Shown here piece by piece: positions 1 through 41,763 of a DNA stretch of 41,763 bases. The stretch is taken from assembly GCA_903954055.1 (NCBI GenBank), contig CAJBMC010000097.1, forward strand, positions 1 through 41,763, in the 5' to 3' direction. The notes under the pieces were generated by a model. That model ran no database searches, was not told the origin of the DNA, and saw only the letters and a program-made list of their open reading frames with translations. Positions within the stretch are counted from its first letter, which is position 1. The number at the start of each line of letters is the position of its first letter. This DNA is from an uncultured Actinomycetes bacterium. Its GTDB lineage: Bacteria > Actinomycetota > Actinomycetes > Nanopelagicales > Nanopelagicaceae. The translations under genes and the position numbers were made by a program.

Positions 1-369
1 GGATACACACTTGCCAACGATGTGACCTGTCGCGAATTGCAGAAGAAGGATGGCCAGTGGACTCGCGCTAAAGGCTTCGACACCTTCTGCCCACTTGGCC
101 CATGGATTGAGACTGATTTTGTGCCAGGCACCCAGCGCATCACTACAACTCTTAATGGCGAGATCAAGCAGGATGCAACTCTCGCCGACATGATCTTTAA
201 AGTGCCAGAGATTATTAACTTTGTCTCGAGCGTGATGACGCTACTTCCTGGTGATGTCATCATCACAGGTACACCTGCCGGTATCGGTCCTATGCCAGAG
301 CGTTCTGTCGTTGCAGTATCGATCGAAGGTCTCGGTCAACTAACAAATAAGGTGAGTGCTCGTCCATGA
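1..369 (+). CDS. Fumarylacetoacetate hydrolase family protein, C-terminal part (5' end outside window)
   Basis: Open frame from base 1 (GYTLANDVTCRELQKKDGQW...); GDVIITGTPAGIGPM is typical of the FAH C-terminal fold; TGA at 367-369. Confidence 0.85.
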   Translation, partial: GYTLANDVTCRELQKKDGQWTRAKGFDTFCPLGPWIETDFVPGTQRITTTLNGEIKQDATLADMIFKVPEIINFVSSVMTLLPGDVIITGTPAGIGPMPERSVVAVSIEGLGQLTNKVSARP

Positions 370-1826
370 GTTCTAAAAAAGTAAAAGTTCGATTTGCACC
401 TTCACCTACCGGCGACCTCCACGTTGGAAATATCCGTACCGCGCTCTTTGATTGGGCATTTGCTCGCCATACAGGTGGCACATTCTTATTTCGTATTGAA
501 GATACTGACACCACTCGCGTTACCCCTGAATACATCCAAGCTGCAATCGATACCTTAAAGTGGCTTGGACTCAATTGGGATGAGGGACCAGAGGTAGGTG
601 GCCCTAATGGTCCATATCTTCAATCACAACGCCTCGATATCTATGCAACATGGGCGCAGAAGTTTCTTGATCAGAAAGATGCCTATCACTGTTACTGCTC
701 TCCAGAGGAGTTAGAGGCAGTTCGCGAAGCACAACGCGCAGCAAATGTTGCACCTGGTTACAACGGACATTGTCGCGACCTCACCGCAGAACAAATTGCT
801 GCCTATAAGGCGCAGGGACGTGAAGCGGTAGTCCGTATGCGCATGCCTGATGGAACAACAACATTTACCGACGCTATCCGCGGTGAAGTGACATTCGACC
901 ACAAGTTCGTTCCAGATTTCGTGTTGGTCCGCGCAGATGGTTCGCCCTTATATACATTGGCCGTTGCCGTTGACGATATTTTGATGGAGGTCACCCATGT
1001 ATTGCGTGGTGAAGACCTGCTCTCATCAACTCCACGTCAGATCCGCGTCTATCAGGCGATGGGTGTGAAGTTAGAGGATTACCCAACATTTGCCCACCTT
1101 CCATTTGTGATGGGCCAGGACAATGCCAAGCTTTCAAAGCGCAATGGCGAAGTCTCTATCGCTTGGTATCGCGAGCAGGGCTATCTTCCTGAGGCGATCT
1201 GTAATTACCTCGCACTCCTTGGCTGGTCTCCTGGTGACGATCGCGAAAATGTCACAATGCAAGAGCTGACAGAGCTCTTCACTGTTGAAAAGGTTCACTC
1301 GTCACCTGCCCGCTTTGATATGAAGAAGCTTGAGGCAATCAATGGCGACAAGATTCGCGCACTGACCATCGATGAATTTCTCCGATGGACTCTGCCATTT
1401 CTCACCAAGGCTGGAATCATCACCGGCACTGATGCTGAGGTCGAATTAGTTAAGCGCGCGCTTCCAATTATTCAAGAGCGTATCGTCAAGCTCGATGAGA
1501 CACCTGCGTTATTGAAGTTCCTCTTTGTAAAAGAGTTTGCCGTAGATGCTGATGCAGTAGCAAAGATTTCTGATAGCGCATCGAAGGATGTATTGAAGCG
1601 TTCATTGAAAGAGCTTGAGTCAGTAAGTACATGGGATCACACATCAATCGAAGCGGTACTACGTGCGGCGTTGATTGAAGATATGGGTCTCAAGCCACGT
1701 ATTGCATTTACCGCTCTTCGAATTGCAACTACTGGAAGCACAATCTCTCCACCGCTCTTTGAGTCGATGGAGTTGCTCGGCCAAAGTACCTGTATTTCGC
1801 GTATTACAGCGGCCCTTAGCCTTTAA
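366..1826 (+). CDS. gltX: Glutamyl-tRNA synthetase
   Basis: RFAPSPTGDLHVGNIRTALFDW (HIGH-type motif), FRIEDTD, KLSKRNG (KMSKS-type motif); overlaps the upstream stop by 4 bp. Confidence 0.97.
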   Translation: MSSKKVKVRFAPSPTGDLHVGNIRTALFDWAFARHTGGTFLFRIEDTDTTRVTPEYIQAAIDTLKWLGLNWDEGPEVGGPNGPYLQSQRLDIYATWAQKFLDQKDAYHCYCSPEELEAVREAQRAANVAPGYNGHCRDLTAEQIAAYKAQGREAVVRMRMPDGTTTFTDAIRGEVTFDHKFVPDFVLVRADGSPLYTLAVAVDDILMEVTHVLRGEDLLSSTPRQIRVYQAMGVKLEDYPTFAHLPFVMGQDNAKLSKRNGEVSIAWYREQGYLPEAICNYLALLGWSPGDDRENVTMQELTELFTVEKVHSSPARFDMKKLEAINGDKIRALTIDEFLRWTLPFLTKAGIITGTDAEVELVKRALPIIQERIVKLDETPALLKFLFVKEFAVDADAVAKISDSASKDVLKRSLKELESVSTWDHTSIEAVLRAALIEDMGLKPRIAFTALRIATTGSTISPPLFESMELLGQSTCISRITAALSL

Positions 1827-1897
1827 AGGTTGGGGGAGAAGCACCCTTTTCCGTAAGGTAAACTTCTGCCTCGCACGTAAGTTCGTAAGAACTATCG

Positions 1898-1969
1898 TGG
1901 GGTATGGGGTAATTGGCAGCCCTGCTGATTCTGGTTCAGTAAGTCTAGGTTCGAGTCCTGGTACCCCAG
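1898..1969 (+). tRNA. tRNA-Gln (anticodon CTG)
   Basis: Acceptor TGGGGTA/TACCCCA, anticodon stem GCTGA/TCAGT with loop TTCTGGT, T-arm GGTTCGAGTCC. Confidence 0.93.
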
Positions 1970-2045
1970 CGCAGTACCGCAGGTGAAAAATTGAATATGT
2001 AATACGGAATGGGTTTTCTTGTAATTGTGAGAAAACTAGTCATCT

Positions 2046-2118
2046 GGCCCCGTCGTCTAGCGGCCCAGGACTCTGGCTTCTCAAGTCAGCTACGAGGGTT
2101 CGAATCCCTTCGGGGCTA
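2046..2118 (+). tRNA. tRNA-Glu (anticodon CTC)
   Basis: Acceptor GGCCCCG/CGGGGCT, anticodon loop TTCTCAA, T-arm GGGTTCGAATCCC. Confidence 0.94.
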
Positions 2119-2132
2119 CAACAGATATAAGT

Positions 2133-2176
2133 AAGTGCCATCTCTCATAAGAATCGAGAGGTGGCGCTTTTCTTTT
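2133..2176 (+). terminator. Intrinsic terminator after the tRNA genes
   Basis: 14 bp stem AAGTGCCATCTCTC / GAGAGGTGGCGCTT (with G-U pairs) followed by TTCTTTT. Confidence 0.85.
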
Positions 2177-2209
2177 ATTCAACGTTGGCGATTGCACTAT
2201 GGTGTTTCT

Positions 2210-3436
2210 ATGCGCATTATCAATACTGAGCAATTGAAATCCGTACTAGCTAATCTTCCCAGCAACCCACGCATTATCGCCTCGGGTAACTTTGCAACTC
2301 CCAATACGTTGCTCGGAGTCGCCGATCAGACTTTGCCTGAATTTCGTTTGCATATGCTCAATGCTCAGCCCGGTATTCCCGATCGCGAGGGCATTACCTA
2401 CGAGACCGCCTTTGTTGGCCACGGAATGCGCCGCCATCCAAGACTTAATTACATTCCTTCTCGCCTCTCGTTGTTGCCAGTTGTAATCCGCGATTACGCG
2501 CGCCCTGATGCAGTTTTCTTACATACTTCTGAGCAACGCCACGACACTGTTTCACTTGGCACCGAAGTAAATATTCTCCCCGCCGCAATCGATACAGCCC
2601 ACGCACATGGTGGCATCGTGATTGCACAAGCCAATAAGCAGATGCCCTACACATATGGCGATGCTCAAATTTATGAATCTGAGATTGATTACCTTGTGGA
2701 AGTCGATGAACCGTTATTGGTAAAGCCTGACACGACCTTCTCTGATGAGTCATTGATGATTGGTGACCGCATCGCATCTCTGATTGAAGATAATTCAACG
2801 CTGCAATTGGGTATTGGAGCCATTCCAGATTCAGTGCTCAACTCATTGAAGGAGCGTCGAGGTCTACGTATCTGGACTGAGATGTTCTCTGATGGAGTTT
2901 ATAACCTCCATAAATTAGGTGTACTTGATCCAGATATCTTGATTACCGCCTCATTTATCTTCGGCACCAAAGAGCTCTACGAATGGTTGCACCTCAATCG
3001 CCGGGTGCAGATGTTGCGGACTGAGAAGACCAACGACCCAAGCCTGATTGCGCGACAAGCCCGCATGACATCTATCAATGCCGCGCTTCAAATTGATTTA
3101 TATGACCAGGCAAATGCATCGCATGTTCGTGGTGAGATTTATAGTGGCTTTGGCGGCTCTACTGATTTCATCGTTGGAGCACTTCATAGCCGCGGCGGAC
3201 GTTCCTTTATGGCACTTCCTTCGTGGCATCCCAAGGCAAAGGTCTCATCGATTGTGCCGCGACTATCTGAGAATGTGACCAGCTTTCAGCACTCATTCGT
3301 TGTCACAGAACAAGGCGCCGCCGCATGCTTTGGTCACACTCAATCAGAGCAGGCAATGAACCTCATTAATAATGCAGCCCATTCCGATGCCAAGGAAGGT
3401 TTAGTTCAAGCCGCATCTCTATTTGGCTTGATTTAA
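2210..3436 (+). CDS. Acetyl-CoA hydrolase/transferase family (4-hydroxybutyrate CoA-transferase-like)
   Basis: Translation MRIINTEQLKSVL...LQLGIGAIPDSVL...FGGSTDFIVGA...FVVTEQGAA; start trimmed from the track's 2135, which lies inside the terminator. Confidence 0.85.
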   Translation: MRIINTEQLKSVLANLPSNPRIIASGNFATPNTLLGVADQTLPEFRLHMLNAQPGIPDREGITYETAFVGHGMRRHPRLNYIPSRLSLLPVVIRDYARPDAVFLHTSEQRHDTVSLGTEVNILPAAIDTAHAHGGIVIAQANKQMPYTYGDAQIYESEIDYLVEVDEPLLVKPDTTFSDESLMIGDRIASLIEDNSTLQLGIGAIPDSVLNSLKERRGLRIWTEMFSDGVYNLHKLGVLDPDILITASFIFGTKELYEWLHLNRRVQMLRTEKTNDPSLIARQARMTSINAALQIDLYDQANASHVRGEIYSGFGGSTDFIVGALHSRGGRSFMALPSWHPKAKVSSIVPRLSENVTSFQHSFVVTEQGAAACFGHTQSEQAMNLINNAAHSDAKEGLVQAASLFGLI

Positions 3437-3451
3437 ATTCTGATCTGAAAT

Positions 3452-3967
3452 TTATCGCTCAGATTGATGGCGGTCTGCCATGTTATCCATCAGCGCAAAG
3501 AGCACACCAGAGATAACAAAGGTCATATGAATACCGATTCGCCAACCTTCGCGCTTGGCATCAAATGGACCTTCCTGCATAAAGTCTTTGAGAAGTTCGA
3601 TAACAGAGATAGCGACCAGTGAGCCAATCAACTTAATCTTGAGTCCGCTGTAATCAACAGTTCCCATCCAGTGCGGACGATCTTCAGCACCTTCAGCAAC
3701 CTTGATCTTCGATACAAAGTTTTCATATCCAGCAAAAAGAATGATGATGATCAAATTTGCAAGTAATACTGTGTCGAGAAGTTCGAGCACCTGCAAGGTA
3801 TTTTCGCCAGGAGTCGAAACGGTGATGTGAGTCATCATGTGCCAGAAAGAGTGGAAGAAGCGATAGACGATCGGGACCAAGGTCAGCAAGAGGCCGACGT
3901 AGAGCGGTGCCAAGAACCAGCGACCAGCGAAGATTAATCTTTCAATAAGTGACTCAATTTTCTCCAT
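3452..3967 (-). CDS. UPF0114/YqhA-like membrane protein
   Basis: Translation MEKIESLIERLIFAGRWFLAPLYVGLL...DYSGLKIKLIGSLVAISVIELLKDF, typical of the family. Confidence 0.85.
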   Translation of the reverse strand: MEKIESLIERLIFAGRWFLAPLYVGLLLTLVPIVYRFFHSFWHMMTHITVSTPGENTLQVLELLDTVLLANLIIIILFAGYENFVSKIKVAEGAEDRPHWMGTVDYSGLKIKLIGSLVAISVIELLKDFMQEGPFDAKREGWRIGIHMTFVISGVLFALMDNMADRHQSER

Positions 3968-3995
3968 GGCGCGATTTTATCGGTAGCGTTCTCCT

Positions 3996-4373
3996 ATGGA
4001 CCGAATCAACACCATCAATCGCCGTATCGCTGAAAAAATCACCTCAGCGGTCTCAACTATGTGGTGCGCATATATCTTCGCCGCAATTGCCCTCATCTCA
4101 CTGCCGGCAGCCCTTCGCTCTGGCGACCCGCTGGTCATCGTGGCGTGGATTGCGCAGACATTCCTTCAGCTCGTCCTGCTGTCAATCATCATGGTGGGGC
4201 AGCAGGCATCATCAGATGCGGTAGCTCAAAAAATTAATGAGACTCATGAGGCTTCACTCGGTGAATTCGAACTGGCGAAAGAGGCTCGCAGCCTTGCCAA
4301 TCAAGAACTGGAAGAGCTCAAGAAGATTGCGAAAGAGATCCACCAAGTCCTTAAAGATGTTGAGAAAAAATAG
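3996..4373 (+). CDS. Small two-TM protein, DUF1003-like
   Basis: Two hydrophobic segments (WCAYIFAAIALISLPA, FLQLVLLSIIMVGQQ) plus a charged C-terminal helix. Confidence 0.6.
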   Translation: MDRINTINRRIAEKITSAVSTMWCAYIFAAIALISLPAALRSGDPLVIVAWIAQTFLQLVLLSIIMVGQQASSDAVAQKINETHEASLGEFELAKEARSLANQELEELKKIAKEIHQVLKDVEKK

Positions 4374-4386
4374 CAGTTTTCAAAGT

Positions 4387-4408
4387 ATGACCACTCTTGG
4401 TCATTTTT
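4387..4408 (+). terminator. Intrinsic terminator
   Basis: ATGACCA-CTCT-TGGTCAT followed by TTTT. Confidence 0.8.
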
Positions 4409-4448
4409 AGGCTTCATCTCAGTGGCCACCCGTGCCAATCTTTTCCTC

Positions 4449-6176
4449 ATGAAGTCTTGGAGAAGAGTTATAGCTCTAGTGTTTGCATCAGCACTAATCG
4501 GTATAACCACAACTGCCTATGCAGGCAATGATACGAGTTGGATACCCACCGACGTTAACTACTCTGAGCCAACGGTCCACTCTTTTGCCTTTAGTGACAA
4601 GATGCCGCTGCCTAATCAATTCTCGCTTTTACTGGGAGATAGCTACCCGGATTTCTATGTGTGCAAGTCAACATCAGACCCGGATTGCGCACAGAGCAAA
4701 ATCCTTAAATACAACTCGATCTTAAAAGTTTGCTCTACCGCTTCCGAGACTGATTGTGTCTCTGATGTAAAGGCGCTCGATGCTTCAGGCAATGCTTCAG
4801 CGGCGACCTTCTCTCAATACACAGTAAAGGATCACCTCAACGCATATCCGGCTGATGTAAAAGCTGGAATTCCAGCGGGCTCAATGCCAAGTATCTGGTC
4901 CATACCAAGTGCCCCACATAAATCTGGTAGCGATTACGCCGTCGTTGCCGGCATTAACGGCAACACCGATCGCGATGGCCACGAGACTTCAAGCGGAAGT
5001 TATATCCAAATCGCATTGATTCCGGTCTATCTCAAAGATTTTGGAACAGGTAAGGCAAGTATTGCGGAGGGTTGGAGCCAAGCGAAGCCGGGAATCTTCT
5101 ACGACTACTGCGCGACTTTCCAACAGACCGCGACAAATAAGAATGCCGACTGCAACCATGTCAATGGTGAAGCATGCATTCTTCCAACTAACGATCAAGG
5201 CAAGTGTTACGCAGAAGAACCATTCGGAGATGTTCAAAGATTCAATGTGCAGGTACGTCTATCTAAAGAACCGTCTGCCTGGATTCACGGTCGAATGATA
5301 GACCCTTCAATTTCGATTACGCCGTTAGCGACCGGGGGAGTCAATCTCTCGGTAACGGCTGGATCTACCTCGGTTCCGATGGTCTATCAAAGCGCCAAGT
5401 GGGCGGATCTTCCTGACAACTTAAAGAACTTATGGGTTGATTGCACATCTGATGGACGACTCTGTTCTGAATCTGGACTATTTCGCGGCCCCAACGTCGC
5501 TTCTAATTTCATGCAGCTCGCGAGTACTCTCGAAGGAAATGCTCAAGTAAATATCCTCGATTACGTATACCCTTTCGGCAAAGTCCCACTCAAGATTATG
5601 TCTGCCATTGCTCCCTTAGTTGGCGACAAATCAAATGCGGTCTCATCAACGTGGATGATGCGCACCTTATCGGGGCTTGAGATGAAAGATGCCAACCCTT
5701 GCTTTACCAATACCAAGGGCATCAAGGGAATTGTCACTACAAACTCCACTGCATACTCTGCCGGCCCACCTGAGTTCAAAGATGGATTCTTGAACTATCA
5801 GGTTGCATCTCCGCACTACAACCCTGATGGCAAGACTCCATTTAAAGGTAACTACAACCTTGTCATGAGATCAGATGTGGCACGTTGCCTTTATGGCTTC
5901 TCAAGCGCGCCAATATCAGCGGTAATCTCTGTATTGTCATCTGAAGGCAGCAGCGATGTTGCGACAACCGTGACTGGCGAGAAGAACGGATGGCTCTCGT
6001 TGAGCGCCAACAACTTCCAATTTTCTTCTCCAACGATTCAGGTGAAGTTGACGCAGGAAGCGCCCGCCGCAACACCGACTGCAAAGCAATCGACAATCAC
6101 CTGCCTTAAGGGTAAAACGATTAAAAAAGTCACAGCGGCCAATCCAACATGTCCAAAGGGATATAAGAAGAAGTAG
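4449..6176 (+). CDS. Secreted protein of unknown function with C-terminal TITCLKGKTIKKVTAANPTCPKGYKKK tail
   Basis: Signal peptide MKSWRRVIALVFASALIGITTTAYA; start trimmed from track 4422; long ORF with Cys-containing Lys-rich C-terminus. Confidence 0.8.
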   Translation: MKSWRRVIALVFASALIGITTTAYAGNDTSWIPTDVNYSEPTVHSFAFSDKMPLPNQFSLLLGDSYPDFYVCKSTSDPDCAQSKILKYNSILKVCSTASETDCVSDVKALDASGNASAATFSQYTVKDHLNAYPADVKAGIPAGSMPSIWSIPSAPHKSGSDYAVVAGINGNTDRDGHETSSGSYIQIALIPVYLKDFGTGKASIAEGWSQAKPGIFYDYCATFQQTATNKNADCNHVNGEACILPTNDQGKCYAEEPFGDVQRFNVQVRLSKEPSAWIHGRMIDPSISITPLATGGVNLSVTAGSTSVPMVYQSAKWADLPDNLKNLWVDCTSDGRLCSESGLFRGPNVASNFMQLASTLEGNAQVNILDYVYPFGKVPLKIMSAIAPLVGDKSNAVSSTWMMRTLSGLEMKDANPCFTNTKGIKGIVTTNSTAYSAGPPEFKDGFLNYQVASPHYNPDGKTPFKGNYNLVMRSDVARCLYGFSSAPISAVISVLSSEGSSDVATTVTGEKNGWLSLSANNFQFSSPTIQVKLTQEAPAATPTAKQSTITCLKGKTIKKVTAANPTCPKGYKKK

Positions 6177-6189
6177 CTAGAATCTGCCC

Positions 6190-6510
6190 ATGCAAAACTT
6201 CCTTGACTCCAGCCTGGCAACGCTCAATAAGAGCCTGACAATCGATGGCACGATATCGCGCCGCGATTTCTGGTACTTCATTCTATTTAGCTGGCTGCTC
6301 AGCATCGGAGCATCGATTCTCGACAACTTTGTCGCCGGCAACATCATCGAGAACATCCTCTCGATACTTTTCTTTATCCCCACACTTACCGCCGCAATCC
6401 GTCGCATGCATGACACAGATCATGCCGGGTGGTGGCTACTTGTTCCGTTTGTCAACATCGTATTCTTGTTAAGTTCAGGCATAGAGAGCCGCTGGAAGGC
6501 AGCCGAATAA
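6190..6510 (+). CDS. DUF805 family membrane protein
   Basis: SRRDFWYFILFSWLLS ... RRMHDTDHAGWWLLVPFVNIVFLL is the DUF805 signature. Confidence 0.9.
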   Translation: MQNFLDSSLATLNKSLTIDGTISRRDFWYFILFSWLLSIGASILDNFVAGNIIENILSILFFIPTLTAAIRRMHDTDHAGWWLLVPFVNIVFLLSSGIESRWKAAE

Positions 6511-6577
6511 CTCAAAAGCCCACCTTGAGCAGCCCTTTGAGTTACTATCATCAAAATATTGAGAGAAGAGGAAGATC

Positions 6578-6727
6578 ATGGGAGCTTGTACTTGTGGCTA
6601 CACCAGAGATGAAGAGAAGAATTGCGATTCAACTCATAAGGTCGTCAAGGCGGTAAAGGCTGACCTCGCGGAGAAGCTAGAAGCAAACGGCTTCCCTCAT
6701 GCAGCGGAGTATGTAAGGAATAACTAG
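6578..6727 (+). CDS. Small Cys-containing protein, 49 aa (not in ORF track)
   Basis: ATG...TAG encodes MGACTCGYTRDEEKNCDSTHKVVKAVKADLAEKLEANGFPHAAEYVRNN; purine-rich GAGAGAAGAGGAAG upstream; three Cys near the N-terminus. Confidence 0.65.
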   Translation: MGACTCGYTRDEEKNCDSTHKVVKAVKADLAEKLEANGFPHAAEYVRNN

Positions 6728-6836
6728 CAACGCTTTCCTGAACACCGGCAATAATTTAGACACTGACTCAAAATAAACCAGCTTCTAACGGAGGATAGGT
6801 AATTTCGCATTCTTAATAATCGAAATATTAATATCT

Positions 6837-8717
6837 TCAAGAAATAGCAGCAAGTGGAATTATCGGCGCTAGGGTCCGCGCTCCTGCGGCTAAAAGAGCA
6901 TGCTCCGTAGCATCAAAATCCGGAATAGGCGGGACGAAAATAATTAACCCCTCTCGACTCCGCGTGAGAAGTACACGATAACTATTTAGCCTCAATTGAA
7001 ATGGATCGTCTTGAGGGATGCGTGTTCGCATCTTTCGAAGCTCCCATGATGATCCCGTCCAGAGAAAATCATTTCCCCAAGCAACAATTGCCATATCCAG
7101 TTCTAGACCTTGGCAGCCGAACTCCGTAACAACCTGTTCGAAATTACAGCAGGACCCTGGTTCGCCTAAATTATTGTTGTACCACTTTGCATTTTTAACC
7201 AATTTCGTACTTTGAAAATCGTTACTGATTCCGTACTTTGTTAAAACCCTATCTTTTGATGAGGCGAGAATCCCATACCGCTTACTCATCTCACCAGAAA
7301 ATCTCTCGGACACATAACTTTTGGCAGCATCTAAATTGCGTGTTACAAAAATGGGGAAATTCTGAACTGAGATTCGCTCAGCAATCAGATTTGCTTCACG
7401 TAGTTGCCCCGTTAATAGAGCGGCAACCCAAGAGTGAAGTTCTTCGGCTTGCTTCGACCGGAGGGTGCGATTGAGATCCAATTCTTCATGCTCAATAACG
7501 TCTCTGCCTGGAAAATCTTTAGCAAACCGAGGAGGCGCATATACTTTCCACTTACTGCTCGCATGTTCTGAAGTTATTGCCTTGAACCAACCATCAATGC
7601 CTGCTTCCTCTCCTGTGTGAATCTCCTGGCCATGGCCAATTAATCCGACGAGAGTTGCCCATCCGCTAATTTTTTCACCAATAGAGATTAATAATTCAGG
7701 CTCGCTGTATGGGACGGCTTTCTTGATCATCATATAAGTTGAGTCCCAAGCCCTCTGGGCCTCATCAAAAACAACAATGTTTTGTTTCGGAATTTTTGAC
7801 GTTGTCCCGTACGATTTAATGAATGCATGTAGGTCGCTGACGAATGCCTTACTTTTTAGGGCATCCCGTAATACTTCAACCAGAGGTCCATTTCCTGAAA
7901 GAAAGATTGCCTGGGATGATTGATCGGAAGACTCGTACACAAATTGGAGACCCACCAAAGTCTTTCCGGCTCCAGGGACACCAGATACAAATGCCAAAAC
8001 TCTCTCGGAGTTTAATTCGGCATCACTGGCAATTTTTTTGAGTCTATCAACAGCCTTTGAGACACCGTACGATTCGGCGCGTTTGATTGAAGGTAGACGC
8101 TCGTTGTTGAAAATCATCTTTGCTGCTGCGATTAACGTTGGAAGAGGTGCGTAGTCACCTTTTAGCCAATCTTCCATATCGATTGGGATACTTTGAGGCG
8201 CAGCATCTAAAATTGCCGCAATTTTGTCTGGGGAAATAACAGTAACGGAGTCTCGCACTTCAAGGAGCCCACCGGTCTTTGTGGGAACCAAGTATGGGAT
8301 GACTGGCGTTCCATGCGATTTGGAATGATATTCGGAAAGATCCCTTGCGTAAGCCGCAACCTGATCAAGTGCCGAACGACTTAAAACTGGGTCTTGCTTA
8401 AACTCAAAAACAAAAATTCTTTCGGGTCCGAGGACTATGACGTCAGGTCGGCGGCCACCTTCAAGAGGTAGCTCGTATTCCAGAATTACAGACCATTTGA
8501 GTGAATCGGGCCGAGAGATAGCTAGATCGCGGAAAGCAGATTTAAGGACATTGACTTCTTCAAGCCATGCTTCGACTTGTGAATTTGCAGCATTGAAGCC
8601 AAGTAGTTCGTGAAGATGGCCTTCTAGGCTTTGCTCAACAAGGCTTACCGGTTGATCCAGAAATTGCCTGATTGAACCTGACCAGCCATGAGTTCTTCTA
8701 TCTGACTTCATGACCAT
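6837..8717 (-). CDS. DUF2075-type helicase/ATPase with N-terminal PD-(D/E)XK-like nuclease motif
   Basis: RRPDVIVLGPERIFVFEFKQ (PD...EFK), Walker A SGVPGAGKT, Walker B IVVFDEAQRAWD, C-terminal NSYRVLLTRSREG; start may be 8711 (MKSDRR). Confidence 0.85.
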   Translation of the reverse strand: MVMKSDRRTHGWSGSIRQFLDQPVSLVEQSLEGHLHELLGFNAANSQVEAWLEEVNVLKSAFRDLAISRPDSLKWSVILEYELPLEGGRRPDVIVLGPERIFVFEFKQDPVLSRSALDQVAAYARDLSEYHSKSHGTPVIPYLVPTKTGGLLEVRDSVTVISPDKIAAILDAAPQSIPIDMEDWLKGDYAPLPTLIAAAKMIFNNERLPSIKRAESYGVSKAVDRLKKIASDAELNSERVLAFVSGVPGAGKTLVGLQFVYESSDQSSQAIFLSGNGPLVEVLRDALKSKAFVSDLHAFIKSYGTTSKIPKQNIVVFDEAQRAWDSTYMMIKKAVPYSEPELLISIGEKISGWATLVGLIGHGQEIHTGEEAGIDGWFKAITSEHASSKWKVYAPPRFAKDFPGRDVIEHEELDLNRTLRSKQAEELHSWVAALLTGQLREANLIAERISVQNFPIFVTRNLDAAKSYVSERFSGEMSKRYGILASSKDRVLTKYGISNDFQSTKLVKNAKWYNNNLGEPGSCCNFEQVVTEFGCQGLELDMAIVAWGNDFLWTGSSWELRKMRTRIPQDDPFQLRLNSYRVLLTRSREGLIIFVPPIPDFDATEHALLAAGARTLAPIIPLAAIS

Positions 8718-8730
8718 AGCTAATCAGTTA

Positions 8731-8759
8731 GATCTGACAGATCAAAGCACCTGACAGGT
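8731..8759. promoter_or_regulatory. Two tandem palindromes between divergent DUF2075 genes (candidate operators)
   Basis: GATCTGACAGATC (8731-8743) and ACCTGACAGGT (8749-8759), both centred on CTGACAG, centres 17 bp apart. Confidence 0.6.
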
Positions 8760-8795
8760 CACTCAATTGTCCTAATCACGTAATAGCCTTATCTA

Positions 8796-10652
8796 GTGCT
8801 CGCTTACCTAGCTCAAAAATCTCAATTCCTCATGGATGCACCCACTATTCAGGACAAGGTCTCTAAAGCAGTGCTTCAAAAATTCAATCTGAAGGTTGGG
8901 AAAAGTGAGTATGAGTCTTGGAAAAATTCACTCGGAAATGCGATGTCTCACATTATGTATTCGCCGGCTATCCCATCTGATTCCGGTATAGCCATTGAAT
9001 ATCGCCTTGAAGGACGAAAACTCCGGATGGATTTTGTCATTTCAGGGTTGGATTTAGATGGGAATGAGTCACTTGTAATAGTTGAACTGAAACAATGGAC
9101 GGACATTCAATTCTCAGACTTAGAAGAGCATGTTAGAACGCCACTTGGAAAAGGATTAGTAAGCACCCCCCACCCTTCCTACCAAGCCTGGAGCTATCAA
9201 TCGCATTTGGAGCAATACAACCAATACGTTTATGAAACCGGAGTTCGTGTAGCGGCTTGTGCATATTTACATAATTGCAATGATTCAAGTGTTATTTCCG
9301 ATTCAAAATATGAAAATGCGCTTCGAAGAGCTCCCGTATTTCTAAAAGGTGGGCATTTAGAACTCCAACAGCTCATTGAATCTAAAATCAAGACAGGTAT
9401 GGGAATTGTAATTCTTCGACGAATAGATGAATCTCCTATTCGCCCCTCCAAACAATTGGCAGAAGCTGTTGGAAGCATGCTGAACGGACAGGAAGAATTT
9501 GTGCTCCTGGATGAGCAGAAGACTGTTTATGAAACAATCATTCGGAATGCGAGACAGACTCAGGTCTCGGGCAAAAAAGTTCTAATTGTAAAAGGCGGGC
9601 CAGGAACGGGAAAGTCGGTAATTTCAATAAATGCTCTCGCACATTTAACTGGTGAGCGACTTAACGTGAAATACGTGACTGCAAATGCAGCTCCACGCGA
9701 TGTGTTTAGCGAACGGCTTAAGTCATTAGTTAAAGGCGAAGTAGTTCGGCATCTCTTTTCTGGCTCCGGATCGTTCACCGAAACTGAAAATGATGAAATG
9801 GATGTATTAATTGTTGATGAAGCTCATCGACTTCGTATGAAATCTGGCATGTTTAGAAATATGGGCGAGAGCCAGACGAAGGAAATTATCAATTCTGCGA
9901 AATTCAGCGTTTTCTTCATTGATGAAGCTCAAAAAGTAACCTGGTCAGATGTTGGCGAGATCTCAAGAATCAAGGCTCATGCTGCCGAGCTAGGCGCAGA
10001 TGTAGAAATGATGGAACTCTTATCACAGTTCCGGTGCAATGGTTCAGACGACTACATGGCATGGCTTGATGGAACCTTAGGGGTTCAGGAAAATAAAGAT
10101 AATTACTTTACTCGCGAGGGTTTTGATTTTCAGATCTTCGATTCTCCAACTTTACTTCATGAGCAGATCCGTCAGAAAAATATGGAAAATAACAAGTCCC
10201 GTGTAGTTGCTGGGTATTGCTGGAATTGGAATAGTAAAAGGGATTTAAAGGCATTTGATATTGAAATGCCACAATTTGGTTACAAAGCTAAATGGAATCT
10301 AAGTGATTACGGAAATAAATGGATTATTGACCCAAAGTCAGTCGACGAAGTCGGATGCATACATACCTGTCAGGGGCTAGAAGTGGACTATGTGGGCGTC
10401 ATTATTGGAGATGATCTAATAGTTCGCGATGGGGAACTTGTGACGGATCCAAGTGCCCGTGCAAAGACAGATAAATCTTTGGCAGGTTACAAGAAGGAAC
10501 GGGCTCAGAATGCTGCCGAGGCAGAAGTAAAAGCCGATGAACTAATCCGAAATACTTATCGCACCTTGATGACCCGTGGCATGAAGGGTTGCTATGTTTA
10601 TTTTACCGATGAAGAGACTAGGAAATATTTTGAAGATCGTCTACCAACGTAG
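8796..10652 (+). CDS. DUF2075-type helicase/ATPase with N-terminal ExK nuclease-like motif
   Basis: RMDFVISGLDLDGNESLVIVELKQW, Walker A KGGPGTGKS, DEAH box LIVDEAHRL, LLSQFRCNGSDDY, NTYRTLMTRGMKGCYVY; ATG 8832 is an alternative start. Confidence 0.88.
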   Translation: MLAYLAQKSQFLMDAPTIQDKVSKAVLQKFNLKVGKSEYESWKNSLGNAMSHIMYSPAIPSDSGIAIEYRLEGRKLRMDFVISGLDLDGNESLVIVELKQWTDIQFSDLEEHVRTPLGKGLVSTPHPSYQAWSYQSHLEQYNQYVYETGVRVAACAYLHNCNDSSVISDSKYENALRRAPVFLKGGHLELQQLIESKIKTGMGIVILRRIDESPIRPSKQLAEAVGSMLNGQEEFVLLDEQKTVYETIIRNARQTQVSGKKVLIVKGGPGTGKSVISINALAHLTGERLNVKYVTANAAPRDVFSERLKSLVKGEVVRHLFSGSGSFTETENDEMDVLIVDEAHRLRMKSGMFRNMGESQTKEIINSAKFSVFFIDEAQKVTWSDVGEISRIKAHAAELGADVEMMELLSQFRCNGSDDYMAWLDGTLGVQENKDNYFTREGFDFQIFDSPTLLHEQIRQKNMENNKSRVVAGYCWNWNSKRDLKAFDIEMPQFGYKAKWNLSDYGNKWIIDPKSVDEVGCIHTCQGLEVDYVGVIIGDDLIVRDGELVTDPSARAKTDKSLAGYKKERAQNAAEAEVKADELIRNTYRTLMTRGMKGCYVYFTDEETRKYFEDRLPT

Positions 10653-10657
10653 TGGAA

Positions 10658-10978
10658 ATGAAAATGACTAACTCAGAGTTTGAAGAACTAAAATCCGAGA
10701 TTCGAGCATTTGCCCAGGCTCGGGATTGGGAACAATTTCATACCCCCAAGAATTTATCCATGGCAATTACAGGTGAAGCTGGCGAACTTGCAGCTGAGTT
10801 TCAATGGCTCACTGCCCAGCAATCTGCTCTCGAGTCACTTAGTTCAGAGCAACTTGAGGCCATTTCACTCGAAATCGCGGATATTCAAATTTATTTGCTT
10901 CGACTCGCAGATGTCTTAACCATCGATATAGCTGATGTAGTCCGCAGAAAAATTCAGATCAATGAGAATCGCTTTTAA
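10658..10978 (+). CDS. MazG-like nucleotide pyrophosphohydrolase
   Basis: RDWEQFHTPKNLSMAITGEAGELAAEFQW ... LEIADIQIYLLRLADVL: all-alpha NTP-PPase EAGEL and ExxD motifs; track start 10652 (4 nt-scale overlap/contact with upstream gene), start taken at the second ATG. Confidence 0.9.
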   Translation: MKMTNSEFEELKSEIRAFAQARDWEQFHTPKNLSMAITGEAGELAAEFQWLTAQQSALESLSSEQLEAISLEIADIQIYLLRLADVLTIDIADVVRRKIQINENRF

Positions 10979-11332
10979 TTAAACTCTCACCACTAACTTA
11001 ATGATTTCCTCGGCACTTGCATCGTTACCCACCTCCGCCTCCACATTGGTCGGCACATCCCTTAAAGCGCATTGGGCCAGAACTGTCATCTGGACTGCGA
11101 TATCTGCCATCCAGTAGAAGGCGCCTGACCCGACTTCTTCGAGAAGTTCAACTGCTTCTTCCAGGATCTCATCATTAAACTTCTCTTTGCCATCGATATC
11201 TTCTTGGAGGACTTTCAAGAGGAAGTCTCGTATCAGCGTTGCTTTATCTTTTGATTGGCGAGCATCGAACAAGATCTTGTTGAGTTCGTAATCCATGCGG
11301 GCGCTTCTTAGCCACTTTAACAATGTTCGCAC
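10979..11332 (-). CDS. Hypothetical protein
   Basis: 117 aa ORF, GTG start; ATG at 11296 (MDYELNKILF) alternative; stop abuts the convergent MazG stop. Confidence 0.6.
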   Translation of the reverse strand: MRTLLKWLRSARMDYELNKILFDARQSKDKATLIRDFLLKVLQEDIDGKEKFNDEILEEAVELLEEVGSGAFYWMADIAVQMTVLAQCALRDVPTNVEAEVGNDASAEEIIKLVVRV

Positions 11333-11643
11333 TTTCCCTTCTTCACTTCAGCCTTCACACTCGGCTGACCCAAAACCTTCCGTGCTTTATTGGTCAACCT
11401 TCCGCCCCACGTACCTGGTTTAGGTGCGGTGAGGTATCTCCACTCCATTGCGGTGGAGACTGCTGCACCAATTTGTTCGAAGGGGATTATTAACTTCATC
11501 CCCATATCAATGATCGGTTCATGGGTGCCGGTCTGCACAATCTGGTCATAGAGATAGGCGACCTCGGCGAGAAATTTGGCACCCCTGAATTCGGGATCCC
11601 AGGTCATGCGGATTCTGCTGACGCTAAATTCAATGTGGTCCAT
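11317..11643 (-). CDS. Hypothetical protein
   Basis: 108 aa ORF MDHIEFSVSRIRMTWDPEF...KGKCEHC, overlapping the start of the next minus-strand ORF. Confidence 0.65.
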   Translation of the reverse strand: MDHIEFSVSRIRMTWDPEFRGAKFLAEVAYLYDQIVQTGTHEPIIDMGMKLIIPFEQIGAAVSTAMEWRYLTAPKPGTWGGRLTNKARKVLGQPSVKAEVKKGKCEHC

Positions 11644-11708
11644 ATCTAAAAGGTATGGGGGAGCACCGACAAGTTGCGCAGGTCTTACTTCTCCAATTCA
11701 CTTGCCCC

Positions 11709-12542
11709 ATGCCCGAGCTACCTGAAGTCGAGACTGTCCGCAGGGGGCTAGTGCGCTTTGCGCAGGGTTTTACGATTTCATCGGCCCAAGATTTACATCC
11801 CCGGTTGCTCAAGAACACATCTATCGCACCCCTTGACGCTGTCGTTGGTGGGCGGATTAAAGAGGTCAACCGTCGAGGCAAGTTCTTATGGTTTGTTCTC
11901 GATAGAGATGTAGCCCTCGTGGCACACCTTGGAATGTCGGGGCAATTTCTCTTTCCTCGCAAAGATCGACCAGAGCCGGGCCATGTGCGGGCGAGGTTTA
12001 CCTTGAAGAAAGGTTTTAAGAAGCAAGAGTTGGTCTTTAGCGATCAACGCACCTTTGGTTGGTTATCGGTTGAAGAGTTAATTGATGGCGTCCCAACTTC
12101 TGCGCAACATATTGCGGTGGATCCATTTGATCCAGCATTTGATAGAGCTGCAGTGATTGCAAAGATAAAGTCGCGCAAAGCTGCGATTAAATCAGTCATT
12201 CTCAATCAAGAGATCATGAGCGGCGTGGGAAATATCTACGCCGATGAATCGCTGTGGCGAGCCAAGATTCATCCCGAGATTGCTGCATGCGATCTGAGTG
12301 TGAAGAAGATTGGTTCGTTGGTTGATGCTGCCACCGAGGTGATGCGTGAGGCGGTTGAGGTGGGCGGGACATCCTTTGATGCGATGTATATCAACGTCAA
12401 TGGCGAGAGCGGATTCTTTGAGACCTCACTAGCTGCCTATGGGCAAGAGGGCGAACCATGCCCACGATGTGGCTGGCAGATTAGGCGGATCGCATTCGGT
12501 AATCGTTCATCGCACTTCTGCCCAAAGTGTCAGGTGCGGTAG
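11709..12542 (+). CDS. mutM: Formamidopyrimidine-DNA glycosylase
   Basis: Starts MPELPEVETVRRGL; GVGNIYADESLW; C-terminal zinc finger CPRCGWQIRRI...FCPKC; start trimmed from track 11655. Confidence 0.96.
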   Translation: MPELPEVETVRRGLVRFAQGFTISSAQDLHPRLLKNTSIAPLDAVVGGRIKEVNRRGKFLWFVLDRDVALVAHLGMSGQFLFPRKDRPEPGHVRARFTLKKGFKKQELVFSDQRTFGWLSVEELIDGVPTSAQHIAVDPFDPAFDRAAVIAKIKSRKAAIKSVILNQEIMSGVGNIYADESLWRAKIHPEIAACDLSVKKIGSLVDAATEVMREAVEVGGTSFDAMYINVNGESGFFETSLAAYGQEGEPCPRCGWQIRRIAFGNRSSHFCPKCQVR

Positions 12543-12631
12543 CTTTACAGGAAAATAAAAAACCCGCAGATTTAACCGATTTGTTACCAAAACTCTTGAG
12601 GAGAATCGTTCGCTCCTGCTAACTTCCTGCA

Positions 12632-13552
12632 ATGAATCCAACTGTAAAGATTTCTAAAGACCAGCACATCTGGAAGTACCAGGCAGATATGCAGCCTGTT
12701 GTCTCGGTAGACCCAGGCACTGTCATTGAGATTGAGACGTGGGATTGCTTTACCGGTCAGGTCCAATCGCAGTCAGATACCTTGCTTAATCTTGATATGA
12801 CGCGCATCAATAGCGCGACTGGTCCGATTGAAGTCAAGGGCGCAGAACCTGGTGACTCGCTCTCTGTCACCTTGATTGATATTCAACCTGGCCCACAGGG
12901 CGCTGGAATGGTGATCCCTCAATGGGGGCAGCTGATCGATAAGGCGATGGCGCCACAGACTCGAATCTTTAAAGTTAAAGATGGCACCATCACCATGGAA
13001 TCTAATGGTGTGACATTTCCTGCTCGACCAATGTTTGGTGTGATTGGAGTTGCACCTGCATCGGGTGAAATCGGAACATTCTTCGCCGACCGCCATGGTG
13101 GAAATATGGATGATCACCTCAATGGAATCGGTGCCACCGTGCATCTACCAATCTTCCAACCAGGTGGAATGCTCGCAATCGGCGATATGCATGCATCAAT
13201 GGGCGATGGCGAAATCTCTGGCACCGGTGTTGAAATTGGTGGCAAGGGAATCATCAAAGTTGATTTGATTAAGGGTAACTCTGGCGGATGGCCAATCACC
13301 GAACTCAAGGATTCTTGGGTAACTCATGGAACTGCGAGCAATATCCAGGATGCGCTCAAGATTGCCTGTGATGAAGCGGCAAAGTTACTAGTTGATGAAT
13401 GGGGCTTCACCATTGAAGATGCCTTCATCTTCCTATCTGTGGCAGGAGATCTAGGTATTGCACAGAACTGCCACCCAATGCCAGATGGCTTTGCAGTTGC
13501 AAAGATGCGTGTGCCAAAGACGCCACGAACACCGGCGCCCTTCAAGTTGTAA
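12632..13552 (+). CDS. Acetamidase/formamidase family protein
   Basis: GGNMDDHLNGIGATVHLPIFQPGGMLAIGDMHASMGDGEISGTGVE motif. Confidence 0.92.
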   Translation: MNPTVKISKDQHIWKYQADMQPVVSVDPGTVIEIETWDCFTGQVQSQSDTLLNLDMTRINSATGPIEVKGAEPGDSLSVTLIDIQPGPQGAGMVIPQWGQLIDKAMAPQTRIFKVKDGTITMESNGVTFPARPMFGVIGVAPASGEIGTFFADRHGGNMDDHLNGIGATVHLPIFQPGGMLAIGDMHASMGDGEISGTGVEIGGKGIIKVDLIKGNSGGWPITELKDSWVTHGTASNIQDALKIACDEAAKLLVDEWGFTIEDAFIFLSVAGDLGIAQNCHPMPDGFAVAKMRVPKTPRTPAPFKL

Positions 13553-13592
13553 TTTGCAGTTGTAATCACAAGATCGATACCCAATAAAGAAT

Positions 13593-13608
13593 TCAAGCGC
13601 GAGCTTGA
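13593..13608. repeat. Short inverted repeat TCAAGC-GCGA-GCTTGA upstream of the APC permease
   Basis: Perfect 6 bp arms with GNRA-type tetraloop. Confidence 0.5.
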
Positions 13609-13635
13609 TGTTTGATAAACGAAACGGAGAAATAA

Positions 13636-15072
13636 GTGGCTCAACTAGAACGTAATGCCATTGGTCTACGCGATGTCGTATTCCAATCGATTTGTTCGAT
13701 GGCACCAGGTGCTGCAATCGCAGCATCAATCCCATTCGGATCGCCCCTTGCTGGTGGAGCACTTCCACTCGCTGTCGTCTTTGCCTTCTTCGGCATCTTC
13801 TTCACAGCATCAAGCATTGGACAGCTCGCAGCTCACATCCCTTCAGCAGGATCTGTTGCAACCTATAGCGCGGTAGGACTTCGCCCTTGGGTTGGCTTCT
13901 TAGTTGGCTGGGCATATGCCGCAGTTGAAATCCTCATCGTTCCACTCGTGATGTTGCAGCTTGGATACACAGTTGCTGGCGAATGGAATGCAGAGCAGCA
14001 CTCTTTCTCCATCAATAACTGGTGGATCTTCACAGTTGCCGGAACACTTCTTGTAGGCGGAATCGTTTATAAGGGCGTTAAGTCATCTGCTCGCACAGGT
14101 GTCATCCTCGGTGCAATCGAAATCGGCGTATTCCTCATCGTAGGTATCGTTCTTGTTGTTAAGGCTGGCGGAAATAATGACCTCGCTGTCTTCTCACCAC
14201 ATTATGCAAATGCAAAGGGCTTTGAAGGATGGTCTGGCGTTATCGCTGGCTCTGTCTTCTGTCTCCTTGCATTCTCAGGTTTTGAAGCTGCCGCACCTTT
14301 GGCAGAAGAGACCGAGAACCCACGCAAAAACATTCCTAAGGCTGTTATGTATGCAACGCTATCTATCGGTGCGCTCTATGCATTCACAACATATGCAGCA
14401 ACAGTTGCATTCGGCCCAGATAAGTTCAAGGACTTTGCCGCCTATAACAATGGCGCTCCATGGGATGGTCTAGCAAAGGGTCTCGGAACAGCGTTCTGGA
14501 TCTTGGTTCTCTTTGCAATCATCAACTCAACAATCGCTAATGCAAATGCTGGTGCAAATGTATTTACACGTACTGCATACGCATTTGGTCGCGCCGGTGC
14601 ATTCCCTAAGGCACTTGCTGAGATCGATCCAAAGCATAAGACTCCACGTAACGCAGTTATCGTGCAGCTTGCAGTTGGCTTAGTTCTCGCGCTTGGCCTC
14701 GGCGCAAAGTACACACCGCAGATGGCATTTGGAATCGTTGCAACAGCACTTGTTGTTGCAGTTGTTCCGGTCTACATGATCGCCAACTTGGCATGTATTG
14801 GTTACTTCACAAAGCACCGTCGTGAAGAGCGCCATCCTGTCATTCACATCGTCGTTCCAATCGTTGGCTTCCTCTTCTTGATCCCAGGCTTCTTCAATGC
14901 AGCTGGAATCACCGGAGTGCCAGGGTTGAGCTTCATCGTCTCACTTGCATCACCGCTGACATATGGCGCATTTGCAATGGGCGCATGGATGGTTGTGGGA
15001 CTTATTGCACTCGGTTACCTATCTTCAAAGAAGCCAGAGGCAATCAAGGAAGTCGCAACAATTCACGGCTAG
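13636..15072 (+). CDS. APC-superfamily amino acid permease
   Basis: ~12 hydrophobic segments; FAFSGFEAAAPLAEETENPRKNIPKA motif. Confidence 0.92.
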   Translation: MAQLERNAIGLRDVVFQSICSMAPGAAIAASIPFGSPLAGGALPLAVVFAFFGIFFTASSIGQLAAHIPSAGSVATYSAVGLRPWVGFLVGWAYAAVEILIVPLVMLQLGYTVAGEWNAEQHSFSINNWWIFTVAGTLLVGGIVYKGVKSSARTGVILGAIEIGVFLIVGIVLVVKAGGNNDLAVFSPHYANAKGFEGWSGVIAGSVFCLLAFSGFEAAAPLAEETENPRKNIPKAVMYATLSIGALYAFTTYAATVAFGPDKFKDFAAYNNGAPWDGLAKGLGTAFWILVLFAIINSTIANANAGANVFTRTAYAFGRAGAFPKALAEIDPKHKTPRNAVIVQLAVGLVLALGLGAKYTPQMAFGIVATALVVAVVPVYMIANLACIGYFTKHRREERHPVIHIVVPIVGFLFLIPGFFNAAGITGVPGLSFIVSLASPLTYGAFAMGAWMVVGLIALGYLSSKKPEAIKEVATIHG

Positions 15073-15095
15073 TAATTACGGCTAATTAGTAACGG

Positions 15096-15141
15096 TGAGA
15101 GCCCGCTCGGATATTGCATCTGAGCGGGCTCTTCTCATTTC
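15096..15141 (+). terminator. Intrinsic terminator
   Basis: AGAGCCCGCTC ... GAGCGGGCTCT stem followed by TCTCATTTCT. Confidence 0.8.
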
Positions 15142-15158
15142 TCGTGCAAGGATAAGCT

Positions 15159-15524
15159 ATGGAAAATCGCAGCTCTGGAATCGTTGTCTTAACCGATGGG
15201 CAGTGCCGCTTCTGTGAGGCAACGCTTGCTTGGGTGCAGAAGAAATTAGTTGTCGATGCGATTGCCTTTCAAGAGGCAGATCTTGAGCAATACGGGTTGA
15301 GCTATGAAGCATGTTCGCAGGCGCTACATGTAGTCAATGCAGGCAAGGTTTATGTGGGTTCAGATGCAATTGCTTACTTGCTTGGCCGTCGCGGAAATTA
15401 CGTGCTCGGCTTTATCGTGCGCGCATCAGGACCATTGGGTCGCTCTGGTTACAAGTGGGTAGCCGGCCATCGCAATACATGGGTTATTAAGCTAGCTACG
15501 CGCCTTATTGAACGCTCGCTTTAA
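15159..15524 (+). CDS. DCC (DUF393) family thiol-disulfide oxidoreductase-like protein
   Basis: VLTDGQCRFCEATLAWVQK signature. Confidence 0.85.
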   Translation: MENRSSGIVVLTDGQCRFCEATLAWVQKKLVVDAIAFQEADLEQYGLSYEACSQALHVVNAGKVYVGSDAIAYLLGRRGNYVLGFIVRASGPLGRSGYKWVAGHRNTWVIKLATRLIERSL

Positions 15525-15529
15525 AGTAG

Positions 15530-16174
15530 TTAGCGAACTGAGCGAAGTACCGCAGTGACCTTGCCGAGGATCTCGCAGTGAGTTCCATCGATAGGTTCGA
15601 AGGCATCATTGGCTGGCAACAACCAGACTTTGCCGTTCTTCTTTGAAAAAGTTTTTACTGTTGCTTCGCCATCGATCATCGCCGCAACTACATCGCCATT
15701 GTTCGCATCCTTCTGCTGACGGATAACAACGAAGTCACCATCGCAGATAGCTGCATCAATCATGGACTCGCCCTTGACCTTCAACATAAAGAGATCACCA
15801 GAACCCACAAGTGATTCAGGAAGCGGCATCGTCTCTTCGATCATCTGATCTGCTGTGATAGGAACACCCGCTGCAATAGATCCAACCAGTGGAATAAATC
15901 GAGTCTTATCGACCGGGGTAGTGATGCCGAGTTCTGAGTCAGGGACAACGACCTCGAGGGCGCGGCCGGAGTTATCGCCGCGGCGGATGAGGCCCTTATC
16001 TTCGAGGATATCGAGCTGATATTTGACCGATGCCGAAGAGGTCAGGCCGACAGCGGCGCCAATCTCTCGCATGGTGGGGGCGTAGCCCTGGGAGTCGACG
16101 GAAGATTTGATGAAGTCGAGGATCTCGACCTGGCGGCCGGTGAGCTCGCCATCTGGGGATATCTTTTTGGCCAT
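15530..16174 (-). CDS. lexA: LexA repressor
   Basis: LTGRQVEILDFIKSS...GYAPTMREIGAAVGL HTH, cleavage-site region SIAAGVPI, FMLKVKGESMIDAAICDGDFVVI; start trimmed to MAKKISPDGE. Confidence 0.96.
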   Translation of the reverse strand: MAKKISPDGELTGRQVEILDFIKSSVDSQGYAPTMREIGAAVGLTSSASVKYQLDILEDKGLIRRGDNSGRALEVVVPDSELGITTPVDKTRFIPLVGSIAAGVPITADQMIEETMPLPESLVGSGDLFMLKVKGESMIDAAICDGDFVVIRQQKDANNGDVVAAMIDGEATVKTFSKKNGKVWLLPANDAFEPIDGTHCEILGKVTAVLRSVR

Positions 16175-16205
16175 ACACAGATGGTTCCACACCCTGTGGA
16201 AAAAA

Positions 16206-16221
16206 TCAAACATATGTTCGA
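16206..16221. promoter_or_regulatory. LexA/SOS box 1
   Basis: TCAAACATATGTTCGA, one mismatch from TCGAAC(N4)GTTCGA-type palindrome. Confidence 0.8.
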
Positions 16222-16264
16222 ATATTTCTTGCACTTGTCGGTGGTCGGGGGTATCTTTCTCTTA

Positions 16265-16280
16265 TCGAACAAGTGTTCGA
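16265..16280. promoter_or_regulatory. LexA/SOS box 2
   Basis: TCGAACAAGTGTTCGA, matching the Gram-positive LexA box. Confidence 0.92.
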
Positions 16281-16320
16281 AAACCTTCCCCAAGGTTCGT
16301 AGTTAGCAGGAGTAAAGACC

Positions 16321-16659
16321 ATGAGCGCTATAACCAGTGTAAATCAAGGCTTTTTGGCCATTCCGTCCGTGCGATTAAATCGCCGTGGTCGTTTAGCTCG
16401 CACCCTCGTGGTTCTTTCTCTCGCTATCGTGGCGGCTTCGGTTGCCGGCGGAAAGGCCGGGGCTGACACAACGATCGCTCCAATCGTCTCTCAATCCTTT
16501 ATTACAGTCACAGTAGCGCCGGGGGATACCGTCTGGTCCCTGGCCAACCGTGTCTCTGAAGGCCGTGGTGTGCGCTCGCTCGTAGCCTCAATCATCGAGG
16601 TCAATAGCCTCGGCAATGGCGATCTCACTGCGGGCCAGAAGATCCGAATCCCTCTCTAA
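16321..16659 (+). CDS. LysM-domain protein, probable SOS-induced division-inhibitor-like protein
   Basis: One TM segment then ITVTVAPGDTVWSLANRV...NSLGNGDLTAGQKIRIPL (LysM); divergent from lexA behind LexA boxes. Confidence 0.85.
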   Translation: MSAITSVNQGFLAIPSVRLNRRGRLARTLVVLSLAIVAASVAGGKAGADTTIAPIVSQSFITVTVAPGDTVWSLANRVSEGRGVRSLVASIIEVNSLGNGDLTAGQKIRIPL

Positions 16660-16744
16660 GCTCACTTTCACACTCGTGTAGAAACGCTCTGGCGTGTCGG
16701 ACATTTTCATCCCACCAACTCTCTAGAAATGCTTTAGAGTTACC

Positions 16745-16827
16745 ACTAGATGTAGGGGTTGGAAGCGCGAAAACTTCCATTACTAGGGTTTCTAGTGTAG
16801 TTTTCGCAATTCCCCACTACATGTAGT
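16745..16827. promoter_or_regulatory. NrdR-box-like palindromes and large inverted repeat upstream of nrdR-nrdJ
   Basis: CTAGATGTAG (16746-16755) and CTACATGTAG (16817-16826) match the CwAnATnTwG core; GCGAAAACT / AGTTTTCGC and ACTAG / CTAGT nested between. Confidence 0.65.
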
Positions 16828-16865
16828 TGGATGGAAAACCAGGGATTTGAGAGGAGACACGCCGA

Positions 16866-17381
16866 ATGATTTGCCCATTTTGCCGACATGACGATTCACG
16901 CGTAATCGACTCTCGCCCGGTTGAAGATGGCACACAGATTCGCCGTCGTCGCGAATGCCCTCAGTGCTCACAACGTTTTTCAACTCAAGAAGTTGCGCTG
17001 CTCAACATCATCAAGCGATCAGGTGCGACCGAACCATTTAGCCGCGAGAAGGTTCTCGTCGGTGTTCGCAAGGCATGCCAGGGTCGTCCAGTTAATGAAG
17101 ATGATTTGGTCCTCTTGGCTCAGCGAGTAGAAGAGACTCTTCGCGCAACAGGTCAGGCCGAAATCGAGGCGAACGAAGTTGGCATGGCAATCCTCGCGCC
17201 ACTCCGCGAACTCGATGAGGTCGCCTACCTGCGATATGCCTCTGTCTACCGTAACTTTGCCTCCCTTGAAGATTTTGAAGGAGAGATCGCACTTCTCCGC
17301 GCTCTACCTTCAAATAGTTCTACCCCTTCCTCCGCCAGCAAGACAACAGCTAGCTCTTCCAGTATTTCTGGAAAGAGTTAA
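16866..17381 (+). CDS. nrdR: Transcriptional repressor NrdR
   Basis: [40 protein letters not shown] zinc finger plus ATP-cone. Confidence 0.97.
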
Positions 17382-17489
17382 TTGTTTCTTGCACCAAAAA
17401 CAAAACTAAATAAGCAAACACCAGAAAAAATAAAAAGAATAAAACCAGAATATTCATATATTAAAAAATAAGAGAGACGGGAAATAAAC

Positions 17490-20339
17490 ATGTCAGATAC
17501 GGTCATCAATCGACCAACATCGAAGGTTAAGGGCGGCAAGGGCTTAACTATCGAACGCATCTATACAAACGAGGGCATCCATCCTTATGACGAGGTCACA
17601 TGGGATCGCCGCGACGTTGTACAGCAGAACTGGAAGACAGGCGAAGTTGTTTTCGAACAACGCGGCGTCGAGTACCCAGATTTCTGGTCAGTCAACGCAT
17701 CGACAATCGTTACAACAAAGTATTTCCGCGGAGCAGTCGGCGCTGAGAACCGTGAATGGTCTCTCAAGCAGGTCATCGATCGCGTAGTCCTTACCTATAC
17801 AAAGGCAGGACGTGAGAACGGTTACTTCGCAACTGATGCGGATGCAACAATCTTCGAGCACGAGCTCACACATATGCTCTTGCATCAGATCTTCTCATTC
17901 AACTCACCAGTGTGGTTCAACGTTGGAACAGCAGCGCCTCAGCAGGTATCTGCATGCTTCATCTTGTCTGTTGACGACACAATGGATTCAATCCTTAACT
18001 GGTACCGCGAAGAAGGAATGATCTTTAAGGGCGGTTCTGGTGCCGGTCTTAACCTTTCACGTATTCGTTCATCAAAGGAACTTCTCAAGTCAGGTGGAAC
18101 AGCTTCTGGTCCTGTTTCATTTATGCGTGGTGCTGATGCATCTGCAGGAACAATCAAATCTGGTGGCGCAACCCGTCGCGCTGCAAAGATGGTAGTTCTC
18201 GATGTTGATCACCCAGATATCGAAGAATTTATCGAGACTAAGGTTTCAGAAGAAGACAAGATTCGCGCACTCCGCGATGCTGGCTTCGATATGGACCTCG
18301 GTGGCAAGGACATCATCTCTGTTCAGTATCAGAACGCTAACAACTCAGTCCGTGTTTCAGATGAGTTCATGCGCGCATACGAGAACGGCTCAGAGTTCGG
18401 TCTTAAGGCACGTTCAACTGGTGAAGTAATCGAGACAACAGATGCAAAGAAGCTCTTCCGCAAGATGGCAGAAGCTGCATGGGCATGTGCTGATCCTGGA
18501 ATCCAGTACGACGACACCATCAATGATTGGCACACAAACCCAGAGTCAGGTCGCATCAATGCGTCAAACCCTTGCTCTGAGTACATGTCACTTGATAACT
18601 CATCATGTAACTTGGCTTCACTTAACTTGATGAAGTTCCTCAAGTCAGATGGTTCATTCGATGCAAAGACATTCGGTCGCGCAGCAGAGCTCATCATCAC
18701 AGCGATGGATATCTCAATCTGTTTCGCAGACTTCCCAACTGAGGCAATCGGTGTCACAACTCGTGCATACCGTCAGCTCGGTATCGGATATGCAAACCTC
18801 GGTGCCCTCCTTATGGCATCAGGCCTTGCATACGACTCAGAGGGTGGACGCGCACTTGCTGGTGCGATTACATCATTGATGTCAGGTATTACATACAAGC
18901 GTTCAGCAGAGCTCGCTGGCATCGTTGGAGCATACGAAGGCTTCGCGCCAAATGCTGCAGCACATGCACGCGTAATGCGTAAGCACGCAGCTGCTTCATC
19001 TGCAGCACAGCACCAGACCACACTCGATATCGATGTATGGGCTGAAGCTAACAAGGCGTGGGATGCATGTCTTTCAACAGGTGATAAGAACGGATGGCGC
19101 AATGCGCAGATCTCAGTTCTTGCACCAACCGGAACAATCGGTTTGATGATGGATTGCGATACAACAGGTATCGAGCCAGACTTCTCACTCGTTAAGTTCA
19201 AGAAGCTCGTCGGTGGCGGCTCAATGCAGATCGTTAACCAGACAGTCCCACAGGCGCTTCGCAAGCTCGGTTACACAGAAGAGACAATCGAGGCAATCGT
19301 CGAGTTCATCGCAGCAAACGGTCACGTGATCGATGCTCCAGGACTTAAGACAGAGCACTACGACGTCTTCGACTGCGCACTTGGTGCACGTTCAATCGCA
19401 CCTATGGGCCACGTCCGCATGATGGCTGCATGTCAGCCATTCTTGTCAGGTGCTATCTCAAAGACAGTTAACCTCCCAGAGGATGCAACTGTTGAAGAGG
19501 TAGAAGAGGTTTACTACCAGGGTTGGAAGATGGGCCTCAAGGCGCTCGCGGTCTACCGCGATAACTGCAAGGTTGGTCAGCCACTCTCTGATGGCAAGGC
19601 GAAGAAGAAGGAAGCTCCTGTTGCAGAAGCAGCAAAGCCAGTTCGTAAGCGCCTTCCAAAGTCACGCCCTGCAACAACAACATCATTCTCAGTTGGTGGC
19701 GCAGAGGGTTACATGACAGCTGGAGCATATGAAGATGGCGCACTTGGCGAGGTCTTCTTAAAGCTCGGCAAGCAGGGTTCAACTCTTGCTGGTGTTATGG
19801 ATGCATTCTCAATCGCAGTATCGATCGGCCTTCAGTATGGAGTACCGCTTGAGACATTCGTAGAGAAGTTCACAAACCTTCGCTTCGAGCCAGCAGGTAT
19901 GACAGATGATAAGGACATCCGCATGGCACAGTCCATGATGGATTACATCTTCCGTCGCCTCGCACTTGATTACCTACCATTTGAAGAGCGTTCAGCAATG
20001 GGCCTCTACACAGTCGCAGAGCGCGAAGCAGCACTTAACAATGGTGGCGAGTATGCACCCTTGACAGCTGTATCGAGTGCGAGTGTTGATACCCCAAAAG
20101 CAGTAGCTGCTCCTGTGGCGGCTCCTGTGGTTGCAAAGGTTGAAACACCTGCAGCTCCAGTAGCAGTCAAGATTGAAGCAGCTCCACTTGCTCCGACTAT
20201 TGGATCATCATCCGATCTCCTCGAATCAATGGGAATCAAGTCAGATGCTCCACTATGTATGACATGTGGTGTGAAGATGCGTATGTCAGGTGCATGCTTC
20301 GTATGCGAAGGTTGCGGCAACACATCAGGTTGCAGCTAA
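17490..20339 (+). CDS. nrdJ: Adenosylcobalamin-dependent (class II) ribonucleotide reductase
   Basis: NPCSEYMSLDNSSCNLASLNL, APTGTIGLMMDCDTTGIEPDF, C-terminal CMTCGVKM...CEGCGNTSGCS. Confidence 0.97.
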   Translation: MSDTVINRPTSKVKGGKGLTIERIYTNEGIHPYDEVTWDRRDVVQQNWKTGEVVFEQRGVEYPDFWSVNASTIVTTKYFRGAVGAENREWSLKQVIDRVVLTYTKAGRENGYFATDADATIFEHELTHMLLHQIFSFNSPVWFNVGTAAPQQVSACFILSVDDTMDSILNWYREEGMIFKGGSGAGLNLSRIRSSKELLKSGGTASGPVSFMRGADASAGTIKSGGATRRAAKMVVLDVDHPDIEEFIETKVSEEDKIRALRDAGFDMDLGGKDIISVQYQNANNSVRVSDEFMRAYENGSEFGLKARSTGEVIETTDAKKLFRKMAEAAWACADPGIQYDDTINDWHTNPESGRINASNPCSEYMSLDNSSCNLASLNLMKFLKSDGSFDAKTFGRAAELIITAMDISICFADFPTEAIGVTTRAYRQLGIGYANLGALLMASGLAYDSEGGRALAGAITSLMSGITYKRSAELAGIVGAYEGFAPNAAAHARVMRKHAAASSAAQHQTTLDIDVWAEANKAWDACLSTGDKNGWRNAQISVLAPTGTIGLMMDCDTTGIEPDFSLVKFKKLVGGGSMQIVNQTVPQALRKLGYTEETIEAIVEFIAANGHVIDAPGLKTEHYDVFDCALGARSIAPMGHVRMMAACQPFLSGAISKTVNLPEDATVEEVEEVYYQGWKMGLKALAVYRDNCKVGQPLSDGKAKKKEAPVAEAAKPVRKRLPKSRPATTTSFSVGGAEGYMTAGAYEDGALGEVFLKLGKQGSTLAGVMDAFSIAVSIGLQYGVPLETFVEKFTNLRFEPAGMTDDKDIRMAQSMMDYIFRRLALDYLPFEERSAMGLYTVAEREAALNNGGEYAPLTAVSSASVDTPKAVAAPVAAPVVAKVETPAAPVAVKIEAAPLAPTIGSSSDLLESMGIKSDAPLCMTCGVKMRMSGACFVCEGCGNTSGCS

Positions 20340-20357
20340 AACTTGTCCTACCCCGTT

Positions 20358-20400
20358 CAAGAACCCCGTCTGAAATTCAGGCGGGGTTCTTGCTTTACTT
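20358..20400 (+). terminator. Intrinsic terminator after nrdJ
   Basis: CAAGAACCCCG ... CGGGGTTCTTG 11 bp stem followed by CTTTACTT. Confidence 0.85.
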
Positions 20401-20734
20401 AAAGTAGTTCTAGAAATTTAGAGAATTAAATTGAAAGTTCTCTCCTTGCGAGAGTACCTTTAGAAATGAAAGAACCGCTACTGAATTTGATTTTCATCAA
20501 TTCCAGCAGCGGCTCAATCACTCCCTGGGTTAGGAAGTATCTGAACGCCCGTCGTTTGCGCGACGGGCGTTCCTAATTTCTATTGCTAGAAGAATTAGTT
20601 TGCCTATCGTAGAAACGAGCGAGAGCCATTGAATTACTTTCATAACTCCTCCCTTCTCTACTCTGCGACGGATGTCTCAGAGAGATTCGGGTTTCACTTG
20701 AGTGACGGATCCGGATCGAGAAGGAAGTGGGAGC
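20397..20734 (+). repeat. Structured intergenic repeat element, copy A (candidate ncRNA or non-autonomous element)
   Basis: Collinear with 25710-26043; shares ACTTAAAGTAGTTCT at its 5' edge and a 40 bp identical core (20674-20713); multiple hairpins. Confidence 0.85.
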
Positions 20735-20842
20735 TGGCGAAAGGTAAATTAAGGCGCAGCCCGGATGCGGACGAATGTCGGTGCCTGTGGAGGAATCCGC
20801 TCGATTCATAAGAAAGGGCGGATGGGCTATATTTAGCGCATT

Positions 20843-20963
20843 GTTATCGGGGTCGATGTAATTTCGAACCGGCGGTTATAGTCCGCGACCCGCACGCAGC
20901 CAGCGCGCGGTTGACTCAGTGAAACTCTGAGACCGACGGTTAAAGTCCGGATGAGAGATAACG
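20843..20963 (+). promoter_or_regulatory. FMN riboswitch (RFN element)
   Basis: GTTATCGGGGTCGATGTAATTTCGAACCGGCGGTTATAGTCCGCGACCC...GGTTGACTCAGTGAAACTCTGAGACCGACGGTTAAAGTCCGGATGAGAGATAAC matches RFN consensus blocks. Confidence 0.96.
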
Positions 20964-20972
20964 ATTGAGTTT

Positions 20973-21012
20973 GGTGCACCCATTGTCGGGTGTACTGACC
21001 TTTGCTTTTGCT
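20973..21012 (+). terminator. Candidate riboswitch expression-platform terminator
   Basis: GGTGCACCC-ATTGTC-GGGTGTACT stem with TTTGCTTTTGCTT tail. Confidence 0.65.
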
Positions 21013-21052
21013 TACCCCCGATAACTCGTGCAACTTTATGCGAGGAGGGGAA

Positions 21053-22051
21053 ATGAATATCAACGATGCATATGCGCATCTACTATCCCTCTCTGCCGCA
21101 AACCTTGGTAAGACGGCGCCTAACCCGAATGTCTCGGCGGCTATCTATAGCGCAGATGGAACTTTGATTTCAGATGGCGCACATGACCGTCTGATTTCTC
21201 CAGATCATGCAGAAGTTATTGCGCTAAAGAAAGCAGGCGATGCCGCTCGTGGGGCGACGATTGTCGTTTCACTCGAACCTTGCAACCACACTGGTACTAC
21301 GGGTCCGTGTGTTGATGCGATTATCGAATCTGGAATTTCACATGTTATCTATGCAGTCAAAGATCCTAATCCCATTGCAGCTGGGGGAGCAGATCGTTTG
21401 AAAGCTGCTGGAATAGATGTGAAATTTATTGAAAGTTCTGAACTTCGTGGCGTGCAGCGCGCTTGGTTACATCGCATCGCAACCGGACGCCCATATTTTA
21501 TTTGGAAGGTCGCGGCAACCCTTGATGGTCGTATTGCAGCCAGTGATGGAACTTCCCAGTGGATTACTTCACCGCAATCACGTGACGATGTTCAGGTGTT
21601 GCGCGCGCAGGCAGATGCGATTCTGATCGGCACCGGAACTGCTATTGCCGACAATCCAACGCTTCGCCCACGAATTGAAGGCGCACCATCGCCGATTCGC
21701 ATCGTAATGGGTGGTCGTGATGTACCTGCTGATTTCAATCTCAATGATGGCAAGAGCCAGACCATATTCCTTAAGAGCCATTCAACAGACGATCTCTTGA
21801 AGGCACTGGATTACATTCCAGTAAATCAAGTACTTGTTGAGGCAGGACCTGGATTGGGTAGCTCGTTGATGGCTGCTGGGCTCATTGATGAAGTAGTTCT
21901 CTATCAAGCGCCAGTTGTTCTCGGTGGCGGCAAGAGTTGGCTTGAAGATATAGGAATCTCGACAATTGCTGATGCTCGCACCTTAACTTTAATTTCAACA
22001 GAAGTGATTGGTCCTGATGTGAAATTCCGTTACAGAGTGGAGAAGCGCTGA
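21053..22051 (+). CDS. ribD: Bifunctional diaminohydroxyphosphoribosylaminopyrimidine deaminase/reductase
   Basis: [35 protein letters not shown] deaminase motif; GAGGAGGGG SD before ATG; start trimmed from track 21002. Confidence 0.96.
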
Positions 22052-22662
22052 TGTTTACTGGTTTAGTTGCAGAGCTTGGAGAAATCACTGCGATTTCGCG
22101 GGGAGAAACCTCTTCGGTCCTCACAGTCCATGCCCCTTTATTAACGCCAGAACTGGCCATAGGTGATTCCATTGCAGTAAATGGCACATGTTTAACTGCA
22201 ACCTCATTGACTGCAGACTCTTTCACCGCAGATGTCATGGTGCAGACGCTCTCTCTTACCTCACTCGGAAATCTTGAAGTCGGATCCCCGGTAAACCTCG
22301 AACTCGCTGCGCAGATGGATATGCGTATGGGTGGGCACATTGTGCAGGGCCATGTTGATGGCGTTGCAAAGGTCATTTCCCGCACGCCTGGCGAGAAGTG
22401 GGAGCAATTTATTATCGAAGTTCCTGCCGAACTATCTCGTTACATCGTCAATCAAGGTTCAATCTGCGTTGATGGAGTCTCGCTTACTGTTGGCGAAATT
22501 AACGATTCGAATAATCAAGTCACGCTCTGGCTGATTCCAGAAACTCTGGCAAATACCAATCTCGCTCAGAAAACGCCTGGAGATATCGTCAATATCGAAG
22601 TCGACATCTTGGCAAAGTATGTAGAACGACTGATTTCAAAGGGAGTTCGTAATGTCAATTAA
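22051..22662 (+). CDS. ribE: Riboflavin synthase alpha subunit
   Basis: [12 protein letters not shown]...GDSIAVNGTCLT...GGHIVQGHVDG. Confidence 0.96.
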   Translation: MFTGLVAELGEITAISRGETSSVLTVHAPLLTPELAIGDSIAVNGTCLTATSLTADSFTADVMVQTLSLTSLGNLEVGSPVNLELAAQMDMRMGGHIVQGHVDGVAKVISRTPGEKWEQFIIEVPAELSRYIVNQGSICVDGVSLTVGEINDSNNQVTLWLIPETLANTNLAQKTPGDIVNIEVDILAKYVERLISKGVRNVN

Positions 22663-23845
22663 AGCCGCACTTGAAGATTTTGCCGCAGGTAAATTTCTTA
22701 TCGTGACAGATGATGAATCTCGCGAAAATGAAGGCGATCTCATTGTTCTTGCGGAGAAGGTAACTTCCGAGCAGACAGCGTTTATGGTCCGCCATACAAC
22801 AGGAATTTTATGTGTGGCAATTGATAAAGCGACAGCTCGTCGGCTAGACCTTCCAATGATGTATGAGAACAGCCAAGATAAGCGACGTACTGCATTTACC
22901 GTCTCGATAGATTTAGCTGAAGGAATTAGTACTGGAGTAAGCGCAATTGAGCGCACTGCAACCATCAAGGCCTTGGCAGATAGCGCCACATTGCCTCATG
23001 ATTTTGCGCGTCCCGGTCATATCTTTCCTTTAGTGGCAGATGAGAATGGCCTTATCGGTCGTGGCGGCCATACCGAGGCGGGAATCGCACTTGCGCAATT
23101 GGTAGGAGCAAAACCTGCAGCCCTGCTCTCTGAAATCGTCAATGACGATGGATCGATGGCACGTGGAGATTCACTTCGCGCATTTGCCTCCGAGCATTCA
23201 ATCAAGACCATCACAATTGAAGAGCTGACCACTTACTGGCGCGAGAATTTCAAGGAAGAAAAATCTCTGCCTACGCTTAATTGGAGCATGGTGCAGCTTC
23301 CCGAAGGACCGTTTGATATCGCAACGTATCCGGCGCTCAAGGCACGCGATCACGTGATTGCTCGATTCGGTACGTCAGGCAAATCTCCGATGGTGCGCGT
23401 TCACTCTGAATGCTTCACTGGAGATGTACTCGGCTCGCTGCGTTGCGATTGCGGCGAACAATTGGCGCTTTCTAAGAAGTTAATTGCCGACCATGGTTTT
23501 GGATACATCATCTATATCCGTGACCACGAAGGCCGCGGCGTTGGTCTTGCAGAAAAGCTCAAGGCATATCAACTACAAGATCAGGGGCTCGATACAGTCG
23601 AGGCAAATGTAAAGCTTGGTCATCCTATCGATGCCCGCGATTGGAGCGATGTCATTGAGATCATGCATTCATTGGCGATTACAGATTTAACGCTGCTCAC
23701 TAATAACCCGCAGAAGGTTTCTGTCTTAACAGATGCAGGTTTTAAGGTGAAGCAACAGAACCTTGCGGCCCAGATCCATGAATTTAATAGTCGCTATATC
23801 GAAACAAAACGAGAAAAGCTCGGACACGAAAGAGGTAATGCATAA
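22652..23845 (+). CDS. ribBA: 3,4-DHBP synthase / GTP cyclohydrolase II
   Basis: DDESRENEGDL...RPGHIFPL; GCHII part VRVHSECFTGDVLGSLRCDCGEQL. Confidence 0.97.
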   Translation: MSIKAALEDFAAGKFLIVTDDESRENEGDLIVLAEKVTSEQTAFMVRHTTGILCVAIDKATARRLDLPMMYENSQDKRRTAFTVSIDLAEGISTGVSAIERTATIKALADSATLPHDFARPGHIFPLVADENGLIGRGGHTEAGIALAQLVGAKPAALLSEIVNDDGSMARGDSLRAFASEHSIKTITIEELTTYWRENFKEEKSLPTLNWSMVQLPEGPFDIATYPALKARDHVIARFGTSGKSPMVRVHSECFTGDVLGSLRCDCGEQLALSKKLIADHGFGYIIYIRDHEGRGVGLAEKLKAYQLQDQGLDTVEANVKLGHPIDARDWSDVIEIMHSLAITDLTLLTNNPQKVSVLTDAGFKVKQQNLAAQIHEFNSRYIETKREKLGHERGNA

Positions 23846-24294
23846 TGGCCGGACACGCACCTGAAATCGCAATCAAGAAGCACCCTAAGGCGAAGGTAGC
23901 CATCATCTCTTCTTCATGGCATCCAGATCTCTGTGGTGACCTCATCGCAGGCGCACGTCGCGCACTTGAAGCTGCGCAGGTAAAGAAGATAAAGATCATT
24001 TACGTGCCAGGATCATTTGAGATTCCACTTGCGGCACAGAAGGCCTTTGAAGATGGCTTTGATGCAGTGGTTGCAGTTGGCCTGGTGTTGAAGGGCGAGA
24101 CTCCGCACTTTGACTATGTCTGTCAGGGAGTGACTCAAGGGGTCATCGATGTGCAGCTGAAGTTCTCCAAGCCAATCGGCTACGGCGTTTTGATGTGCAA
24201 TGACCTCGATCAAGCTATCGCTCGATCAGGAGTTCCTGGATCTAAAGAAGATAAGGGTTACGACGCAGCGATTGCTGCACTAGCTTTTCTCTAA
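23845..24294 (+). CDS. ribH: 6,7-dimethyl-8-ribityllumazine synthase
   Basis: YVPGSFEIPLAAQKAFEDGFDAVVAVGLVLKGETPHFDYVC. Confidence 0.97.
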   Translation: MAGHAPEIAIKKHPKAKVAIISSSWHPDLCGDLIAGARRALEAAQVKKIKIIYVPGSFEIPLAAQKAFEDGFDAVVAVGLVLKGETPHFDYVCQGVTQGVIDVQLKFSKPIGYGVLMCNDLDQAIARSGVPGSKEDKGYDAAIAALAFL

Positions 24295-24315
24295 TCTTGG
24301 CTTAGCATTTTCGCC

Positions 24316-25707
24316 ATGAGTCAATCAACTGTTGAAACCCTTGGCGTCGACACCATCCCAGAGTCAGAGCGCACCGCAAAACCCTCGAGCATCATCCCGA
24401 TTTTTCTTGGATCCAACATGGCGCTCTCGGTTATGGTCTTTGGTTGGCTCGCAGTTCTCTATGGACTCAGCTGGTGGCAGTCAGTATCTGCAATTCTTGT
24501 GGGAACGGTAGTTGCGGCGCTCTTCGTTTCATCGTCGGCCCTTCTTGGATGGACCGGTGCTACCAACAACTCAGTTGCATCTGGCGCAATCTTTGGCGTG
24601 CGAGGAAGATTGGTCGCATCCTTTGTTGGATTACTTCTCTGCATTCAATACGTCGCACTCACCGTGTGGACCGGGGGAGAGATCATCTCTTCTGGATGGG
24701 CGCGGATCTCAAGTGGCAAAGTCACTGATGGGTTATTGGTTACCGGATATCTGATCATCGCACTAGCAACGGTTGCATTTGCGATTCTCGGCTATAAATA
24801 TTTGGTAAAACTCAATAACATCATCGTCTATGCCATGTATGCGCTAGCTGTTTTATCGATTATTGCCCTAAGCAATTCATTCGATTTCAACTATGCCGGA
24901 ACTCCCGACATGTATGCCCTCGGTACTTTCTGGCCTACTTGGTTATTGGCAGTCCTCACTTGTGGCGCAGCAGGACCAATCTCAGTTGTTACTCAGACCG
25001 GTGACTGGACCCGTTATGTATCGGGTGCGGCAAAGAAGTCTGAAGTAGTACGTAGCGCTTTCTGGGCAATGTCGATTGGCCTGGCAGTTCCCACTCTCTT
25101 CGGTGCATTCATCGCAGTTGCAGCATTCGATGAGAATTCATTTGTTGCCGGCTATGTTGCAGGTTCGCCAACGTGGTTATTGATTCCATTATTGCTCGTT
25201 GGTTTTGTTGGCTCTCTTGGACAGGGATCGGTCAATCTGTACTCAATGGGACTAGATATGGATGCAATCTTGCCTCGACTCTCACGTCTGCAATCAACGC
25301 TACTGGTCTCTGGCGTTGCAACCGGTTTGGTCTTCATCGGAAAGTTTGTTTACGACGCAGAAGCAGCAGTGACTAATGCATGTCTATTCTTAACCGCGCT
25401 CGGTACGGCATGGGTAGCAATTGCACTCTTTGGCTATTTCCGAATGGGCGGAACATTTCATAAAGAAGATCTGCAGGTTTTTAATAAGCGTAAGCAAGGC
25501 GGACTCTATTGGTATCAAGCGGGTTGGTCGCTTAAGGCTACGGTCTCATGGTTAGTTGCAAGTGCTAGCGGAATCCTTGGTATCTCAAGTGTTGATTACA
25601 CAGGTCCTATTGCAAATGCACTAGGCGGTGTTGATGTTTCAGTGATTGCTCCAGCAGTTGTTGGAATCGCGATCTACTGGATCTGGGATATCGCAGAAGG
25701 TAAATAG
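24316..25707 (+). CDS. NCS1-family purine/cytosine-type permease
   Basis: ~12 TM segments; TQTGDWTRYV and SLGQGSVNLYSMGLDMDAI resemble NCS1/codB-type permeases. Confidence 0.85.
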   Translation: MSQSTVETLGVDTIPESERTAKPSSIIPIFLGSNMALSVMVFGWLAVLYGLSWWQSVSAILVGTVVAALFVSSSALLGWTGATNNSVASGAIFGVRGRLVASFVGLLLCIQYVALTVWTGGEIISSGWARISSGKVTDGLLVTGYLIIALATVAFAILGYKYLVKLNNIIVYAMYALAVLSIIALSNSFDFNYAGTPDMYALGTFWPTWLLAVLTCGAAGPISVVTQTGDWTRYVSGAAKKSEVVRSAFWAMSIGLAVPTLFGAFIAVAAFDENSFVAGYVAGSPTWLLIPLLLVGFVGSLGQGSVNLYSMGLDMDAILPRLSRLQSTLLVSGVATGLVFIGKFVYDAEAAVTNACLFLTALGTAWVAIALFGYFRMGGTFHKEDLQVFNKRKQGGLYWYQAGWSLKATVSWLVASASGILGISSVDYTGPIANALGGVDVSVIAPAVVGIAIYWIWDIAEGK

Positions 25708-25709
25708 GT

Positions 25710-26043
25710 ACTTAAAGTAGTTCTCATTCCAAGTAATTTTCTATATGTTTCTAGAGCAAGGCAGGTGTAATCTTTCGAATGAAAGAACCGCTAGCGAAAT
25801 TGATTCGCATCAACTCCACTAGCGGCTCAATCGCTTCCGGTGGATCAGAAGCTTGATTAACGTCCGTTGCTTTCGCGGCGGGCGTTTCTCATTTCTAATG
25901 CTAGAAGGAGCAATTTCCCGAGTGTTGTCACGAGAGAAATCCAATCAAGAATCTTCATCACATCTCCCTTCTCTACTCTGAGACGAGCGTCTCAGAGAGA
26001 TTCGGGTTTCACTTGAGTGACGGATCCGAATGAAGTAGGGAGC
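25710..26043 (+). repeat. Structured intergenic repeat element, copy B
   Basis: Collinear with 20397-20734; begins 3 bp after the permease stop codon; 40 bp identical core at 25989-26028. Confidence 0.85.
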
Positions 26044-26110
26044 GGAAGCATGGGAAACTTAGAGTTAATTGGCGGCTTCGAAAGATGCAGTTGGTGTAGC
26101 TGTGGATGAC

Positions 26111-26887
26111 TTAAGCGACAAGAAGTGAACGCTTTGAAAGCCCCATCCAGAAGCCTTCAATAAGCGTCTCTGGTGCTGCATCAATATCGTTGCCTGCTCC
26201 CAGTGCCACAAAGAGCGGTGTGAAATGTTCGACCGTTGGATGTGCATATTGCACAGCTGGCGCTAGATCTTTATATGCAGCCAGTGAATCGATATCGCCC
26301 TTTGCTAGTCGCTCTGCTGCCCAAGCATCGAACTCAGTCGACCAGCCTGGAGCCTTTGCATCAAATGACCAATCACGAATAAATGGAAGTCCATGAGTCA
26401 TAAATCCAGAGCCGATAATTAAGACACCTTCATCGCGAAGTGGCGCTAAGCGACGACCAATTTCAATCAACTTTCCAGGATCAGATGTAGGCATTGAGAG
26501 TTGCAATACCGGAATGTCATGATCTGGATACATCACTCGCAATGGAACCCATGCGCCATGATCGAGTCCACGCTTTGATTCGTGTAGCGGTTCAGATTTT
26601 GGCATCATCGCAGCGATACGTGATGCAAGAGCTGTTGCATCGGGTGTCTGGTATGTCATCTCAAAGAACTTCTGCGCAAAGCCACCGAAGTCATAGACCA
26701 GGGGAGTACCGGCGTAAGGGCTAGAGATTGCAATCGGTGCTGATTCCCAATGTGCAGAGACGATCAAGATTGCCTTCGGCTTATCAAACTTCTGTGAAAT
26801 CGAGGCGAGCTCGCCACTCCAGATGGGATCATCAAGGAGCAGAGGTGCGCCATGGCCGATATAGAGCGCAGGCATCTTGGTAGTCAT
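26111..26887 (-). CDS. 4,5-DOPA dioxygenase-type class III extradiol ring-cleavage dioxygenase
   Basis: MPALYIGHGAPLLLDDP...ILIVSAHWES...LDHGAWVPLRVMYPDHDIPVLQLS...GSGFMTHGL. Confidence 0.93.
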   Translation of the reverse strand: MTTKMPALYIGHGAPLLLDDPIWSGELASISQKFDKPKAILIVSAHWESAPIAISSPYAGTPLVYDFGGFAQKFFEMTYQTPDATALASRIAAMMPKSEPLHESKRGLDHGAWVPLRVMYPDHDIPVLQLSMPTSDPGKLIEIGRRLAPLRDEGVLIIGSGFMTHGLPFIRDWSFDAKAPGWSTEFDAWAAERLAKGDIDSLAAYKDLAPAVQYAHPTVEHFTPLFVALGAGNDIDAAPETLIEGFWMGLSKRSLLVA

Positions 26888-26905
26888 AGCTGCAGGATAG
26901 CAGAA

Positions 26906-26925
26906 GTAGTTGAAATTTCAACTAC
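26906..26925. promoter_or_regulatory. Perfect 20 bp palindrome, candidate operator of the dioxygenase gene
   Basis: GTAGTTGAAATTTCAACTAC, 18 bp upstream of the minus-strand start. Confidence 0.75.
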
Positions 26926-26938
26926 ATTTCTGAGCAGA

Positions 26939-28078
26939 TTACAAGCGTGAGGTAAGGATTGCCTCAACTTCACCAGCGCTTGGTGCGATCGGATTGTTTC
27001 CGGTCACAGAATCCGCCAGCACTGTTTTGGCAATGTCGGTAACCATCGCTTGTGAAACTCCGTAATGGGAGAGTGAGTTTCGAATGTTGATTGATTCCGC
27101 GAGATCGCGGACAGAGGCGATTGCAGTATCTGAATTTGCAGAGACGCCCATATCGTTTCCAACTGATGCATAAATGGTGCTTACTTCGCGCGCATTGAAT
27201 TGCATTACCTCAGGAAGCACCGTTGCTAGCGCCTCTCCATGTGCAGCGCCAACATGGGCAGAGACAGAGTGGGCGATACCGTGAACAAGTCCAAGTCCAG
27301 ACAAGGTAAGAGCAAGACCAGCAAGGTGAGCGCCCATCAACATATCGCCACGGGCGTCAACATTCTGGCCATCTTTTACCGCAATCGGAAGTGCGCGAGA
27401 AATCAGCTTTACAGCCTGATGTGCATAAGCTTCAGAGACAGGTGAACTGCCTTTAGAGGTAAGTGATTCGATTGCATGTGTAAGTGCATCAATTCCAGTA
27501 CCTGCTGTAGGCCGTGGTGGAAGTCCGAGAGTTAACTCTGGATCGAGAATTGCAGCGACCGGAGTCGTACTTGCATCTCCAACGTAGAATTTACATTGAC
27601 GAATCGGATCATCGATAACGCCCCAATTGTTGGTCTCAGAACCGGTACCTGAAGTTGTTGGAATTGCAATGATCGGAACCGCTGGGCGATCTGGTGTGAT
27701 TGAGTAATCAAATTTTGCGGATGAGAAAGTTGGGTTGGCAACAACGAGCGCGATTCCCTTTGCTGAATCAAGCGATGACCCACCCCCGAGCGCCACAATG
27801 CAATCCGCGCCGAAGGTGACTCCAACTTTCGCTGCAGCATCAATAAGTGTGGTTGTCGGATTTGGCTTAATGTCAGTGTATGACGCTGTCTCTAGCCCCG
27901 CTGATTTAAGAATCGCTTCTACCTTTGCAAGTACACCGGCAGCGGCAACGCCGGGATCTGTAACGATAAATACCTTCTTCTTGTTGAGTCCGACTATGAC
28001 CTCAGGAAGTTGTGAAACGGCTCCTGCTCCAAATCGAATATTGACGGAGCCTGGTGTGAGAGTAAATGTATTCATCAT
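26939..28078 (-). CDS. Iron-containing (type III) alcohol dehydrogenase
   Basis: GGGSSLDSAKGIA, IPTTSGTGSE, GIDALTHAIESL, LGLVHGIAHSVSAHVGAAHGEALA. Confidence 0.93.
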   Translation of the reverse strand: MMNTFTLTPGSVNIRFGAGAVSQLPEVIVGLNKKKVFIVTDPGVAAAGVLAKVEAILKSAGLETASYTDIKPNPTTTLIDAAAKVGVTFGADCIVALGGGSSLDSAKGIALVVANPTFSSAKFDYSITPDRPAVPIIAIPTTSGTGSETNNWGVIDDPIRQCKFYVGDASTTPVAAILDPELTLGLPPRPTAGTGIDALTHAIESLTSKGSSPVSEAYAHQAVKLISRALPIAVKDGQNVDARGDMLMGAHLAGLALTLSGLGLVHGIAHSVSAHVGAAHGEALATVLPEVMQFNAREVSTIYASVGNDMGVSANSDTAIASVRDLAESINIRNSLSHYGVSQAMVTDIAKTVLADSVTGNNPIAPSAGEVEAILTSRL

Positions 28079-28096
28079 CTGCCTTTGATCTCGGAA

Positions 28097-28864
28097 TTAC
28101 TTTATATGTGTGAGCTTTTTGGTAATGCGTTCTGATGCTGACTTCATCTCATTTGCGGAGGCGATGAGATTGCTTTCAAATCGAGCCTTTGGAGCTGCAA
28201 CGTTGATTGCCGCGACAATTGAACCACTGAAATCACGAATTGGCACTGATGCGCCGACGAGTCCTGGTTCATACTCTTCGATTACTGTTGCAAATCCTTG
28301 CTTTCGAATCTTAATAATCTCAGCCAGAAGCGCTTCGCCGGTCTTAGTCGAACAGAGTGGCGGCGCACCTTCAATCTTCTTCTTCGCAGGATAGATTCGT
28401 TCAATTTGATCATCATCTAAACCTGACAGAAGTACGCGACCAGAAGATGTCATATAGGACGGGGCGGTAACGCCCATCCAACTCAAGGCGCGAAATCCAT
28501 GAGCAGGTGATTCAGAGTGAATCGTGACAACTTCTAAGCCTTGAAGAACAGTGAGGTGAACGGTCTCACCAAGTTTATGAACGAGGCCATGGAGTTCTCC
28601 GCGCGCAGCGGTGACGAGTTGCGCTTCAAATGTATAACGTGCGATTGCATAGAGGCGAGGTCCAACAATTACTCCAGCGCCCTGCCTTAATAACAGTCCG
28701 TTATCAAGAAGGCGCGAGACCGCCCGAGAAATCTGACTCTTCTCACGGTTTGTGCTCTGCGCTAAGTCGCCATTGCGCTGAGGAATTGGTGAAGCGGCAG
28801 CTACCGCCTCAATAATTTCTAGATCACGCTCAAGGCCGTTATTACGCACGAGCGAATTAGTCAT
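28097..28864 (-). CDS. IclR-family transcriptional regulator
   Basis: N-terminal wHTH SQISRAVSRLLDNGLLLR; C-terminal effector domain GFATVIEEYEPGLVGASVPIRDFSGSIVAAINVA; start trimmed from track 28933. Confidence 0.9.
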   Translation of the reverse strand: MTNSLVRNNGLERDLEIIEAVAAASPIPQRNGDLAQSTNREKSQISRAVSRLLDNGLLLRQGAGVIVGPRLYAIARYTFEAQLVTAARGELHGLVHKLGETVHLTVLQGLEVVTIHSESPAHGFRALSWMGVTAPSYMTSSGRVLLSGLDDDQIERIYPAKKKIEGAPPLCSTKTGEALLAEIIKIRKQGFATVIEEYEPGLVGASVPIRDFSGSIVAAINVAAPKARFESNLIASANEMKSASERITKKLTHIK

Positions 28865-28902
28865 GTTGCAAATAATACAACTCTCGGTGCGCCTATTGCA
28901 AC
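28865..28902. promoter_or_regulatory. Inverted repeat between divergent iclR-type gene and transporter operon (candidate operator)
   Basis: GTTGCAA (28865-28871) ... TTGCAAC (28896-28902); also imperfect palindrome GTTGCAAATAATACAAC. Confidence 0.5.
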
Positions 28903-28931
28903 GGTGATATTCGCAGGAGCAAGATGCTCGC

Positions 28932-29615
28932 ATGAAGATGGAAGATTATTTGGTGCCGTTGTCGCCACCGAATCTTTTGCAATTCATTTCTGCTCAACAT
29001 GAAAAAATCATTCATGATGTGATCGCACAAATTGAATTGGTTCTCCTCGTTATGTCACTTGTTTCTATCACTGCAATCATCACAGGGTTAGTTGTCTGGA
29101 AATCCTCAGCTGCCTCTGAAGTTGTGACGGGATTCTGGTCAATCGTCTTTACGATTCCATCACTTGCAATGTTTATCTTCTTCATTGGTCCATTTGGACT
29201 TGGCTGGCTGCCAGCAGTGATTGCACTTGTTCTCTATGGCCAACTTCCAGTTGTTCGCAACACAATCGTTGGTTTGAGATCTGTCGAACCTGCAGTCATG
29301 GAATCAGCTGCCGCAATGGGAATGCGCCCCTTAACAATTCTGCGCAAGATTCAATTTCCGCTGGCATGGCCAGTCATCATCGTTGGCATCCGTGTTTCAG
29401 CAATGCTCATCTTTGGTATCTCAGCGATTGCAGCTTATGTCGGCGGTCCTGGCCTTGGTGATTACCTTTTCAGTGGACTTGCAAACCTTGGTTCATTTAA
29501 TTCGATGAACCAAACGCTGGTCGGTGCGCTCGGAATCACCCTATTGGCACTGATCTTTGATGGTGTCTTTGTATTTGTTCGCCGCATCACAACTCCAAGG
29601 GGGCTTCGTGTCTAA
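28932..29615 (+). CDS. Glycine betaine/choline-type ABC transporter permease
   Basis: FTIPSLAMFIFFIGPFGLGWLPAVIALVLYGQLPVVRNTIVGLRSVEPAVMESAAAMGM, ProW/OpuB-type EAA loop. Confidence 0.93.
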   Translation: MKMEDYLVPLSPPNLLQFISAQHEKIIHDVIAQIELVLLVMSLVSITAIITGLVVWKSSAASEVVTGFWSIVFTIPSLAMFIFFIGPFGLGWLPAVIALVLYGQLPVVRNTIVGLRSVEPAVMESAAAMGMRPLTILRKIQFPLAWPVIIVGIRVSAMLIFGISAIAAYVGGPGLGDYLFSGLANLGSFNSMNQTLVGALGITLLALIFDGVFVFVRRITTPRGLRV

Positions 29616-30573
29616 CACAACTCACGGTCAAGAAATTCGTCTCGAGAAGTTGACGAAGAGATATCCCAATACCCAAAAGGATGCGGTATCTGAGTTCAAT
29701 CTTGTGATCCCAGCAGGAGAGTGCGTGGTATTTGTCGGACCTTCAGGTTGCGGTAAGACCACGACAATGAAGATGATTAACCGCATCATTGAGCCAACAT
29801 CTGGCCGAATCGTTATTGGTGGAGAAGATGTAACAAAGACTCCGGCTCACGAATTACGCCGCAATATTGGCTATGTAATCCAGCAGATTGGTCTCTTCCC
29901 ACATATGACCATCGCAGACAACGTTGCCACTGTTCCACAACTCCTTGGGTGGGAGAAGTCGAAGACACGGTCGCGAGTAAATGAGCTACTTGAGCTCGTT
30001 GGACTCGATCCAGCTGAGTACGGTTCGCGTTATCCAAAACAACTCTCAGGTGGTCAACAGCAGCGAGTAGGTGTTGCGCGAGCACTCGCTGCCGACCCAG
30101 CAGTACTTCTGATGGATGAACCATTTGGAGCGACAGATCCGATTACACGTGTACGACTTCAAAAAGAGTTCCGTGCCCTCCAACGCGAGCTCAAGAAGAC
30201 TGTTGTCTTCGTGACGCACGACTTTGAAGAAGCGCTACTTCTTGGTGATCGCATCGCAGTGCTTTCAGAGCAATCAAAGGTAGAGCAGTACGGAACACCG
30301 TTGGAAATTCTCTCTGCGCCAGCGACGAAGAAAGTTGAAAGTTTTGTTGGTGAGGCAGCGAGCGTTCGAATGCTCGGTCTCGTCTCACTATCAACTGTCC
30401 AGGTAGCTTCCGGAACTGTTGATGGCCCAACTCTTGCTGAGACCGCAACTTTGCGAGAAGCGATGGAGGGCTTCATCACTGGAGCAAAGGCAATTAACGT
30501 TGGCACAAAGGGCCACCTCACATTTGAAGCTCTACAGAGCGCTATTTCACATACCCGCGCAGGAGCTCGCTAA
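29608..30573 (+). CDS. Glycine betaine/choline-type ABC transporter ATP-binding protein
   Basis: Walker A GPSGCGKTT, LSGGQQQRVGVARALA, LLMDEPFGATDPITR; GTG start after SD-like AAGGGGG, start trimmed from track 29557. Confidence 0.94.
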   Translation: MSNTTHGQEIRLEKLTKRYPNTQKDAVSEFNLVIPAGECVVFVGPSGCGKTTTMKMINRIIEPTSGRIVIGGEDVTKTPAHELRRNIGYVIQQIGLFPHMTIADNVATVPQLLGWEKSKTRSRVNELLELVGLDPAEYGSRYPKQLSGGQQQRVGVARALAADPAVLLMDEPFGATDPITRVRLQKEFRALQRELKKTVVFVTHDFEEALLLGDRIAVLSEQSKVEQYGTPLEILSAPATKKVESFVGEAASVRMLGLVSLSTVQVASGTVDGPTLAETATLREAMEGFITGAKAINVGTKGHLTFEALQSAISHTRAGAR

Positions 30574-30575
30574 CA

Positions 30576-31367
30576 ATGCCAAAGACGCTTGCAAAACCAA
30601 ACCTCACTGCGGGATCTCTCTACTCGCAATCTGCACGTTTGATTTTCAAGCGCCATCGTTCGCTCATAATTCAACCAGTATTAATTGGGTTACTCGCTTT
30701 AGGTTTGGCGATTTCACTGAGCCGAGCACATCTCGATGTAATTGAAAAAGTTACAATCAATCGCGCCTTTATCTTCAAGGCAATCAATGATCACCTAATT
30801 TTATCTTTCTCATCTGCTGCTGTGATTTTGGCAGTTGCAGTACCTGCTGGAATTCTCCTTACGCGACGCCGCTTTAAGAAGTTCACTCCGATTGTGTTGA
30901 TTCTGGCAAATATTGGTCAAGCTTTCCCAGCTGTTGGAGTCCTCATCATCGCCGGCATCCTCTTTGGTTTTGGTAAGCCAATTGCAATCTTCTCCTTTGC
31001 GGCATTTGGAATTCTCCCAATCCTTCGTAACACCATCGTTGGTCTACAAGAGATTGATCCTTTTATTATCGAATCAGCGTTAGGTATGGGTATGACTCCG
31101 AAGCAAGCTCTTCGTCAGATCGAATTACCTCTCGCTGTGCCAGTGATTCTGGCCGGTGTTCGCACCACACTCATTCTTACCGTTGGCATCGCCACACTCG
31201 GTGTCTTTGTTAACGGGGGAGGTCTAGGAACGCTCATCATTCCTGGCCTAAAGCTCAATCGGGAGCTCGTACTAGTTACCGGAGGTGTGCTCACAGTTAT
31301 TGTGGCATTCACGATGGATTGGCTCGCACGTGCTGCTGAAGAACTCCTTCGACCACGAGGGATTTAA
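30576..31367 (+). CDS. Glycine betaine/choline-type ABC transporter permease
   Basis: GQAFPAVGVLIIAGILFGFGK...GILPILRNTIVGLQEIDPFIIESALGMGM. Confidence 0.93.
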   Translation: MPKTLAKPNLTAGSLYSQSARLIFKRHRSLIIQPVLIGLLALGLAISLSRAHLDVIEKVTINRAFIFKAINDHLILSFSSAAVILAVAVPAGILLTRRRFKKFTPIVLILANIGQAFPAVGVLIIAGILFGFGKPIAIFSFAAFGILPILRNTIVGLQEIDPFIIESALGMGMTPKQALRQIELPLAVPVILAGVRTTLILTVGIATLGVFVNGGGLGTLIIPGLKLNRELVLVTGGVLTVIVAFTMDWLARAAEELLRPRGI

Positions 31368-31386
31368 TACCTAGGAAGGGTAAAAA

Positions 31387-32319
31387 ATGCAGGTAAAAAG
31401 CCACAAAGTAGTTGCTATTGCAGCTGCAATTGCTCTCGCAGTTGTCGGAACAGTCGCAACTTCAACATCAGCTAACGCAGCTGGAACTTCCCTCAAGGGA
31501 GTTAAGGTCATTGTTGGATCGAAGGACTTCACAGAGTCAATCGTTCTCTCAAAGATTGTTAAGCAGTTCATCATCGCTAACGGTGGAACTGTTGTTGATA
31601 AGACAAACATCAAGGGTTCTTCAACAACTCGTGAAGCAATGGTCAGCGGAGATATCAACTTGTACTGGGAATACACAGGTACAGCATGGTTGGTATACCA
31701 GAAGCAGACTGATGTAAATATTGCTCCAAACGTTCTTTACACAAAGGTTGCTGCTGGCGACAAGATGAACAAGGTCACATGGGGACCAATGACATCATTT
31801 AACGATACATATGCATGGGCAATCACAAAGGCAAATGCAGCTAAGTACGGCATCAAGACATACTCAGATCTCGCTAAGAAGCTCCCTGCAGGTTCTGCAT
31901 GGTGCGTTGAGTCAGAGTTCCAGAGCCGTCCGGATGGATGGGCAGGCTTCAAGAAGGCTTACTCAATCTCAGATTCAAATATCACAACTAAGGTCCTTGA
32001 TACTGGCGCTATCTACCAGGCAACAAAGGATGGACAGTGCGTGGTTGGTGAAGTATTCGCAACAGATGGTCGCATCGGAGCTCTTGGCTTGATGGTTCCA
32101 GCTGAAGATATTTCATACTTCCCTCCATACAACGCTGCAATCACAATGACTGATGCAACTGCAAAGAAGTACCCACAGCTCGTAAAGGCTTTGGCTCCAA
32201 TTGCAGCAAAGATCAGCAATGCAACAATGCAGAACCTCAACGCTCGCGTTGACGTTCTCGGAGAAGATGCAGACACAGTTGCGAAGAGCTTCTTGTCAGC
32301 ATCAGGATTGGTGAAGTAA
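31387..32319 (+). CDS. Glycine betaine/choline-type substrate-binding protein
   Basis: Signal peptide, GVKVIVGSKDFTESIVLSKIVKQF...YWEYTGTAWLVY, OpuAC/OpuBC-type. Confidence 0.93.
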   Translation: MQVKSHKVVAIAAAIALAVVGTVATSTSANAAGTSLKGVKVIVGSKDFTESIVLSKIVKQFIIANGGTVVDKTNIKGSSTTREAMVSGDINLYWEYTGTAWLVYQKQTDVNIAPNVLYTKVAAGDKMNKVTWGPMTSFNDTYAWAITKANAAKYGIKTYSDLAKKLPAGSAWCVESEFQSRPDGWAGFKKAYSISDSNITTKVLDTGAIYQATKDGQCVVGEVFATDGRIGALGLMVPAEDISYFPPYNAAITMTDATAKKYPQLVKALAPIAAKISNATMQNLNARVDVLGEDADTVAKSFLSASGLVK

Positions 32320-32324
32320 AGAAG

Positions 32325-32828
32325 ATGATTGAAATCCAGATCGGTGAAGGCTTTGTAGGTTCTGGGCCAAATGCGGCTCATACCAACACAATTCTTGGAG
32401 CCCGATCTGGGCCCGCTGGAGTGGCATGGGCAACCGCCCTTGCCACTCCTCGCGCGGGTCACGTTCCATATATGGTCGTGGCTCAGCCTGGAGTCGCAGT
32501 AACTCCACCAACGCTATTTGTAAATAAGGCAGCGGTTGAAAATGATCAACATGGTCTCTTCACTTGGGGCGCTGCGCAAGCAGGTGTTGCCGCGGGTGTG
32601 GGAGAAGCGCTTCGCACCGGAATTATTGATGTGAATTCAACCGATGATCTCGTCATCATCGCAGCTGTTTGGCTCAATCCGACTGCGCATGATGAAGAAG
32701 AGGTCTACCAAAATCAGCGTCAAGCAATGATCGATGCACTGACCAATGGCAAGAATGGAAAACCTACTGCAGCTGATGTCATCAAAGCATCTGAGAACGT
32801 TGCAAACCCATTCTTCCGTCAGAAGTAA
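32325..32828 (+). CDS. fae: Formaldehyde-activating enzyme (Fae) family protein
   Basis: IGEGFVGSGPNAAHTNTILGARSGPAGVAWATAL...PTLFVNKAAVENDQHGLFTWGAAQAGVAAGV parallels Fae, with the His of the AHxxxIxG segment retained. Confidence 0.88.
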   Translation: MIEIQIGEGFVGSGPNAAHTNTILGARSGPAGVAWATALATPRAGHVPYMVVAQPGVAVTPPTLFVNKAAVENDQHGLFTWGAAQAGVAAGVGEALRTGIIDVNSTDDLVIIAAVWLNPTAHDEEEVYQNQRQAMIDALTNGKNGKPTAADVIKASENVANPFFRQK

Positions 32829-32860
32829 TCCCCACCACTAGATAGATTTGAGTATTCGCA

Positions 32861-33964
32861 ATGAAGATCACCAACGTTCGTTTTGAACGCAGCTCGCTTC
32901 AATTAGATCCACCTTTTAGCCCCAACTGGGATCCGACGCCTCGTCGCACATTCGGTGCAACTCTGACAATCATCGAAACCGATGGTGGCATCACCGGATA
33001 TGGTGCAGGCGACGATATGGGCGGCTTTGATGGTTATGAGAAGTACTTCATTGGAAAAGATCTCTTCGATATAGAAGAGCATGTGCGCACGCTAGAGACA
33101 ATTACCTTTCATGCTGGTCGCTATTGGCCAATCGAAGCTGCAATTTGGGATGCGATTGGAAAGGCAAAACAGCAGACTGTTGCAGAGTTATTTGGAGGAG
33201 CAGAGAAATCAATTCCTGCATATGCCTCAACCGGCGCGGTAATGACTGCACCAGAAAGAGCCGCAAGCGCTAAGGCAATCCGCGACGCCGGATTTAAGGC
33301 GATGAAGATTCGTGTGCCGCAGACACAATTAGATCTTGGTATTGAAACTCTCAAACTCATTCGCGAAGAAGTAGGCAACGATCTAGAGCTGATGGTCGAC
33401 CTTAATCAGGCTTGGCGCATGCCGGGAGATACCCGTAAATCCATCGATCGCAAGACCGCGATGAACTTTGTCGATGCCGCAGTTGATTACGGTGTTTATT
33501 GGATTGAAGAGCCACTTCCGATGGAAGATATGGAAGGCCTTAGGTCGCTACGCGGTCGAGGTACTCGTATCGCAGGCGGAGAGATGGTTCGCACTATTCA
33601 CGAAATCATGACGCTCGTTGAAAATGATGCGCTCGATGTCATTCAGGCAGATGTTGTTCTAGCCGCTGGTATGCACCACTCAATTAAGATTGCCGAGCTA
33701 GCAAAATCTCGAGGACATATCTTTACTCCACATACCTGGTCTAATGGATACGGCCTCGCTGCAAATCTTCAGGTCACTGCAGGAATTGGTGGAGCGCCAT
33801 TTATCGAGTTCCCATTCGATCCACCTACCTGGACTGCAGAACGGCGCGACTTCTTGATGGCTGAACCAATGCTCGTTGGAAGTGATGGATTACTCCATGT
33901 CCCTGCTGCACCCGGTCTTGGAATTGAGCCAAACTGGTCTCTCTTTAAAAAGTCAGTCGCGTAA
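32861..33964 (+). CDS. Mandelate racemase/muconate lactonizing enzyme (enolase superfamily) protein
   Basis: Metal-ligand segments LMVDLNQAW, YWIEEPLP, RIAGGEM and TPHTWSNGYG; second-strand motif is KxR (MKIRVPQ). Confidence 0.88.
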   Translation: MKITNVRFERSSLQLDPPFSPNWDPTPRRTFGATLTIIETDGGITGYGAGDDMGGFDGYEKYFIGKDLFDIEEHVRTLETITFHAGRYWPIEAAIWDAIGKAKQQTVAELFGGAEKSIPAYASTGAVMTAPERAASAKAIRDAGFKAMKIRVPQTQLDLGIETLKLIREEVGNDLELMVDLNQAWRMPGDTRKSIDRKTAMNFVDAAVDYGVYWIEEPLPMEDMEGLRSLRGRGTRIAGGEMVRTIHEIMTLVENDALDVIQADVVLAAGMHHSIKIAELAKSRGHIFTPHTWSNGYGLAANLQVTAGIGGAPFIEFPFDPPTWTAERRDFLMAEPMLVGSDGLLHVPAAPGLGIEPNWSLFKKSVA

Positions 33965-33974
33965 GGAGTTTATT

Positions 33975-35465
33975 GTGGCGTTAGAAAAAGATGCATGGGT
34001 TAAGCGTGCCCTCGAACTTAAGCCTGAGGCTCGTATGTACATCAATGGTACATATGTAGATTCGGCCTCCGGCAAGACATTTGATGACATCTCACCGCGC
34101 GATCAGCGAGTAATTGCAAAGATTGCTGCTGGTGATACCGAAGATGTTAACCGGGCAGTTGCAGCAGCAAAGGCTGCATTTGATTCTGGCATCTGGCGTG
34201 AGATGAATCCGCGCGATAAGAAAGCGATTATGTTGAAGTGGGCCGATCTTATTCGCGAGCATCAAGAGGAACTTGCCTTGCTTGAAACCCTCGATGTGGG
34301 AAAGCCAATTTCAGATTCTCTCAATGTCGATGTCATGGGTTGTGCTCGCACAGTCCAGTGGTACGGCGAAGCAATCGATAAGACCTATGATGAAATTGCA
34401 CCGGCGCCACGTAATGCACTCGCCATGATCACACGTGAACCTCTCGGTGTAATCGGCGCAGTAGTTCCATGGAACTACCCAATGATTATTGCTTCTTGGA
34501 AAGTTGCTCCTGCACTTGCGATGGGAAATAGTGTTGTATTAAAGCCGGCCGAGCAATCTTCGTTATCGGCAATTTTGCTCGCGCGTCTTGCGACTGAAGC
34601 CGGTATTCCAAACGGTGTCTTCAACGTTGTAACTGGTCTTGGACCAGAAGCGGGACAGGCGCTAGCGCGTCACATGGATGTAGCAAAACTTGCATTCACC
34701 GGCAGCGGCCCAACAGGTCGCAAGATGCTTCAGTATGCAGCCGAATCAAATATGAAGCAGGTTGCCCTCGAGCTTGGTGGAAAGAGCCCACAGGTCGTAC
34801 TCGATGATGTGAAAGACCTTGACGCATGTGCATCAACTCTTGCGTGGGGTATCTATTACAACGCGGGACAGACTTGCAACGCTGGATCGCGAGTTATTGT
34901 TCAAGGTCAGAAGATTAAAGAAGAGCTCTTTGAGAAGATGACTGAATTTGTGAAGACCTTCCCAGTGGGAGATTGTCTTGATCCTTCGGTCTATATGGGA
35001 CCAATTGTCTCGACCCAACAACGCGACCGCGTCAATCACTATCTCGATATGGTCGGTAAGAATGGTGAGTCATTTGTATTTGGTGGCGAACAACCTCAAG
35101 GAGGCGACACTTTAATCAAGCCAACTCTGATTGATGGCGTTAAGCATGACTCAGTACTTTCGCAGGAAGAGATCTTTGGCCCAGTCATCGTTGCTGTCGA
35201 TGCCAAGGATGAGGCCGATGCGCTTGCGAAGGCAAATGGAACTGAATACGGACTTGCCGCATCTGTCTGGTCAGGCAACATTTCACGTGCGCATAACTTT
35301 GCCCGCAAACTTCGAGCAGGAACAGTCTGGGTCAATACATTTGATGCCTCAGATGTAATTACACCTTTCGGTGGTTTCAATGGTTCTGGCGCAGGACGTG
35401 ACAAGTCACTTCATGCACTCGAAAATTACAGCGCGCTCAAGACAACATGGATTGATCTCTCATAA
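33975..35465 (+). CDS. NAD(P)-dependent aldehyde dehydrogenase (betaine-aldehyde/aminoaldehyde-type)
   Basis: VPWNYPMIIASWKVAPALAMGNSVVLKPAEQS, LELGGKSPQVV, GQTCNAGSR; GTG start after AAGGAG. Confidence 0.94.
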   Translation: MALEKDAWVKRALELKPEARMYINGTYVDSASGKTFDDISPRDQRVIAKIAAGDTEDVNRAVAAAKAAFDSGIWREMNPRDKKAIMLKWADLIREHQEELALLETLDVGKPISDSLNVDVMGCARTVQWYGEAIDKTYDEIAPAPRNALAMITREPLGVIGAVVPWNYPMIIASWKVAPALAMGNSVVLKPAEQSSLSAILLARLATEAGIPNGVFNVVTGLGPEAGQALARHMDVAKLAFTGSGPTGRKMLQYAAESNMKQVALELGGKSPQVVLDDVKDLDACASTLAWGIYYNAGQTCNAGSRVIVQGQKIKEELFEKMTEFVKTFPVGDCLDPSVYMGPIVSTQQRDRVNHYLDMVGKNGESFVFGGEQPQGGDTLIKPTLIDGVKHDSVLSQEEIFGPVIVAVDAKDEADALAKANGTEYGLAASVWSGNISRAHNFARKLRAGTVWVNTFDASDVITPFGGFNGSGAGRDKSLHALENYSALKTTWIDLS

Positions 35466-35488
35466 TTAAATAAAGATATAACCCCAGA

Positions 35489-35512
35489 CATACCCAAATA
35501 CATACTCAAATA
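35489..35512. repeat. 12 bp tandem repeat in leader of the next gene
   Basis: CATACCCAAATA CATACTCAAATA (one mismatch). Confidence 0.7.
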
Positions 35513-35532
35513 CAGGAAACTAAGGAGCACAG

Positions 35533-36423
35533 GTGAAGGTCGCATTTATTGGAACAGGCAGCATGGGCGGAAGCATGTCTCGCAATCTTGCAGCGGCAGA
35601 AATCGATATCACCGTCTTTGACCTCAACACCGAGAGCATGCATAAGCCAATTGCAGCTGGCGCTAAGTCATCAACTTCTGGCGTTGAATGCGTAACCGGC
35701 GCGGACGTGTTGATCACGATGCTTCCAACTCCTCAGGCAATTGAAGGTTGCATGATCTCGGGCGGAGTTGCAGCAGCGATGAAGCCAGGATCAATGTGGA
35801 TTGATATGTCTACATCAGTGCCAGAGACTGCAAAGGCAGTTGAGAAGGCGCTCGATAAATCAGTGCGTATTATCGATGCACCTGTTGCAGGTATGTCAGT
35901 CGGTGCCGACAAGGGAACAATGTCTATCTTTGCAGGTGGCAGCGCTGCAGATTTTGCATATGCAAAGCCACTCTTCGACATTATGGGCGATCCCGATAAG
36001 TTCTTTAATTGTGGCGAACGTGGAACCGGTTATGCGGTCAAGCTTGTTCTTAATATGTTGTGGTTCAACTCCTTTGTTGCAACAACGGAGGCGCTCCTCT
36101 TGGGCGTCAAGGCGGGAGTTGATCTAGAGGTGCTTCGTCAATCTCTGATTGGTTCACCATGTAACTCAATCTTGCTCGAACGTGACATCGTCGGAATGCT
36201 CAAAGATGGCGATTATGACGAAGGCTTTGCAGTCGCACTTGCATGTAAGGATTTAAGACTTGCCGGTGACTTGGCTCGCTCAGTGGGTGTTCCTATGGAG
36301 GTTGGTGCAACGGTAGAGAATGTTTATCGTCGCGCCCGTGCTCGCTACGGTGATAAGGCGGGCGAGATGATTCCAGCGAAGATGTACGAAGACGATACAA
36401 ATACACCGCTTCGATTTAAATAA
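35533..36423 (+). CDS. 3-hydroxyisobutyrate dehydrogenase-family NAD(P)-dependent oxidoreductase
   Basis: VAFIGTGSMGGSMSRNL Rossmann motif, DAPVAGMSVGADKGTMSIFAGG, GTGYAVKLVLNML. Confidence 0.93.
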   Translation: MKVAFIGTGSMGGSMSRNLAAAEIDITVFDLNTESMHKPIAAGAKSSTSGVECVTGADVLITMLPTPQAIEGCMISGGVAAAMKPGSMWIDMSTSVPETAKAVEKALDKSVRIIDAPVAGMSVGADKGTMSIFAGGSAADFAYAKPLFDIMGDPDKFFNCGERGTGYAVKLVLNMLWFNSFVATTEALLLGVKAGVDLEVLRQSLIGSPCNSILLERDIVGMLKDGDYDEGFAVALACKDLRLAGDLARSVGVPMEVGATVENVYRRARARYGDKAGEMIPAKMYEDDTNTPLRFK

Positions 36424-36463
36424 AATCTGCAGAAGGTTTCGGCAGTAGATTCGGCAGGAGATC

Positions 36464-37342
36464 ATGAGCAACCGATTAAATCGCTCTACTATCTTCGGTC
36501 TAGCGGTGATGTGGTTTGTCGGTGGGGGTATCTATCCCTTTCTCTCGCATGCAGCCGAGAGCATTGATCCAATCAATATAGTTTTGATTCGGGCATGGGG
36601 AGCAGCTCTCATCCTCTTAACTGCGGTATTAGTGATGGCTCCCAAATCTTTACGGCAGATTCGCTTCGATAAGACCTTGATTCCGATTGTTATTTCATCG
36701 CTACTGTATTCACCACTCTGCAGCATGACCTTGGCCTGGTCTAGCTCTCGAGTTCCAGGGGCAATCACAGCCCTGATTTACTCAACGTTGCCGGCGATGT
36801 CGATAATCTTCCTAGCAATCAAAGGGCAACGACCATCACCATTGGCAATCAGTGGTGTGGTCGTAGCGTCGATCGCTGTCATTTTTCTCATCGGTGCACC
36901 TCAGGGTGAAGTTCAGATTGCCGGAATAATTGGAGCTCTAGTTTCAACCTTTGCCTGGTTTGCTGCTACAGAAATCTGGATTAAGTACGAGACCGGTTAC
37001 CCATTGATACTTGCAATATTTCTTCAGGTATTTATCGGCGCACTTGGTGCGACAGTCGTTCATCGGGTAAGCAATACACCATCAGTGACAGTAAGTGATA
37101 TCACCAATCCGTCAATAATATTTTTAGTGGCAGCTCTCGCCTCCCAATATTGGGCATATCTCGGAATATCGCGACAAGTGTCACCGGCGCTCTTAACCTC
37201 CTTTGCATTTGTAAATCCGCTTGTGGCTGGAATCGTCGGATACTTCGCCTTTCAGCAACGACTCGGCGGAGTTCAATTATTAGCCGGTGCGATTCTTCTC
37301 ATCGGCGTCTATCTTGTGGTGAGAAGCGAATCCCGCAATTAA
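36464..37342 (+). CDS. EamA/DMT-superfamily transporter
   Basis: ~10 TM segments in two repeats, 292 aa. Confidence 0.85.
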   Translation: MSNRLNRSTIFGLAVMWFVGGGIYPFLSHAAESIDPINIVLIRAWGAALILLTAVLVMAPKSLRQIRFDKTLIPIVISSLLYSPLCSMTLAWSSSRVPGAITALIYSTLPAMSIIFLAIKGQRPSPLAISGVVVASIAVIFLIGAPQGEVQIAGIIGALVSTFAWFAATEIWIKYETGYPLILAIFLQVFIGALGATVVHRVSNTPSVTVSDITNPSIIFLVAALASQYWAYLGISRQVSPALLTSFAFVNPLVAGIVGYFAFQQRLGGVQLLAGAILLIGVYLVVRSESRN

Positions 37343-37360
37343 ATAGATAGAGTGCGCTCC

Positions 37361-39358
37361 ATGAGTGACCTCTCTGCCCAAGTACGTGCCGCCTTAGATG
37401 CTGCCGTTACTGCAATTGGCGGAAAGCCTCGCGAAGGTCAGATTGAGATGGCTGAAGCAGTTGCCAATGCGCTTACGGATCGCCATCACTTAATGGTGCA
37501 GGCAGGTACCGGTACCGGAAAATCACTCGCTTACCTGATTCCAGCGCTTGTGCATGGTCGAAAAGTTTTGGTGGCTACTGCAACTCTCGCTCTTCAACGC
37601 CAACTAGTCGAACGAGATTTACCTGCCGTTGTTCCGGCGCTTGAGAAAGAACTAGGTCGTTCAATTACCTATGCAATCTATAAAGGCGTAGGAAATTACA
37701 TCTGCTTGGCAAAGATGAACTCTGAAGAGCCCGATCCCGATGGTGAGTTATTGCTGGAAGCTTCTTACCTCGAGAAAGATGCGAAACGATTACATGCATG
37801 GGCTCGTAGCAAAGATGTATCTGGTGATCGAGATGATGCGCCAGAGGTCGACCGACGGGTATGGGCCGCTAACTCTTTATCGGGTCGTGAATGCGTCGGC
37901 GCAGATTCATGTGCTTACGGATCGCAATGTTTTGCAGCGAAGGCTAAGGCAAAGGCGCAAGATGCAGATGTAGTTGTCACTAATCACACCTTGCTCGCAA
38001 TCGAGATCGTTGATTCGCATCCAATCTTGCCTGAGCGCGATGCGGTAATCCTCGATGAAGCTCATGAATTTATGGATCGCACGACCCAGGCTGTCACCGA
38101 AGAGTTGACTGCAGCTCGCGTCCAACGTGCAGCTGCGATGGCTCGCAAATATATGCCGGGAAAGTTATCGGAGGCCTTTACCAACGCTGCAGATTCTTTC
38201 TACGATGCAATGAACGATTATGGCGCCGATGTTAAAGGTGATTTCTCGAAGCAAGGCCGACTTGAGGAGATTCCACAATCTCTCGAACATCCAGTCCGCA
38301 AGATTAAAGAGAGCGCAACGACACTGATTCAGGCGCTAGGTTCTGATGAAGAGATTCTCGAACCGGATGCACTTGCAGAGCGCGCCCGGGTAAAGGGAGC
38401 AGTCCAGGAGATTGCAACAACTGCCGGCAAGTTACTGAAGATGGGCGATACTCATGTGCTCTGGTACGAACCTACATTTTCTACCCTCCATCTAGCACCG
38501 CTCTCGGTCTCACATATATTGCGAAGTAATTTACTGACCCAGAGCCCAGTGATTGCGACCTCTGCGACTTTAACGGTTGGCAACGGATTTGATGCGATGG
38601 CGAAGAGCATTGGTTTTGTTGTGGGCAATGAGGCAGATCAAGAAGTTGCCGATGATGAGATTGACCCGGGGAATGTGCAGTTCTTAGATGTGGGATCGCC
38701 ATTTGATTTTGCAAATCAAGGGATGCTCTATCTTCCAAAACATCTTCCTGAGCCCACACGCGATGGAACCTCACCGCAAGTTTTAGAAGAGTTGGGCGAA
38801 CTCATTGATGCAGCAGGAGGACGTACGCTCGCGCTCTTTAGCTCGTGGCGAGGTGTCGAGGCAGCCGATCTTCATCTGCGAAACGTTTTAAAAGAGCGAC
38901 CAATCTCGATTATCACTCAGAAACGCGGAGATGCAGTCGCACCATTAGTAGAACGCTTTGCAAAAGATGAAACCTCAGTTTTGCTCGGAACGATGTCGCT
39001 CTGGCAAGGCGTCGATGTACCGGGAAATTCCTGCATCTTGGTTGTCATCGATCGTCTTCCATTTCCACGTCCTGACGAACCTGTACTAGCTGCGCGATCT
39101 GCTCTTGCAGATAATTCAGGCGGTAGCGGGTTTATGCAGGTCTCTGTTCCGCGCGCCGCGCTCTTACTAGCTCAAGGTGCGGGGCGACTTATTAGAAGTA
39201 TCGATGATCGCGGCGTCGTTGCAATCATGGATTCGCGTATCGTCACAAAGCGATATGGAAATATCTTGCTTAATTCGATGCCGCCACTCTGGCGCACCAA
39301 TGACAAGCAGGTGATTAGGGATTCACTGAGCCGACTTGCAAAGAGCATGGAAGAATAA
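37361..39358 (+). CDS. dinG: DinG/XPD-like ATP-dependent helicase
   Basis: QAGTGTGKSLAYLIPA, VILDEAHEF, Fe-S type cysteines YICLAKM...RECVGADSCAYGSQCFA; start trimmed from track 37352. Confidence 0.92.
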   Translation: MSDLSAQVRAALDAAVTAIGGKPREGQIEMAEAVANALTDRHHLMVQAGTGTGKSLAYLIPALVHGRKVLVATATLALQRQLVERDLPAVVPALEKELGRSITYAIYKGVGNYICLAKMNSEEPDPDGELLLEASYLEKDAKRLHAWARSKDVSGDRDDAPEVDRRVWAANSLSGRECVGADSCAYGSQCFAAKAKAKAQDADVVVTNHTLLAIEIVDSHPILPERDAVILDEAHEFMDRTTQAVTEELTAARVQRAAAMARKYMPGKLSEAFTNAADSFYDAMNDYGADVKGDFSKQGRLEEIPQSLEHPVRKIKESATTLIQALGSDEEILEPDALAERARVKGAVQEIATTAGKLLKMGDTHVLWYEPTFSTLHLAPLSVSHILRSNLLTQSPVIATSATLTVGNGFDAMAKSIGFVVGNEADQEVADDEIDPGNVQFLDVGSPFDFANQGMLYLPKHLPEPTRDGTSPQVLEELGELIDAAGGRTLALFSSWRGVEAADLHLRNVLKERPISIITQKRGDAVAPLVERFAKDETSVLLGTMSLWQGVDVPGNSCILVVIDRLPFPRPDEPVLAARSALADNSGGSGFMQVSVPRAALLLAQGAGRLIRSIDDRGVVAIMDSRIVTKRYGNILLNSMPPLWRTNDKQVIRDSLSRLAKSMEE

Positions 39359-39362
39359 AGCT

Positions 39363-39947
39363 ATGCCTCGCATTAAGACTCCTGCGCTTGCCGATCGTAG
39401 AGATTGGCGTCGAAGTCAACTCATTGAAGCTGCTGCCGCTATTGCACTTGAATCCGGGGGAGAGGCAATCACCGTTGCCGCAGTTGCAGCTCGCGCGGGA
39501 CTATCTCGGACATCGGTCTATGAGTATTTTGCGAGTAGCGCAGACCTGGCAGCGGATTTAGTGATTGATGAACTTGAATCATTTGCAGCAGCTCTTGATG
39601 CAGCAGCAAAGAGTGGAGATTCACCACTTGTGGCAATTGAAAAGTGGATTGAGGCCTCATTGCAATACATCGCTGATGGACGCCATCTCTTGGCAAAGGC
39701 GCTCAACGCCGTGGATCTGCCTCGTAATCGAGGAGCTGCAATTGGCGCCGCCCACCGCGCCTTGCTTGCGCCACTACGTAGCCATATGAGTGAGATTGGT
39801 ATTACCGATTTAGATTTTGCGCTCTCCATGATTCAGAGCACTACTGATAGCGCATCACGCCGTATCGAAAGCGGCGACGATGCAGATCAGGTCATTTCAT
39901 CAACAACTCAGTTCTGCATCGCCGGCCTTACTGCTTTAACTCGCTAG
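39363..39947 (+). CDS. TetR-family transcriptional regulator
   Basis: N-terminal HTH ITVAAVAARAGLSRTSVYEYFASSADLAADLV; start trimmed from track 39336. Confidence 0.9.
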   Translation: MPRIKTPALADRRDWRRSQLIEAAAAIALESGGEAITVAAVAARAGLSRTSVYEYFASSADLAADLVIDELESFAAALDAAAKSGDSPLVAIEKWIEASLQYIADGRHLLAKALNAVDLPRNRGAAIGAAHRALLAPLRSHMSEIGITDLDFALSMIQSTTDSASRRIESGDDADQVISSTTQFCIAGLTALTR

Positions 39948-39961
39948 GTAATTCTTTACCT

Positions 39962-40924
39962 TTATTTAAGAGTTACCTTGATAGTGCTATCGAGCGCTTC
40001 CCACATATCAGCCTTAGCGGGAGCGGTCGCTGTCAAAGAACAGAAGCCCTTGACTTGAACAATGTTGAGCTCAACTCGGCAGTTCTTGGAATTCGACTTG
40101 TATGTAATTTCGCTTCCAAAGTTTGTCGTCATAGGCAGCGCCTTGGTCTTTCCCTTAGCGATTACTAGTGATTTGAGAGCAACCTTCTGGGTACCTGGAA
40201 CTAGTAAGAATGGAAAGTTTCCAGATGCTGCCGCTGTCGTTGCAGTCGCAGTCGTTGAATATGCAAGTGCGCATTGGCCGGCTCCCTTGAGCGCTGTAAA
40301 TGTGCCATCGACGTATGTGCACTCAGGAGTGAGTGAAGTCAAGGTAACCGCAGCACCTGATTTTGCGGTAGCGACAATCTTTGCATCCGCGCGGTATGCA
40401 AGGTTGCTTGGAACATTACGGACAAGTGCAACTCCATTGAGAGTGACAGTGACTTCATCAGCTGCTAAAACTGGGGCCGCAGCACCTGCCTTAAAGGTAA
40501 TCGGAAAGAACTTATCTTCTGATGTATCTGTTGGCGCTGTGTGGTCATACCGGAAGAAGAGGCCGCACTGAACCTTGGTGCAATCTGCGACGACACCTTT
40601 GCCGGTAATTGAACCAGCAACCTTTACTGCAATTCCTCCGGTAGAGCTCACTGCACCTTGCCCACCAGCTGCAGTCACCCACACCTGAAGAGTGTCACTG
40701 CATGTCACAGGTCGATCTGTTCCTACTGGTGCAACGCACTCCTGAATGTAGAGGCCAGCTTTAGTTGGAAACTTTGTGAAACCGCCATTGATAGTCGCAC
40801 CTGCTGGATCAAGATTTGTCAGAGGGCCACTTGCAAAGGCGAATGTCTCTGCCTGAGCTTGCGATATAAAGCCAAACGAGGCAATTGCTATCACCAGTGT
40901 TGCTATAACTGAACGAGTTTTCAT
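39962..40924 (-). CDS. Secreted protein with DCxKVQC...RxDH motif domain
   Basis: Signal peptide MKTRSVIATLVIAIASFGFISQAQA; ADCTKVQCGLFFRYDHTAPTDTSEDKFFPITFK. Confidence 0.8.
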   Translation of the reverse strand: MKTRSVIATLVIAIASFGFISQAQAETFAFASGPLTNLDPAGATINGGFTKFPTKAGLYIQECVAPVGTDRPVTCSDTLQVWVTAAGGQGAVSSTGGIAVKVAGSITGKGVVADCTKVQCGLFFRYDHTAPTDTSEDKFFPITFKAGAAAPVLAADEVTVTLNGVALVRNVPSNLAYRADAKIVATAKSGAAVTLTSLTPECTYVDGTFTALKGAGQCALAYSTTATATTAAASGNFPFLLVPGTQKVALKSLVIAKGKTKALPMTTNFGSEITYKSNSKNCRVELNIVQVKGFCSLTATAPAKADMWEALDSTIKVTLK

Positions 40925-40991
40925 CTTTTTCCTTTTCTCAGGTGGAAGTGCGTGAACTGTAATAATCGGTCGGAGATATTTCTACTTGAAA

Positions 40992-41468
40992 TTACTTAAA
41001 ACTAATTGGTATAAAAATGTCGTGCGTGCGATCGCCTTCATGGAGGTGATCCGAACGAACCGTGATTGCGCATTGAACTTTTCTGCAATCAAATTTCCCA
41101 ATCTTCTTAGTGACTGCAACGCTCTCACTAAATCGCCCACCTGCGGTGAAGGGAATTGCTAATCCGATTCCGTAAGGAGGTGGATTCGAAGAAATCCAAT
41201 ATGACGCTTCACCGGTGCCACTCTTATTTACGCCGCCTCCGCATGGAGTTGGTGGCTGGCCTTTCTTTGGTACTACGCAAAAGGCGAGGTAGATGCCGAC
41301 CGTTTCATCGAAAGATGTACCGGTGACTTTGACCAGCGCTTCCTTGGTGAAAGATTTCTGTGCGATTGAGATCGTCGCACCATTTGCGCTACTTGCTGTT
41401 ACCGCGGCGTTTGCTGAAGCAGGCAAGATGAGTGCCAGCGATATTGCCCATAGAACGCCTCGAAACAT
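40992..41468 (-). CDS. Secreted protein, paralogous domain to the neighbour
   Basis: Signal peptide MFRGVLWAISLALILPASANA; FDCRKVQCAITVRSDHLHEGDRTHDIFIPISFK. Confidence 0.8.
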   Translation of the reverse strand: MFRGVLWAISLALILPASANAAVTASSANGATISIAQKSFTKEALVKVTGTSFDETVGIYLAFCVVPKKGQPPTPCGGGVNKSGTGEASYWISSNPPPYGIGLAIPFTAGGRFSESVAVTKKIGKFDCRKVQCAITVRSDHLHEGDRTHDIFIPISFK

Positions 41469-41564
41469 GCTCTAAAGGTAGATAAAAGCAGTACTGAATT
41501 TAGCCGACAACACTTGGCAATCTGTCGGGAACTTCTCTGCCAGAATCTGACCGTGAGAAGAAAA

Positions 41565-41763
41565 ATGAGAGTAAAGGCTTATGCAGGCTTATCTCTGGCA
41601 CTCATCATTCTCACAGGATGCACATCACAGAGTAAAAGTGCAATCGAAATCACATCAGCTGATGTGACAAGTAGCCAGATTCAATCAACTGAAACCCCGA
41701 AATATTTAAAAGTTGTCGCGCTAGCAAATGGTTCGGCAGAGATCATTGATTCACTCGGATTAA
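41565..41763 (+). CDS. Lipoprotein, start of a periplasmic (heme/siderophore/cobalamin-type) ABC binding protein; truncated by window end
   Basis: MRVKAYAGLSLALIILTGCTSQS lipobox then LKVVALANGSAEIIDSLGL, TroA-like start; no stop in window so absent from the ORF track. Confidence 0.75.
   Translation, partial: MRVKAYAGLSLALIILTGCTSQSKSAIEITSADVTSSQIQSTETPKYLKVVALANGSAEIIDSLGL

Follow-up and report, generated by a model that had tools for sequence, protein, structure and literature searches.

A repeated small-gene element in freshwater Actinobacteria: a candidate type I toxin-antitoxin module with a three-way-junction leader

The locus considered here raises the question of what is encoded by a structured stretch of about 335 bp that recurs in the genome of an uncultured member of the Nanopelagicaceae. 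The window, i.e., the whole 41,763-nucleotide stretch that was analyzed (contig CAJBMC010000097.1), belongs to a 1.39-Mb draft genome and bears two collinear copies of the element: copy A (20397-20734) is flanked by nrdJ and by the FMN riboswitch of the riboflavin operon, and copy B (25710-26043) follows a permease-like gene. A sequence-only reading of the window had reported these copies and a core identical at 58 of 62 positions with a 40-nt identical run; we recovered the former and measured exactly the same values for the latter. The repeat finder aligned the copies at 77% identity over 199 nt and at 84% over 61 nt, and within-genome BLAST paired them with E = 9e-54 and found no third copy in the same genome. 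The hairpins CTCTG/CAGAG, GATTCGG/CCGGATC, AACGCCCGTCG/CGACGGGCGTT and CCGCT/AGCGG listed in that reading are present in both copies, and equivalent hairpins of diverged sequence were found in relatives. Its proposal of a structured RNA is supported by a covariation score above that of every shuffle (see below). The element is also new to Rfam, as had been suspected: scans at gathering and relaxed thresholds returned nothing credible for it, the relaxed matches being far below curated scores, and the only Rfam matches in the window are the FMN riboswitch and two tRNAs. In a related genome, an Rfam msiK RNA was observed upstream of an ABC transporter ATPase (L011:130-189).

The same reading took the element to be non-coding, which did not hold, as it overlooked a homologous small ORF with a Shine-Dalgarno (SD) sequence on the minus strand of both copies. 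In each, GGGAG(GAG) is followed by an ATG and a homologous peptide: the copy A ORF (20643-20530) encodes the 37-aa MKVIQWLSLVSTIGKLILLAIEIRNARRANDGRSDTS downstream of the SD GAAGGGAGGAG (20646-20656), which is kept in nearly all relatives, and the copy B ORF (25958-25857) encodes the 33-aa MKILDWISLVTTLGKLLLLALEMRNARRESNGR downstream of an SD at 25964-25971. The two ORFs differ at 10, 2 and 16 first, second and third codon positions, respectively, with dN 0.207, dS 1.32 and dN/dS 0.16, a pattern indicating that the peptide is under purifying selection. In nearly all relatives, a TANNNT hexamer at a comparable distance corresponds to a putative -10 of the small gene (TACCTT, 20741-20746, minus strand).

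Homologues of the peptide were found across several genera, and the peptides of relatives are 27-39 aa long (33-37 aa in the window). The peptides have in common a hydrophobic stretch at the N-terminus and the motif E-(I/M)-R-x-A-R-R, and their hydropathy maxima range from 1.2 to 2.5, mostly about 1.6 or more; the copy A peptide has one predicted membrane helix and a basic C-terminus. These are small (<60 aa) hydrophobic peptides, as are the toxins of type I toxin-antitoxin systems, in which basic C-termini are common (PMC8309996). No Pfam or NCBIfam model, including those of the known type I toxin families, matched at cut-off or with a meaningful E-value, and PADLOC left the element unmatched. 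In the leaders of loci L030 and L035-L043, the best-spaced ATG downstream of the SD begins a frame of 2-5 codons overlapping the toxin start, possibly a coupling uORF.

The conserved core is the 5' leader of this small gene, and the main transcript would therefore run on the minus strand. The leaders of copy A (20644-20734) and copy B (25959-26049) are predicted to fold as a three-way junction, in which an outer helix pairs the SD and two hairpins emerge from the junction: P2 (20685-20718; GATTCGG/CCGGATC of the sequence-only reading), with a conserved loop motif, and P3 (20661-20682; CTCTGnGAC/GTCTCAGAG), next to the SD. The P2 loop motif is TCCGTCACT in the subfamily of the window and GCCGCCAGCG in another. 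In an alignment of ten leaders from one subfamily, 93.4% of the pair cells are formed and 8 pairs are doubly changed, and none of 500 shuffles reaches either the observed covariation score or the number of paired cells. Thirteen leaders from the subfamilies of the window gave 93.1% formed cells and 22 doubly changed cells, likewise matched by none of 500 shuffles; the count of pairs with a double change is unexceptional in this set (102 of 500 shuffles). Such double-change counts are inflated by relatedness, and sliding the partners abolishes the signal in both alignments. A combined structure alignment (A6) was left out of the counts because it included opposite-strand matches.

A covariance model built from the first leader subfamily alone scores up to 25 bits in the second and matches the leaders of the window weakly, at 19.3 bits for copy B (E 0.009) and 14.3 bits for copy A. 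It detects further leaders in the genera g13 and g16, each of which precedes an SD and a different hydrophobic peptide of 27-31 aa. Save for one chance match, its matches always precede a small hydrophobic ORF, and in a class-wide sample they are confined to this family. The weakest point of the case is the covering of the SD by the outer helix, of which the modeled folds and the alignments suggest it is capable: the mean SD pairing, at 0.82, is modestly higher than the 0.74 of shuffled leaders; for many leaders the excess lacks individual significance, and several fail to surpass their own shuffles. Long-distance 5'-3' pairing of the toxin mRNA, as in hok and AapA, is unsupported overall (cognate versus non-cognate p = 0.06), although striking by eye in some copies (GCUCCC/GGGAGU, CCUGCCC/GGGUAGG).

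The plus-strand transcript proposed earlier fares differently in its parts: an antisense RNA about 120 nt long still appears likely, but a transcript of the whole element does not. The end of the element is marked on the plus strand by the box ACnnAAAGTAGTT, which holds a constant position in copies from several genera. In copy A, the box ACTTAAAGTAGTT (20397-20409) lies upstream of a predicted antisense promoter TTGAAA-N18-TACCTT (20431-20460), and in copy B the box at 25710-25722 precedes a predicted -10 TAATCT (25768-25773). A TANNNT-type hexamer begins 57-58 nt past the box in essentially all of 24 aligned copies (three placed by eye), the intervening sequence differing between groups and the arrangement itself differing in subfamilies 2 and 3. 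From this fixed geometry, a convergent antisense RNA is predicted to start near 20467 in copy A and near 25780 in copy B and to overlap the gene in its 3' half; with approximate ends, and judging also from its fold, this putative antitoxin would span 20467-20600 and 25780-25915, respectively. The window contains four occurrences of the sequence AAAGTAGTT, where 0.23 would be expected; two further exact boxes on the plus strand, at 15523-15531 (between convergent ORFs) and 31405-31413, adjoin no recognized small-gene copy.

Two hairpins bear on the transcript ends. The CCGCT..AGCGG hairpin (20475-20512), seen in the repeat comparison and the fold, would be the 5' hairpin of the antisense RNA and is likely the terminator of the toxin mRNA. 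Hairpin P4 (20543-20572), in the last codons of the ORF, may mark the 3' end of the antisense RNA. P4 occupies about nt 70-102, counted from the ATG, in most relatives, with differing sequence and codons, while the ORF may end anywhere between nt 84 and nt 120; a few copies have their best-scoring stem elsewhere. As its place is near-constant despite this variation, codons alone do not explain P4. The plus-strand terminator, for which P4 is the likely candidate, lacks a clean U-tract in several copies.

A profile of the small peptide detects relatives, some of them partial, in 47 of 296 family genomes (E <= 0.001), at one to four copies per genome. Among the matches listed, the named carriers of the same leader are lake and reservoir Actinomycetota MAGs, which together with the genome size points to a freshwater actinobacterium as the host of the window; a pattern scan of genome contigs listed mostly GC-rich chance matches and a few true carriers, and tblastn against phages and plasmids and a search of viral contigs yielded no real relatives. 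Resemblance to integron attC sites was considered and rejected, as the order of the core sites does not fit. The neighboring genes often differ between relatives, with no fixed partner gene. The nrdJ/FMN-riboswitch site is empty in some species, with 103-127 nt from the stop codon to the riboswitch as opposed to 511-551 nt where the element is present. Since empty sites exist and the neighbors vary elsewhere, a role in the control of riboflavin synthesis or ribonucleotide reductase is unlikely.

A genus survey recovered antisense-only loci alongside intact ones. These solitary units of about 165 bp extend from roughly toxin codon 14 to the box side; five of them have breakpoints at codons 13-15, with 86-93% identity to intact loci, and two further leader-less loci retain more of the ORF. 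An apparent case in genome G079 was excluded as it touches a contig end. No leader-only remnants were seen with the covariance model, which detects mainly one leader subfamily. Reading the truncated copies as attachment sites was rejected because the leader and toxin start are always lost and a near-constant 165-bp unit is retained. Loci that drop the toxin end but keep the antisense end would be expected if the antisense RNA were a useful gene in itself; if so, the solitary RNA could serve, for example, against other copies.

Together, we consider that each copy is probably a two-gene type I toxin-antitoxin module. The ORF and the selection on it, the leader covariation, the hairpin positions, the box to -10 spacing, the antisense-only units and the empty sites can be read from the sequences; the transcripts, the toxicity and the antitoxin action are what we infer. 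In this model, a minus-strand mRNA with a leader folding as a three-way junction able to cover the SD would encode a peptide of 27-39 aa that has a single hydrophobic helix and in most cases a basic end, and a convergent plus-strand promoter would produce an antisense RNA of about 120 nt that overlaps the 3' untranslated region together with the final third of the ORF. The analogy with Gram-positive type I loci suggests that the peptide would act as a membrane toxin, silenced by both the closed leader and the antisense RNA, the latter acting via duplex formation, RNase III decay or a block of translation. A major hallmark of type I toxin mRNAs is a primary transcript that is non-translatable and has its SD occluded (PMC6733600), and Gram-positive type I pairs overlap at their 3' ends, by about 120 nt in BsrG/SR4 (PMC4147584).

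The closest parallels are TxpA/RatA and BsrG/SR4 of Bacillus subtilis, which likewise have a small hydrophobic peptide and in which, as predicted for the element, a convergent antisense RNA shares roughly 75-120 nt with the toxin mRNA in its 3' part (PMC4147584). The element differs from them in its phylum, in its putative SD-covering three-way-junction leader and in peptide length (27-39 aa versus 59 aa in TxpA), and no sequence similarity was found with Pfam and NCBIfam. In AapA/IsoA of Helicobacter pylori and in Hok/Sok, the toxin mRNA fold pairs the SD, as predicted for the element, and AapA1 is a membrane peptide whose basic C-terminal residues are needed for activity (PMC6733600, PMC8309996); in the element, by contrast, a local helix of the leader would pair the SD. 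Before a single cyanobacterial candidate, no phyla other than Proteobacteria, Firmicutes and Tenericutes were known to have type I systems (PMC12390103). This candidate, MsoT1/MsoA1 of Microcystis (2025), the first outside these three classical phyla, has an unrelated peptide and has been partly tested by experiment (PMC12390103). In the open-access literature we found no type I systems in Actinobacteria.

Translational riboswitches built on three-way junctions, such as the glutamine riboswitch, also have structured leaders able to hide the SD, although the element has neither an Rfam match at gathering or relaxed thresholds nor a metabolic gene downstream. The resemblance of a three-way junction with a conserved loop motif before the SD to such a riboswitch, or to a thermosensor, together with the purifying selection on the peptide, could suggest a benign small membrane protein, such as a regulator or a membrane-complex subunit, with a riboswitch-like or temperature-controlled leader and an antisense RNA that tunes its level. 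However, a patchy presence in 47 of 296 genomes fits a toxin-antitoxin system better, and the several copies in unrelated places without a fixed partner gene and the toxin-less loci that retain the antisense part also speak against it; we regard a non-toxin role of this kind as unlikely, though the most serious of the alternatives.

Occupied and empty versions of the same site, two to four copies in some genomes and a repeatable 165-bp truncated form are features that a small non-autonomous mobile element of the MITE or REP type might also display, with hairpins serving transposition and the ORF as a passenger. This is improbable in light of the coding selection on the ORF, the lack of any terminal inverted repeats that we noticed and the copy number, which at two here and one to four in relatives falls short of the high numbers of such repeats. 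Least probable is a plus-strand non-coding structured RNA family with an incidental ORF, as the sequence-only reading had it: the hairpins do covary and a plus-strand promoter is likely, but the minus strand has a conserved ORF with an SD, codon-position bias and a dN/dS of 0.16, and the leader model matches, one chance match aside, only loci with a small hydrophobic ORF downstream.

Beyond the toxin-antitoxin assignment itself, it is about an even call whether the element represents a new type I superfamily of freshwater Actinobacteria, with a new SD-covering three-way-junction leader, unrelated-looking peptides and loci that lost the toxin and kept a solitary antitoxin. Streamlined genomes characterize the small-genome freshwater Actinobacteria, which abound in lakes, and a patchy, recurrently kept toxin-antitoxin-like module is thus unexpected in them. 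The antisense-only loci allow a test of antitoxins outliving their toxins. The limited phylum range of type I systems partly reflects the difficulty of finding them (PMC12390103), and the element offers a handle of both sequence and structure for finding them in Actinobacteria.

Some relatives have additional features on the antisense side. In the g16 loci L075-L083, a 3' UTR hairpin (GCTTCGGGAAGAAA) shows strong complementarity to the anti-SD stretch of the leader, and the g16 antisense RNA could thus also mimic the anti-SD. In three loci from group-2 genomes, in the nrdJ-ribD interval (L229, at 1660-1900, L234 and L224), the putative antisense promoter is followed by about 100 nt of extra structured RNA, reading GAACAGATGCGCCTCTG...GGCCGGCAAGTCAG...CCGGCCTCGTT, which has no Rfam match and is possibly a separate small RNA; genome G001 carries it without the toxin.
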